From: Candidatus Pantoea edessiphila
GTDB lineage: Bacteria; Pseudomonadota; Gammaproteobacteria; Enterobacterales; Enterobacteriaceae
Length of the DNA stretch: 64,000 nt
Direction: 5' to 3'
Assembly: GCF_002933355.1 (NCBI RefSeq)
Contig: NZ_PDKU01000001.1
Coordinates: forward strand, 1-64,000
Shown: positions 1-64,000 of the stretch, in pieces
Position numbering within the stretch: the first letter of the stretch is position 1
How the letters are laid out: each line of letters begins with the position of its first letter
Position numbers and translations under genes: made by a program
The notes under the pieces: generated by a model
What the model was told of the DNA's origin: nothing
The model's input: the letters and a program-made list of their open reading frames with translations, nothing else
The model's database searches: none

Positions 1-67
1 AAATATTGAGAATATATAAAACTTTAGCTTGTTATAAATTTAATTTTTAAAATTATAAGTTTATTTT

Positions 68-187
68 TGCCTGGCGGCTATAACGCGATAGTACCACCTG
101 AAACCATGCCGAACTCAGAAGTGAAATGTCGTGGTGCCAATGGTAGTGTGGAGTTTCTCCATGTGAGAGTAGGAAACTGCCAGGCAT
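68..187 (+). rRNA. rrf: 5S ribosomal RNA
   Basis: The sequence is 120 nt long and starts TGCCTGGCGG and ends CTGCCAGGCAT, so the two ends pair as the terminal helix of 5S rRNA. The internal block CCATGCCGAACTCAGAAGTG is the universally conserved loop region and matches E. coli 5S nearly base for base. It is the last gene of an rRNA operon whose 23S gene must lie to the left of the window; bases 1-67 are AT-rich and would be the 23S-5S spacer. Confidence 0.97.
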
Positions 188-202
188 TAATTTTTGTATG
201 CT

Positions 203-230
203 AATCTAAAATCTCTTAGATTGCTTTTTA
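203..230 (+). terminator. Probable rRNA operon terminator
   Basis: AATCTAA (203-209) pairs perfectly with TTAGATT (216-222) across a 6-nt loop and is followed by GCTTTTTA. It lies 15 bases after 5S and before murB, where the rRNA transcript should end. The stem is short and AT-rich, so strength is uncertain. Confidence 0.6.
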
Positions 231-258
231 AGATCATATTGCATGATGATATTGAATA

Positions 259-1302
259 ATGATATTGAATGATGGTTATAAACATTGTTCTTTAAAAATA
301 AATAATACTTTAGGTCTTAATATTAATACCCGCTTTCTTTTTGTTGCTAAAAATAGAGAAACCATCTTAAAAGCATGGAGATTTAGTAAATTTCTTAAAT
401 TACCATTTCTAACTCTAGGAGAAGCTAGTAATGTTTTATTTCTTGAAGACTTTAATGGTGTTATTGTTCTCAATAGAATTAAGGGAATAAAAATTTCTGA
501 AAATCATAAAATATGGAAGTTACATGTAGGTGCTGGAGAAAATTGGCATTGCTTCGTAAAAAAAATGTTGACAAAAGGTATTTTTGGTTTAGAAAATTTA
601 GCTTGGATTCCTGGTACAGTAGGTTCGGTTCCAATTCAAAATATTGGTGCTTATGGTGTTGAATTAAAAGATTTTTGCAGTTATGTAGATGTCATGCATT
701 TAAGAAATGGAAGTATTAAAAGAATATATAGTGATGAATGTAATTTCTCTTATCGTGACAGTATTTTTAAAAATAAATATTGGACTGATTTTGTAATCGT
801 AGCTGTTGGTATTAGTTTAGAAAAAAAATGGCAACCAATCTTAACATATAAAGATTTAAAATATCTCAATCCAATTAGTGCATGGGATATATTTAATGAA
901 ATTTTTATTATACGCAAACGTAAACTCCCTGATCCTAAAATTATAGGCAATGCTGGTAGTTTCTTTAAAAATCCTATAGTTACTCAAAAAAAAGCCACGT
1001 TATTGTTAGAATATTTTCCTGCTATGCCTCATTATCCATTTATAAATAATCAGATAAAATTAGCTGGTGCATGGTTAATTGAGCAGTGTAACTTAAAAAA
1101 TTTGTATGTTGGAGATTCAGCTGTTTATCATAAACAAGCTCTAGTGTTAATTAATAAAGGACATGCAACTCCACAAGATATTTTATGTTTAGCAAAAGAA
1201 ATACGTATACGAGTCGGTAGACAATTTGATGTATGGCTTGAACCAGAAGTTAGATTTATTAAATCAACAGGTGAATGTAATGCAATTGAGATGATTTCAT
1301 AA
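259..1302 (+). CDS. murB: UDP-N-acetylenolpyruvoylglucosamine reductase
   Basis: MurB uses NADPH and FAD to reduce UDP-GlcNAc-enolpyruvate to UDP-MurNAc, the second committed step of peptidoglycan precursor synthesis in the cytosol. The 347-residue protein aligns end to end with the E. coli enzyme (about 342 aa). The FAD-binding stretch LGEASNVLFLED, the IQNIGAYGVE motif, the active-site serine in GNAGSFFKNP and the C-terminal LEPEVRFI are all present. The stop overlaps the birA start by one base (TAATG), so the two genes are translationally coupled, as in E. coli. The start gives only a short N-terminal extension. Retention implies that the symbiont still makes some cell wall. Confidence 0.97.
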   Translation: MILNDGYKHCSLKINNTLGLNINTRFLFVAKNRETILKAWRFSKFLKLPFLTLGEASNVLFLEDFNGVIVLNRIKGIKISENHKIWKLHVGAGENWHCFVKKMLTKGIFGLENLAWIPGTVGSVPIQNIGAYGVELKDFCSYVDVMHLRNGSIKRIYSDECNFSYRDSIFKNKYWTDFVIVAVGISLEKKWQPILTYKDLKYLNPISAWDIFNEIFIIRKRKLPDPKIIGNAGSFFKNPIVTQKKATLLLEYFPAMPHYPFINNQIKLAGAWLIEQCNLKNLYVGDSAVYHKQALVLINKGHATPQDILCLAKEIRIRVGRQFDVWLEPEVRFIKSTGECNAIEMIS

Positions 1303-2273
1303 TGTTTAGTATTCCATTACGGTTGATTGATATTTTATCTAATGGTGAGTTTTATTCTAAACAAAATCTTAGTAAAATTTTACATACTTCTGAATCAGAT
1401 ATAGTTAATAATATAAAAATATTAAGAGATTGGGGTCTTGATATATATAGTAATACTGAAGAATACTACAGTTTATCAAGATCTCTAGAATTATTAGATG
1501 AAAAAAAAATTAAATCAAAACTAGGAAAAAATACTGTTTTATGTATTCCAGTTGTTGATTCTACAAATCAATATTTATTAAATTGCATTGATAATTTGAA
1601 ATCTGGTGATATCTGTATTACTGAACATCAAAGATTCGGAAGAGGACGGAATGGAAAGCATTGGTTTTCACCATTTGGTTTTAATTTATATATGTCCATG
1701 TATTGGCAACTAAAATGCATTCATAATAATATATCAGCACTTAGCTTAGTAATTAGCATTCTTGTAGCAGAAACTCTTCGAATGTCAGGTGTTAAAAACA
1801 TTAATACAAAATGGCCAAATGATATTTACTTTTATGAAAGAAAATTAGCAGGTATTTTAATAGAAATTAATAATAATAAAAAGAAAACATGTAATTATAT
1901 TGATATCGTGATTGGTATTGGTATCAACATTAAGATGTCAAATAAGTTTAACAAAAATAAATATTTAAAAAATTATTCCAATTGGATTTCTTTATCTGAA
2001 ATGAATTATAATATAAACAGAAATGATCTTATAGTTAATTTAACTACTAATTTTCGTAAATATTTAATTATATTTGAACAAGAAGGTTTTACTCCATTTA
2101 TATCACGTTGGAAAAATTTAGACTATTTAGTTAATAGGTCAGTTAATTTAATTATCGGTAATAATATAATAAATGGTATTGCTCGAGGTATAGATTACAC
2201 AGGTGCATTAATATTAGAAAACAAAGGTGAATTTACATCTTGGTCAATTGGAGAAACATCACTTGTAACCTAA
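1302..2273 (+). CDS. birA: Biotin-protein ligase / biotin operon repressor
   Basis: BirA activates biotin with ATP and attaches it to the carrier protein of acetyl-CoA carboxylase. In E. coli it also represses the bio operon. The 323-residue protein keeps the whole N-terminal winged-helix region (residues about 5-60, with LRDWGLDIYS), so the DNA-binding half has not been removed. The ligase domain has STNQYLL, WPNDIYF, KLAGILIEI and the C-terminal SH3-like segment. The biotinyl-AMP loop reads GRGRNG instead of GRGRRG: the arginine equivalent to R118 is kept and its neighbour is Asn. The gene overlaps murB by one base. Confidence 0.95.
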   Translation: MFSIPLRLIDILSNGEFYSKQNLSKILHTSESDIVNNIKILRDWGLDIYSNTEEYYSLSRSLELLDEKKIKSKLGKNTVLCIPVVDSTNQYLLNCIDNLKSGDICITEHQRFGRGRNGKHWFSPFGFNLYMSMYWQLKCIHNNISALSLVISILVAETLRMSGVKNINTKWPNDIYFYERKLAGILIEINNNKKKTCNYIDIVIGIGINIKMSNKFNKNKYLKNYSNWISLSEMNYNINRNDLIVNLTTNFRKYLIIFEQEGFTPFISRWKNLDYLVNRSVNLIIGNNIINGIARGIDYTGALILENKGEFTSWSIGETSLVT

Positions 2274-2293
2274 TATATCTTTTAATATATAAA

Positions 2294-3229
2294 TCATCTT
2301 TTTAAGCGAATTTGATAAACAAAATGGTTATTAGTTTTAGTTAGAATAACATTTGCTCTTTCACGAGTGGGTAAAATATTTTCTTTAAGATTGATTTTAT
2401 TGATGCTATTCCACAAATTTTCAGCTATTGTTATAGTTTTTTGTTTAGTTAAACTAGCGTAATTACAAAAATAAGATTCTGATTTAGTAAAAGCACTTTC
2501 ACGAAGTTTTAAGAAACGATCGATATACCACTTTTTCAATAGATCTTCAATAGCATCAATATAAATAGAAAAATCTATAAAATCAGAAATAAATATTCGA
2601 TAAGGATTATCTGGATAATCTGATACATTCTGAAGTACATTTAATCCTTCAAGAATCAAAATATCTGGTTGCTGAATAATTTGGCTTGTTTTTGGTAATA
2701 TATCATAAATAGAGTGTGAATATGCTGGTGCTATTACTTGTTTTGCTCCTAATTTTAAGTCTAAAACAAATTTCATTAACCGGCTTATATTGTAAGATTG
2801 CGGAAATCCCTTCTTTTTCATTAAACCTTTTTTTTCAAGTATTGTGTTCGGATATAAAAATCCATCTGTTGTAACAAGTTCTACTTTATTGTTTTTATTA
2901 TATCGACTCATTAAAGTTTGTAATACGCGAGCTGCAGTACTTTTACCAACTGCTACACTTCCAGATATACCTATTATATAGGGAACTTTGTTTATTGTTT
3001 TACCTAAGAATTTTTCAATGACTTCTTTATGGCGAAAATTAGAATCAATAAAAAAATTGATTAAACGCGAAAGAGGTAAATAAATTTCTATGACTTCCTT
3101 AATTGATAACTCATCATTAATCCCTTTAATTGTGTTAATTTCATCATTAGATAGACTGAATAAAAAAGAATCACACAGATTAGCCCATTCTTTACGAGTA
3201 AACACCAAATAAAAATTTCCCATTATCAT
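2294..3229 (-). CDS. coaA: Pantothenate kinase (type I)
   Basis: CoaA phosphorylates pantothenate, the first and regulated step of coenzyme A synthesis. The 311-residue protein has the P-loop [21 protein letters not shown], the [13 protein letters not shown] strand and the [15 protein letters not shown]-terminus of the family, and aligns with E. coli CoaA (about 316 aa) with a slightly shorter N-terminus. It is convergent with birA, leaving only 20 bases between the stop codons, the same order as E. coli. No good terminator is visible in that gap. Confidence 0.96.
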
Positions 3230-3592
3230 TAATTTATTAATAATAGCGAATTTAGTATTTATGATTTTTTAAATACTAATGATATTTTAAATACAATACT
3301 ATATACAAAAATACTAATCTTATATATAATGTGATTTTGAACCGAATGATTACATTAGAAAACAGTACAATCCATGATAATATATTTTTTTTGATTTTTA
3401 TGAATTTCTTATTAAACAGATAGTAGGATATTATATCCTATAAGTAATGTATACAAGTTCAATTATTAATAAAAAATTGATTATTACATATATAAAATTA
3501 ACTTTATTAGTAATAATCAATTAATTCAATATGTTGTATTTTTATATAGATATAATTGCAGAATATATACTTTATTTAATTAAAAATATTTG
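3230..3592. other. Intergenic region coaA-tRNA cluster
   Basis: There is no gene here. It holds the divergent upstream regions of coaA and the tRNA operon. Two inverted repeats are visible: TAGGATA/TATCCTA (3424-3440, 3-nt loop) and a perfect 13-bp pair AATTGATTATTAC (3475-3487) with GTAATAATCAATT (3510-3522). Their role is unknown, and in such AT-rich DNA they may be chance. Confidence 0.5.
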
Positions 3593-3621
3593 TTGCATCA
3601 TCTATATAACGCTTCTAGAAT
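3593..3621 (+). promoter_or_regulatory. Sigma70 promoter of the tRNA operon
   Basis: TTGCAT (3593-3598) and TAGAAT (3616-3621) are separated by exactly 17 bases. The expected start is about 7 bases downstream, just before the first tRNA at 3636. Placement immediately upstream of the cluster matches the arrangement in E. coli. Confidence 0.75.
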
Positions 3622-3635
3622 AAATACTATTCAAT

Positions 3636-3708
<73 letters not shown>

Positions 3709-3718
3709 AAATTTGATA

Positions 3719-3803
3719 GGTGGGATTCCCGAGTGGCTAAAGGGAGCAGACTGTAAATCTGCCGTCTTAGACTTCGAAGGTTCGAATCCTTCTCCCACCA
3801 CCA
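3719..3803 (+). tRNA. tyrU: tRNA-Tyr (anticodon GTA)
   Basis: This is an 85-nt class II tRNA with a long variable arm. The acceptor stem GGTGGGA pairs with TCCCACC (3793-3799), the anticodon loop CTGTAAA reads GUA, and the T-arm is GGTTCGAATCC. The 3' CCA is encoded (3801-3803). Position and sequence match E. coli tyrU. Confidence 0.97.
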
Positions 3804-3876
3804 TTCTTAATAGGTTTATTATAATGATGTGACTTGTACATTTTAAATTTTTATATTATTTTTTATTTATAATATG

Positions 3877-3951
3877 GCGGGTATGGTATAACGGTTATTA
3901 CCTTAGCCTTCCAAGCTAATGATACGGGTTCGATTCCCGTTACCCGCTCCA
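3877..3951 (+). tRNA. glyT: tRNA-Gly (anticodon TCC)
   Basis: The acceptor stem GCGGGTA pairs with TACCCGC (3941-3947). The anticodon loop CTTCCAA reads UCC and the T-arm is GGGTTCGATTCCC. CCA is encoded (3949-3951). It corresponds to E. coli glyT in the thrU-tyrU-glyT-thrT cluster. Confidence 0.97.
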
Positions 3952-3960
3952 TATATCTAT

Positions 3961-4034
3961 GCTGGTATAGCTCAGTTGGTAGAGCGCACCCTTGGTAAGG
4001 GTGAGGTTCCCCAGTTCAATCCTGGGTATCAGCA
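3961..4034 (+). tRNA. thrT: tRNA-Thr (anticodon GGT)
   Basis: The acceptor stem GCTGGTA pairs with TATCAGC (4027-4033, one G-T pair). The anticodon stem-loop CACCCTTGGTAAGGGTG reads GGU. It is the fourth tRNA of the cluster and lies 9 bases after glyT. CCA is not encoded (A is followed by TAATTT). Confidence 0.97.
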
Positions 4035-4329
4035 TAATTTGTTATTAGATTTATGTTTGGGTTTGAGGTGTTTACATAAAATATTATCTTTTCGGTTTTT
4101 AATGAACAAATTGATTGCTATTATTATAATAATTTTATGAAAGAAGTATTTGGATATCAAATCGCAACACAATTATTGAATAATATAAAGATATTTAATA
4201 GTAATAAATTAATACAATGTGTTATAAAAACCATCAGTTAATATACTTTTCCGATCCTTACTATTTCTAAAAAATTAATGCGGTATAAAACTACATGATA
4301 TTAGAATTATTTTAGCAGGTTGAAAATGT
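4035..4329. other. Gap where tufB sits in E. coli
   Basis: In E. coli, tufB lies between thrT and secE. Here only about 295 AT-rich bases remain, and no EF-Tu motif is readable in any frame. The region must hold the secE-nusG promoter; a TATAAA at 4284 is a possible -10, but no convincing -35 partner is seen. Confidence 0.6.
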
Positions 4330-4713
4330 ATGAGTAATAATAACGAAGCTAAAGTAACTTTTTTCAGCTTAGAAATAGCAAAGTGGATAATTATATTAAC
4401 ATTATTGCTAACTGCAATTGTAGGTAATTGTTACTACCAAGAAACAAAATTATATTTACGTATAATAGCTCTAATGATATTAGTAGTAATTTCTATTTTT
4501 ATTTTACTATCAATGAAAACAGGCAAGACAGCTTTAATTTTTATTCGAGAGTCAAAAGCTGAAATGAAAAAAGTTGTTTGGCCTAGTTATCAAGAAACAT
4601 TTCGTATAACAGTAATTGTTATAGCTGTTACTATCTTAATGTCATTACTTTTGTGGGGACTGGATAATATCCTAGTCCGTGTTGTATCATTTATTACTGG
4701 TCTGAGGTTGTAA
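4330..4713 (+). CDS. secE: Preprotein translocase subunit SecE
   Basis: SecE clamps the SecY channel in the inner membrane and is essential for protein export. At 127 residues it equals E. coli SecE, with three hydrophobic segments (about 18-36, 44-62 and 95-115). The conserved cytoplasmic amphipathic helix and C-terminal core include [13 protein letters not shown] and the ending [18 protein letters not shown]. It lies one base upstream of nusG, as the first gene of the secE-nusG pair. AGGTT before the start is a weak ribosome-binding site. Confidence 0.97.
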
Positions 4714-4714
4714 G

Positions 4715-5260
4715 ATGTCTGAAGTTCCAAAAAAACGTTGGTATGTTATACAAGCGTTTTCCGGTTTTGAAGGACGCGTAGCGCAATCGTTGCGTGAACA
4801 TATTAGGTTATATAATATGCAGAACATGTTTGGGGAAATTATGGTTCCTACAGAAGAAGTGATTGAAATTCGTTGCGGTCAACGCCGTAAAAGTGAAAGG
4901 AAATTTTTCCCTGGTTACGTACTTGTCCAAATGGTAATGAATGATTCTAGTTGGCATTTAGTAAAAAGTGTTCCTCGCGTTATGGGTTTTATCGGTGGCA
5001 CTTCTGATCGACCTTCTCCTATCAGTGATAAAGAAGCTCATCTTATTATTAATAGACTTCAAAAAATTGGTGATAAACCGCGTCCAAAAACTATTTTTGA
5101 ACCAGGTGAAATAGTTCGAGTTAATGATGGTCCATTTGCAGACTTTAACAGTATAGTAGAAGAAGTGGATTATGAAAAAAGTCGCCTAAAAGTATCAGTT
5201 TCAATTTTTGGAAGAGCGACGCCAGTAGAACTTGATTTTTCTCAAGTAGAAAAAGGTTGA
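4715..5260 (+). CDS. nusG: Transcription termination/antitermination factor NusG
   Basis: NusG binds the RNA polymerase clamp, suppresses pausing, and links polymerase to Rho or to ribosomal protein S10. The 181-residue protein matches E. coli NusG in length. The N-terminal NGN domain begins [20 protein letters not shown] and includes [11 protein letters not shown] flexible linker leads to a C-terminal KOW domain (about 125-181) with [14 protein letters not shown] and the ending [13 protein letters not shown]. It is cotranscribed with secE and precedes the ribosomal protein genes, as in E. coli. Confidence 0.98.
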
Positions 5261-5354
5261 AAAGTATTTTTTCTATGATTAGCTATGGAAATAGACAATA
5301 TCCTATTGTATTATTGAAATAAATATTTATTTAATTAAATTAATAAGGAGATAT

Positions 5355-5783
5355 ATGGCTAAAAAAGTTCAAGCATATGTGAAGTTACAGATTCCTGCTG
5401 GCATGGCTAATCCAAGTCCACCAGTCGGACCTGCTTTAGGGCAGCAAGGTGTTAATATCATGCAGTTTTGTAAGGATTTTAATCTTGAGACAGCACCTTT
5501 AGAAAAAGGTATCCCAACTCCAGTAATTGTAACGGTATATACAGATCGTACATTTACATTTATTATAAAAACACCCCCCGCTGCTGTTTTACTTAAAAAA
5601 GCTGTAGGGATTAAATTAGGTTCAAGTAAACCTAATCAAGAAAAAGTTGGTACTATAACTCGGGCACAAATTCTTGAAATAGCAAAAAATAAATCAACAG
5701 ATATGACAGGATCTAATATAGAAGCAATGTCTCGTTCTATTGAAGGTACTGCTATTTCTATGGGATTAGTGGTAGAGGATTGA
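5355..5783 (+). CDS. rplK: 50S ribosomal protein L11
   Basis: L11 forms the GTPase-associated stalk base with the 1070 region of 23S rRNA. It is 142 residues long, as in E. coli. The N-terminal domain has the proline-rich [20 protein letters not shown], and the C-terminal rRNA-binding domain ends [13 protein letters not shown] strong ribosome-binding site AAGGAG lies 6 bases before the ATG. rplA follows after one base, so the two are a translational pair. In E. coli, L1 represses this mRNA from its leader; the 94-base leader is present, but I cannot confirm the L1 site by eye. Confidence 0.98.
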
Positions 5784-5784
5784 A

Positions 5785-6480
5785 ATGATTAAAATAACTA
5801 AACGTGTAGCAACAATACTAAATCAAATTGATGTGACTAAAAAATATGATTTTAATGAAGCTGTTCTTATACTTAAAAAATATGCTGTTTCTAAATTTAT
5901 AGAAAGTATTGATGTAGCTATACATTTAAGTATTGATGCAAAAAAATCAGATCAAAATATTCGTAGTGCAACCATTTTACCTCATGGTACAGGTCGTTCT
6001 TTACGTATTGCAGTTTTTGCTGAAGGATTAAAAGCTGAAGAAGCAATTAAAGAAGGAGCTATAATCGTTGGTATGCAAGATCTTGTTGATGAGATTAAAA
6101 GAGGTAATTTAAATTTTGATGTTGTAATTTCAACTCCAGACGCAATGCATATTGTAAGTCAATTGGGACAAATTTTAGGTACCAAAGGATTAATGCCTAA
6201 TCCTAAGATGGGTACTGTGACTTCAAATATTGCTAAAGCTGTTAAAAATCTCAAAAATAACCAAATTCGTTATAGAAACGATAAAAACGGTATAATTCAT
6301 ACGTCTATTGGTAAAATAAATTTTGAAGTTGAAAAAATTAAAGAAAATCTAGAATCTTTGTTGATTGATTTAAAAAAAATGAAACCTATTCATGCAAAAG
6401 GTAATTATATAAAAAAAATTAGTATTTCAACTACGATGGGTATAGGAATCAATATTGATTTAGTTGGTTTGAATATTTAG
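5785..6480 (+). CDS. rplA: 50S ribosomal protein L1
   Basis: L1 forms the mobile stalk that helps release deacylated tRNA from the E site, and it is the autoregulator of the L11 operon in E. coli. The 231-residue protein (E. coli about 234) has the signature [31 protein letters not shown] and the C-terminal [12 protein letters not shown]. It is more lysine- and isoleucine-rich than E. coli L1, which fits AT bias. It lies directly after rplK. Confidence 0.98.
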
Positions 6481-6578
6481 AAATTTAAATTATCTATTAA
6501 AACAAGAAATAATAAGATTATCTTATTATTAATTCTATAATATAGAATAAATTATTTAACTTAAAATTGAATATTATC

Positions 6579-6607
6579 TTGTATATATTAAATTAATAGT
6601 ATATAAA
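6579..6607 (+). promoter_or_regulatory. Candidate rplJ (L10 operon) promoter
   Basis: TTGTAT (6579-6584) and TATAAA (6602-6607) are 17 bases apart. This predicts a leader of roughly 155 nt before rplJ, similar to the long L10/L12-binding leader of E. coli. The 289-base rplA-rplJ gap also holds two AT-rich palindromes directly after rplA: AATAATAAGA/TCTTATTATT (6508-6530) and ATTCTATA/TATAGAAT (6532-6548). Confidence 0.5.
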
Positions 6608-6769
6608 ATAGAATCAAGTGATAATGAAAATAATAAATAAACATATCAATGCCAGGACAATATACTTTCTTGATTTAGCAGATTTTATTATCCTTTTTTC
6701 AATTTTTATTCAATTAAAAAAACAGTTTTTTTAATATTTTCTCCAATTTAAGTCTAGGAGTGTAGGATA

Positions 6770-7258
6770 ATGCCACTAAATCTTCATGATAAAAAAGCGA
6801 TTGTTACTAAAATTTGCAAAATAGCAAAAAAAGCAATTTCGGCAGTTGTTGCCGACTTTCGTGGTGTTACTGTAGATAAAATAACTGAATTGAGAGAAAA
6901 AGCTCGTAAATCTGGTGTATATATATATGTCGTTCGCAATACTTTACTACATAAAATTGTTAAAAATACACAATTTGAATGTTTAAAAAACACTTTTGTG
7001 GGTCCTACATTAATTGCATATTCTATAGAACATCCGGGTATAGCTGCTCGTCTATTAAAAGATTTTGCAAAAGAAAACGTAACATTTAGCATTAAAGGTG
7101 CAGCTTTTGAAAATCAACTAATTGATGCTCATAAAATTGATTATTTAGCAGCTCTTCCAACTTACGAAGAAGCGCTAATAAATTTAATGTTAACTATGAA
7201 AGAAGCCGCTGCAGGAAAAATAGTTCGTGTATTAACTGCGATTAAAAATATAAAATAG
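6770..7258 (+). CDS. rplJ: 50S ribosomal protein L10
   Basis: L10 anchors the L7/L12 dimers to the ribosome and represses its own mRNA in E. coli. At 162 residues it is close to the E. coli length. It contains [23 protein letters not shown], the RNTLLHK rRNA-contact motif, and a C-terminal helix (about 135-160) that binds L7/L12. AGGAG lies 10 bases before the ATG. It is followed by rplL after 61 bases. Confidence 0.97.
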
Positions 7259-7319
7259 ATAATTAAAAATTTTCTATGATATAAAGGTTTTTCTGATTTT
7301 TATTTTAGGAATAATCGTA

Positions 7320-7676
7320 ATGTCTATAACTAAAGACCAAATTTTAGAAGCTGTTTCTGCTATGTCTGTAATGGAAATTGTTGACTTAGTTTCTGCTATG
7401 GAAGAAAAATTCGGTGTTTCTTCTAAAGTGGTTGTAAATTCTGGCCCTGCTGAGACTATTGAAGAACAAACTGAATTTAATGTAGTCTTAAAATCTATTG
7501 GGCCTAATAAAGTAGCAGTAATTAAAGCTGTGCGGGCAGCAACTGGGTTAGGACTAAAAGAGGCTAAAGATTTAGTTGAAGCAACTGGTGTAATCAAAGA
7601 GGGTATTACCAAAGAAGATGCAGCAGCTTTAGAAGTGATTTTAAAAGAAGCCGGAGCTGAAGTTGAAGTTAAGTAG
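7320..7676 (+). CDS. rplL: 50S ribosomal protein L7/L12
   Basis: L7/L12 forms the stalk that recruits and activates translational GTPases. The N-terminal dimerisation domain ([20 protein letters not shown]) and the C-terminal factor-binding domain ([20 protein letters not shown]) are very well kept. The connecting hinge is about three residues shorter than in E. coli, and its alanine run is replaced by Val, Ser and Asn. Total length is 118 against about 121. It is followed by the rplL-rpoB attenuator. Confidence 0.98.
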
Positions 7677-7708
7677 AATTTTTAGCTTTATAGTCTAGTA
7701 AGACTGAC

Positions 7709-7736
7709 GGCTGGTGATAAAATCACCAGCCTTTTT
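7709..7736 (+). terminator. rplL-rpoB transcriptional attenuator
   Basis: GGCTGGTGAT (7709-7718) pairs perfectly with ATCACCAGCC (7722-7731) across a 3-nt AAA loop and is followed by TTTTT. It sits 33 bases after rplL and 102 bases before rpoB. E. coli has a near-identical hairpin here that attenuates transcription so that rpoBC are made at lower levels than ribosomal proteins. Confidence 0.9.
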
Positions 7737-7837
7737 CCTTTAAAAATTTTAGCTGATAATAAAATTTAATAAATTTTATTATCGAAAGTATAAAAACCTA
7801 AAAATAGGTTGACCTATCAGCTAGCTGAGGAGCCATA

Positions 7838-10800
7838 ATGGTTTACTCTTATACAGAAAAAAAACGAATCCGTAAAGATTTTGGTAAGCGTCCAAAAGTG
7901 CTAGACGTCCCTTACCTGCTTTTTATTCAACTTGACTCTTTTCAAAAATTTATTGAACATGATTCAGAAGGTCAATACGGCTTGGAAGCTGCTTTCCGTT
8001 CTGTATTCCCTATTATGAGTTATGGCGGTAATTCTGAATTACAATATGTAAGTTATCGTTTAGGTTCACCTATTTTTGATGTAAAAGAATGTCAAATTCG
8101 TGGTGCAACTTTTTCTGCTCCACTTAGGGTGAAGTTGCGTTTAATAATTTATGAAACTGATTTTTCAGAAAAAAATGTAAAACATATTAAAGAACAAGAA
8201 GTTTATATGGGAGAAATTCCATTAATGACAGAAAACGGTACTTTTATTATTAATGGTACTGAACGTGTCATAGTATCTCAATTACATCGTAGTCCAGGTG
8301 TATTTTTTGATAGCGATAAAGGTAAAACTCATTCTTCAGGCAAAATATTATATAATGCACGTATAATTCCTTATAGAGGTTCTTGGATAGATTTTGAATT
8401 CGATCCCAAAGATAATTTATTTATTCGCATTGACCGCAGACGTAAATTACCTTCAACTATTATTTTAAGAGCATTAAATTATAAAACTGAAGATATTTTA
8501 AATATGTTCTTTGAAAAAATAATATTTGAGTTTCATACTGATCAAATATTAATGCAATTAATTCCTGAAAGATTACGGGGTGAAACCGCTACCTTTGATA
8601 TTGCAGTTAATGGAAAAATTTATATTGAAAAAAATCGTCGTATTACTTCAAGACATATCAATCAATTGGAAAAAGATAATATCAGATATATTGAAGTTCC
8701 AATTGAATATCTTTTAGGTAGAATTTTAGCTAAAGATTACTACGATTATAGTACTGGAGAGCTAATTGTTTTAGCTAATACAGAAATCACAATAGATTTA
8801 ATCTATAAATTAAAGCAATTAGGATATAAGCAAATTGAAACATTATTTATTAATGATTTAGATCATGGAGCTTATATCTCTGAAACATTACGTATTGATA
8901 CTACTAACGACAAATCAAGCGCACTTGTTGAAATTTATCGTATGATGCGACCTGGTGAGCCTCCAACACGTGAAGCTACTGAGAATCTTTTTGAAAATTT
9001 ATTCTTTTCCGATGACAGATATGATCTCTCTGCTGTAGGTCGTATGAAATTTAATCGTTCATTAGGGAGAGAACAAATAGAAGGTTCTGGTGTTCTTAGT
9101 AAAAAAGATATTGTTGACGTAATGAAAAAACTTATTAATATTCGTAATGGTAAGGGAGAGGTAGATGATATTGATCATTTAGGAAATCGGCGTATTCGTT
9201 CAGTAGGTGAAATGGCTGAAAATCAATTTCGTATAGGTTTAATACGTGTTGAACGTGCGGTTAGAGAACGTTTATCTTTAGGAGATCTCGATACTTTAAT
9301 GCCTCAAGATATGATCAATGCAAAGCCTATTTCAGCAGCAGTAAAAGAATTTTTTAGTTCTAGTCAATTGTCTCAATTTATGGATCAAAATAATCCTTTA
9401 TCAGAAATAACTCATAAACGTCGTATTTCTGCACTTGGTCCAGGAGGATTAACACGTGAAAGAGCCGGTTTTGAAGTGAGAGATGTTCATCCTACACACT
9501 ACGGACGTGTTTGTCCGATTGAAACTCCAGAAGGTCCAAATATTGGCTTGATCAATTCTTTATCTGTATATGCAAAAACAAATGAATACGGATTTTTAGA
9601 AACACCCTATCGTTGTGTTTTTAAGGGTATTGTTTCTGATAGAATCAATTATTTATCTGCTATTGAAGAAGGTAATTATGTAATTGCGCAAGCAAATGCT
9701 CATATAGATGAAGATGGTAAGTTTATAGATGATCTAATAATTTGTCGCAATAAAGGAGAATCAGGATTATTTCATAAAGAACAAGTTGATTATATGGATG
9801 TTTCAACTCAACAGATAGTTTCTGTTGGTGCATCATTAATACCATTTCTTGAACATGATGATGCTAATCGTGCTTTAATGGGCGCAAATATGCAACGTCA
9901 AGCTGTCCCAACATTACGTACTGATAAACCTTTAGTTGGAACAGGAATGGAACGTGCAGTAGCTGTTGATTCCGGAGTGACAGTGGTAGCTAAAAGAGGT
10001 GGTTTAATACAATATCTGGATGCATCTCGTATTGTTATTAAAGTTAATGATAAAGAAATACTTTGTGATGAAGTTGGAATCGATATTTATAATTTAACGA
10101 AATATACTCGTTCTAATCAGAATACTTGTATTAATCAAATTCCTTGTATTTCATTGGGTGAAAAAATTGAGAGAGGTGATGTAATAGCAGATGGTCCTTC
10201 TACTGATTTAGGTGAGTTAGCTTTAGGACAAAATATGCGAGTCGCTTTTATGCCTTGGAATGGATATAATTTTGAAGATTCTATCTTAATTTCAGAACGT
10301 GTAGTCCAAGAAGATAGATTTACTAGCATTCACATTCAAGAGCTTGCATGTATGTCTAGAGATACTAAATTAGGTTCCGAAGAGGTTACTGCGGATATTC
10401 CAAATGTAAGTGAAGCTGCTCTTTCTAAATTGGATGAATCAGGTATTGTGTATATAGGAGCAGAAGTAACTGGTGGAGATATTTTAGTAGGTAAAGTAAC
10501 TCCTAAAGGTGAAACTCAGTTAACACCGGAAGAAAAATTATTACGTGCTATTTTCGGTGAAAAAGCATCTGATGTAAAAGATTCATCACTGAGAGTACCA
10601 AACGGTGTATCTGGAACGGTTATTGATGTCCAAATTTTTACTAGAGATGGGATAGAAAAAGATAAGCGTGCTTTAGAAATAGAAGATATGCAGCTAAAAC
10701 AAGCAAAAAAAGATTTTTCAGATGAAAGACAAATTTTAGAAGCTGGAATATTTAGTCGTGTTTATACATTACTATTATCTGACAATATTGATATTAGTGA

Positions 10801-11866
10801 ATTACATAAAATACCCCGTGAAGACTGGTTTAAATTAGATATTAATGATAAAAACAAAAAAGATCAATTAGAACACTTAAATTATCAATACTCGGAACTT
10901 AAGCAAGAATTTGAGAAAAAAATAGAAGATAAACGTCGAAAAATTACTCAAGGTGACGATCTCGCACCTGGTATATTAAAAATAGTTAAAGTATATCTTG
11001 CTGTTAAACGTCAAATTCAACCGGGCGATAAAATGGCAGGTCGTCATGGAAATAAAGGAGTTATCTCAAAAATCAATCCAATAGAAGACATGCCATATGA
11101 TGAACACGGTATTCCAGTTGATGTTGTATTAAATCCTTTAGGTGTACCATCACGTATGAATATTGGACAAATTCTCGAAACTCACTTAGGTATGGCTGCT
11201 AAAGGAATTGGCGAAAAAATAGATGAAATGCTAAAGAAAGAAGAAGAAATTATTAAATTGCGTAAATTTATACAGCGTGCTTATGATTTAGGTACAGATT
11301 TGCGTCAAAAGGTAGATTTAAGTAGCTTTAGTGATACAGAAATATTATGTTTAGCCGAGAATTTAAAAAAAGGAATGCCAATTGCAAGTCCTGTTTTTGA
11401 TGGTGCTAAGGAAAATGAAATTAAAGAATTACTGCAATTAAGTGGTTTGCCTTCTTCTGGACAAATTACTCTATTTGATGGACGAACAAGTGAAAAGTTT
11501 GAAAGAAAAGTTACTGTTGGATACATGTATATGCTTAAACTTAATCATTTAGTAGATGATAAAATGCATGCACGTTCTACAGGTTCCTATAGCTTAGTTA
11601 CTCAGCAACCTTTAGGTGGTAAAGCTCAATTTGGTGGTCAACGCTTTGGTGAAATGGAAGTTTGGGCATTGGAAGCTTACGGTGCAGCATATACTTTACA
11701 GGAAATGCTTACAGTAAAATCTGATGATGTTAATGGTCGTACTAAAATGTACAAAAATATTGTAGATGGTAATCATAATATGGAACCAGGCATGCCAGAA
11801 TCTTTTAATGTATTATTGAAGGAAATTCGATCATTAGGTATTAATATAGAGTTGGAAGACGAGTAG
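7838..11866 (+). CDS. rpoB: DNA-directed RNA polymerase subunit beta
   Basis: RpoB forms one pincer of RNA polymerase and much of the active-site wall. It is 1342 residues, the same length as E. coli. The rifampicin-pocket region includes [20 protein letters not shown] and [14 protein letters not shown] with the wild-type D, H and S contact residues; the residue before SSQLSQ is Ser where E. coli has Gly. Further motifs include [12 protein letters not shown] and the C-terminal clamp region. A good ribosome-binding site (GAGGAG) precedes the ATG. It is transcribed with rplJL through the attenuator. Confidence 0.99.
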
Positions 11867-12003
11867 CTTAATGTTGTTATATCTTCTAAAAGATACAGAT
11901 TAAAAGTTTTATTCACTGTAATTTATATTTGTTGATTATGGAGTATTTAAGTTATTTTGTTTTAAACACTCTTAAATCTCACCCCCCCGACGAGAACTAA
12001 TCC

Positions 12004-15000
12004 GTGAAAGATTTACTTAAATTCCTAAAAACACAAAATAAAAAAGAAGAATTTGATACCATTAAAATTTCTTTAGCCGCACCAGATATGATACGTTCTT
12101 GGTCTTTTGGTGAAGTAAAAAAACCAGAAACTATTAATTATCGTACTTTTAAACCAGAACGTGATGGCCTTTTTTGTGCTCGTATTTTTGGACCAGTAAA
12201 AGATTATGAGTGCTTATGCGGTAAATATAAAAGATTAAAGCACCGTGGTGTAATTTGTGAAAAATGTGGTGTTGAAGTAACACAAACTAAAGTACGCCGT
12301 GAGCGTATGGGACATATAGAACTTGCATCACCAACAGCTCATATTTGGTTTTTAAAATCTTTACCATCACGTATTGGACTATTATTAGATATGCCTTTGC
12401 GTGATATAGAAAGGGTACTATATTTTGAATCTTATGTTGTAGTTGAAGGTGGTATGACAAGTCTTGAAAAACGACAAATTTTAACTGAAGAACAATACCT
12501 AGATGTCTTAGAAGAATTTGGTGATGAATTTGATGCAAAAATGGGTGCTGAAGCTATTCAATACTTATTAAAAAACATGGAATTAGAACAAGAATGTGAA
12601 CAATTGCGGGATGAACTTTATGAAACTAATTCTGAAACTAAAAGAAAAAAATTAACTAAAAGAATTAAATTATTAGAATCATTTATTCAATCTGGAAATA
12701 AACCTGAGTGGATGATCTTAAGTGTATTACCAGTTCTTCCACCAGATTTACGCCCTTTAGTCCCCCTTGATGGAGGACGTTTTGCAACTTCAGATTTGAA
12801 CGATTTATATCGTCGTGTTATTAATCGTAATAATAGATTAAAAAGATTATTAGATCTTTCTGCTCCAGATATAATTGTTAGAAATGAAAAGAGGATGTTA
12901 CAAGAAGCAGTAGACGCCTTATTAGACAATGGTCGTAGAGGTCGTGCTATTACTGGTTCTAACAAACGCCCATTAAAATCACTAGCCGATATGATTAAGG
13001 GCAAACAAGGGCGTTTTCGTCAAAATTTACTAGGTAAACGAGTTGATTATTCAGGACGTTCTGTTATTACGGTAGGACCTTATCTTCATTTGCATCAGTG
13101 TGGATTACCAAAAAAAATGGCTTTGGAATTATTTAAACCTTTTATTTATGGCAAATTAGAAATAAGAGGATTAGCTACTACAATAAAAGCTGCAAAAAAA
13201 ATGGTTGAACGTGAAGAATCAGTTGTTTGGGATATTCTTGACGACGTTATTCGTGAACATCCAGTATTACTAAATCGTGCACCTACATTGCATCGTTTAG
13301 GAATCCAAGCATTTGAGCCGGTTCTTGTTGAAGGTAAGGCAATTCAATTACATCCATTAGTATGTGCAGCATATAATGCTGATTTTGATGGAGATCAAAT
13401 GGCAGTACATGTACCTTTAACTTTAGAAGCTCAATTAGAAGCACGTGCATTAATGATGTCAACTAATAATATTTTATCTCCAGCTAATGGCGAACCAATT
13501 ATTGTTCCCTCTCAAGATGTTGTACTAGGTTTATACTATATGACAAGAGATAAATTTAGAAGTAAAGGTGAAGGTATGATGCTAACTGGTCCAAAAGAAG
13601 CAGAGCGTTTATATCGAACCGGACAAGCTGAATTACATGCTCGTGTTAAGGTTCGTATTAATGAATTTCATAAAAATGAACACGGTGAATTTGTTTCTAG
13701 TACAAGTATAGTTGATACTACTATTGGTCGTGCAATTCTTTGGATGATTGTACCAAAAGGTCTACCTTACTCTATTGTAAATCAAGTATTAGGTAAAAAA
13801 ACTATTTCTAAAATGTTAAATACCTGTTATCGCATCTTGGGATTAAAATCTACCGTTGTTTTTGCTGATCAAATTATGTATTCTGGTTTTGCTTACGCAG
13901 CTCGTTCAGGTGTTTCTGTCGGGATTGATGACATGGTGATTCCTGAAAAAAAATCAGAAATTATTTCTGAAGCTGAATTAGAAGTTTCTGAAATACAAGA
14001 ACAATTTCAATCTGGATTAGTTACTGTAGGAGAAAGATATAATAAAGTTATTGATATTTGGGCTGCTGCTAATGAACGTGTTGCTAAGGCAATGATGGAA
14101 AATCTTTCAACTGAAGTAATAATTAATTGTGATGGAAAACAAGAAAAACAATCTTCTTTTAATAATATATTCATGATGGCTGATTCTGGTGCTCGTGGTT
14201 CTGCAGCTCAAATTCGTCAATTAGCTGGAATGCGTGGTTTGATGGCGAAACCAGATGGATCAATTATTGAAACTCCTATCACTGCTAATTTTCGTGAAGG
14301 CTTAAATGTTTTACAATATTTTATTTCAACTCATGGCGCTAGAAAAGGATTAGCAGATACTGCTTTAAAAACTGCAAATTCAGGTTATTTAACGCGTCGT
14401 TTAGTAGATGTTGCACAAGATTTAGTTATTACTGAAGATGATTGTGGTACTTATGAAGGGATAAATATGACTCCAGTTATAGAGGGAGGAGATGTTAAAG
14501 ATCCTTTACGTGAGCGTGTTTTAGGTAGAGTAATTGCAGAAGATATTCTTAAGCCAGGAACAGATAAAGTTTTAATGTATAGAAATACCTTGTTAGATGA
14601 GTATTATTGTGATTTATTAGAAGAAAATTCAATAGATAATGTAAAGGTTCGTTCAGTTGTATGTTGTGAAACTGATTTTGGAGTATGTGCTAACTGTTAC
14701 GGTCGTGATCTAGCACGAGGACATCTTGTTAATAAAGGTGAAGCAATTGGTGTTATTGCAGCACAATCAATAGGAGAACCTGGTACTCAGCTTACAATGC
14801 GTACATTTCATATTGGAGGAGCTGCATCACGTGTAGCTACTGAATCAAGCATTACAGTTAAGAATAAAGGCACCATAAAACTTATTAATGCCAAACTTGT
14901 ATCTAATTCTTTAGGTAAGCCAGTAGTTATATCGCGTAATGTTGAATTGAAAATCGTTGATGAATTTAATAGAACTAAAGAAAGTTATAAAATTCCTTAT

Positions 15001-16233
15001 GGATCGATAATGGAAAAAGATAATGGGCAATCTGTTGTTTCAGGAGAAATTGTAGCAAATTGGGATCCTCATACTATGCCTGTCATCACTGAAATAGACG
15101 GTTTTATTAGGTTTATAGATATAATTGATGGTCAGACAATTACAAGACAAACAGACGATTTAACTGGTTTATCTTCTTTAGTAATATTAGAAAATGCTGA
15201 ACGTACTAGTCTTGGTAAAGATTTACGACCTGCACTGAAAATTGTTGATGATAAAGGAGAAGATATTTTTATCTTGGGTACTGACATTCCAGCACAATAT
15301 TTTTTACCAGGCAAAGCAATTGTACAATTGGAAGATGGAGTAAAAATTAGGGCAGGAGATATATTAGCTCGTGTTCCCCAAGAATCTGGTGGGACTAAAG
15401 ATATTACTGGAGGTTTACCTCGAGTTGCTGATCTTTTTGAAGCTCGTCGTCCTAAAGAACCGGCTATATTAGCAGAAATTAGTGGTATTATTTCTTTTGG
15501 AAAGGAAACTAAAGGTAAAAGACGTTTAATGATTACTCCACTGAACGGCAACGAAACATATGAAGAAATGATTCCAAAATGGCGACAATTAAATGTTTTT
15601 GAAGGGGAACGTGTTGAAAAAGGAGATGTAATTTCAGATGGTCCTGAATCTCCACATGATATTTTACGTTTACGTGGTATTCATGCAGTAACTCGTTATA
15701 TAACTAATGAAGTACAAGAAGTTTATCGTTTGCAAGGTGTAAAGATTAATGATAAACATATTGAAGTAATTATTCGTCAGATGTTACGTAAAGCTACCAT
15801 TATAAATACTGAAAACTCAGAATTTTTAGAAGGCGAACAGGTAGAATTTTGTCGAGTTAGAATATCTAATCGTAGACTGAAGGAAAAGGGAAAAAAGACT
15901 ACAACTTATATGAGAGAACTACTTGGTGTTACTAAAGCTTCATTGGCAACTGAATCATTTGTTTCAGCAGCTTCATTTCAGGAAACTACACGTGTTCTTA
16001 CAGAAGCTTCTGTAGCAGGTAAATATGATGCACTTCGAGGACTTAAAGAGAATGTTATAGTTGGTAGACTTATTCCAGCTGGTACTGGCTATTCATATCA
16101 TAAAGATCGAATAAGAAATAGAATTGTTACTAAAGATAGTGTATCTAAATTAAATATTACCGCTGATAAAGCTTCCGCTAATTTAGCAGAGTTGTTAAAT
16201 GCTGGGTTAAATGACCGTACTAAAGATGAATAA
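12004..16233 (+). CDS. rpoC: DNA-directed RNA polymerase subunit beta-prime
   Basis: RpoC carries the catalytic magnesium site and the clamp. The 1409-residue protein starts at GTG, and the bases GAGAACTAATCCGTGAAAGA around the start resemble E. coli rpoC, which also uses GTG. Visible elements are the N-terminal zinc cluster [19 protein letters not shown], the catalytic [12 protein letters not shown], the second zinc cluster ending CANCYGRD and the trigger loop [10 protein letters not shown]. The 137-base rpoB-rpoC gap has a run of seven C (11982-11988), unusual in this AT-rich DNA. Confidence 0.99.
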
Positions 16234-16267
16234 AGTTTATTAACTTTTTATTGCTGTTAACAAAATC

Positions 16268-16298
16268 AATATCATTATCAATCATTGGTAATGATATT
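16268..16298 (+). terminator. Possible terminator after rpoC
   Basis: AATATCATTA (16268-16277) pairs perfectly with TAATGATATT (16289-16298) over an 11-nt loop, 35 bases after the rpoC stop. No clean T-run follows, so intrinsic termination is uncertain. It is the only hairpin candidate before hemE. Confidence 0.4.
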
Positions 16299-16351
16299 AA
16301 ATTTAATAGTACTTCCATAATTTATCATGACAAACTAATCATTAATGGACC

Positions 16352-17413
16352 ATGTTTAATCTAAAAAATGATCGTTATTTACGTGCTATATTACGTCAAC
16401 CAGTCGATGTTACTCCAGTTTGGATGATGAGACAGGCTGGAAGATATTTACCTGAGTATAAAAAAATACGTTCTAAATTTAATAATTTTCTTTCGCTTTG
16501 TAAAGATGTTGATATGGCTTGTGAAATTGCATTACAACCTTTGCATCGTTATGATTTAGATGCAGTAATAATTTTTAGTGATATTTTGACAATTCCAGAT
16601 GCAATGGGATTGGGGCTTTATTTCGATGAAAAATGTGGTCCTGGTTTTTTATATCCTATTACTTGTAGTGCTGACGTTGAACGTTTACCAGTATATGATC
16701 CAGAACAAGAATTGAATTATGTAATGAATACAGTACGGATGATTTATAAAAATCTTAAAGGAGAAGTGCCGCTCATTGGTTTTTCCGGAAGTCCTTGGAC
16801 TCTAGCAACATATATGGTAGAAGGTAGCAGTAGTAAAGTATTTAATAAAATAAAAAAAATGATGTATTCCGACCCAATTATTTTACATAAAATGCTAGAT
16901 AAATTAGCAAACAATATAATTTTATATTTAAACGCACAAATTTGTTCAGGTGTACAATCAGTAATGTTATTTGATACTTGGGGTGGTATATTAACTGGAT
17001 CTGCTTATAGAGAATTTTCTCTTTATTATTTAGAAAAAATAGTTAATGGTTTAATTCGTAAAAACAAAGATTGTTATGTGCCTATTGTATTATTTACTAA
17101 AGGTGGGAATCAATGGTTAGAAGATATGGCAGAAATCGGTTGTGATGCTCTAAGTATTGATTGGACTATAAATATTGGTGAAGCACGTCGTCGCGTTGGA
17201 AATAAAGTTGCAATTCAAGGAAATATGGATCCTTCAGTCCTCTACTCTTCTCCTGAACGCATAATATATGAAGTAAAGAAAATCCTAGAAAGTTTTGGTA
17301 AAGGTAGTGGTCATGTTTTTAATTTAGGTCATGGTATACATCACGATACATCACCGGAAAAAGCAGGTATATTTATTGAATCAGTACATAGTCTTTCTCG
17401 CATATGGCATTAA
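16352..17413 (+). CDS. hemE: Uroporphyrinogen decarboxylase
   Basis: HemE removes four carboxylates from uroporphyrinogen III to give coproporphyrinogen III in haem synthesis. The 353-residue protein has the substrate-binding [11 protein letters not shown], the catalytic-aspartate motif [25 protein letters not shown] and the C-terminal [13 protein letters not shown]. An upstream ATG at 16343 runs into a stop after four codons, so the start at 16352 is clear. It lies only 118 bases after rpoC, whereas E. coli has the thi operon, rsd and nudC in between. It converges on purD with 11 bases between the stops. Confidence 0.97.
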
Positions 17414-17424
17414 ATATTATTTGT

Positions 17425-18690
17425 TTAATCAAATCCAATGTCAGTGCGATAGTAAATGTTTTTCCAATAAATTGATTCAGCTATTTTATACAGTCGTTCT
17501 TTTACTTTTTTAGTATCTTCATCTAAAGTAGTTATACACAACACACGACCTCCATTAGTAAATAATTTATTTCTACATAAAGATGTACCAGAATGAAATA
17601 TTTTACTATTATTACAATTTATTTTAGACAATCCATGAATTTCATCATTATTAATAAAATGATTAGGATACCCTTTTGTAGCTAAAACTAAACTTAATGC
17701 ATATCGTGAATCCCAATTTATATCTTTTTTATCTAGTATACCATTACATCCAGCCATACAAAGATCTACAAAATCAGATTGTAAACGCATCATAATTGAT
17801 TGAGTTTCAGGATCTCCTAAACGACAATTAAATTCTATAACATATGGTTTGCCTAATTCATTGATTATTAGTCCAGCATAAAGAAAACCAGTATAAGGAT
17901 TTTGTTCCATTGCCATTCCAAATACAGTTGGATATATAATTTGTTCGATTATATTATGATATAAATTATTATTTATAAATACAGCTGGAGAACGTGATCC
18001 CATTCCTCCTGTATTTAAACCTGTATTATTATTACCAATACGTTTATAATCTTGACTTGTAGCCATTGGTAAAATATTTTTACCATCAACCATCACAATA
18101 AAACTAACTTCTTCTCCATATAAAAATTCTTCTATTATAATACTTTTTCCAGAATTTCCAAATAAATTACCTGTAAGCATATTTTTTACGATTTTTTCTG
18201 CTTCTTGTTTATTATGAAGAATCATTACACCTTTACCCGCTGCTAAACCATTTGCTTTAATAACAATAGGAAATTTTATTGTGTTAAGATAAGATATTGC
18301 TAGGTTTATTTCCGTAAAATATTCATATTTCGGAGTCGCTATATTATGACGTAATAAAAATTTTTTAGCAAAAACTTTAGAATTTTCTATCTGAGAAGCA
18401 GATTTAGTTGGGCCAAAAATATTTAATCCTGATTTGCGAAACTCATCAACTATACCCATGATTAGTGGTAGTTCTGGACCTACAATTGTTAGATCTATTT
18501 TTTCTTTTTGAGCAAATTTTATTAATGCAGGTATATCAGTAGATTTAATTGCTACATTATATACACGAGTTTCTAAAGCTGTACCGGCATTTCCAGGAGC
18601 AACAAATACAACATCAGTTAGTGGTGATTGTAATACTTTCCATACTAATGCATGCTCACGTCCACCACCACCAATAATTAAAATTTTCAT
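17425..18690 (-). CDS. purD: Phosphoribosylamine-glycine ligase
   Basis: PurD (GAR synthetase) joins glycine to phosphoribosylamine with ATP, the second step of purine synthesis. The 421-residue protein has the N-terminal GGGGREHALVWK, the ATP-grasp segment FPIVIKANGLAAGKGV, and EFNCRLGDPETQ with metal-binding Glu and Asn. It is a little shorter than E. coli PurD. It follows purH by 24 bases on the same strand as a purHD operon, the E. coli arrangement. Confidence 0.97.
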   Translation of the reverse strand: MKILIIGGGGREHALVWKVLQSPLTDVVFVAPGNAGTALETRVYNVAIKSTDIPALIKFAQKEKIDLTIVGPELPLIMGIVDEFRKSGLNIFGPTKSASQIENSKVFAKKFLLRHNIATPKYEYFTEINLAISYLNTIKFPIVIKANGLAAGKGVMILHNKQEAEKIVKNMLTGNLFGNSGKSIIIEEFLYGEEVSFIVMVDGKNILPMATSQDYKRIGNNNTGLNTGGMGSRSPAVFINNNLYHNIIEQIIYPTVFGMAMEQNPYTGFLYAGLIINELGKPYVIEFNCRLGDPETQSIMMRLQSDFVDLCMAGCNGILDKKDINWDSRYALSLVLATKGYPNHFINNDEIHGLSKINCNNSKIFHSGTSLCRNKLFTNGGRVLCITTLDEDTKKVKERLYKIAESIYWKNIYYRTDIGFD

Positions 18691-18714
18691 TTTTTATTTT
18701 CTATATGTTAATAA

Positions 18715-20334
18715 TTAATGACGAAAATTACGTATATTAGTGAATATCATTGCAATATTATGTTCATTAGCTGCTTCAATTATTTCTCTATCACGAATAG
18801 AACCACCTGGTTGTATAATACAACTTACATCCATTACAGTAGCAGCAAAGTCTATACTATCGCGAAATGGAAAAAAAGCATCAGAAGCTATAACAGCATT
18901 TTTAGTATGTAATCCTGCATTTTTTGCTTTCATATTAGCAATTTTCACTGCATCAATACGGCTCATCTGACCTGCGCCAATACCAATTGTAGTTTTATCT
19001 CTAGCACATACAATAGCATTAGATTTAACGAATTTAGATACCTTCCAGCAAAACATAGCATCTTGAAGTTCTTTTTTACTTGGTTTAATCTTAGTGACTA
19101 CACTAAGTTGGTTCATATCTACAGTTTTACTATTATGTTCTTGGACTAATAAACCACCATTAATATTTTTAATATCTAATTTTGGAATATTATTTTTCCA
19201 TTGATTATATAGAATTAATCTAATTTTTTTCTTTTCGGAAATAATTTTTAATGCAGTTTTAGTCACTGAAGGAACTATAATAACTTCTACAAATTGACAT
19301 TCAAGAATTAAACTAACTGTATATTGATCTAATTCACAATTAAAAGCAATCACTCCACCAAATGCTGAAATTGGGTCAGACTTGTAAGCAATTGAATATG
19401 CAGAATAAATTGAATTGCTTGTTGCAACACTACATGGATTTGCATGTTTAACTATTACACAAGTAGGTTCAACAAACTCTTTTAAACATTCTAAAGCTGT
19501 GTCAATATCTATCATGTTATTATATGAAAGAGTCTTTCCTTGAAGATTTGAGAAGTTTGAAGAATATTTTTCATCCACAAATTCTTGTACATAAAAAGCT
19601 GCAGATTGATGACTATTTTCTCCATATAGCATATTTTGTTTTTTGATAAAATTTATATTAATTGTTTGTGGTAAATTGTTCGTAATTGTACTATTATTTT
19701 GTTCACCGTGATCGTACAATGGTAATGTTAATTCATTGAAATAATTTGCAATTGTATTATGATAAGTAGCTAAATATTTGAAAGCTTTAATTGCTAATTT
19801 CAAACGAGTATCCAGAGTTAGTGAATTATTATTAGCATCTAATTCATTTAAAATAGACTCATAATCAGTATCTTTTGTAATAATAGATACAAATTCATAA
19901 TTTTTTGCTGCAGAAGATAACATAGTTGGACCTCCAATATCTAAGTTTTCTATTGCATCCTCTACTAAACAATGTTTATTAAAAATTTTTTGTTCAAATG
20001 GATAAAAATTAACTACTATCATATCTATTGGCAAAATTTTATAGTCTTTAATTAGATAATTATCTTTACCTCGACGATACAAAATACCACCATGTATTTT
20101 TGGATGTAAAGTTTTAACCCTCCCATTTAAGATTTCTGGAAATTTAGTATATTTAGCTACTTCTAACACCGGTATTCCTGATGCAATCAATAAATTTGCA
20201 GTACCTTCAGTTGCAATTATTTTAATATTTCGTTTATGAAGATCTGTAACAAATTCAATGATACCGGTTTTATCATAAACACTAATTAAAGCATATCGAA
20301 TAGGATAAATTTTTTCAGAATAATTTTTTTGCAT
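18715..20334 (-). CDS. purH: Bifunctional AICAR transformylase / IMP cyclohydrolase
   Basis: PurH carries out the last two steps of IMP synthesis. The N-terminal cyclohydrolase domain (about 1-200) has GRVKTLHPKIHGGIL and NLDIGGPTMLSSAAKN. Its phosphate-binding loop reads ATEGTA where E. coli has STGGTA. The C-terminal transformylase domain (from about 210) has MLYGENSHQSAAFY, the catalytic Lys-His in VIVKHANPC, and SDAFFPFRD and IQPGGSIRD. Length is 539 residues against about 529 in E. coli. It is the first gene of purHD. No PurR-like operator is recognisable upstream. Confidence 0.97.
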   Translation of the reverse strand: MQKNYSEKIYPIRYALISVYDKTGIIEFVTDLHKRNIKIIATEGTANLLIASGIPVLEVAKYTKFPEILNGRVKTLHPKIHGGILYRRGKDNYLIKDYKILPIDMIVVNFYPFEQKIFNKHCLVEDAIENLDIGGPTMLSSAAKNYEFVSIITKDTDYESILNELDANNNSLTLDTRLKLAIKAFKYLATYHNTIANYFNELTLPLYDHGEQNNSTITNNLPQTININFIKKQNMLYGENSHQSAAFYVQEFVDEKYSSNFSNLQGKTLSYNNMIDIDTALECLKEFVEPTCVIVKHANPCSVATSNSIYSAYSIAYKSDPISAFGGVIAFNCELDQYTVSLILECQFVEVIIVPSVTKTALKIISEKKKIRLILYNQWKNNIPKLDIKNINGGLLVQEHNSKTVDMNQLSVVTKIKPSKKELQDAMFCWKVSKFVKSNAIVCARDKTTIGIGAGQMSRIDAVKIANMKAKNAGLHTKNAVIASDAFFPFRDSIDFAATVMDVSCIIQPGGSIRDREIIEAANEHNIAMIFTNIRNFRH

Positions 20335-20507
20335 AATATATTGTGTTACCTTTACCTTAATATAACATTAATCATGTTAATATGGTGTTTCCTAAATTCT
20401 AAAGATGGAATAATATTGTAAAATTGTGATAATTTTAATATCTTTGTTGATGAGTTATATGGGTTTGTTATTCATATCTAATGCATAAATTCAAGATATT
20501 CTATAAA

Positions 20508-23607
<3,100 letters not shown>

Positions 23608-23614
<7 letters not shown>

Positions 23615-23997
23615 AATTGTGTTACTCCTGCTTTTACATTAGCAATATCTTTAGGGGTACCCATTAACTCAAATCGATAGAGATAAGGAACTTGACATTT
23701 TTTAGCAATGATATCTCCAGCTATGCAATAACCTTTTCCAAAATTTCTATTGCCAGAAGCTATTACTCCGCGAATACCATTTCTATTTGATTCATCGTTA
23801 AGAAATTGTATTACTTGTTTAGGAACTGCACCTTGACTACCACCACTACCGTAGCTTGGTACTAATAGAATATAAGGTTTTTTTATTTTTAACTGTTGTG
23901 TAATATCTAAGGGTATTCTATCAGCCGGTAAATCTAGACATGTAATAAATCGATATGTATTTTCCGACTGGCTAGAAAAATAAACCAGTGGTAACAT
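23608..23997 (-). CDS. nrdI: Flavodoxin-like NrdI, RNR cofactor assembly protein
   Basis: NrdI is a small FMN protein that supplies oxidant for assembling the manganese cofactor of NrdF. The phosphate-binding loop [27 protein letters not shown] and [12 protein letters not shown] are present. I chose the ATG at 23997, which has AGAGGA 7 bases upstream and aligns with the E. coli start, giving 129 residues. A longer form from 24015 would overlap nrdH. The C-terminus ends at GVTQFW, about 7 residues earlier than E. coli. Confidence 0.95.
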
Positions 23998-24001
23998 TTC
24001 A

Positions 24002-24244
24002 TTATCCTCTAACATTAGTTAGTTGAGATAAACCAGCAATTTTATCTGGACGAAATCCACTCCAATGATCATTATCTGTTATCACAACAGGAGTTTGATG
24101 ATATCCAAAAGATTTTAAGTATTCAATAGATTCTGTTTGGATTTCAATATTAATTGATATATAATTTGTACCTTTATGATTCATAGCATTTTTTATGGTA
24201 TCGCATTGAATATAGTCATTTTTAAAATAAACAATAACACTCAT
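24002..24244 (-). CDS. nrdH: Glutaredoxin-like NrdH, active-site Cys lost
   Basis: In E. coli, NrdH is the dithiol electron donor for NrdEF. The 80-residue protein aligns along its whole length, with [10 protein letters not shown] (cis-proline) and WSGFRPDKI. The CxxC centre, CVQC in E. coli, reads YIQC here: codon 11 (24212-24214 on this strand) is TAT, so the nucleophilic first cysteine is a tyrosine. The second cysteine (14) remains. This is not the usual monothiol glutaredoxin pattern, which keeps the first Cys. It is the first gene of nrdHIEF. Either the reductant function is lost or another thiol protein supplies NrdE. Confidence 0.93.
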
Positions 24245-24412
24245 AATTAATTTTTCTCTTTTGATTTTTTATTTTCAACTTTAGATTAGTTTCTACAGTT
24301 AAATATTCTATCTTTTACTAACTATAGCATGTCATTTTTTTTTGAACTAAATATTAGAATATCAGATATGGTAGTTTTATAGGCTGAAATATTATTATAC
24401 ATATAGCCATGC

Positions 24413-24430
24413 AATACTAAATTTAGTATT
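24413..24430. promoter_or_regulatory. Perfect 18-bp palindrome upstream of nrdH
   Basis: AATACTAAATTTAGTATT is fully self-complementary and lies about 170 bases upstream of nrdH. Its symmetry suggests an operator, but it does not match the NrdR or Fur consensus as I know them. In AT-rich DNA chance cannot be excluded. Confidence 0.35.
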
Positions 24431-24518
24431 AATTATTAAGTAATAAGTAGTAATAAATAATCATTATTATGATTTTAGAAAAAATTATTCTGGAGTATTA
24501 ATAGATTGTCTTATACAA

Positions 24519-24540
24519 AAGCCTCGCATATGCGAGGCTT
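24519..24540 (-). terminator. GC-rich hairpin terminator, minus strand
   Basis: AAGCCTCGCA and TGCGAGGCTT form a perfect stem (24519-24540). Read on the minus strand it is followed by TTTTGTATAAG, so it would stop leftward transcription. The only leftward gene upstream of it is ssrA, whose 3' end is 622 bases away. It would also insulate nrdHIEF from that transcript. Confidence 0.75.
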
Positions 24541-25162
24541 AGAAACTATTTTAGAATATTGTAATTAACGTCTTAAAAATAACAATATACTTAACATAAT
24601 TCCGATTCTATAACTCTTATAACACTACACCAGTGCCTTTCGTGCATATCACATATCAGCATGAATTATTTAAAATTATCAAATTTTTAATTCACTTAGA
24701 TATAATATTATTGTTGTTTATCTTCTTTTTGTTTTTCTAAAATTATTTTTTCTTTCATTAATAGTTATGAACAATATGATCCTTTTGATCAACTATATGT
24801 AATGTAACAAATGTTTAAGTAAATTGATTAATCCTTTTTATCGTGATTTATATTATAATAATCTTCAGTTTGATTCAATATTGCTATTTTAATATTGCTA
24901 CTTTATTATTACTTTTTCCCATGATTATCAATATTATGAATTAAGTTTATAAAATATTTTAAATTGAGGGTATTCTATATTTAACTTGAAACTTGTAATG
25001 ATACTTTTAAAAGAAATCTAATTAAAACAATCTAAAGGTAAAAATAAAAGGATAATTATATGCTTAAATTATGGGTCGTTAAAACGGGAAATTTACTATG
25101 TTTTGTGTAAAATCACAACTATCTCTACTTATAAAAACATCAATTTAACAATAATTTCTTAT
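24541..25162. other. Gene-free stretch between ssrA and terminator
   Basis: I see no protein or tRNA gene in these 622 bases. The sequence is AT-rich, with a slightly GC-richer patch near 24620-24660. A 16-codon frame with a good ribosome-binding site starts at 25060 but resembles nothing. It may be the relic of one or more lost genes. Confidence 0.5.
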
Positions 25163-25531
25163 TGGTGGAGCTGGCGGGAGTTGAACCCGCGTCCGAAACT
25201 TCTACATCTTAAGTTCTACATGTTTAGTCTAACTTTTTTTCATTCGATAAATGCAGTTAGACAAGCTTATATCGAATTAACCTAAGTTTTTATTTTTAAC
25301 ACTTCTCATTTTTAGGTAAGTCTGATTAGTGCGATCTCTTGATATATTGACCTTTCTATTTCCTATTTCCAAGAGCAAAATCAGGTAGAAAGGGCCCTAG
25401 AAACTTATTAGGCTGCTAAAGCGTAGTTTTTGTCGTTTGCGACTATTTATTTACGGTTTATTAACGAGGCCTACCGTACCTCGACATGCGCTTCAGATTT
25501 TGAAAATCTCGTCAAATCCAAAATCAGCCCC
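25163..25531 (-). ncRNA. ssrA: tmRNA (SsrA)
   Basis: tmRNA rescues stalled ribosomes and tags the unfinished protein for proteolysis. The 5' end GGGGCTGA (at 25531) pairs with the 3' CAGCTCC, including the G3-U pair recognised by alanyl-tRNA synthetase. The T-arm is CGGGTTCAACTCCCG, and the 3' CCA is encoded (25163-25165). The resume frame (25408-25440) reads ANDKNYALAA followed by TAA TAA; E. coli has ANDENYALAA. Length is 369 nt. It follows smpB by 44 bases on the same strand, so the RNA and its protein partner are neighbours. Confidence 0.97.
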
Positions 25532-25575
25532 TTAATTAATTTTATTTCAATACTAGCAAAAATATAAGAAATAAT

Positions 25576-26064
25576 CTAGTCTTTCGTAATCTTAGTATTT
25601 TTTAGAATTCTTGATTTATTGATTTTCCATTCACGATTTTTAATCTCATTGCGTTTGTCATGTTTTTTCTTACCATGTGATATACCAATTTTTAATTTAC
25701 ATAAGGCATTTTTCCAATACATCGATAACGCAATTATAGTATAGCCCTTTTGTTTATTGTTATAATATAAATAATTAATTTCAGGTTTAGTTAATAATAA
25801 TTTACGTCTCCTTTTAGGGTCAGGTGAGCAACTATTAGAAACATATATTAGGGGTTGCAATGTAGATCCTAATAAATAGGCTTCTTTTTCATATAATAAA
25901 ATATAACTTTCGCTTATATTAACTTTTCCTGCTCTTAGTGACTTTACTTCCCATCCTTGCAATACTAAACCAGCTTCAAATTCTTTTTCAATAAAATATT
26001 CATGGTAAGCATGTTTGTTTTTAGTAATAATATTAAAATTAGGTTTTTTTGATATTTTTGTCAT
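25576..26064 (-). CDS. smpB: SsrA-binding protein SmpB
   Basis: SmpB binds tmRNA and brings it to stalled ribosomes. The 162-residue protein has the OB-fold core HEYFIEKEFEAGLVLQGWEV, KSLRAGKVNISESYI and GKKKHDKRNEIKNREWK, with the basic C-terminal tail that mimics the missing codon-anticodon helix. It aligns throughout with E. coli SmpB (about 160 aa). It is upstream of ssrA on the minus strand. Confidence 0.97.
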   Translation of the reverse strand: MTKISKKPNFNIITKNKHAYHEYFIEKEFEAGLVLQGWEVKSLRAGKVNISESYILLYEKEAYLLGSTLQPLIYVSNSCSPDPKRRRKLLLTKPEINYLYYNNKQKGYTIIALSMYWKNALCKLKIGISHGKKKHDKRNEIKNREWKINKSRILKNTKITKD

Positions 26065-26278
26065 GATTGATTCTGATTAATATTTAACATGTATAATATT
26101 TATAAACTTTAACTAAGTTATTAAATTATCGTTAATAATAATATATTAAAATAAGTATTTAAACATTAAAAATACATTTTTTGTCGAAAAAAATTATTTT
26201 TTATTAAAAAAGCATATAACCTTTTAAGGTTAACTTTGAATGATATATTTCTAAAAATATTTTTTTAAGAGGTTTATA

Positions 26279-26572
26279 GTGTCTGATACTATATTAGTAG
26301 AATTAGTTTATGTTCTTCCTAAACAATATTGTCATTTTCACCTTGAATTAAAAAATCATAGTACAGTAAAAGAAGTGATTGAAAAATCAGGAATATTAAA
26401 ATTACATAAAGATATAGATTTACGCATAAATAAAATAGGTATTTACGGAACATTAGTCAATTTAGAAGACATAGTAAGCAAAGGTGATAGAATAGAAATT
26501 TACCGTTTACTGTCATTAAGTCCTATGGAATTGCGTCGTCAAAAAGCGAAAAGACTAAAAATCAAAAATTAG
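26279..26572 (+). CDS. rnfH: RnfH family ubiquitin-fold protein
   Basis: The 97-residue protein matches E. coli RnfH (UPF0125), a small beta-grasp protein of unsettled function; in E. coli it is encoded beside ratA. Recognisable parts are VELVYVLPKQY, VEKSGILKLHKDIDLR-like helix residues, NKIGIYGTLV and DRIEIYRLL. The start is GTG with AAGAGG 6 bases upstream. ratA, its usual partner, is absent from the 214-base gap upstream. Its survival in a reduced genome is noteworthy. Confidence 0.88.
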   Translation: MSDTILVELVYVLPKQYCHFHLELKNHSTVKEVIEKSGILKLHKDIDLRINKIGIYGTLVNLEDIVSKGDRIEIYRLLSLSPMELRRQKAKRLKIKN

Positions 26573-26612
26573 TCTAATTAAAAATTTTATTATTTAGATT
26601 TTTTATTGTAAT

Positions 26613-26873
26613 TCAAATACTTTTATGATTAAAAATCAAGAATGAAAAATTTTTAATTCATTTACCGTTGTTGTTTGAGTACAAATACCAAGTTTTATTT
26701 TCGCATGAAAATTTTATTATAAGGTGTTATAAGCCATATGGATGATTTATTTTCTTGCAATTCCAAAATGGATTTTTAAGTATATAACCAATATTTAAGC
26801 AAGTACCTTGATTTATTGTAGGAAGAATAATTTTTTTATTCAACATGCAACATACCTTGAAGAATAAAAACAA
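26613..26873 (-). pseudogene. bamE: bamE relic (outer-membrane assembly lipoprotein)
   Basis: In one minus-strand frame, the translation carries residues that line up with E. coli BamE in order. It has a lipobox-like CC followed by LNKKIILPTINQG (E. coli LERVVYRPDINQG), then ENKTWYLYSNNNG (E. coli GTNTWFYVFRQQPG), then NFSFLIFN (E. coli QTLTLTFN). Spacing is nearly conserved. In-frame stops at 26727-26729 and 26658-26660 break the frame. The position, between rnfH and nadK with recN lost, is exactly that of bamE in E. coli. The rest of 26573-27109 shows nothing. Confidence 0.78.
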
Positions 26874-27109
26874 TTAAACATGATACAAAAGAAATAGTGT
26901 CTTATTAATCATAAATATAGTTGCATATTAATTCAGACCCTATAATATAGTTGATATATTATAATATGATAACAATCAAAAACTTTTTTATACTAATGAT
27001 CTATTATTTCAATAATCATCATTTTGAAATTGTCTATATTCAGAAGTAACATAGAAATAATATTCTGTATAACTTATTTTCTATAATGTTAACAGATAAA
27101 CATTTATCA

Positions 27110-28009
27110 TTAAAAAAATTTTTTTGCCCAACCTAATTTAGAATTTAATGTATTGAAATAACAATAATTATTTGGATGAATCAAACTGAGATTGTTTTGA
27201 CTCCGGCGAATTATTATATCTTCACCTTCTTTGATTGAAAGTACAATTTGACTATCTAAACTAATTTTGATATTATTATGACGATTATTACATCTACATC
27301 TCAATCTAATAATACTATTACTATTAATTACTAACGGACGAATAGATAGAGTATGTGGAAACATGGGTACTAATGAAATTGCATCTAAAGAAGGTGTTAA
27401 AATAGGACCTCCAGCGGAAAGAGAATAAGCGGTAGAACCTGTTGGTGTAGAAATAATTAATCCGTCTGATCTTTGAGAAAAGGCGAAAATATCATCAATG
27501 TAAACTTCAAATTCAATCATATGAGCTATTATGCCAGAATGTAAAACTATTTCGTTCATAGCTAAACCTACATATTTATGATAACTTTTTCTTTTTATTT
27601 CAGATTCTAATAAAAACCGATTTTCTGTAATATATTTTCCTTGTAACACTTGATCCAATTGAAATTGAGCATTATTTGGATCAAGATCAGTTAAAAATCC
27701 AAGATTACCTCTATTGATTCCTATTACTTTAATATCATATTTAGATAAAATACGAGCTGCACCTAACATGTTACCATCACCGCCTACTACAATAGCTAAA
27801 TCTGCTTCATGACCAATTTCAGGTAAAGTTATATCAATTTTCATGTTGTTTAATTCAATTGCTTGAGCAATTTTATTTTCAACAATAACATTGTAACCTT
27901 TTTCAGTTAACCATGCCCATAACATTTTATAAGTGGAAACAAGATTAGGAGGACTTTTATGAAAATCTATATACCCCACAATACCTATACAATTAAAGTG
28001 CCTTCGCAT
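27110..28009 (-). CDS. nadK: NAD kinase
   Basis: NadK phosphorylates NAD to NADP. The 299-residue protein contains the catalytic GGDGN in [16 protein letters not shown], then [24 protein letters not shown], and the signature [20 protein letters not shown]. It ends LGWAKKFF, like E. coli (LGWSKKLF). It is divergent from grpE across 121 bases, as in E. coli. recN, normally downstream, is missing. Confidence 0.97.
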
Positions 28010-28060
28010 ATATTAAATAATCCTCAATAACTTAAATTAAATACAATATTATAAGTTCTA

Positions 28061-28088
28061 TTGAAACACTTGAACCAAGTTCTATAAT
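28061..28088 (+). promoter_or_regulatory. Sigma70 promoter for grpE
   Basis: TTGAAA (28061-28066) and a perfect TATAAT (28083-28088) are 16 bases apart, ending 42 bases before the grpE ATG. A heat-shock-like CTTGAA lies at 28069-28074, but no sigma32 -10 (CCCCAT type) follows at proper spacing. Constitutive rather than heat-shock expression is therefore suggested. Confidence 0.65.
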
Positions 28089-28130
28089 AACCTAACTGTT
28101 AAAATGAATTTATGACAATATGGAAAAAAA

Positions 28131-28841
28131 ATGAAGAATAAAAAACAAAATATAAAAAACAATATTTCATTAAATAAAGATGAACTAATAGCTGAATTAG
28201 AAAAATCAGCTGAATTAGAAAAATCAGCTGAATTAGAAAAATCAGCTGAATTAGAAAAATCAGCTGAATTAGAAAAATCAGCTGAATTAGAAAAATCAGC
28301 TGAATTAGAAAAATCAGCTGAATTAGAAAAATCAGCTGAATTAGAAAAATTAACTGAAGAGTCAAAATTAAAATGTCATATTTCAATTCTTGAAGGTAAA
28401 TTAATCAAATATCAAGCTAATATTCGTGATTTGAAATTACGGAATCAAGCTGAAATAGAAAATATTCGTCGTCGAAATGAATTAGAAATGGAAAAAGTTC
28501 ACAAGTTTGCATTAGAAAAATTTACTATTGAATTATTGCCAGTAATTGATAGTCTTGAACGTGCTTTAGATTTGACTTATAAAGAAACCAATCAGTCAAA
28601 ACCAATGATCGAAGGTATTGAATTAACTTTAAAATCATTATTGAATGTAATGCATAAATTCGGAATACAGATAATAGATCAAATAAACATCCCTTTTAAC
28701 CCAACTATACATCAAGCAATGTCAGTGACAGAATCACAGCATATTGCTCCAAATCATATTGTATCCATCATGCAACGGGGATATATGCTAAATAATCGTT
28801 TATTGCGTCCAGCTATGGTTATAGTAACAAAAATACAATAA
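28131..28841 (+). CDS. grpE: Nucleotide exchange factor GrpE with repeat expansion
   Basis: GrpE dimers release ADP from DnaK. The conserved part starts near residue 85, with the long dimer helix (ENIRRRNELEMEKVHKFALE) and KFTIELLPVIDSLERALD, and ends in the beta-wing domain with GYMLNNRLLRPAMVIV. The N-terminus (residues about 21-73) is a tandem array of the hexapeptide EKSAEL, eight copies, absent from E. coli GrpE. This makes the protein 236 residues against about 197. The array is predicted to be helical and highly charged and could lengthen the coiled-coil stalk. It ends convergent with ung. Confidence 0.96.
   Translation: MKNKKQNIKNNISLNKDELIAELEKSAELEKSAELEKSAELEKSAELEKSAELEKSAELEKSAELEKSAELEKLTEESKLKCHISILEGKLIKYQANIRDLKLRNQAEIENIRRRNELEMEKVHKFALEKFTIELLPVIDSLERALDLTYKETNQSKPMIEGIELTLKSLLNVMHKFGIQIIDQINIPFNPTIHQAMSVTESQHIAPNHIVSIMQRGYMLNNRLLRPAMVIVTKIQ
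28191..28350 (+). repeat. 18-bp in-frame tandem repeat in grpE
   Basis: The unit GCTGAATTAGAAAAATCA is repeated eight times without a mismatch (28191-28334), followed by a partial ninth copy to 28350. Because the unit is a multiple of three, copy-number change keeps the grpE frame. The opposite strand is open across it too, but only as a by-product. Confidence 0.97.
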
Positions 28842-28861
28842 CAATTTAATTAAAAACTTTT

Positions 28862-28897
28862 TTTATCACAACCGATTTTAAATATGGTTGTGATAAA
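28862..28897. terminator. Bidirectional terminator grpE/ung
   Basis: TTTATCACAACC (28862-28873) pairs perfectly over 12 bp with GGTTGTGATAAA (28886-28897), with a 12-nt loop. It lies in the 64-base gap between the convergent grpE and ung genes, with T-rich DNA before it. Confidence 0.75.
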
Positions 28898-28905
28898 TAT
28901 GCTTG

Positions 28906-29589
28906 TTATAAACTATATAATTTAGGTGTCCAGTCAATAGGTTGTTTACCAAAATCAATTAACAACTTATTAGCTTTAGAAAAATGTTTACATCCAAAAA
29001 AACCTAGATGTGCGGATCTTGGAGATGGATGTGATGATTGTAATATATAATGACGTTGGTTATTTATTATATAAGCTTTATTTTGTGCATGTACACCCCA
29101 TAGTAAAAAAATTATTCCGTTGCAATGTTGATTAATAATATTAATTACTTTATCAGTGAACTTTTCCCAACCAAGTTTTGCATGAGAATATATCTTACCT
29201 GATTCTACAGTTAAAACAGTATTTAAAAGCATTACCCCCTGTTTTGCCCAGCTTTCAAGAAAGCCATGATTTGGGTATTTAAAATCATGAATATCTTGTA
29301 GTAATTCTTTATAAATATTTTTTAATGAAGGTGGAATTTTAGCATTAGGTAATACAGAAAATGCTAATCCATGAGCTTGATTAGGTCTACAGTAAGGATC
29401 TTGACCTATAATGACAACTTTTATATCTTTTAATTCAGTTAGACGAAAAGCATTAAATATATTTTTCTGTTCTGGATATATTTCTATACCAGCTAGACGT
29501 TTTTTTCTAAGCGATGTTAAAATTTTAATGAAATAAGATTTCTTTTTTTCTTCTGCTAGTACATGATGCCATGTTAGCAAATTACTCAT
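28906..29589 (-). CDS. ung: Uracil-DNA glycosylase, altered catalytic loop
   Basis: Ung removes uracil from DNA to start base-excision repair. The 227-residue protein aligns fully with E. coli Ung (229), and catalytic Asp64 and the HPSP histidine ([15 protein letters not shown]) are present. The nearly invariant GQDPYH motif reads GQDPYC here (His67 to Cys), followed by RPNQAHG instead of GPGQAHG. In human UNG the equivalent histidine is important for activity. Glycosylase function may be reduced. Confidence 0.95.
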
Positions 29590-29644
29590 ATTTGCATTAC
29601 CTACTGTAATGTTAAAAATTTTTATGATGATAGTAAAATAAGTT

Positions 29645-31288
29645 CTATTTGATATAATTACTTGGTATTAAAATTGTTGGAAAAGCATTAGGTAATAAAT
29701 CAGGATAATCATCAATAAAATGTAACCCTCTGCTTTCTTTTCTATTTATAGCTGAGTTTATTATTAATTCAGCAACTTGAACTAAATTCCTAATTTCTAA
29801 CATTTGACGAGATAAATGTGTATTAACATATTGATTATTTATTTTCTTTTTTAAGATATTAATTTCATGTTTTGCATATTTAAGAGATTTAGTAGTACGG
29901 ACTATACCAACATGATCCCACATATATTTTTTTATACTATTTAAATCATTTTTAATATCGCGCTCACTAAAAAAATGATTTGCATAATGTGTTTTCTTGA
30001 AAGAAGGCAATAAATCTATCAAATTTATGTTAGGTAACATCTGAAATAAATTTTTTGCTATAGACCAACTATAAACTAAACATTCTAATAAAGAATTTGA
30101 AGCCATACGATTTGCACCATGAAGACCAGTATAACTTACTTCACCAACTGCATATAAACAATTTATATCAGTACGTCCTGATTTATCAACTATTACTCCA
30201 CCACAAGTATAATGTGCAGCTGGTACTACAGGAATAATATCTTTCGTCAAATCAAATCCAAATTTAAGTAATTTATTATAAATTACTGGAAAATGATCAT
30301 GAATAAATTTTGGTGATTTATGAGTAATATCTAAATAAACACAATCAATGTTATTATGTTTAATTTCATAGTCAATAGCTCTTGATACAATATCTCTAGG
30401 TGCTAATTCAGCTCTTTCATGAACATCTAACATAAAGCGAGATTTATTAGGACGTAACAATAAAGCACCTTCGCCGCGTAAGGCTTCAGTTAGCAAAAAA
30501 TTACTTTGTCCCTTGGGATAGAATAAGCAAGTAGGATGGAATTGATTAAATTCTAAATTAGCTACACGACAACCAATACGCCAAGCCATCGCAATACCAT
30601 CTCCAGATACTACGTCAGGATTAGTAGTATATCTATATACTCTTGATGCTCCTCCTGTGGCTAAAACAATTACCTTCGCTGAACAAGTTTCAACTTGTTT
30701 TTTATTACAATTCCATAACCAAGCTCCTATGACACGACGTGGAATATATACATTGTTATTATCTGAAGTAATTAAATCCATTGCTATAATATTTTCAGCA
30801 ACATCAATATTATTGTTTATTAAAACTTTATTTACTAAATTATTTTGAATTTCACGTCCCGTACAATCGGCATTATGTAAAATACGTCTATAACTATGTC
30901 CACCTTCTCTAGTAAGATGATAATTTATTTTCCCCTTACTACATGATTTAATATCAAAAGATATACCATTACTAACTAACCAATTGATACATTGACGTGC
31001 ATTATTAATGATAAATGAAACTACTTCATGGTCACATAAACCATTTCCAGCAATTAAAGTATCTTTTATATGCGAATCAATACTATCTTTTTCATCAAAT
31101 ACTGCAGCTATACCTCCTTGAGCATATAAAGTTGCACTTTCATTGATTTTTGATTTTGTTGCAATCATGATTTTATATTTACTTGACAAATGTAAGGCCA
31201 GTGACAGACCGGCTATACCACTGCCTATAATTAAAACATCGTATTGGTAATCAGATTTTGAATATTTTTTCATTGTTTTTGATGACAA
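29645..31288 (-). CDS. nadB: L-aspartate oxidase
   Basis: NadB oxidises aspartate to iminoaspartate, the first step of de novo NAD synthesis; nadA and nadC would be elsewhere. The 547-residue FAD enzyme has [45 protein letters not shown], the active-site arginine in [22 protein letters not shown] and [13 protein letters not shown]. No truncation is visible. In E. coli nadB is divergent from rpoE-rseABC; here those genes are missing and lepA is next. Confidence 0.97.
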
Positions 31289-31682
31289 GTAATAGACTTA
31301 TTTAAGTATAAGTGTTAATTTGATAAAATAAATTACTTTATAATGCATTATAATATTTAATGCTTATAATACTTAATACTTTTATTTAATAAAAATTTTT
31401 ATTTAGCTAGATTCAATCTTAGGTATAACTTAATATTGAATTGTATTTCCGAATCATTTTTGACCATGAAAAATAATATTTTAACTCTATATTATTAATA
31501 TATAATATAAAACACTAATTGCTTTTAGTGTTGATTAAAAATTAATTCTTATGTTATTTATAAAATAACCGACTATTAATAGAAAATATTTTTAATATAT
31601 AATTAATAAATTGTAAATTTTATAATTTACTTAAAAATATTATTTTTAGTTTTCTAAAACACTATTAGCAAAAACCAATATA
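31289..31682. other. nadB-lepA divergent gap, rpoE-rseABC missing
   Basis: The 394 bases hold no gene. In E. coli, rpoE-rseA-rseB-rseC occupy this spot. A hairpin AACACTAA (31511-31518) with TTAGTGTT (31525-31532) is followed on the minus strand by TTTTATATTAT and could be an orphan terminator. No remnant of rpoE is readable. Confidence 0.5.
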
Positions 31683-33482
31683 ATGAAACAAATAAGAAAT
31701 TTTTCCATTATTGCACATATTGATCATGGAAAATCTACATTGTCTGATCGTTTTATTCAGATCTGTGGTGGTCTAACAGATCGAGAAATGTCCGAACAAG
31801 TTCTTGATTCTATGGATCTAGAACGTGAACGTGGCATTACAATTAAAGCTCAAAGCGTAACTCTTAATTATAAAGCATGTGATAATAAATATTATCAGCT
31901 TAATTTTATTGATACTCCAGGACATGTTGATTTTTCTTATGAAGTTTCTCGTTCTCTCTCAGCTTGTGAAGGTGCGTTATTAGTTGTAGATGCTGTTCAG
32001 GGAGTACAAGTACAGACTCTTGCTAATTGCTACACGGCTATAGATATGAATTTAATAGTTTTACCAGTTTTAAATAAAGTTGATTTATTATCAGCTGATC
32101 CTGATCGTGTAGCTAAAGAAATTGAAGAGATAATTGGTCTTGATGCAACTAAAGCAGTACGTTGTTCAGCTAAGACAGGATTTGGTGTTAATGAAATTCT
32201 AGAAAATTTAGTTTTAAAAATCCCATATCCAATAGGAAATCCTGACGCTCCTTTACAAGCATTAATAATTGATTCATGGTTTGATAAATATCGCGGAACA
32301 ATACTTTTAATACGGGTTAAAAATGGTTCCCTATCTAAAGGAGATAAAATCAAGATGCTCAGTAATAATCGTGTATGTTACGCTGATAAACTTGGTGTTT
32401 TTACTCCAAAAAGAGTTGAACGCAGTCAATTAAGATGTGGTGAAGTAGGTTGGGTAGCATGTAGCATTAAAGAAATTATTAATGGTTTAGTAGGAGATAC
32501 AGTAACTAAAGCACATAGACCAACTGATCAGGCATTACCAAGCTTTAAGAAAGTTAAACCGCAAGTTTATGCTGGTTTGTTTCCTACAAAACCGGATTAT
32601 TATGAATTATTTCGTGACGCACTTAAAAAATTAAGTTTAAATGACGCATCTCTATTTTACGAACCAGAAAGATCAAATGTGTTAGGATTTGGTTTTAGAT
32701 GCGGTTTTTTAGGTATGTTACATATGGAAATTATTAAAGAACGTCTAGAAAGGGAATATAAACTCGATTTAATTACTACATCACCAAATGTTGCATATGA
32801 AGTAAAAATTTCTAATGGTGATGTCATCTATATTGATAATCCATCAAAATTACCGCCAATAAACAAAATTAAAGAATTACGAGAACCTATTGTTACTTGT
32901 AATATTTTATTACCAAAACAGTATCTAGGTAAAGTTATTACATTATGTGTACAAAAAAGAGGTGTACAAACTGAAATAATATATCATGGTAATCAAGTGT
33001 CACTTACTTATGAAATACCAATGTCAGAAGTAATTTTAAATTTATTTGATAAACTGAAATCTATATCTAGTGGTTACGCTTCTTTAGATTATAATTTTAA
33101 ATGTTTTCAAGCATCTAATATGGTAAGAGTTGATATTTTGATCAACTCTGAAAGAGTTGATGCTCTAACACTAATTACTCATCAAGATGATGCTTCAATA
33201 ATGGGGAAAAATTTAATTGAAACATTGAAAAACATTATTCCGCGTCAGCAATTTGATATTATACTTCAAGCAGCTATAGGAAATCATATAATAGCACGTA
33301 CGAATATTAGACAATTAAGAAAAAACGTTTTAGCCAAATGTTATGGTGGTGATATTAGTCGTAAAAAGAAACTCATACAAAAACAAAAAGAAGGAAAAAA
33401 AAAGATGAAATTAATTGGTAATGTTGCAGTACCTCAGGAAGCTTTTATAGCAATCTTAAACATTGGCAAAAATATAAAATAA
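31683..33482 (+). CDS. lepA: Elongation factor 4 (LepA)
   Basis: LepA is a ribosome-associated translational GTPase linked to back-translocation and 30S assembly. The 599-residue protein matches E. coli in length. The G domain has [29 protein letters not shown] and NKVD. The C-terminal domain ends with [17 protein letters not shown] and [10 protein letters not shown]. It lies 20 bases upstream of lepB and heads lepA-lepB-rnc-era, the E. coli operon order. Confidence 0.98.
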
Positions 33483-33502
33483 TAATTGAGGATATATAAA
33501 AC

Positions 33503-34432
33503 ATGATTAACAATTTTTCTGTAATTCTATTAATTTTAACATTATTTACTGGTATTTTTTGGGTTATCAATTACTTTCAATGGATACCTAAAAATGATGT
33601 TATAGATCAAAAATCTTTTATAAATTTGCACAATATTACTGGATATATAGGATCAATATTTCCGACAATAATGATTGTATTTATTTTTCGTTCTTTTTTA
33701 TATGAACCATTTCACATACCTTCAGGCTCTATGATGCCTACTTTACTAACTGGAGATTTTATCCTAGTAAAAAAATTTGCGTATGGAATCAAAAATCCAA
33801 TTAATCAAACTACATTAATTAAATATGAAAAACCAAAACGTGGTGATATTGCAGTATTTAAATATCCAGATAATCCAAGCATAAATTATATCAAACGGAT
33901 TGTTGGCATACCAGGAGATAATATAACATACAATATTAATAGTAAAACTCTTAAAATAAAACCAGAATGTAATGACAAAAAAAATTGTAATGATTTATTA
34001 CAAATTACCTACACTAATATTGAACCGAGTAATTTCGTTCAAATGCTTAATGGCAATATTAATGTGTTTCAAGAAATACCTAAAGATACAAAAGATACAA
34101 ACAAAGATAAAGATAATGGTTTTCGCTTGAATATGCGTCAAGAAACTATTGGGACAATTAGTCACGATATATTACTGACAAATGAAAAACCTAGTCAAGT
34201 TGACTTATACTATCAACAAAATAATCAATCAAAGTCAAGTTGGGTAGTCCCTGAAGGTCAATATTTCGTAATGGGTGATAATCGTGATAACAGCTCAGAT
34301 AGTAGATATTGGGGCTTTGTTCCTGAAGATAATTTCATTGGTAAAGCTGTTTTTGTTTGGATGAGCTTTGAAAAACAAGAAGGAATGTGGCCAACTGGAA
34401 TTAGATTTCATCGCATTGGTACCATTAAATAG
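33503..34432 (+). CDS. lepB: Signal peptidase I
   Basis: LepB cuts signal peptides from exported proteins at the outer face of the inner membrane. It has two N-terminal membrane helices (about 5-25 and 50-68). The catalytic serine is in FHIPSGSMMPTLL, the general-base lysine in YIKRIVGIPGD, and box E is GDNRDNSSDSRYWG. Length is 309 residues against about 324 in E. coli; the periplasmic insert (about 170-215) carries a low-complexity KDTKDTNKDKDNG stretch. GAGGAT precedes the start. Confidence 0.97.
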   Translation: MINNFSVILLILTLFTGIFWVINYFQWIPKNDVIDQKSFINLHNITGYIGSIFPTIMIVFIFRSFLYEPFHIPSGSMMPTLLTGDFILVKKFAYGIKNPINQTTLIKYEKPKRGDIAVFKYPDNPSINYIKRIVGIPGDNITYNINSKTLKIKPECNDKKNCNDLLQITYTNIEPSNFVQMLNGNINVFQEIPKDTKDTNKDKDNGFRLNMRQETIGTISHDILLTNEKPSQVDLYYQQNNQSKSSWVVPEGQYFVMGDNRDNSSDSRYWGFVPEDNFIGKAVFVWMSFEKQEGMWPTGIRFHRIGTIK

Positions 34433-34572
34433 TACATTATTTGGATAATCAACATTATGGATAATAAATCTTATATACTATACAAGAGGTTATATAAAAC
34501 AAATATAAAGCACATTAAATACTGAATTTTATTTTTATGTTAAAATTTATAAATGTAAAAAATTGGAATCAC

Positions 34573-35253
34573 ATGAACCATTTTTTGATAAATAAACTTC
34601 AAAATAAACTTGGCTATACTTTTATACATTTAGAACTTTTAAAACAAGCTTTAACACACCGTAGTGCAAATAGTAAACATAATGAACGTCTTGAATTTCT
34701 GGGTGATTCTATCCTTAATTACGTAATTGCAAATGTACTGTATCATAAATTTCCATGTATAAATGAAGGTGATATGAGCCGTATGCGAGCTACTTTAGTA
34801 AGGGGGAATACTTTAGCTGCAATGGCTCGTAAATTTGATCTTGGTGCATGCTTACGTCTCGGGACAGGGGAATTAAAAAGTGGTGGATTTCGTCGTGAAT
34901 CTATCCTTGCTGATACAATAGAAGCTATTATAGGTGGTATTTTTCTTGATAGTAATATTCATACAATAGAAAAATTAATTTTGAACTGGTATCAAACTCA
35001 ATTAAATGAAATAAGTCCAGGAGATAAACAAAAAGATCATAAAACCCGTTTACAAGAATATTTACAAAGTCGTCACTTACCTCTTCCTACTTACTTGATG
35101 GTTATGGTACGTGGTGAAGCTCATGATCAGGAATTTACAGTTCATTGTCAAGTCAGCGGAATAAATGAGCCAATTGTAGGTATAGGTTTTAGTCGTCGCA
35201 AAGCAGAACAAGCTGCAGCTAAGCAAGCCTTAATTATATTAGGAATTAAATGA
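34573..35253 (+). CDS. rnc: Ribonuclease III
   Basis: RNase III cuts double-stranded RNA, including the rRNA precursor. The catalytic motif [12 protein letters not shown], the second acidic site in [11 protein letters not shown], and the C-terminal dsRNA-binding domain ([11 protein letters not shown] to [13 protein letters not shown]) are intact. I chose the ATG at 34573, which follows GGAA by 5 bases and gives 226 residues, the E. coli length. An in-frame ATG at 34537 would add 12 residues without support. The stop overlaps the era start by four bases. Confidence 0.97.
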
Positions 35254-36119
35254 ATCGATATCTTTCTTATTGTGGTTTTGTATCAATTATTGGCAGATCT
35301 AATGTTGGAAAATCTACATTAATGAATAAATTATTAGGAGAAAAAATATCAATAACTTCACATAAATCTCAAACTACTCGTGAATATATTACTGGTATAT
35401 ACACCGAAGATAATTATCAGATTATTTATTTAGATACTCCTGGTGTGAACTTTGAAAAAAATCAATCATCAATAAATAACAAAAAAAATAATTTTATGAA
35501 TAGCAGTATTGATAATGTCAGTTTAATCATTTTAGTAATTGATGGAATAAATTGGACTACTGATGATGAGATAATAATAGATAAATTATATATGAAAAAA
35601 TCTCCAGTAATTTTAGCTATAAATAAATTAGATAAAATTAAAAATAAAGATGTTTTATTACCATTTATAAAATTCTTAAGTGATAAAAAAATTTTTCTTG
35701 AAATTATTCCTATATCGGCTAAAACTGGTAAAAATGTAAATTATATTGTAGATATTGCAAAAAAAAAGCTACCATATAATAATCATTATTATTCCAAGGA
35801 ATGTGTAACTACTTGTTCTGAACGTTTTATAGCATCAGAAATTATTAGAGAGAAGTTAATGCGTTTTCTTGGTAATGAGTTACCTTACGAATCTGTTGTT
35901 GAGATTGCAAATTTCGTTAGCGACAAAAAAAATAGTTATAAAATTAATGGGATAATTTTAGTTAAACATAATAGTCAAAAAAAAATAATAATAGGTCAAA
36001 AAGGTAATAAAATTAAAACTATAAGCAAAAATGCTCGTATGGATATGGAAAAAATGTTTAAAATTAAAGTACATCTTTACCTATGGGTAAAAATTTATCC
36101 TTATTTTTATAAAGAATGA
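35250..36119 (+). CDS. era: GTPase Era
   Basis: Era binds 16S rRNA near its 3' end and acts in 30S maturation. The G motifs are complete: [21 protein letters not shown] and SAKTG. The C-terminal KH domain has [21 protein letters not shown]. At 289 residues it lacks about 12 residues from the C-terminus of E. coli Era, beyond the KH fold. It overlaps rnc by ATGA. recO, normally next, is missing, leaving a 273-base gene-free gap before pdxJ. Confidence 0.97.
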
Positions 36120-36392
36120 GCTTATATTAAAATTGAGTTTTAAAATTTTTATATTCTGTTTTAAAATATTAATTATTAGTATAAAATAATTTACAGATTT
36201 GATACCATTAAATAATATAATTAAGCTACATAAAAAGAAAATAAAAAATATTTATAAGTGTTTATGAAATAAATATTTTATTTATAATCTATTTTACACT
36301 ATCATATAACCACTTATAAATTGTATTTTCTTAATAAATATAAATGATGGAAATAACTGTTAAATGTTATTGAAAAAATAAAATAGGTGATT

Positions 36393-37124
36393 ATGGCAAA
36401 CTTGCTGTTAGGTGTTAATATTGATCACGTAGGTACTATAAGAAACATACGTGGTACTAGTTATCCTGATCCTTTATTAGCTGCCTTGATTGCTGAACAA
36501 TCAGGTGCGGATAGTATTACTGTTCATTTACGTAAAGATCGTCGTCATATTACAGATCGTGATGTTAAAATAATCAATAAAACGATACAAACTCACATGA
36601 ATCTCGAAATGGCAATTAACAAAGATATGATTGATTTCGCTTGTAAAGTTAAGCCTTATTCCTGTTGTTTAGTACCTGAAAACAATCAAGAACTTACTAC
36701 TGAAGGAGGATTAGATGTATACAATCTTCAAGATGATGTTAATAAGGCAGTTAAATTATTGAGCGAATCAGGTATAGTAGTTTCACTATTTATTGATGCA
36801 AATCAAATTCAAATTGAAGCTGCATTAACTAGTCAAGCACAGTACATTGAAATTCATACAGGCATATATTCTAAATTAACAGAAAGTTTATTACGTGATC
36901 AAGAACTAGACCGTATTAATCAGGCTGTAATATTTGCTGCAAGTCATGGATTAAAAATAAATGCTGGACATGGTTTGAATTATCATAATGTTATACCAAT
37001 CGCATCAATACCTGAAATATGTGAATTAAACATAGGTCATTCTATTATTAGTTATTCTTTAATTCATGGTTTAGAAAATGCAGTTAAAGATATGAAACAG
37101 TTATTAAGAGAAGCACATAGATAA
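36393..37124 (+). CDS. pdxJ: Pyridoxine 5'-phosphate synthase
   Basis: PdxJ condenses 1-deoxyxylulose 5-phosphate with aminoacetone phosphate to make pyridoxine phosphate. The TIM-barrel protein has [44 protein letters not shown], the IEIHTG strand and [12 protein letters not shown] chose the ATG at 36393, with AGG 5 bases upstream; it gives 243 residues, as in E. coli. A GTG at 36387 is in frame. Its stop overlaps the acpS start (TAATG). Confidence 0.96.
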
Positions 37125-37504
37125 TGGCTATTTTAGGTATAGGAACCGATATTGTTGAAATTGAACGTATTATTAAAATAATAAATCGTTTCGGTAATTG
37201 CTTAGCGAACCGTATTTTAACTAAACTTGAAAGCAAACAATATCAATTAAATAAACAACCCGCTAGATTTTTAGCTAAACGTTTAGCGGCTAAAGAGGCT
37301 GCAGCAAAGGCTTTAGGAACTGGTATAAGAGATGGTTTAGCTTTTAATCAGTTTGAAGTTTTTAATGATTCACTGGGTAAACCCAAATTAATCTTTTTTC
37401 AAAATGTAAATAAATTAGCAAACAGATTAGGGGTGAAAAATATACATATTGCTTTAACTGACGAACGTTACTATGCTTGTGCTACCGTTATTATAGAAAA
37501 TTAG
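37124..37504 (+). CDS. acpS: Holo-[acyl-carrier-protein] synthase
   Basis: AcpS transfers phosphopantetheine from CoA to acyl carrier protein, activating fatty-acid synthesis. The 126-residue protein has [12 protein letters not shown] with the metal-binding Asp, and [16 protein letters not shown] with the catalytic Glu. It overlaps pdxJ by one base, the same coupling as in E. coli, where the pair follows era-recO. Confidence 0.96.
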
Positions 37505-37553
37505 TTAATTATTTAAAATAATTAATTTTTGTACCAATTAGGATAATTTTGAT

Positions 37554-38195
37554 TTGATTAAAGATATAAAACAACGTCGTATAGTATTTTTTGACTTAGA
37601 TGGCACCTTGCATAAACAAGATATATTCAGTAGTTTTATATTTTATTTAATCTTGCGCCATCCATTGAATATATTATTATTAATAATGTCATTACCGATA
37701 GTAGGTCTTGGATTAATAATAACAGGATTTACATCTCGTTGGCCAGTTAGTTTATTATTATGGTCTATAACTTTTTGTAGAGATGAAAAATCATTATTAC
37801 ATTTAGAACAAGAATTTACAGCAAAGTTTAAATCACATATAAAAATATTTCCAGTAGTTCAAAAAAAGTTAATAAATTATCTTATTAATCAAAATACAGA
37901 AGTTTGGATCATTACAGGTTCTCCCCAATCCTTGGTTGAACAGATTTATCGTGATTATTCTTTTTTTAAAAGAATAAATTTAATAGCTAGTAAAATGGAA
38001 CGTAAATGGGGAGGAAGAATTTTAAAAATGCGTTGTATTGGATATGAAAAAGTCATTCAGTTAGAGAAAAGAATTGGAATACCATTAAAACTTTATAGTG
38101 GATACAGTGACAATAAAAAAGATGATCATTTACTATTTTTTTGTCAACATCGTTGGAGGGTTACTTCTTCTGGTACACTGAAAAAGTTAAAATAA
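37554..38195 (+). CDS. pgpC: Phosphatidylglycerophosphatase C
   Basis: PgpC (formerly YfhB) removes phosphate from phosphatidylglycerophosphate to give phosphatidylglycerol in the inner membrane. The 213-residue protein has the HAD signature FFDLDGTLHKQD, a hydrophobic membrane stretch (about 34-58), VWIITGSPQSLVE, the motif LYSGYSDN, and the ending FFCQHRWRVT, all as in E. coli PgpC. The start is TTG, with AGGA 10 bases upstream. Position before tadA matches E. coli. Confidence 0.92.
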   Translation: MIKDIKQRRIVFFDLDGTLHKQDIFSSFIFYLILRHPLNILLLIMSLPIVGLGLIITGFTSRWPVSLLLWSITFCRDEKSLLHLEQEFTAKFKSHIKIFPVVQKKLINYLINQNTEVWIITGSPQSLVEQIYRDYSFFKRINLIASKMERKWGGRILKMRCIGYEKVIQLEKRIGIPLKLYSGYSDNKKDDHLLFFCQHRWRVTSSGTLKKLK

Positions 38196-38223
38196 AATAT
38201 ATTTTCTTAAGGAACATAAGGTT

Positions 38224-38697
38224 TTGAATCAACTACAAGACGAATATTGGATGAGATATGCAATTGACATGGCAAATATAGCATTGACAGCAGGGGAAGT
38301 GCCAGTTGGTGCGGTTTTAGTCAAACATACTAATATTATTGGAAAAGGTTGGAATAGCTCAATTAGTAAAAATGATCCAAGTGCTCATGCTGAAATTATA
38401 GCAATACGTGAAGGAGGTAATACTTTAAAAAATTATCGTTTGTTAAATACTACTTTATATGTAACTTTAGAGCCATGCATGATGTGTCTAGGAGCAATGA
38501 TACATAGTCGTCTTCATAGGTTAGTATACGGTATACACGATATAAAAACTGGTGCAGTAAAATCAGTAATGAATATTTCAAATTATTCTTGGGTCAATCA
38601 TAAAATAAAAACGACTGATGGTATATTATCTAGAGAATGTGTTTCATTATTAAATACTTTTTTCACAGATGTTCGTGCAAAAAAAAATTACAATTAA
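38224..38697 (+). CDS. tadA: tRNA-specific adenosine deaminase
   Basis: TadA converts the wobble adenosine of tRNA-Arg(ACG) to inosine and is essential in E. coli. The 157-residue protein has the zinc and catalytic motifs AHAEI and LEPCMMCLGAMIHSR, and YWMRYAIDMA at the N-terminus. The start appears to be TTG at 38224 after AAGG; no ATG fits the conserved N-terminus better. mltF, which separates tadA from purL in E. coli, is missing. Confidence 0.96.
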   Translation: MNQLQDEYWMRYAIDMANIALTAGEVPVGAVLVKHTNIIGKGWNSSISKNDPSAHAEIIAIREGGNTLKNYRLLNTTLYVTLEPCMMCLGAMIHSRLHRLVYGIHDIKTGAVKSVMNISNYSWVNHKIKTTDGILSRECVSLLNTFFTDVRAKKNYN

Positions 38698-38776
38698 ACA
38701 CATAATACAAAAAAATTATATTTTTAATAGTAACTTATATAAAATTTTAATGTATTTTTATTAGTTATTATATTTT

Positions 38777-38814
38777 TAATAAACAGATTAAATCTTAATA
38801 AATAGATTAAATCT
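38777..38814 (+). repeat. Tandem 19-bp repeat in the purL leader
   Basis: TAATAAACAGATTAAATCT is followed directly by TAATAAATAGATTAAATCT, two copies differing at one base. It lies 28 bases upstream of purL. No regulatory site is recognised, and it is probably a replication-slippage product. Confidence 0.8.
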
Positions 38815-38841
38815 ATAATATAACTATGATATAGAGATTTA

Positions 38842-41800
38842 ATGATGCTTGAAATTTTTCGTGGTATTTCCGTTTTGTCAGATATTCGAAAAAAAAAATT
38901 AATAGCTAATCTTAGCAATTGTAATTTAATAATAGACGATATTTATGCTGAGTATATTTACTTTGTGTATACAAAAGTAGCATTAGATATAGATACAAAA
39001 AATCGTTTACAATTTTTAATTCAATACAAACATTGTTCTAACATACCAAAAGGACGTATGTTACTGGTAACGCCTCGTCCTGGTACAATTTCACCATGGT
39101 CTTCAAAAGCTACAGATATTGCTCATAATTGCAATTTTTCTCAGATAATTCGTTTAGAACGAGGTGTAGCGTTTTATATTAACGCTTGTAATTTAAGCCA
39201 TTTACAATGGCATGCAATATCTACAATATTACATGATAAAACTACAGAAAAAACATATAATACATTTTTACAAGCTAGAAATTTATTTGCTAAATATTCT
39301 GTTAAACCTTTAAAAATTATTGATTTAATAAATAAAGGTCGTGATGCATTAGTTAAAGCAAATCAAAAATTAGGCTTAGCACAAACAGAACAAGATATTG
39401 ATTATTTATTCAATGAATTCATTAAATTAGGACGTAATCCAACTGATGTTGAAATTTACATGTTTGCTCAGATTAATTCGGAACATTGTCGACATAAAAT
39501 ATTTAACGCTAACTGGATTATAGATGGAAAAAAACAAAAAAAATCTTTATTTGAAATGATAAAAAACACTTTAATAAAGACTCCAGATTATATCTTATCA
39601 GCATATCATGACAATGCTTCAGTTATGGAAGGTCCCAGAGTAAGTTATTTATTTCCTGAAAATAAAAATAGAGAATATAAATATCATATAGAAAGATTAA
39701 ATGTCATAATGAAAGTCGAAACACATAATCACCCAACTGCTATTGCTCCTTGGCCGGGAGCGGCAACTGGATCTGGTGGAGAAATTCGTGATGCAGGATC
39801 AACTGGGCGTGGTTCGCAACCAAAAGCAGGTTTAACAGGTTTCTCTGTTTCTAATTTGTTTATTCCTGGCTTTGAACAACCTTGGGAAATACATTTTGGT
39901 AAACCAGATAATATATCTGACGCAAAGGGTATCATAATAAATGCTCCATTAGGCAGTGCTTCATTTAATAATGAATTTGGTCGTCCAACATTAAACGGCT
40001 ATTTTCGTACTTATGAAGACAAAGTTGATAGCTATAATGGAAAAGAATATCGTGGTTACCATAAACCTATTATGCTAACTGGTGGAATAGGAAATATTAG
40101 AGACCAAAATATACAAAAAGAAAAAATTACAGTAGGTGCTAAAATATTGATATTAGGTGGTCCAGCAATGAATATTGGTTTGGGAGGAGGTACAGCTTCT
40201 TCTATAAATTTTGGAAAATCTAATATTGATTTAGATTTAGCCTCGGTACAACGTGAAAATCCAGAAATGGAACGTCGTTGTCAAGAAGTTATTAATTGTT
40301 GTTTACGATTAGGAAATAAAAATCCAATAGTATTTATTCATGATGTTGGTGCTGGAGGGCTATCTAATGCTATCCCAGAATTAATTAATTTTAGTAACTA
40401 TGGTGGATGTTTTAATATTCGTGATATATTAAGCGATGAACCAAGCATGAGTCCTCTGGAATTATGGTGTAATGAATCTCAAGAAAGATATGTAATCGCA
40501 ATAGAACCCGAAAATATAGTAAAGTTCGATTTAATTTGTAAACGTGAAAAAGCACCTTATGCAATAATTGGCGAAATTACCAACAATAGAAATATTACAT
40601 TAATTGACAGTCAATTTAATAATAAACCTATTGATATGCCTATTGATATATTAATAGGAAAAATTCCGAAAATTACAATTAATACTAAAACAAAAAAAAT
40701 AAAAGGTAAAAATTTACAACTTGATAACATTACACTAGATGATGCAATAAAACGCATATTACATTTACCTGCAGTAGCAGAAAAAACATTTTTAATATCT
40801 ATTTGTGATCGCAGCGTAACTGGTATGGTATCTAGAGATCAAATGATTGGGCCATGGCAAATTCCTGTTTCTGACTGTGCTGTAGTTACCGCTAGTTTTG
40901 ATAGTTATTATGGTGAAGCTTATGCTTTGGGTGAACGTCCTATTGTTTCTTTGTTAGATTGTATTGCTTCTAGCCGTTTAGCTTTAGGTGAAGCTTTGAC
41001 TAATATAGCAGCAACGAATATTGGTTCTTTAGAAAGAGTAAAGCTTTCTGCTAATTGGATGTCTGCATCAGGACATCCAGGAGAAGATAGTGGTTTATAT
41101 CAAGCAGTAAAAGCTATTAGTGAAGAATTATGTCCCATGTTAGGTTTAACTATTCCAGTTGGTAAAGATTCTATGTCTATGAAAACCACTTGGTATAAAA
41201 ATAACAAAAAGCATGAGATGATATCTCCTATGTCTTTAATTATTACTGCATTTGCTTGTGTAAAAGATGTTCGTCTTACTGTTACTCCTCAAATAAAATC
41301 TAATGTTGATAATATGTTAATATTAATTGATTTAGGCAAACATCATAATGCTTTAGGTGCAACATCATTATCTCAAGTATATCGTCAATTGGGTAAAGAA
41401 ACTGCTGATATAAGAGATGTGAAACAATTAAAAAACTTTTTTATTGCTATACAAAAATTAGTACTGCACAATAAATTAATAGCTTATCATGATAGATCAG
41501 ATGGTGGTTTAATAGTTACATTAGCAGAAATGGCATTTGCAGGTCATTGTGGTATTGAGATTGATATTTCTTTATTAGGTAAGGATCACTTAGCTATATT
41601 ATTTAACGAAGAATTGGGAGCAGTAATTCAGATTAACAAATCCGATTATAATGCAGTTAATCAAATCTTTGCTGAAAGCGATCTTTTAGATTGCAGTTAT
41701 GTTATTGGTCAAGCAAAAGACAATAATTCGTTTGTAATTTGTGCAGGTAATAAAGGAACAATTTATAAAGAAAATTGTTTTGTTCTACGTGCATGGTGGG

Positions 41801-42720
41801 CAGAAACAACTTGGCAAATACAACGTCTTCGTGATAACCAAGTATGTGCTGATCAAGAACATGAAGTGAAGAAAAGTAATAACAATCCAGGATTAAATGT
41901 AAAATTAACATTTCAACTAAAAAATTTTGCACCTAGTTTAATCTCTAAACATCCTAAAGTTGCTATATTACGTGAACAGGGTATTCATTCATATCTTGAA
42001 ATGGCAGCAGCTTTTAAGCGTGCTGGTTTTATTGCTATTGACGTACATATGACTGATTTGATTTCAGAACGTTGCAATTTAAAAGAATTTCAAATTCTGG
42101 TAGCTTGTGGTGGATTTTCATACGGTGACGTTTTAGGGGCAGGTCAAGGATGGGCAAAATCAATATTATTGAATTCACGTATTTATGATGAATTCGCGAA
42201 TTTTTTTCATTCAGATCAAACCTTGACTTTAGGAGTATGTAACGGATGTCAAATGTTATCTAATCTAAAAACAATTATTCCTGGAAGTGATTTATGGCCT
42301 AATTTTATACAAAATAAGTCAGAAAGATTTGAATCACGTTTTGTTCTTGTTCAAGTCAGTAATAGCCCCTCTTTGTTATTAGAAGATATGGAAGGTTCTC
42401 ATATTCCTATTGTTGTATCACATGGTGAAGGTTGCGTAAATATTACTACTGATCAATGTATAGCATTGGAAAGTAAACATCTTGTTGCATTAAGATTCGT
42501 TGATAATTATGGTAAAATTACGGAAACATATCCTGCTAACCCTAATGGTTCTTTAAAAGGCATTACAGCAGTAACTAATGAAAATGGACGTGTCACTATA
42601 ATGATGCCACACCCTGAAAGGGTATTCCGGACTGTTAATAATTCTTGGCATCCATCACATTGGAATGAAGATAGTCCTTGGATGCAAATTTTTTATAATG
42701 CAAGAAAACAATTTTTATAA
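38842..42720 (+). CDS. purL: Phosphoribosylformylglycinamidine synthase
   Basis: PurL makes FGAM from FGAR, glutamine and ATP, the fourth step of purine synthesis. At 1292 residues it is full length. The N-terminal PurS-like domain is followed by the synthetase domains with [41 protein letters not shown] and PVGKDSMSM. The glutaminase domain (about 1030-1292) has the catalytic cysteine in GVCNGCQML and the His-Glu pair in PHPERVF. The MMLE start has no strong ribosome-binding site. Confidence 0.98.
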
Positions 42721-42947
42721 TTGTTACATAAAATTGTATATAATTAAGTAATAAGAAATAATTTTTTAAAAGTCAACATCAAAATAATAGATAGTTTATA
42801 ATATCTTCTTTTAAGATAGAACATAAACTAATATCTCTTAATTCTTTGTTTCTAATTTTTTGATAAGCCAGATAATTACTTATATTAACATATTGTTTTT
42901 AGTTTATTAATCTTTTTTCTTTATTTATAAGAAAACATGGAGTATTA

Positions 42948-44201
42948 ATGTTAAAAAATTTAAATATTTCAGACTATGATGTTGAACTATGGAAAGCAAT
43001 TGAACAAGAAATATTACGTCAAGAAAATCATATAGAGCTTATTGCTTCTGAAAACTATACAAGTAAATATGTAATGCAAGTACAAGGATCGCAATTAACT
43101 AATAAATATGCTGAAGGTTATCCAGGAAAACGTTATTATGGTGGTTGCCAATATATCGATATTATAGAAAAATTAGCTATTAATCGTGCTAAAAATTTAT
43201 TCAATGCTGATTATGCTAATGTTCAACCACATTCTGGTTCTCAGGCTAATTTTGCTGTATATACAGCATTGTTAAAACCACAAGATACAATTCTTGGAAT
43301 GAATTTAAATCAAGGTGGTCATTTAACTCATGGTGCATCTGTCAATTTATCTGGTAAGTTGTATAAAGTAATCCAGTATGGAATAAATAAAAAAGGAGAA
43401 ATAGATTATGAATCACTTAATATATTAGCAAAACAGCATAAACCAAAAATGATTATTGGAGGTTTTTCTTCTTATTCTGGTTTATGTGATTGGGCTAAAA
43501 TGCGAGAAATTGCTGATAGTGTTAATGCTTATTTACTTGTAGACATGGCACATGTTGCTGGATTAGTTGCTGTTGGTATATATCCAGATCCTCTCCCATA
43601 TGCACATGTTGTTACTTCAACTACCCATAAAACTTTAGCTGGTCCACGTGGTGGACTTATTTTATCTAAAAATGGTAATCAATCTTTATATGATAAATTA
43701 GATGCTTCTGTTTTTCCTGGTAATCAAGGAGGTCCTTTAATGCATATTATAGCAGCCAAAGCCGTTGCATTTAAAGAAGCGATGGAACCTTCTTTTAAAA
43801 ATTATCAGAATCAAATAATTAAAAATTCAAAAGTTATGGTACTTATCTTTAAAAAAAGAGGTTATAAGATTGTGTCTAATAGTACTTTTAATCATATGTT
43901 TTTATTAGATTTAACAAATAAAAATTTGACAGGTAAACAAGCTGATTTTGTTTTAAGTAAAGCTAATATTACCGTTAATAAAAATAGTATTCCTAATGAT
44001 TCGAAAGGACCATCTATTACATCTGGTATTCGCATTGGCACTCCAGCTATAACACGTCGTGGTTTTAGAGAAAAAGATATATCCAATGTAGCTATGTGGA
44101 TAGCTGATTTATTAGATGATGTTGATAATCAAAAACTTATATCAAAAACAAAACAAAAAGTTTTAGAGCTTTGTAGTCTTTATCCTGTTTATTCGAATTA
44201 A
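42948..44201 (+). CDS. glyA: Serine hydroxymethyltransferase
   Basis: GlyA interconverts serine and glycine and supplies one-carbon units on tetrahydrofolate, feeding the purine pathway encoded around it. It is 417 residues, as in E. coli. The PLP lysine is in [14 protein letters not shown], with [27 protein letters not shown] and [19 protein letters not shown] lies 8 bases before the ATG. Confidence 0.98.
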
Positions 44202-44768
44202 AATAATTATAAAACAAAATTATATATTTATAATATTGTTATTAAAAATACAACTTATTAAGTTTTATTATATTTAATTGAATTTTATTAGATATATGAA
44301 TATATTATTGTAGTAGTAATAGCTAAAATAATAATTTTAAAACTTTATTGTTTATTTAATCTTTTGATTTTTTAAGATTATAGTTAATTATAAAAAACTA
44401 AACCAAATAAAAATTAATAATTTTTATTTCCTTATAAAAATTAATTATTTTATTATTTTTAGATCAACGATACAGTATTCTGTATAATATTTTAGTATCA
44501 TTACGAATATCACAATATTTTTTCATAATACATGTAAAATTTATTTGCAATTTTTATTTTTTATATTAATTTATGTTTGATTAATATGTTTATCTCATGC
44601 TTTTCATTAGTCTCTTATATAACTCAATTATTATTTCTTCACACCTTTTCTGGTTAAAATGTATTTCTCTGACTAATCTAAATTATACCTATTAAATATT
44701 CATGATACTATACTAAGAATGTTGGTAATGTTTGTATCGATACTTCTTTATTACAAGGAGAGTTTATT
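44202..44768. other. AT-rich gap between glyA and membrane-protein gene
   Basis: These 567 bases contain no recognised gene. A small inverted repeat ATACAG/CTGTAT (44470-44485) is visible. The final part must include the promoter and the AAGGAGA ribosome-binding site of the next gene. A TATACT near 44709 could be a -10, but I see no clear -35. Confidence 0.5.
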
Positions 44769-45707
44769 ATGTTTGATAGAAAAATTCACAATGATAGTAT
44801 AGAAAAAGTGGCAATAGAAAGGACAACAAGTAATTTTATATACGACTCTATTTCTTGGAGTGCAGTTTTTACAGGTGTGATCTTTACTTTAATGTTACAT
44901 GTTTTATTAAGTACATTAGGAGCTGCAATTGGTGCTACATCAATTAATCTATCAGAACATCATTTAACATACTTAGGTAGTGGTGCTTTGATTTGGATTT
45001 CTTTGACAATGCTAATTTCTGTATCAATAGGAAGTTATATTGCTGGAAGTCTAGCAAGATGCAAGGGATCAATACATGGATTATTAGTATTTAGCTTAAG
45101 CACATTAATTACTTTATGGTTGGCTTTTTCCTTTACTGGAAGTATTTTTACTAACATTCTAAATGTTGCTAATGCTAGTTTTAAAGATGTAGCAAATAAT
45201 ATTCATAGTAAAGTATTACCTCTAATTAACAAAGAAAATGAAAGAATAGTAAACAAATTTAATTATAACACGAACAATTCTTTAGATGACAAACAGAAAA
45301 ATTTAAAACAAATCCTACATCAGGAGCAAGATTATAACATCACACCTAGTAGGTTTATTAATATGAGTGATTATTATAAAATTTATCACATTATTTTAGT
45401 AAATTGGTTACATCAACAAAGTCACAACAATAGCAACAGTCATATACAGAAAGATTTTACAAAAATATCTAAACTTAGTAATACAGAATTTAATAATAAT
45501 ATAAACAATAATGAGAAAAATTGTGAACAAGAAATAAAAGAAACAACACAAGACCAATATAATTCTAGAATGAGTATAATTGAACAACAAACTATTCAAG
45601 TAACTTCAAAAGCTAGTTGGTTTACTTTTACCATTTTAATAGTTGAAGGATTATTAGCAGGTGTATTAGGAATGTTAGGTTATAAAAATCAGTTTAAAAA
45701 ATTATAA
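44769..45707 (+). CDS. Uncharacterised four-helix inner-membrane protein
   Basis: I do not recognise a named function. The 312-residue protein has three close membrane segments (about 32-56, 70-94 and 103-131), a long hydrophilic Asn/Gln/Lys-rich stretch (about 135-280), and a C-terminal membrane segment (284-304). Small-residue patterns in the helices (STLGAAIGA, GSYIAGSLA, HGLLVFSLSTLITLW) recall uncharacterised proteobacterial membrane proteins, but that is from memory. A very good ribosome-binding site (AAGGAGA) and a strong downstream terminator argue that it is expressed. E. coli has no such gene here. The spacer could be a cytosolic or periplasmic domain inserted between helix 3 and helix 4. 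Confidence 0.85.
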   Translation: MFDRKIHNDSIEKVAIERTTSNFIYDSISWSAVFTGVIFTLMLHVLLSTLGAAIGATSINLSEHHLTYLGSGALIWISLTMLISVSIGSYIAGSLARCKGSIHGLLVFSLSTLITLWLAFSFTGSIFTNILNVANASFKDVANNIHSKVLPLINKENERIVNKFNYNTNNSLDDKQKNLKQILHQEQDYNITPSRFINMSDYYKIYHIILVNWLHQQSHNNSNSHIQKDFTKISKLSNTEFNNNINNNEKNCEQEIKETTQDQYNSRMSIIEQQTIQVTSKASWFTFTILIVEGLLAGVLGMLGYKNQFKKL

Positions 45708-45719
45708 AATTTTTTTAAA

Positions 45720-45757
45720 ATAAAGAAAGGCGGCACTTGTGTGTCGCCTTTCTTTAT
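45720..45757. terminator. Strong bidirectional terminator
   Basis: ATAAAGAAAGGCGGCAC (45720-45736) pairs over 17 bp, with one G-T pair, with GTGTCGCCTTTCTTTAT (45741-45757) over a 4-nt loop. The A-run on one side and T-run on the other let it work for both the membrane-protein gene and the convergent suhB. Its GC content is far above the surroundings. Confidence 0.92.
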
Positions 45758-45766
45758 CCATTATTA

Positions 45767-46555
45767 TTAATTATTTTTATTTAAAACTAATAATAATGAC
45801 TTTAAGATATAAGGATTAGCTGCAATAATGTTTTCCGAATTTATACAATATTCTTTTCCATTAAAATCAGTTATTAAACCACCTGATTCTCTTATTAATA
45901 ACTCACTAGCAGAAAAATTCCAAGGTCTTAATCCTATATGAAAGTAACCATCTAAACGCCCTGCTGCTACATATGCCATATCTAATCCTATTGAACCAGT
46001 GCGACGAAAATCTATATTTTCATGATCAAATATTTTAATAATTTTATTTATATATTTTTTAAAAATATCCCTTTTCCCAAACAAACAACTAACAGACAAC
46101 AATATTCCCTTTAAATTAACTGTATTATTACAACGTAAACGATAACCATTAAGTTGAGCACCTTGACCACGTACAGCACTAAATAACTCATTGAGTATAG
46201 GAGCATATACTACAGATACTTCAATGCGATCTTTAATAATCAAAGTTATTGAAATCGAAAAATTAGGTAAGCCTTTAATAAAATTATGCATACAATCTAA
46301 TGGCTCAACAATCCATAGTATATCTTGATTATTAATAATTATATGATTACCAATTTCGGTATAAATGGTATGTTGAGGATATGCTTTATGAATTACTTCA
46401 ATAATAGAACTTTCTACTTTTAATTTAATAGCTTGTATAACATTTAGGTTGTTTATTTCGTTAATTTTAATAGATCTTATAATTTCATAATTTTTAATAA
46501 TTATATTTCCAGCTTTTCGGACTGCACGTATGGCAATATTCAGCATTGGATGCAT
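45767..46555 (-). CDS. suhB: SuhB, inositol-monophosphatase fold, active site degraded
   Basis: E. coli SuhB is an inositol monophosphatase homologue that also works as a Nus-type factor in rRNA transcription and ribosome assembly. The 262-residue protein starts MHPMLNIAIRAVRKAGN, as in E. coli, and aligns throughout. The metal-site motif DPLDGTTNF reads EPLDCMHNF (Asp84 to Glu, Gly88-Thr89 to Cys-Met), and the WDF aspartate is Asn (RPWNFSASELL, residue 213). The EE pair is EI, and the N-terminal NVD motif is gone. Phosphatase activity is very unlikely, yet the frame is intact, which points to the RNA-polymerase role. It is convergent with the membrane-protein gene. Confidence 0.93.
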   Translation of the reverse strand: MHPMLNIAIRAVRKAGNIIIKNYEIIRSIKINEINNLNVIQAIKLKVESSIIEVIHKAYPQHTIYTEIGNHIIINNQDILWIVEPLDCMHNFIKGLPNFSISITLIIKDRIEVSVVYAPILNELFSAVRGQGAQLNGYRLRCNNTVNLKGILLSVSCLFGKRDIFKKYINKIIKIFDHENIDFRRTGSIGLDMAYVAAGRLDGYFHIGLRPWNFSASELLIRESGGLITDFNGKEYCINSENIIAANPYILKSLLLVLNKNN

Positions 46556-47117
46556 TATTATTTCTCGTTAGATATAAAACTAAAAAAGTAGAAAATTTAA
46601 TCAAAATAAGTATAATCTTAAAACTATATTATAATATTTCTTCATAAATTATCATTTTCTTCTTTTTAATTTAAATTGATTTTAGCTATCCTTAATTAAT
46701 ATAAATTGAATTATAACATTAGATAACAATAAACTCGTTTCTTATTGTAATAATCTATCATAATAAACTTATTAACATCATAGAAATTAATTATCAATTT
46801 GAAAACATAATGGAATTAATAAATATTGATAATTATTTTATAAAAAAACTAGAAACAATAATTAATTTTACGGAATTATTATATACAACATCTTCTATCA
46901 TAATACATAATACTTAAAATTTATGATTAAGATATATTATTTATAATGACAAATAATTTTTACAAATATCAAACCTTAATGTAAACATCAAATTTTAATT
47001 ATATATGTTCCTATGTAAAATAAATACATAATTAATTTCTTTGTTAATTATTATTTCTTTTATTTAGTTGATAATGAATGAATTTATTTTTTATCAAGTT
47101 AACGGAATAATCATAAA
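46556..47117. other. suhB-iscS gap, trmJ and iscR missing
   Basis: In E. coli, trmJ and iscR lie here. The 562 bases are AT-rich with no readable remnant of either. A 35-codon frame starting at 46810 has no family resemblance. iscS has therefore lost its usual repressor gene and iscR promoter at this locus. Confidence 0.55.
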
Positions 47118-48278
47118 ATGAAATTGCCTATTTATCTAGATTATGCTTCAACAACTCCAGTTGATCAAAGAGTAGCTGATAAAATGATGGAATTTTTAAC
47201 AACAAATGGAATTTTTGGTAATGCTGCTGCTAAATCTCATCGTTTTGGTTGGAAAGCAGAAGAAGCAATAAATATTTCTCGTAATCAAATAGCAAAAGTA
47301 ATTAATGCTGATCCACGTGAAATCATTTTTACTTCTGGTGCTACCGAATCGAACAATTTGGCTATTAAAGGAACTGCTCAATTTTTTAAATCAAAAGGTA
47401 AACATATCATTACGAGTAATATCGAACATAAATCAGTTCTAAATACCTGCAATTACTTAGAAAAAAAGGGATTCAAAATCACTTACCTTAAATGCTCAAG
47501 TACAGGTATGATATCTATTGATGAATTACAATCTGTATTAAATAATGATACAATTTTAGTGTCTATTATGCATGTTAATAACGAAATTGGTATTATTCAA
47601 GATATCGCCAATATAGGAGAATTATGTAACAAACATAATATTATTTTTCATGTAGATGCAGCACAAAGCATTTGTAAAATACCAATTGATCTTCAACTAT
47701 TAAAAGTAGATTTAATGTCTTTTTCAGCTCATAAGACGTATGGTCCAAAAGGTATTGGTGCATTATATATACGTAGGAATTTACATGCTCAAATTGAAGT
47801 TCAAATCCATGGAGGGGGACAAGAAAGAGGTATTCGTTCGGGAACTTTACCTGTACATCAAATTGTTGGCATGGCTGAAGCTTATAATCTTACAAATAAA
47901 ATAATCAAAACAGAAGCAATGAATACAAAAATTTTAAGAGATAGATTATGGCAAGGAATCAGTGCATTAGATAATGTATCAGTTAATGGTGATTTAAAAT
48001 ATAGTACACCAAACATACTTAATGTAAGTTTCGGTGATATAGATGGAGAATCTTTGATTTTAGCATTAAAAGACCTAGCTGTTTCGTCTGGTTCTGCTTG
48101 TATTTCAGCTAATTTTCAAGCTTCTTATGTACTTCGTGCTTTAGGTTTAACAGAAGAATTAGCCTATAATTCTATCCGTTTTTCTATAGGAAAATTTACT
48201 ACTCTAGATGAAATAGATTATGCTGTTGCATTGATAAAAAAATCTGTAGATTGTTTACGTACTAACCCTTTATTTTAA
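47118..48278 (+). CDS. iscS: Cysteine desulfurase IscS, C-terminal tail missing
   Basis: IscS takes sulfur from cysteine for iron-sulfur clusters and tRNA thiolation. The PLP lysine ([15 protein letters not shown]), the histidine in [12 protein letters not shown] and the catalytic-cysteine loop [12 protein letters not shown] (about residue 328) are present. The protein has 386 residues and stops at LRTNPLF, about 18 short of E. coli IscS, whose last residues dock IscU. The stop codon TAA may have come from the Glu codon that follows Leu-Trp in E. coli. No iscU, iscA, hscBA or fdx follows. Likely remaining partners are tRNA-thiolation proteins or scaffolds encoded elsewhere. Confidence 0.96.
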
Positions 48279-48299
48279 CAATACTAAATAGTTTATTAG

Positions 48300-48341
48300 A
48301 TGATTAATTTATTGAAGTTTATACATACCCATTACCTACAT
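48300..48341 (+). pseudogene. Possible iscU relic
   Basis: Twenty-one bases after the iscS stop, an ATG opens a short frame MINLLKFIHTHYLH before a stop. E. coli IscU begins MAYSEKVIDHYENP about the same distance after iscS: Met1, Lys6, Ile8 and the His-Tyr pair line up with one inserted residue. This is a short match and could be chance. The rest of 48279-48601 (323 bases) shows no gene. Confidence 0.3.
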
Positions 48342-48601
48342 TAATGTAATTGAAATTAAAAATAAGCTAAATTAAAATTATTTATCTTGTATTAAGATTA
48401 ATAAAGATATTTTAATTTTGTTTATTCACTTATTCACTATTAGTTAGGTTATTTGATTAAATGATACGTAAGAATTTAAAATAAAAACAATTATTATAAA
48501 ATATCTATTTTTGATTAATAATATCATTATGATACTTTACTAAAGTATTTTAGTATAAGATAATTATAAGGTATAAATATTTTAAATAAGCAGATAATTA
48601 T

Positions 48602-49021
48602 ATGAAGGTTGAACGAACTCTATCTATTATCAAACCAAATGCAGTTGCTAAAAATGTAATTGGTGAAATTTTCAATAAATTTGAAGTATCTGGATTTAAA
48701 ATTATTGGCATCAAAATGATGCGTTTAAACAAAAAGCAAACTGAAAATTTTTATCATCAACACCAGGATAAGTTTTTCTTCATAGATCTAATTCTTTTTA
48801 TGATTTCAGGTCCTATAGTTGTTTCTGTATTAGAACGTAAAAACGCCGTTAGATACTATAGAGAATTAATGGGAGCTACAGATCCAAAGAAAGCAATAAA
48901 AGGTACATTACGTGCTGAATATGGTGATGATTACACTGCAAATGCACTGCATGGTTCTGATTCCATAAAATCGGCTATATTTGAAATTGATTATTTTTTT
49001 AGAAGTGATGAACTATCTTAG
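48602..49021 (+). CDS. ndk: Nucleoside diphosphate kinase
   Basis: Ndk balances nucleoside triphosphates by phosphate transfer through a histidine. The 139-residue protein has RTLSIIKPNAVAKNVIG, GPIVVSVLE and the active-site histidine in NALHGSDS. E. coli Ndk has about 143 residues and a slightly longer C-terminus. The intervening hscA-fdx-iscX-pepB-sseB genes of E. coli are missing between iscS and ndk. It is followed by rlmN, as in E. coli. Confidence 0.97.
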   Translation: MKVERTLSIIKPNAVAKNVIGEIFNKFEVSGFKIIGIKMMRLNKKQTENFYHQHQDKFFFIDLILFMISGPIVVSVLERKNAVRYYRELMGATDPKKAIKGTLRAEYGDDYTANALHGSDSIKSAIFEIDYFFRSDELS

Positions 49022-49140
49022 TATAAGAAACATATATAGATTTATTTTTTAGATAATATTTCTAGATAAGATTAAGTTTTTAGTATTAATTTTATAAAAA
49101 AAGATAAAACACTAATCATTATGAGGTTTAATTAGATTTT

Positions 49141-50271
49141 ATGTCTGATAAAATGGTGACATTTGCACCGTTTGCATGTTGTAACAATTCTTATATAAGA
49201 AATCAAAAAGTTAATTTATTAGAATTAAATCGAAAAAAAATGAGAGAATTTTTCATTTCATTAGGATCAAAAGCATTTCATGCAGATCAAGTCATGAAAT
49301 GGATTTACCATCATTATTGTGATGATTTTCAAAATATGACAAATATTAATAAATCACTTCGTTTAAAATTAATGAAATTTGCTGTAATTATTGCACCTAA
49401 AGTAGCTAAAGAAGTCAGATCTTGTGATGGTACTATAAAATGGTCCCTGAATGTTGGAAATCAGTTTATAGAAACTGTTTATATTCCATATAAAAATCGA
49501 GCTACTTTATGTATTTCATCCCAAGTAGGTTGTGCATTAGGATGTAAGTTCTGTTACACTGCTCAACAAGGTTTTAGTCGTAACTTAAGTATATCTGAAA
49601 TTATTGGCCAAATTTGGTGTGTATCAAATATTATACATAGTAGATTGATTCGTGATATGCATCCAATTACCAATGTAGTAATGATGGGTATGGGAGAACC
49701 GTTATTAAATTTAAATAATGTCGTGCAATCAATAAACATCATGCTAGATAGTTGTGGTTTCGGTATATCTAAGCGTCGTATCACTCTGTCGACTTCTGGT
49801 ATAGTACCAGCTTTAGACAAATTAGGTGAAATGGTTGATATATCTCTTGCAGTATCCTTACATGCTCCAAATGATAATCTTCGTGATAAAATTTTACCTA
49901 TAAATAAAAAATATAACATTAAAATGCTTTTAGAATCAATCAAACGTTATTTAACTAAGTCTAAAGCTAAAAGAGGAATAGTTACAATTGAATATGTTCT
50001 ACTAAGTCATGTAAATGATCATATTCATCATGCATATGAACTAGCAAAATTACTTAGAGATTTACCTTGTAAGATTAATCTCATTCCTTGGAATGAATTT
50101 CCAGGTTCACTTTATCATTGCAGTTCTAATAATCGTATCTTTAGATTTTCAAAAATTTTAACAGAACTTGGATTTAATAATACTATTCGTAAAAATCGTG
50201 GTGGGGATATCAATGCAGCTTGTGGTCAATTAAGTGTAAGTGGTGGAGTTAAAAGTAATGTGCATAAATGA
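49141..50271 (+). CDS. rlmN: 23S rRNA / tRNA (adenine C2) methyltransferase RlmN
   Basis: RlmN is a radical-SAM enzyme that methylates A2503 of 23S rRNA and A37 of several tRNAs. The cluster motif [18 protein letters not shown] has the CxxxCxxC spacing. [15 protein letters not shown] and the C-terminal catalytic cysteine in [11 protein letters not shown] are present. At 376 residues it is about 8 shorter than E. coli; the basic tail after the catalytic cysteine is trimmed. It needs iron-sulfur clusters although the isc scaffold genes are not beside iscS. Confidence 0.96.
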
Positions 50272-50619
50272 ACAGTAATCTAGTAATAATGTTTTTATGT
50301 TCTTTATAATTATGTTAGCTGTAGTTATATATATTTATTTTAAATAAAAAACTAAAAATAATTATACATTTATAACCTTAAAAAAATTTAATACCACTAG
50401 TTAGTACATATTCAAATAAGATTTTTTATTAAATTTATTAATAATTAAATAAATATATGGTATATTTTTTAAAATATTTCAATAGTATTGTTCTTTTATT
50501 ACATAGTTTAGTAATTTAAAGACAAAATTATTTTCAAAAATATATAACCAAAATATTTTACTTAATTTTTATGGGGATATTGCTATCTATTTCATAATGA
50601 AATGATTGTGGAGAAATAT
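50272..50619. other. rlmN-ispG gap, rodZ missing
   Basis: E. coli has rodZ here. No remnant is readable. A 16-codon hydrophobic frame at 50297 is too short to support. The last bases hold the ispG ribosome-binding site. Confidence 0.5.
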
Positions 50620-51714
50620 ATGAATAGCGAGCAGCCTATCATTCGTCGCAAATCAAAACGTATTTATGTTGGTAAGGTACCAATTGGAGATCAAGCGCCA
50701 ATAAGTGTTCAATCAATGACTAATACTTGTACCACCGATATTAATAAAACAATTAGTCAAATTGAATCTCTTGAAAAAGTAGGAGCAGATATTGTTAGAG
50801 TTTCAATACCAAATATAGATTCTGCAGAATCATTTAAACTAATAAAACAAAAAACAAATATACCATTAATAGCAGATATTCATTTTGATTACCGTATTGC
50901 ATTAAAAGTTGCTGAATATGGTGCGGATTGTTTACGTATTAATCCAGGTAATATTGGTAATGAAAATAGAATTCGTATGGTTGTTGATTGTGCGAGATAC
51001 AATAACATTCCAATTCGTATTGGTGTTAATTCAGGATCTCTAGAAAAAGATTTAAGGAAAAAATATGTTAAACCAACAGCTGAAGCATTAGTAGAATCAG
51101 CTATGCGTCATGTGGATTATTTAGATCGTTTTAATTTTGATCAATTTAAAGTTAGTGTGAAAGCTTCAAATGTTTCAATTGCAATTAAATCCTATCGTTT
51201 ACTTTCGAAAAAAATTGATCAACCATTGCATATAGGTATAACTGAAGCAGGAAGTATACGTAATGGTACTGTTAAATCTGCTATTGGTATAGGGATACTT
51301 CTTTCTGAAGGTATTGGTGATACTGTACGTGTTTCATTAGCAGCAAATCCTATAGAAGAAATTAAAGTTGGTTTTGATATTCTTAATTCTCTGAATATTC
51401 GTTCACGTGGTATTAATTTTATTGCTTGTCCTACATGTTCACGTCAGGAATTTGATGTTATAGGTACTGTAAAAGAGTTAGAAAAACGTCTTGATGACAT
51501 ATCAACACCTATAGATGTTTCTATTATTGGTTGTATAGTCAATGGTCCTGGAGAAGCTGTTATCGCAACCATAGGTTTAACTGGAGGAAATAAAAAAAGT
51601 ACTTTTTATGAAGATGGTTTACGTCATAAAGATAAGATTGATAATGATGATCTTATTAATCAATTAGAAAAACGTATTCGTAATAAAATCTTAAAGATTA
51701 ATAAAAATGTTTAG
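50620..51714 (+). CDS. ispG: 4-hydroxy-3-methylbut-2-en-1-yl diphosphate synthase
   Basis: IspG (GcpE) is the iron-sulfur enzyme of the penultimate MEP-pathway step to isoprenoids. It has [30 protein letters not shown], the cluster cysteines in [11 protein letters not shown] and [13 protein letters not shown] chose the ATG at 50620 because GGAG (50610-50613) lies 6 bases upstream and the N-terminus then matches E. coli; this gives 364 residues. A longer frame starts at 50602 without such a site. It is followed by hisS after 41 bases. Confidence 0.96.
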
Positions 51715-51755
51715 ATAACTATTTAAATTAGTTAATATACCAAGGAATTTTCAAT

Positions 51756-53036
51756 GTGATCAGAAATATTCGATCAGTTAGAGGAATGAAAGATTATCTT
51801 CCTAACAGTACAGTTATATGGCAACAAATCGAAATTATATTAAAAAATATTTTAAGAAATTATGGTTATAAAGAAATTCGTTTACCAATTATAGAAAAAA
51901 TTTCATTATACGAAAGAGCAATTGGTAATGTTACTGACTTAGTTGAAAAAGAAATGTATACTTTTATTGACCGTAACGGGGATAGTCTTACATTACGTCC
52001 GGAAGGAACTGCAGGATGTATTCGTTCGGGAATAGAACATGGCTTTCTTTATCATCAAGAACAAAGATTATGGTATATGGGACCAATGTTCCGTCATGAA
52101 CGTCCACAGAAAGGCCGTTATCGCCAATTTAATCAAATGGGAATAGAAGTGTTCGGTTTAACCGGACCAAATATAGATGTTGAACTTATTATGATGAATA
52201 TTAGGTGGTGGAAAGCGTTAGGAATTGAAAATCATGTTAGATTGGAAATTAATTCTCTAGGATCAATTGAGGCATGTAGTAATTATCGTAATGTATTAAT
52301 TAAATTTTTAGAAAAAAATGAGCATTTGTTAGATGAACAATGTAAGCATCGTATGTATACTAATCCTATGAGAATATTAGACAGTAAGAATCCTAAAGTT
52401 AAAGAATTGATGCAAAATGCTCCAAAAATTATTGATTATCTTGACAATGATTCTAATATACATTTTGAAAAATTTTGCAAGTTACTTAATGAACTAGATG
52501 TAAAATATGATATCAATCCTTATTTAGTCCGTGGACTTGATTACTATAATCGTACTGTAATTGAATGGATTGCTGATTCTCTCGGTGCTCAAAGTACCAT
52601 TTGTGGAGGTGGTCGTTATGATAATTTAGTTATGCAATTAGCTGGTTATCATACACCAGCTATAGGTTTTGCTTTAGGAATAGAACGTTTAATTTCTTTA
52701 GTAGAATCAGTTAATCCAGTTTTTAAGACAACAAATTATGCTAGTATTGATGTTTATATAATAAACAATAATTTACATAATCATATAGCAGCTATAATCT
52801 TAGCTGAATCAATACGTGATGCAATGCCTGAATTAATATTTGTAACAGATTTTAGAGGAGGTAGTTTAAAAAAACAAACGATACGTGCTGTAAAATTGAA
52901 TGCATCTTTAATATTAATATTAGATGAATATCTAGCTAATTCTAACCGAGCTGTAATTAAAGATTTAAGAACTGGAACACAGCAAATAATAGATAGGATA
53001 GATATTGTAAATACATTGTATCTTTTATTGAAGTAA
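51756..53036 (+). CDS. hisS: Histidine-tRNA ligase
   Basis: HisS charges tRNA-His. The 426-residue class II synthetase has motif 1 (KEIRLPIIE), motif 2 ([19 protein letters not shown]), the histidine-binding [15 protein letters not shown], motif 3 (FALGIERLI) and the C-terminal anticodon-binding domain. The start is GTG with AAGGAA 8 bases upstream. Gene order ispG-hisS-yfgM-bamB-der is that of E. coli. Confidence 0.97.
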
Positions 53037-53104
53037 CATTGTTAAATTAAATAATAAATAAAAAATACTATTTTTTAAGAAAAAACATAATGGGTTAAGT
53101 AATC

Positions 53105-53749
53105 ATGCATAGCAATGAAACTAAAACATTAAACATAATAAAAGAATTTATCTATAAAAAGAAAAAAATATTAATGATTAGTATAATATTTTTCATTTCC
53201 ATGTGTATGTTTATAATAAGTGGTTGGTTGTTTGTCTATCAAAAATCTAATGAAAATGTTATTACAACTAAAGATTTATTAGAACAATATCAAAGGATAA
53301 TAAGCTCACTACAAGTTAACCAATCTAAAAATTTTTTATCTGAGCTTTCTTTGAAAGAGATTGATAATTTTATATATAATAATAAAAACGTTTATGGTTC
53401 TATGGTAGGTATGATACTAGCTAAGCACTATATAATACATAATAAATTTGATAAAGCTATTTTATCATTAAAAACAATATTAAAATTTACTAAAGATATT
53501 AATTTGCAATCATTAATAAATTTACGTTTAGCACGTATTCAAATTGAACAAAATAAATTTGATGAAGCATTAAAAACACTTGATTGTATTAAAGATGATA
53601 GCTGGTCAGTTGTTGCTTCTGATCTTCGTGGAGAAATATTATTTAGTAAAGGCAATAAAGATCTTGCTAAAAAAGAATGGAATAAAATATCTAACAGTAA
53701 TATATCTCCCATATATAATCAAATAATACAGATGAAAATCAATAAATAA
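53105..53749 (+). CDS. yfgM: YfgM, SecYEG-associated periplasmic TPR protein
   Basis: In E. coli, YfgM is an inner-membrane protein with a periplasmic TPR-like domain that joins PpiD at the SecYEG exit. The 214-residue protein has a short charged N-terminus, one membrane helix (about 18-40, ILMISIIFFISMCMFIISGW), then helical repeats including ILAKHYI and LINLRLARIQIEQNKFDEAL. Identity is weaker than for its neighbours, but length, topology and position are as expected. Confidence 0.9.
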   Translation: MHSNETKTLNIIKEFIYKKKKILMISIIFFISMCMFIISGWLFVYQKSNENVITTKDLLEQYQRIISSLQVNQSKNFLSELSLKEIDNFIYNNKNVYGSMVGMILAKHYIIHNKFDKAILSLKTILKFTKDINLQSLINLRLARIQIEQNKFDEALKTLDCIKDDSWSVVASDLRGEILFSKGNKDLAKKEWNKISNSNISPIYNQIIQMKINK

Positions 53750-53773
53750 CACCATCAATATAAGAGAATTTTT

Positions 53774-54952
53774 ATGATATTAAAAAATTATTTATTACCT
53801 ATATTGGTTCTAGTTTTGATAGGTGGTTGTTCTTCATTTGATTTCCAAAAAGATGGAGTTCATTTAGCATCATTACCAAAAAAAGTTGAAAAAAATTTAG
53901 TACCAAGGAAGATTTGGAGTAAAAGAATTGGACAGGGAAATAACTATTTTTATTCTAATTTACATCCTACTTTTAAAGGAAACACAGTCTATGCTGCTGA
54001 TAGATTTGGTATTGTAAAAGCATTAAATTTATCTAATGGTAAAGACAGATGGATTATTGATCTTTCTGAAAACAATGAGGAATATAACGGAAATACAGCA
54101 TTATTATCTGGTGGCATTACAGTATATGGTAATAATTTGTATATTGGTAGCGAACATGGCAAACTGTATTCTCTGAGGACCAAAGATGGATCATTAGTAT
54201 GGACAACGCAAGTAATAGGTGAAATATTATCATCTCCAGTTGTTAAAGATAATTTGATATTTGTTCATACAAGCAATGGTTTTTTACAAGGTATAAATAG
54301 AAATAATGGTAAAGTTCAATGGAGTTTTGAATTAGGTACTTACCCTATTTCTACTAGAGATGTTTCTACTCCAACATTTATGTTTGACAGTTTAATAATA
54401 GGCGATGGTAAGGGCAGAGTTAATGCTATATCAATAAAAAATAATCAGATGATATGGAAACAAAATATTTCAAGTATAAATAGTTTTTTGTTATCTGAAA
54501 ACCTAAAAGATGTTAATGTTACTCCAATTATTTTTGAAGGAGTTGTTTATATAGCGTCTTATAATGGTAGTTTAACTGCTCTAAATTTTAATTCGGGAAC
54601 AATATTATGGCAAAAAAATATTGGAATCGTAAAAAAATTAATTGTCAGTAAACATAAATTATATATAGTAGATGGAGATGATAATTTATTATCTTTAAAT
54701 ACTGATAAAGGTAATATTATTTGGAAACAAAATCATTTGATAAATCATCAATTAACTACTCCTGTGATATACAACAACTATTTAGTTGTGGGTGATATAA
54801 AAGGTTATTTACATTGGATAGATACAAATAATGGAAAATATATTATACAACAAAAATTAAGTAATTCAGGTTTTCAAAGTAAACCAATTATTTCTCATAA
54901 TACTATAATAATTCAATCTAAAAATGGTTATGTTTATGCTGTTACTGTTTAA
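53774..54952 (+). CDS. bamB: Outer-membrane assembly lipoprotein BamB
   Basis: BamB is the beta-propeller lipoprotein of the BAM complex that inserts outer-membrane proteins. The 392-residue protein has a lipoprotein signal peptide with lipobox LIGGC (lipidated Cys19). Repeated propeller blades follow, with patterns such as ALNLSNGKDRWIIDL, SLRTKDGSLVWTTQV and ALNFNSGTILWQKNI. It is the same length as E. coli BamB. Its presence beside a decayed bamE shows that the BAM accessory set is being reduced selectively. Confidence 0.95.
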   Translation: MILKNYLLPILVLVLIGGCSSFDFQKDGVHLASLPKKVEKNLVPRKIWSKRIGQGNNYFYSNLHPTFKGNTVYAADRFGIVKALNLSNGKDRWIIDLSENNEEYNGNTALLSGGITVYGNNLYIGSEHGKLYSLRTKDGSLVWTTQVIGEILSSPVVKDNLIFVHTSNGFLQGINRNNGKVQWSFELGTYPISTRDVSTPTFMFDSLIIGDGKGRVNAISIKNNQMIWKQNISSINSFLLSENLKDVNVTPIIFEGVVYIASYNGSLTALNFNSGTILWQKNIGIVKKLIVSKHKLYIVDGDDNLLSLNTDKGNIIWKQNHLINHQLTTPVIYNNYLVVGDIKGYLHWIDTNNGKYIIQQKLSNSGFQSKPIISHNTIIIQSKNGYVYAVTV

Positions 54953-55013
54953 TTTAGTTAATAGTATTATAATTGATAATGTATATTTAATTTTATTATA
55001 TTAGGATATATTT

Positions 55014-56411
55014 ATGGAACCAATTATTGCGTTAATTGGTCATTTTAATGTAGGTAAATCAACATTATTCAATAGATTAACAAAAACCGCAGATTCGTTA
55101 GTATCCAATATACCTGGAGTCACTCGTGATAGAAAATATGGTTATGCAAAACTATCTGGATTAACATTTATTGTAATTGATACAGCTGGTTTTGAGGACG
55201 TAACAATTGGTGTTGAACAAGGTATGATTTCTCAATCTTTAATAGCGATCGAAGAAGCTGATATAGTATTATTTGTTGTTGACAGCACTGTTGGCATAAT
55301 AGTTGCCGATCAAAAAATCGCAAAATATTTACATAAATACAAAAAGATGGTTTTCGTTGTAGTAAACAAAATTAATAGGTTAGATGGCGATTTGAACATT
55401 ACTAATTTTCGTGCTTTAGGTTTTGAAAATATCAATGCTATAGACGCTGTTAGTGGATATGGTATAATAGACCTTTTTAAAAAAATAACACTATATTGGC
55501 AAGATTATATTAAAAATAATGTAAGTAAAATAAATACATTATTAGATACACAGATATTAACTTTTAAAGAAAATAATCATTTAAAGAAACATAAATTACC
55601 TACATCACTTGATTTGCCTATTAGACTAGCAATAGTAGGTCGCCCAAATGTTGGAAAATCTACTTTGATTAACTGTATATTAGGTAAGAATCGTGTAATA
55701 GTTCATGATACACCAGGCACTACACGCGATAGTGTTTATATATCTATAAAATATCTTGATCAAAATTATATCATAATTGATACAGCTGGTGTACGTAAAC
55801 GTAATAACGTTAATCACATAATAGAAAAATATTCTATTAATAAGACATTACAAGCAATTGATGATTCTAATGTAGTGCTTTTAATAATTAATGCACATGA
55901 AGAAATTTCTCATCAAGATTATTATTTACTAAATTTTATAAATAGTAAAGGTAAATCATTAGTTATTGTAATCAATAAATGTGACAATTTATCATGGAAA
56001 GTTCGTGAAGAAATTGAACATAAAATAAAATTGCGTTTAGGTTTTATAAATTTTGCACGTATTCATTTTATTTCAGCTTTGTATAGTATAGGTATAAACG
56101 ACCTATTCAAATCAGTTAATGAAGCTTATATTTGTTCTAGAAAACATGTTAATTCCTCTCTTATAACTAAAATTATGAATTTAGCTACTAAAAATCATAA
56201 ACCTCCTTTAATCAATGGTAATCCTATTAAAATGAAATACGCACATATCGGCAGTCATAACCCACTTACTATAATAATTCACGGTAATAGATTAAAATTT
56301 TTACCAAAAACTTACAAACGTTATTTAGTAGCATTTTTTAGTAAATCAATGAATATTATTGGTTCTTTGATTCGTATTCAATTAAAAGAAACTAAAAACC
56401 CCTATAAATAG
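55014..56411 (+). CDS. der: Ribosome-assembly GTPase Der (EngA), altered G4 motif
   Basis: Der has two GTPase domains and a KH-like domain and acts in 50S assembly. Domain 1 has GHFNVGKST and DTAG, but its guanine-specificity motif reads NKIN (residues 118-121) instead of NKxD. Domain 2 (from about 207) is intact, with GRPNVGKST, GTTRDS, DTAG and NKCD. The acidic linker between the domains is reduced. The protein ends at ETKNPYK (465 residues), lacking the basic tail of about 25 residues in E. coli Der. Confidence 0.96.
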   Translation: MEPIIALIGHFNVGKSTLFNRLTKTADSLVSNIPGVTRDRKYGYAKLSGLTFIVIDTAGFEDVTIGVEQGMISQSLIAIEEADIVLFVVDSTVGIIVADQKIAKYLHKYKKMVFVVVNKINRLDGDLNITNFRALGFENINAIDAVSGYGIIDLFKKITLYWQDYIKNNVSKINTLLDTQILTFKENNHLKKHKLPTSLDLPIRLAIVGRPNVGKSTLINCILGKNRVIVHDTPGTTRDSVYISIKYLDQNYIIIDTAGVRKRNNVNHIIEKYSINKTLQAIDDSNVVLLIINAHEEISHQDYYLLNFINSKGKSLVIVINKCDNLSWKVREEIEHKIKLRLGFINFARIHFISALYSIGINDLFKSVNEAYICSRKHVNSSLITKIMNLATKNHKPPLINGNPIKMKYAHIGSHNPLTIIIHGNRLKFLPKTYKRYLVAFFSKSMNIIGSLIRIQLKETKNPYK

Positions 56412-56642
56412 TTTTAACTTACTAAAATATTAAACAATTAAAATATAAATGTGATTAATAAATTCATTATCTAAATGATAAAATTACGTATAATAAATAC
56501 TGTGATTTATTTAAATTTTTATGAAAATTAATTAATAATAATTGATATTTTTAAATAAAACACTAGAAGAAATGAATTATATTCTGTAGAATCTCGATGC
56601 AATATTTTATCTGTTTAAATTAATTAGAGATGGAGTATTGCT

Positions 56643-58103
56643 ATGTTTAATAAAATAATCAAAAAAGCACTAACTTTTGACGATGTATTACTTATTCCTG
56701 CTTATTCTACAGTTTTACCTAACAAGGTAGATTTAAGAACTCAGCTAACGAAGAATATTGGCTTAAATATTCCTATGATTTCTGCTGCTATGGATACTAT
56801 TACTGAATCATCCTTAGCAATTGCTTTAGCACAGGAAGGAGGTTTAGGTTTTATTCATAAAAACATGTCTATTGAACGTCAAATAAATGAAGTACGTAAA
56901 GTAAAACAGTATGAAACAGGTATTATCATGAATCCACGTACTGTTCTACCAGATACTAAATTATCTGAAGTTCAATATATCACTAAAATCAACGGATTTG
57001 CTGGATATCCAGTAGTTGATAAGCAAAATAAATTAGTAGGTATTATTACTAATCGCGATGTTAGATTTGTAACTGATTTAAGTCAACCAGTCTCTGCAGT
57101 TATGACACAAAAAAGTAGATTGATAACAGTAACAGAAGGTGAATCTCGAGAATTGGTTCTACAAAAAATGCATGAAAAACGTGTAGAGAAAATATTAGTT
57201 ATAGATGATAATTTTTACTTGTTAGGCATGATAACTGCAAAAGACTTTCAGAAAGCTGAAAGAAAACCTAATGCATGTAAAGATAGTCAAGGTCGTTTAC
57301 GAGTTGGAGCTGCAGTAGGTATTGGTGAAGATAATGAAGATCGTACAGATGCATTAGTGTCTATTGGTGTCGATGTTTTATTGGTAGATTCCTCTCATGG
57401 ACATTCTATACACGTGTTAAAATGTGTTAGTAAAATACGTGCAAAATATCCTGATCTAGAAATAATATCTGGAAATGTAGTAACTGCTGCTGGTGCATTA
57501 TCATTAGTGGAATCAGGAGTTAATGCAGTTAAAGTTGGAATTGGCCCTGGTTCAATCTGTACTACTAGAATCGTTACTGGTGTAGGAGTACCACAAATTA
57601 CTGCTATTTTTGATGTTGCTTCAGTATTGAATAGGATGGATATTCCATTAATTGCTGATGGTGGCATTAGATTTTCAGGTGATATTGCAAAGTCAATTGC
57701 TGCAGGTGCTTCTTGTGTAATGGTTGGATCTATGTTGGCTGGCGTTGAAGAATCTCCAGGTGATATTGAATTATATCAGGGTAGATCCTTTAAGTCATAT
57801 AGAGGTATGGGTTCTTTAGGCGCTATGTTAAAAGGATCATCTGATCGTTATTTTCAATCTAATGAAAAATTAGTTCCAGAAGGTATTGAAGGACGAGTGC
57901 CATATAAAGGTAATTTAAAAGAAATAGTTCATCAACAGATGGGAGGTTTACGTTCTTGTATGGGATTAACGGGTTGTTTAAATATTAATGAGCTACGTAA
58001 CAAAGCTAATTTTGTTCAAGTTAGTGAGGCAGGAATGAAAGAAAGTCATGTTCATGATGTAACTATTACTAAAGAATCTCCTAATTATAGCATGAAATCA
58101 TAA
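56643..58103 (+). CDS. guaB: Inosine-5'-monophosphate dehydrogenase
   Basis: GuaB oxidises IMP to XMP, the first step to GMP. The 486-residue protein has the barrel start [20 protein letters not shown], two CBS domains (about 93-200), the catalytic cysteine in [15 protein letters not shown], and the flap [10 protein letters not shown]. It ends [15 protein letters not shown], as in E. coli. GGAG precedes the ATG by 6 bases. It is followed by guaA after 43 bases. Confidence 0.98.
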
Positions 58104-58146
58104 GCTGAATTTTATAACAACTAATTTTTTAAAAGAATAATTTACA

Positions 58147-59730
58147 ATGACGATAAAAAATATATATAAATATCGTATTTTAATACTGGATTTTGGTTCT
58201 CAATATACCAAATTAATTGCAAGAAGAGTACGTGATATAGGAGTTTATTGTAATATTTATCCATATAATGTTAGTGAAAATAAGATTAAAAAATTTAATC
58301 CCAATGGCATTATACTATCTGGTGGTCCTAGTAGTACTTTTCAATCCAATAGCCCTCGTGCACCTGATTGTATTTTTAATATGCAAGTACCAATAATAGG
58401 TATATGCTATGGTATGCAAACTATGATTTTACAATTAGGTGGAGAAGTTGTACCAGCTACAAAACGTGAATTTGGTAATGCTAAAATTGAAATAATAAAT
58501 TCAATAGCTCTATTGAAAAATATAAAATACGATGTAAATTCATATGACAAATCTACATTAAATGTGTGGATGAGTCATGGAGATCAAGTAAATTCTATAC
58601 CTGATGACTTTATCATAGTAGCTAAAACTCACAGTTGTCCTTTTGCTATAGTAGTGAATGAGAAAAAGCATTTTTACGGATTACAATTTCATCCAGAAGT
58701 TACACATACTGATCAAGGTATTAATATTTTAAAAAATTTTGTTATCAATATATGTTTATGTAAACCTTCTTGGGTAGCAAAACACATTATTCAACATTTA
58801 ATTAAAAAATTACGTAAAAAAATTGGTCTTGAAAAAGTAATTTTAGGTTTATCAGGGGGTCTTGATTCTTCTGTTGTAGCTATGCTGTTACATTTCGCTA
58901 TTGGTAGTCAGCTAACTTGTATATTTATTAATAATGGGTTATTACGTTTAAATGAAACAGAAGAAGTTATAAATACATTTAAGACCAATTTTAATTTAAA
59001 TATTATATATGTTTCAGCTGAAGAAAGATTCTTAAATGCATTGATAGGTATTGAAGATCCCGAAAAAAAACGTAAAATTATTGGTTCTATTTTTATAGAA
59101 ATTTTTAATGAGGAAGCTAATAAATTAAATAATGTTAAATGGTTAGCTCAAGGAACTATTTATTCAGATGTGATTGAATCTACAACCCCTTCATTGACCA
59201 GTAAAATAAATGTGATAAAATCACACCATAATGTAGGAGGGTTACCTAACAAAATGAGTTTGTCTCTTATTGAACCAATCAAAAAATTATTTAAAGATGA
59301 AGTTCAAAAAATTGGTATAGAATTAGGTATGCCTCATAAAATGCTATATCGTCATCCATTTCCAGGACCAGGATTAGGTATACGAATCTTGGGTGAAATA
59401 AAAAAAGAATATTGTGATATAGTACGTAAAGCTGATTTTATCTTTATAGAAGAATTACGAAGACATAAACTCTATGATAAATTAAGTCAAGCGTTTGTTG
59501 TTTTTTTACCTATTCGTTCAGTCGGTGTGATGGGTGATAATCGTAAATATGATTGGGTTATTTCATTACGTGCAGTTGAAACTATTGATTTTATGACTGC
59601 AAGTTGGGCATGTTTACCTTATGATGTACTTGCTTCTGTTTCTAATCGTATCATTAACGAAGTTCATGGTATTTCTCGTGTTGTTTATGATATAAGTAGT
59701 AAACCACCTGCTACTATTGAATGGGAATAA
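58147..59730 (+). CDS. guaA: GMP synthase (glutamine-hydrolysing)
   Basis: GuaA aminates XMP to GMP. The N-terminal glutaminase (about 1-205) has the catalytic cysteine in GICYGMQTM and the His-Glu pair in QFHPEVTHT. The ATP pyrophosphatase domain has the PP-loop LSGGLDSSV. The C-terminal dimerisation domain has [15 protein letters not shown] and the ending [10 protein letters not shown]. The 527-residue length is normal. It is convergent with ppk across 36 bases. Confidence 0.98.
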
Positions 59731-59766
59731 TAAAATTAAACTAAAATATTTTTTATAATTATCAAT

Positions 59767-61812
59767 TTACTTAACGTGTTCTAGATTTTTAATGTAATTA
59801 TACACAGTTAATTGTGATCTTATTTTATTCCGACACTTGACATAAGAATTACTTAATGCTTTATCAATAATACGTGCTTTTACTGTATCGTTTAGTTGAA
59901 TGGCAAGTATTTTTGAAATACGTTTTTTTATATCTGGATTAAGAATAGCTACAGCAACTTCAATACGATAATCAATATTACGTGTCATCCAGTCCGCAGA
60001 AGATAAAAATATTTTCTTATTACCTTTATTTTCAAAAATATAAACTCGGTCATGTTCTAAATATCTGTCAACAATGCTAATAATACGAATGTTATCACTA
60101 ATTCCAGGTAAATTTGGAATTAGTGAGCACATACTTCTTACTAATAAATTTACTTTTACTCCAAAACTAGATGCTGTGTATAGTTTATTAATAAGACCTT
60201 TATCTACTAGATTATTTAATTTTAAAACAATAGATGCTGGTAATTTCTTTTTAGCATTAGCAATTTCATTATCAATTAATTTATAAAGTTCACGGCGAGA
60301 ATTTTGTGGAGATACAATTAAATATTGAAATGTCACTGGAAGATATGGATTTTTAATAAAATTAAATACAAGATGTATTTCATTAGTAATTCTTATATCA
60401 GAAGTTAATAGGGAATAATCTGTATAAATACGTGCAGTTTTCTCATTAAAATTACCTGTTCCTATATGTCCATAAAGAACTACTGCATTATTTTCTAGAC
60501 GTGAAATCAAAAAAAGTTTGGCATGAATTTTTAAACCTGGTGTAGAAAAAATCACATGCACACCGGCTTCAGTAAGACGTTTAGACCAATAAATATTTGC
60601 TTCTTCATCAAAACGAGCTTGCAATTCAACAACTACTGTAACCTTTTTACCATTATAAGCAGCATGAATCATTGCATCTATTATTCTAGAATGTTTTGCA
60701 ACTCGGTAAATATTTATTTTTATTGCTAAAACATTAGGATCAAAAGAAGCTTGTTGTAATAATTCTAATATATGTTCAAAAGTGTAATAAGGATAATATA
60801 AAAGTATATCGTTATATCGAATTGCATCAAAATAATTACGAAAACCATTAAAACCAATATGACGAATTGGAGGTAAGTAATGATTAATAAGTTTATTTTT
60901 TCCAATATCAGGAAATTTAATAAAATCTTTAAAGTTATGATAACGACCACTGGGTATTACTGAATCTAGACTTGTAATAGAAAGTTTACGGCATAAAAGG
61001 TTTACTATACTAATAGGCATATCGTATTGATATACTAAACGTACTGGTTCTGAAGTTAAACGCTGTTTTAGACTAGATGACATCAATTCTAGTAAACTTG
61101 ATTTTATTTCTGATGCTAAATTATATTTAGCATCACGAGTTATTTTCATCGAATAAGCATTTAATAAATCATAATCGTAAAAACTTTTAAAAATATCGTC
61201 TAAACAATATCTTAAAATATTATCTAATATAATAATAAGCTTACGTCTATATGGTGGTTCATCAGGAATTTGAATAAAACGGGATAATTTATCTGAAGGA
61301 ATTTTTAATAATGCATGAAAATTATTTTTTTTATAAATTATTTCAACTACCAAATAAGTATGATCATCTTTCAGAAATTTGGTTAAATCAGTATCTGTAG
61401 TAATAATAATAGGAGTTATATGTTGTCTTAATTTGTTTTTAAAAAATTGACGAAGCCAAATTTGCTGAGTATTAGATAATTGCATTTCATCAATTAAAAA
61501 TATCTGATTACGTGCTAATTCAATTATTAAATTATTATATATAGCATTAAAATTTTGATCAGATTTTATAACTTGTTTTTGAATTTTTTTAAAAAGATAG
61601 TATAGTGGTGTAATTGATGATTTTCTTTCTTCATCTATTAAGATATGTCTTTTTAAATCTGCAAAACGAACTCTATAAAATTCATCTAAGTTGTTTGAAT
61701 AAATACCTAAAAACCGTATTCTTTCTATTAATGGATTTCTTTTATCTTTTGCTTCCTGTAAGACACGCTCATTAAAAGATAACCAACTAAGTTCTTTATC
61801 AATATAAAGCAT
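59767..61812 (-). CDS. ppk: Polyphosphate kinase
   Basis: Ppk makes inorganic polyphosphate from ATP at the inner membrane. The protein aligns fully with E. coli Ppk1: [35 protein letters not shown], the autophosphorylated histidine in [29 protein letters not shown] and [14 protein letters not shown] chose the ATG at 61812 (681 residues) because MLYIDKEL then matches the E. coli N-terminus. A GTG at 61863 and an ATG at 61833 are in frame, but add residues unlike E. coli. No ppx follows. Confidence 0.95.
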
Positions 61813-61892
61813 TACTACATAACCTATATTCATTTTATCGGTTACAATTTTAAACCCTATCACTGAATTTAATTATTAAATTTCAATCATTT

Positions 61893-62552
61893 TTAATTTT
61901 TAATTAAATTATCAATGTTACCTGTATAGCCTTGCGGAGGTAATGTTTTGCCATCTAACCAAACTTTCTCTTCTTTCATGATCAATCTTGTTTCTATATA
62001 CCACTTAATTGCAATTGGATATATGATATACTCTTGACTTTTAACACGTTCTTTTAAAGAAAATTTATCATCTGTAGATAAAACAGGAACTCTACTTTGT
62101 ATAATAATTGGACCACTATCTAATTTATCAGTAACAAAATGTACTGAAGATCCGTGTTCTAATTCACCGTTTTCTAAAACTCTACAATGCGTGTTTAGAC
62201 CAGGATATTTAGGTAATAAAGAAGGATGAATATTCATTATTCTACCTTTATAATAATTTACAAAAAAACTACCTAAAATACGCATATATCCTGCTAATAC
62301 AATTAAATCAGGTTTATATTTATCAACTTCTTTAGTTAGCATAAAATCAAATGTTTCAAAATTTATAAATCTATTTACATCAATTATATTAATTGGTATT
62401 CCTGATTTTTTAGCATAGGTCAGACCATAAGCACAAGATATATTACTAAATACAGAAGCTATTCTAGCATTAATTATGCTATTCTGACAAGCATCAAGAA
62501 TAACTTTAAGATTACTTCCTACACCAGAGATAAATGTAACTATTTTTTTCAT
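61893..62552 (-). CDS. purN: Phosphoribosylglycinamide formyltransferase
   Basis: PurN formylates GAR with 10-formyl-THF, the third step of purine synthesis. The 219-residue protein has SGVGSNLKVILDAC, the catalytic MNIHPSLLPKYPGLNTH, the aspartate in HFVTDKLDSGP, and ends WLDGKTLPPQGYTG. Its start overlaps the purM stop by four bases (ATGA), so purM-purN are translationally coupled. Confidence 0.97.
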   Translation of the reverse strand: MKKIVTFISGVGSNLKVILDACQNSIINARIASVFSNISCAYGLTYAKKSGIPINIIDVNRFINFETFDFMLTKEVDKYKPDLIVLAGYMRILGSFFVNYYKGRIMNIHPSLLPKYPGLNTHCRVLENGELEHGSSVHFVTDKLDSGPIIIQSRVPVLSTDDKFSLKERVKSQEYIIYPIAIKWYIETRLIMKEEKVWLDGKTLPPQGYTGNIDNLIKN

Positions 62553-63589
62553 TTTATAAATATTACGCGTTCTTTAGAATTAGATTTTTTAATTGTACCA
62601 ATTATCCATGACTTTTCATTAATTTTTTTCATAAATGAAATTATTTCGTTTGCTTCTATTTGATTAGCTATCACTATTATACCGACACCACAATTAAATA
62701 TATGATACATTTCACGTTTTTTTATATTACCTTGTTTTTGTATCCATTGAAATATAGGAGGCCATGTCCAAGTGCTATCAATAATTACAGCTTGAGTGTT
62801 ATTTGGTAATATTCTAGGGATATTTTCTACAAAACCACCTCCAGTTATATGTACAATGCCTTTAATATCAAATTTTTCTGTTAATTTTAATATATTTTTT
62901 ACATATATACGGGTCGGTTCAATTAGATAATCTATTAAAGGTTTTTCATTAAGTTTACTAATTAAAGGATTAATTTGATTTGTTTCAAGGATTTTATGTA
63001 TCAAAGAGTAACCATTAGAATGTGGTCCACTTGAGCTTAGGGCTATTAGCATATCATTTTCTTGAATTTTTTTTCCATCAATAATTTTAGATTTTTCAAC
63101 TACACCAATACAAAAACCAGCCATATCATAATCTTGATTTGTATAGATTCCAGGAATTTCCGCAGTTTCACCGCCTATTAACGCACAATCTGAAATTGTA
63201 CAGCCTTTAACAATGCTATTTATTACTGAAGTAGCAATTTCCACATCTAATTTACTCGTTGAATAATAGTCCAAAAAAAATAAAGGTTTTGCACCACAAA
63301 CTATTATATCATTGACACACATAGCGACTAAATCTATACCAATATTTTCATAATTCTTCGTGTAATTAGCTAAACGTAATTTAGTGCCTACACCGTCGGT
63401 AGTTGCAACCAATACTGGTTCGGTATAATTTTTTGGTAATTCACATAAGGAATTAAAACCGCCTATTTGACTTATTATTTCAGGCATATTTGTTTTTTTT
63501 ACTATTTTTTTTATTCGTTGAATTAACGTACTACTATTTTCAATGTTAACACCAGCATCTTGATATGTTATAGATAATTTATTTATCAA
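62549..63589 (-). CDS. purM: Phosphoribosylformylglycinamidine cyclo-ligase
   Basis: PurM closes the imidazole ring to give AIR. The 346-residue protein has ATTDGVGTKLRLA, GIDLVAMCVNDI, FFLDYYSTSKLD, LIGGETAEIPGIY, SSSGPHSNGYSL and HITGGGFVENIPR. The start is TTG, placed by a strong GAGG 7 bases upstream; E. coli purM starts at GTG. It is divergent from upp across 212 bases, the E. coli arrangement. No PurR-like site is evident there. Confidence 0.97.
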   Translation of the reverse strand: MINKLSITYQDAGVNIENSSTLIQRIKKIVKKTNMPEIISQIGGFNSLCELPKNYTEPVLVATTDGVGTKLRLANYTKNYENIGIDLVAMCVNDIIVCGAKPLFFLDYYSTSKLDVEIATSVINSIVKGCTISDCALIGGETAEIPGIYTNQDYDMAGFCIGVVEKSKIIDGKKIQENDMLIALSSSGPHSNGYSLIHKILETNQINPLISKLNEKPLIDYLIEPTRIYVKNILKLTEKFDIKGIVHITGGGFVENIPRILPNNTQAVIIDSTWTWPPIFQWIQKQGNIKKREMYHIFNCGVGIIVIANQIEANEIISFMKKINEKSWIIGTIKKSNSKERVIFIK

Positions 63590-63801
63590 TGTTTTGCCTC
63601 AAGTTATTAATTAGCAATATAAAATAACATCATTTGTTCATAGAATAAAAAATTTAATATTGTAATATAATTTTCTATTAAATACATACAACTTATATTT
63701 TGCTTATTAATAGTAAAGTTTTGTTATTTAAATAGATAATAAACAGAAAAGAAAGTAGTATTATAGTACAGTTTAATATAAATTTTCCTTAGGAACAATT
63801 A

Positions 63802-64000
63802 ATGAAAATTGTTGAAGTAAATCATCCTTTAATTAAACACAAATTAGGTTTAATGCGTATTCATGATATCAATACTAAACGTTTTCGTGAATTAGCATCT
63901 GAAATAGGTAGTTTACTTGCTTATGAAGCTACATCAGACATAAAGACTGAAAAAGTTATTATAAAAGGTTGGAACAGTTTAGTACAAGTTGAAAAAATTA
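63802..64000 (+). CDS. upp: Uracil phosphoribosyltransferase (5' part, cut by window)
   Basis: Upp salvages uracil to UMP. Only the first 66 codons are in the window; the frame is open to the edge. The start [18 protein letters not shown], followed by [20 protein letters not shown], matches E. coli Upp closely. AGGA lies 7 bases before the ATG. It is divergent from purM. Confidence 0.95.

Follow-up and report, generated by a model that had tools for sequence, protein, structure and literature searches.

SuhB has hitherto been regarded as an enzyme, an inositol monophosphatase (IMPase), with a second job, and the evidence on which job is selected comes largely from mutants of Escherichia coli. 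The E. coli SuhB dimer is a hub of the rrn antitermination complex, in which it contacts NusA, NusE, and NusG (PMC10250234). It binds the AR2 of NusA, an interaction that is nearly abolished in a K251A/L254A double mutant, and its entry into the rrn complex requires leader RNA and not AR2 (PMC6614801). The IMPase activity is unnecessary for complementing or relieving an E. coli suhB mutant (PMC6614801, PMC4807359), in line with the original prediction for the locus studied here, which had taken the role of E. coli SuhB to be independent of catalysis. In another source, suhB is listed among the ancestrally essential genes of enterobacteria, although according to a footnote the threshold may be missed in as many as two strains (PMC11481867). 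The literature searched, from which supplementary files were out of scope and in which subscription journals are sparse, contained no earlier report of a loss of the SuhB catalytic site in symbionts.

Here we describe suhB in a window of 64,000 nucleotides, the whole stretch of Candidatus Pantoea edessiphila DNA that was analysed. With a probability of roughly 0.8, its product would be a pseudoenzyme that purifying selection keeps as a Nus factor and whose phosphatase site was discarded.

The suhB locus and its catalytic site

The genome that hosts the window comprises 837,119 bases on 12 contigs and is 99.99% complete. The product of its suhB gene matches the inositol monophosphatase family PF00459 over the full length (E = 3e-51, 175 bits at a cut-off of 27) and has its best NCBIfam match in PRK10757, the SuhB equivalog, with 305.8 bits, which is under the curated cut-off of 332; the next family reaches 112. 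It is around 49% to 51% identical to E. coli SuhB, to which it aligns without gaps up to residue ~178 and nearly collinearly overall, and the nearest solved chains come from E. coli SuhB, both as the protein by itself (6IB7) and within the rrn complex (6TQN). As in E. coli, the gene is divergent from iscS (Table 1). The trmJ and iscR genes that lie between suhB and iscS in E. coli have no detectable remnant at window positions 46556 to 47117, between suhB (-) and iscS (+). Given PRK10757 as best family, SuhB as the nearest solved chains, and the position divergent from iscS, the window gene is the SuhB orthologue.

We note that the interval between glyA and suhB holds a 312-aa predicted membrane protein (44769 to 45707, + strand) with a sub-threshold match to DUF2232 only. 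A structure prediction for the window SuhB drew on 3 usable sequences and, at a mean pLDDT of 49.8, is uninformative on the fold; a Foldseek search placed SuhB structures at the top, but at a TM score of ~0.5 and an rmsd of ~11 Å, and was set aside.

Table 1. Features of the suhB locus, in window positions.
Feature	Positions	Strand	Basis
suhB, 262-aa putative pseudo-phosphatase ORF, open, ATG start	45767..46555	-	ORF call, family matches, alignment
Stretch with K252 and L255 (E. coli K251/L254, NusA AR2 contacts)	45791..45802	-	coordinate by arithmetic; contacts from PMC6614801
Codon N213 (E. coli D212, WDF motif)	45917..45919	-	alignment
EPLDCM replacing metal-binding DPLDGT	46289..46306	-	alignment
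Codons E67 (kept) and I68 (E. coli E68)	46352..46357	-	alignment, coordinate by arithmetic
Codon K44 (E. coli D44)	46424..46426	-	ungapped alignment, coordinate by arithmetic
iscS, divergent from suhB as in E. coli	47118..48278	+	position backs orthology

Eight catalytic letters were scored (D44, E67, E68, D84, D87, G88, T89, and D212 in E. coli numbering), which serve metal binding and catalysis in this family; T89 and D44 position the attacking water in IMPases. Aligned to E. coli SuhB, the window protein carries D44K, E68I, D84E, G88C, T89M, and D212N and keeps E67 and D87, so that NVD reads AIK, TEES reads TEIG, DPLDGT reads EPLDCM, and WDF reads WNF. The original prediction had read EPLDCM, the Asn of the WDF motif, EI in place of the EE pair, the absence of NVD, and an intact frame from the letters alone, and the alignment confirms each change along with the open frame of 262 aa. 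For its further point, that a D87N mutant is reported to complement, no matching statement was found in the literature searched; D87 is itself kept here. At the six positions of the metal ligands and attacking-water residues of an active IMPase (D44, E67, D84, D87, T89, and D212), the window protein has K, E, E, D, M, and N, i.e., 2/6 are identical. The loss is concentrated at the catalytic letters, of which two of eight are kept, versus 49 of 62 other invariants (Fisher p = 0.004), defined as positions conserved to at least 95% in the 43 SuhBs with seven or eight catalytic letters. Likewise replaced are D38, G70, A188, and E205, which are conserved in intact SuhBs and presumably lie at the substrate pocket. 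Going by these residues, we infer that the window protein is unable to catalyse; it would be a natural pseudoenzyme whose Mg2+-dependent inositol-monophosphatase site has been discarded.

Catalytic letters across genomes and in the CysQ paralogue

We compared 158 SuhB proteins, one per genome, made up of 155 plus those of E. coli MG1655, the Donacia piscatrix symbiont, and Lonepinella. The small genomes were hand-picked by eye from sets of 392 and 60, and the larger ones are mostly relatives within the set of 60; G033 (49% complete, with broken frames) and G349 (fragmented, with CysQ only) stayed outside the SuhB table. Not one of the 108 genomes below 1.9 Mb keeps all eight letters: G065 keeps seven and the other 107 keep five at most. 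Among the 50 larger genomes, which were not randomly drawn, 40 have all eight letters, two have seven, and eight are broken, counting G175, which has an in-frame TGA and was aligned as a fragment. Scoring the metal ligands in related symbionts, as the original prediction had proposed, found them eroded in 6/6 genomes of the window's genus and in 107/108 small-genome SuhBs.

The pattern recurs within and beyond the reduced genomes. In genus g72, the 3.6-Mb member is intact and three members of 0.7 to 0.9 Mb are broken, each differently, and the SuhB of genus g155, which may be Blochmannia, keeps 1/8 catalytic letters (four genomes). Two genomes of genus g58 (G062 and G200, 300 to 400 kb) have NusB, both NusA repeats, and a SuhB with four to five of the eight letters, and this better-kept SuhB may reflect either recent reduction or a different constraint. 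At the other end of the size range, the SuhB of G036 (5.1 Mb) has a natural D87N plus two further changes. In this genome as well as in G044 (4.6 Mb) and G038 (3.5 Mb, 89% complete), the altered suhB either adjoins trmJ or is no more than 2.5 kb away from it, with iscR as the next gene, a neighbourhood that marks these genes as orthologues in non-minimal genomes; a fourth broken suhB of a larger genome, that of G098 (3.3 Mb), adjoins trmJ. A tree of 105 SuhBs calculated without the active-site columns implies at least nine changes of state. As this tree is weakly supported, with stars on 13 of its 102 inner branches, and may suffer from attraction between long AT-rich branches, we use it solely for the point that loss was repeated. 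As judged from the aligned letters, loss of the catalytic site is general and repeated among small-genome lineages and reaches genomes of 3.5 to 5.1 Mb.

The loss is also targeted. Averaged over 50 genus labels (107 small-genome SuhBs; the label of the Donacia symbiont may duplicate g113), retention is 0.31 at the catalytic letters versus 0.76 at the 62 other invariants (Mann-Whitney p = 5e-4), and the contrast persists when the 107 SuhBs are compared at D/E/G/T invariants alone (0.70 versus 0.31, p = 0.003). Among the residues that almost every small-genome SuhB retains are Y59, W81, N91, F125, N136, Y194, and E222 (1.00) as well as R141 and G224 (0.99). Catalytic letters are nearly fixed in the 43 intact SuhBs (0.98), and within the window's genus the likeness among members is 0.52 at catalytic letters versus 0.84 at other invariants.

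Catalysis could in principle have been kept, or re-evolved, through a different metal site or for a different substrate, and the retention of D87 in 6/6 genomes of the window's genus and in 61/107 small-genome SuhBs, together with E67 in the window species, points in that direction. We nevertheless give this reading only a very slim chance. The replacements vary within the genus in a drift-like manner (D44 to K or E; D84 as E, D, or K; G88 to C or S; D212 as N, K, or D). Across all 107 SuhBs, 10 to 17 residue types, including the ancestral one, occur at seven of the eight sites (D44, E67, E68, D84, D87, T89, and D212) and six at G88, a variety that speaks against a common new active site. Moreover, both residues that position the attacking water, T89 and D44, are gone from the window protein. 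The pseudoenzyme reading fits these data better.

An internal control is provided by CysQ, a 3'(2'),5'-bisphosphate nucleotidase that resembles SuhB in fold, superfamily, and the ancestral eight letters and that, unlike the window SuhB, keeps all of them. The window genome carries such a CysQ paralogue with a complete catalytic site (8/8). All eight letters are likewise present in the CysQ of 35/35 small genomes whose SuhB is broken and keeps 2.1 on average; these 35 are drawn from the 107, of which the remaining 72 have no CysQ entry, and the CysQs were taken from second matches to the SuhB query or profile, which could slightly favour intact motifs. The 35 control proteins are at least 39% identical to E. 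coli CysQ, and irrespective of genome size all eight letters are found in 42/42 CysQs. A 43rd row, which came from G124 and lies outside the 35, proved to be a different paralogue within the superfamily; the true CysQ of G124 is encoded elsewhere in its genome and has the motif. This extra inositol-monophosphatase-family protein (G124:C3) is 25% identical to E. coli CysQ and has an intact motif (8/8 letters). Mean identity to the E. coli proteins is 0.47 for SuhB versus 0.53 for CysQ, with SuhB higher in only 4/35 genomes. With CysQ intact alongside it, the pattern seen in SuhB is not accounted for by AT pressure or general decay.

Selection on suhB and the occurrence of its presumed Nus partners

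Selection was estimated by pairwise codon likelihood fits for 55 within-genus pairs, of which G323/G256 did not converge (negative LRT) and was dropped; dS is saturated in several pairs. Omega is below 0.4 in all 54 usable pairs, and in the 15 pairs with dS of at most 1.1, from small and some larger genomes, the LRT against omega = 1 is at least 8.6. The 15 pairs of the window's genus have omega values of 0.045 to 0.145, including 0.145 for the window species versus G004 and 0.13 versus G001 (dS ~1.5). A dN/dS near 1 had been named in advance as the result that would overturn the original prediction, and the values are far below it; the sole pair of this genus with dS below 1, G005-G002, has an omega of 0.11 at a dS of 0.93, with a likelihood ratio of 89 against omega 1. 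The gene is under purifying selection, with dN/dS far below 1.

These values already contradict the least probable of the readings considered, which is that suhB is a decaying pseudogene caught ahead of its stop codons. Such a reading would accommodate the eroded catalytic site and the somewhat faster divergence of SuhB than of CysQ, and actual decay does occur elsewhere, given a SuhB cut to 224 aa (G340), the in-frame TGA of G175, and a remnant in G124; that final loss happens is further illustrated by 15 small genomes in which no intact SuhB remains. Against it stand, besides the low omega of the window's genus, the ORF lengths of at least 240 aa in 106/107 broken small-genome SuhBs and the selective loss of catalytic letters relative to other invariants.

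The preferred reading, i.e., a pseudoenzyme kept as a Nus factor, would have SuhB retained as one of the structural subunits, next to NusA, NusB, NusE (S10), and NusG, of the complex that serves rRNA transcription (antitermination/maturation). The window genome encodes an intact NusB and a NusA with both C-terminal repeats, the equivalents of K251, L254, and R184 are kept in 6/6 genomes of the genus, and the equivalent of K108 is kept in the window SuhB. We surveyed Nus factors in 76 small genomes, 60 with SuhB and 16 without (absence rechecked by profile), of which the fragmented G349 was set aside to leave 15. All 60 SuhB-bearing genomes have NusB (the match in G130 is partial), and at least one NusA C-terminal repeat is present in 56 of them, with both in 51, one in five, and none detectable in four. 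Both repeats are thus found in 51/60 genomes with SuhB versus 2/15 without (G124 and G160; Fisher p = 3e-7), a statistic that ignores shared ancestry and genome size in a sample where most genomes lacking SuhB rank among the smallest. Similarly, K251 (as K/R) together with L254 (as L/I/V/M/F) is present in 43/51 genomes with both NusA repeats versus 3/9 with fewer (p = 0.003, kinship and genome size ignored).

The SuhB-lacking genomes differ in what else they have lost. An open nusB frame is present in 9/15, four of them under the family cut-off. G160, which is 8% contaminated, has NusB and both NusA repeats. All four g84 genomes retain NusB, with no more than a single weak NusA repeat. In g127 (four genomes), NusB scores below the cut-off and NusA repeats are absent; in g102 (four genomes), NusB and the repeats are both missing. 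G129 combines a broken nusB with a single NusA repeat. What is left of suhB in G124 (1.2 Mb) is riddled with stops and lies next to iscS (G124:C1:46500-51500), and nusB likewise persists only as a remnant, in the ribH-thiL interval (G124:C1:622000-624500); by the state of both remnants, this is a joint decay of two rrn-complex genes in a genome that is not very small.

Unlike the partners, boxA does not discriminate SuhB-bearing from SuhB-lacking genomes, since boxA-like sites precede 16S in both groups (10/15 SuhB-bearing versus 5/8 SuhB-lacking symbiont leaders, shuffle p < 0.05). This sample consists of 23 symbionts with a readable leader, all outside the window's genus, with the leader of G018 cut short and G124 without a 16S match. 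In the window's genus, the window genome included, no 16S was found in the assemblies of G000, G001, G002, G004, and G005, and the sole match, in G003, is atypical.

R184 affects dimerisation and the interaction with RNA polymerase in E. coli, and R184I loses RNA polymerase sensitivity and complementation. This residue is invariant in 43/43 intact SuhBs and replaced (by C, Y, S, I, and others) in 93/107 small-genome SuhBs; its neighbour R183 is kept in 97/107. Outside the window's genus, the contacts or assembly of SuhB may therefore differ from those in E. coli.

The frequent change of R184 is one of three points in favour of another non-catalytic task, such as direct binding of RNA polymerase or rRNA or a role in RNase III/30S maturation, for which the NusA AR2 contact would be unneeded. 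The others are the four SuhB-bearing genomes without detectable NusA repeats and the entry into the rrn complex that depends on leader RNA rather than AR2 in E. coli (PMC6614801). We consider such a task unlikely, though less so than the two alternatives above: both NusA repeats as well as K251/L254 go together with SuhB retention, and this explanation differs from the Nus-factor reading in detail only. Under the preferred reading, the window protein would still bind NusA and RNA polymerase and would be kept for this reason. The proposal that selection keeps only the Nus role, here putative, in a minimal genome is supported by the intact CysQ, the low dN/dS, and the co-occurring NusA repeats, and the effect extends beyond minimal genomes, given G036, G044, and G038.

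Implications and comparison with known systems

We hold it to be probable, if somewhat less so than the reading for the window itself, that gamma-proteobacterial SuhB is primarily a structural factor of rRNA transcription. Its phosphatase site would then be losable and has nearly always been lost in small, presumably host-restricted genomes, repeatedly and to different residues, and occasionally in large ones, which would make SuhB a serial pseudoenzyme that arose without duplication. Natural selection appears to have repeated a separation-of-function experiment in many lineages, with CysQ as a within-genome control, and the outcome suggests that the IMPase activity is expendable and the body of SuhB is not.

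A metabolic model of Buchnera dropped suhB as unconnected to biomass (PMC2649895) and a gene-loss table with Buchnera lineages includes suhB (PMC11188193). In a 2006 analysis of Blochmannia floridanus, the predicted inositol monophosphatase was placed in an inositol pathway (PMC1360075). If our reading is true, the annotated inositol metabolism of many symbionts, with this pathway as an example, rests on a dead enzyme, and for such genomes the product name "inositol monophosphatase" is probably incorrect, as are the metabolic models derived from it. The Blochmannia assignment in particular would be doubtful if g155 is this genus and if Bfl535 of that paper is SuhB. Symbiont SuhBs would also offer naturally evolved separation-of-function variants with which the rrn complex could be dissected.

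The closest known system is E. coli SuhB itself (PDB 6IB7, 6IB8, 6TQN), which is orthologous, encoded divergently from iscS, and shares K251/L254, K108, and R184 with the window protein; unlike it, the latter has six of eight catalytic residues replaced and scores below the PRK10757 cut-off. Catalytically dead suhB mutants of E. coli reportedly remain able to sustain growth (Chen and Roberts 2000 and Wang et al. 2007, as cited in PMC4807359 and PMC6614801). They follow the same logic of a dispensable phosphatase, though the symbiont case is natural, repeated, and affects many sites at once, with D87 kept in the window. Pseudoenzymes in general, on which PMC10211241 is one review, combine a conserved fold and a lost motif with a structural role, and SuhB would differ from them in that the orthologue itself was converted, several times and, as far as we see, with no prior duplication.
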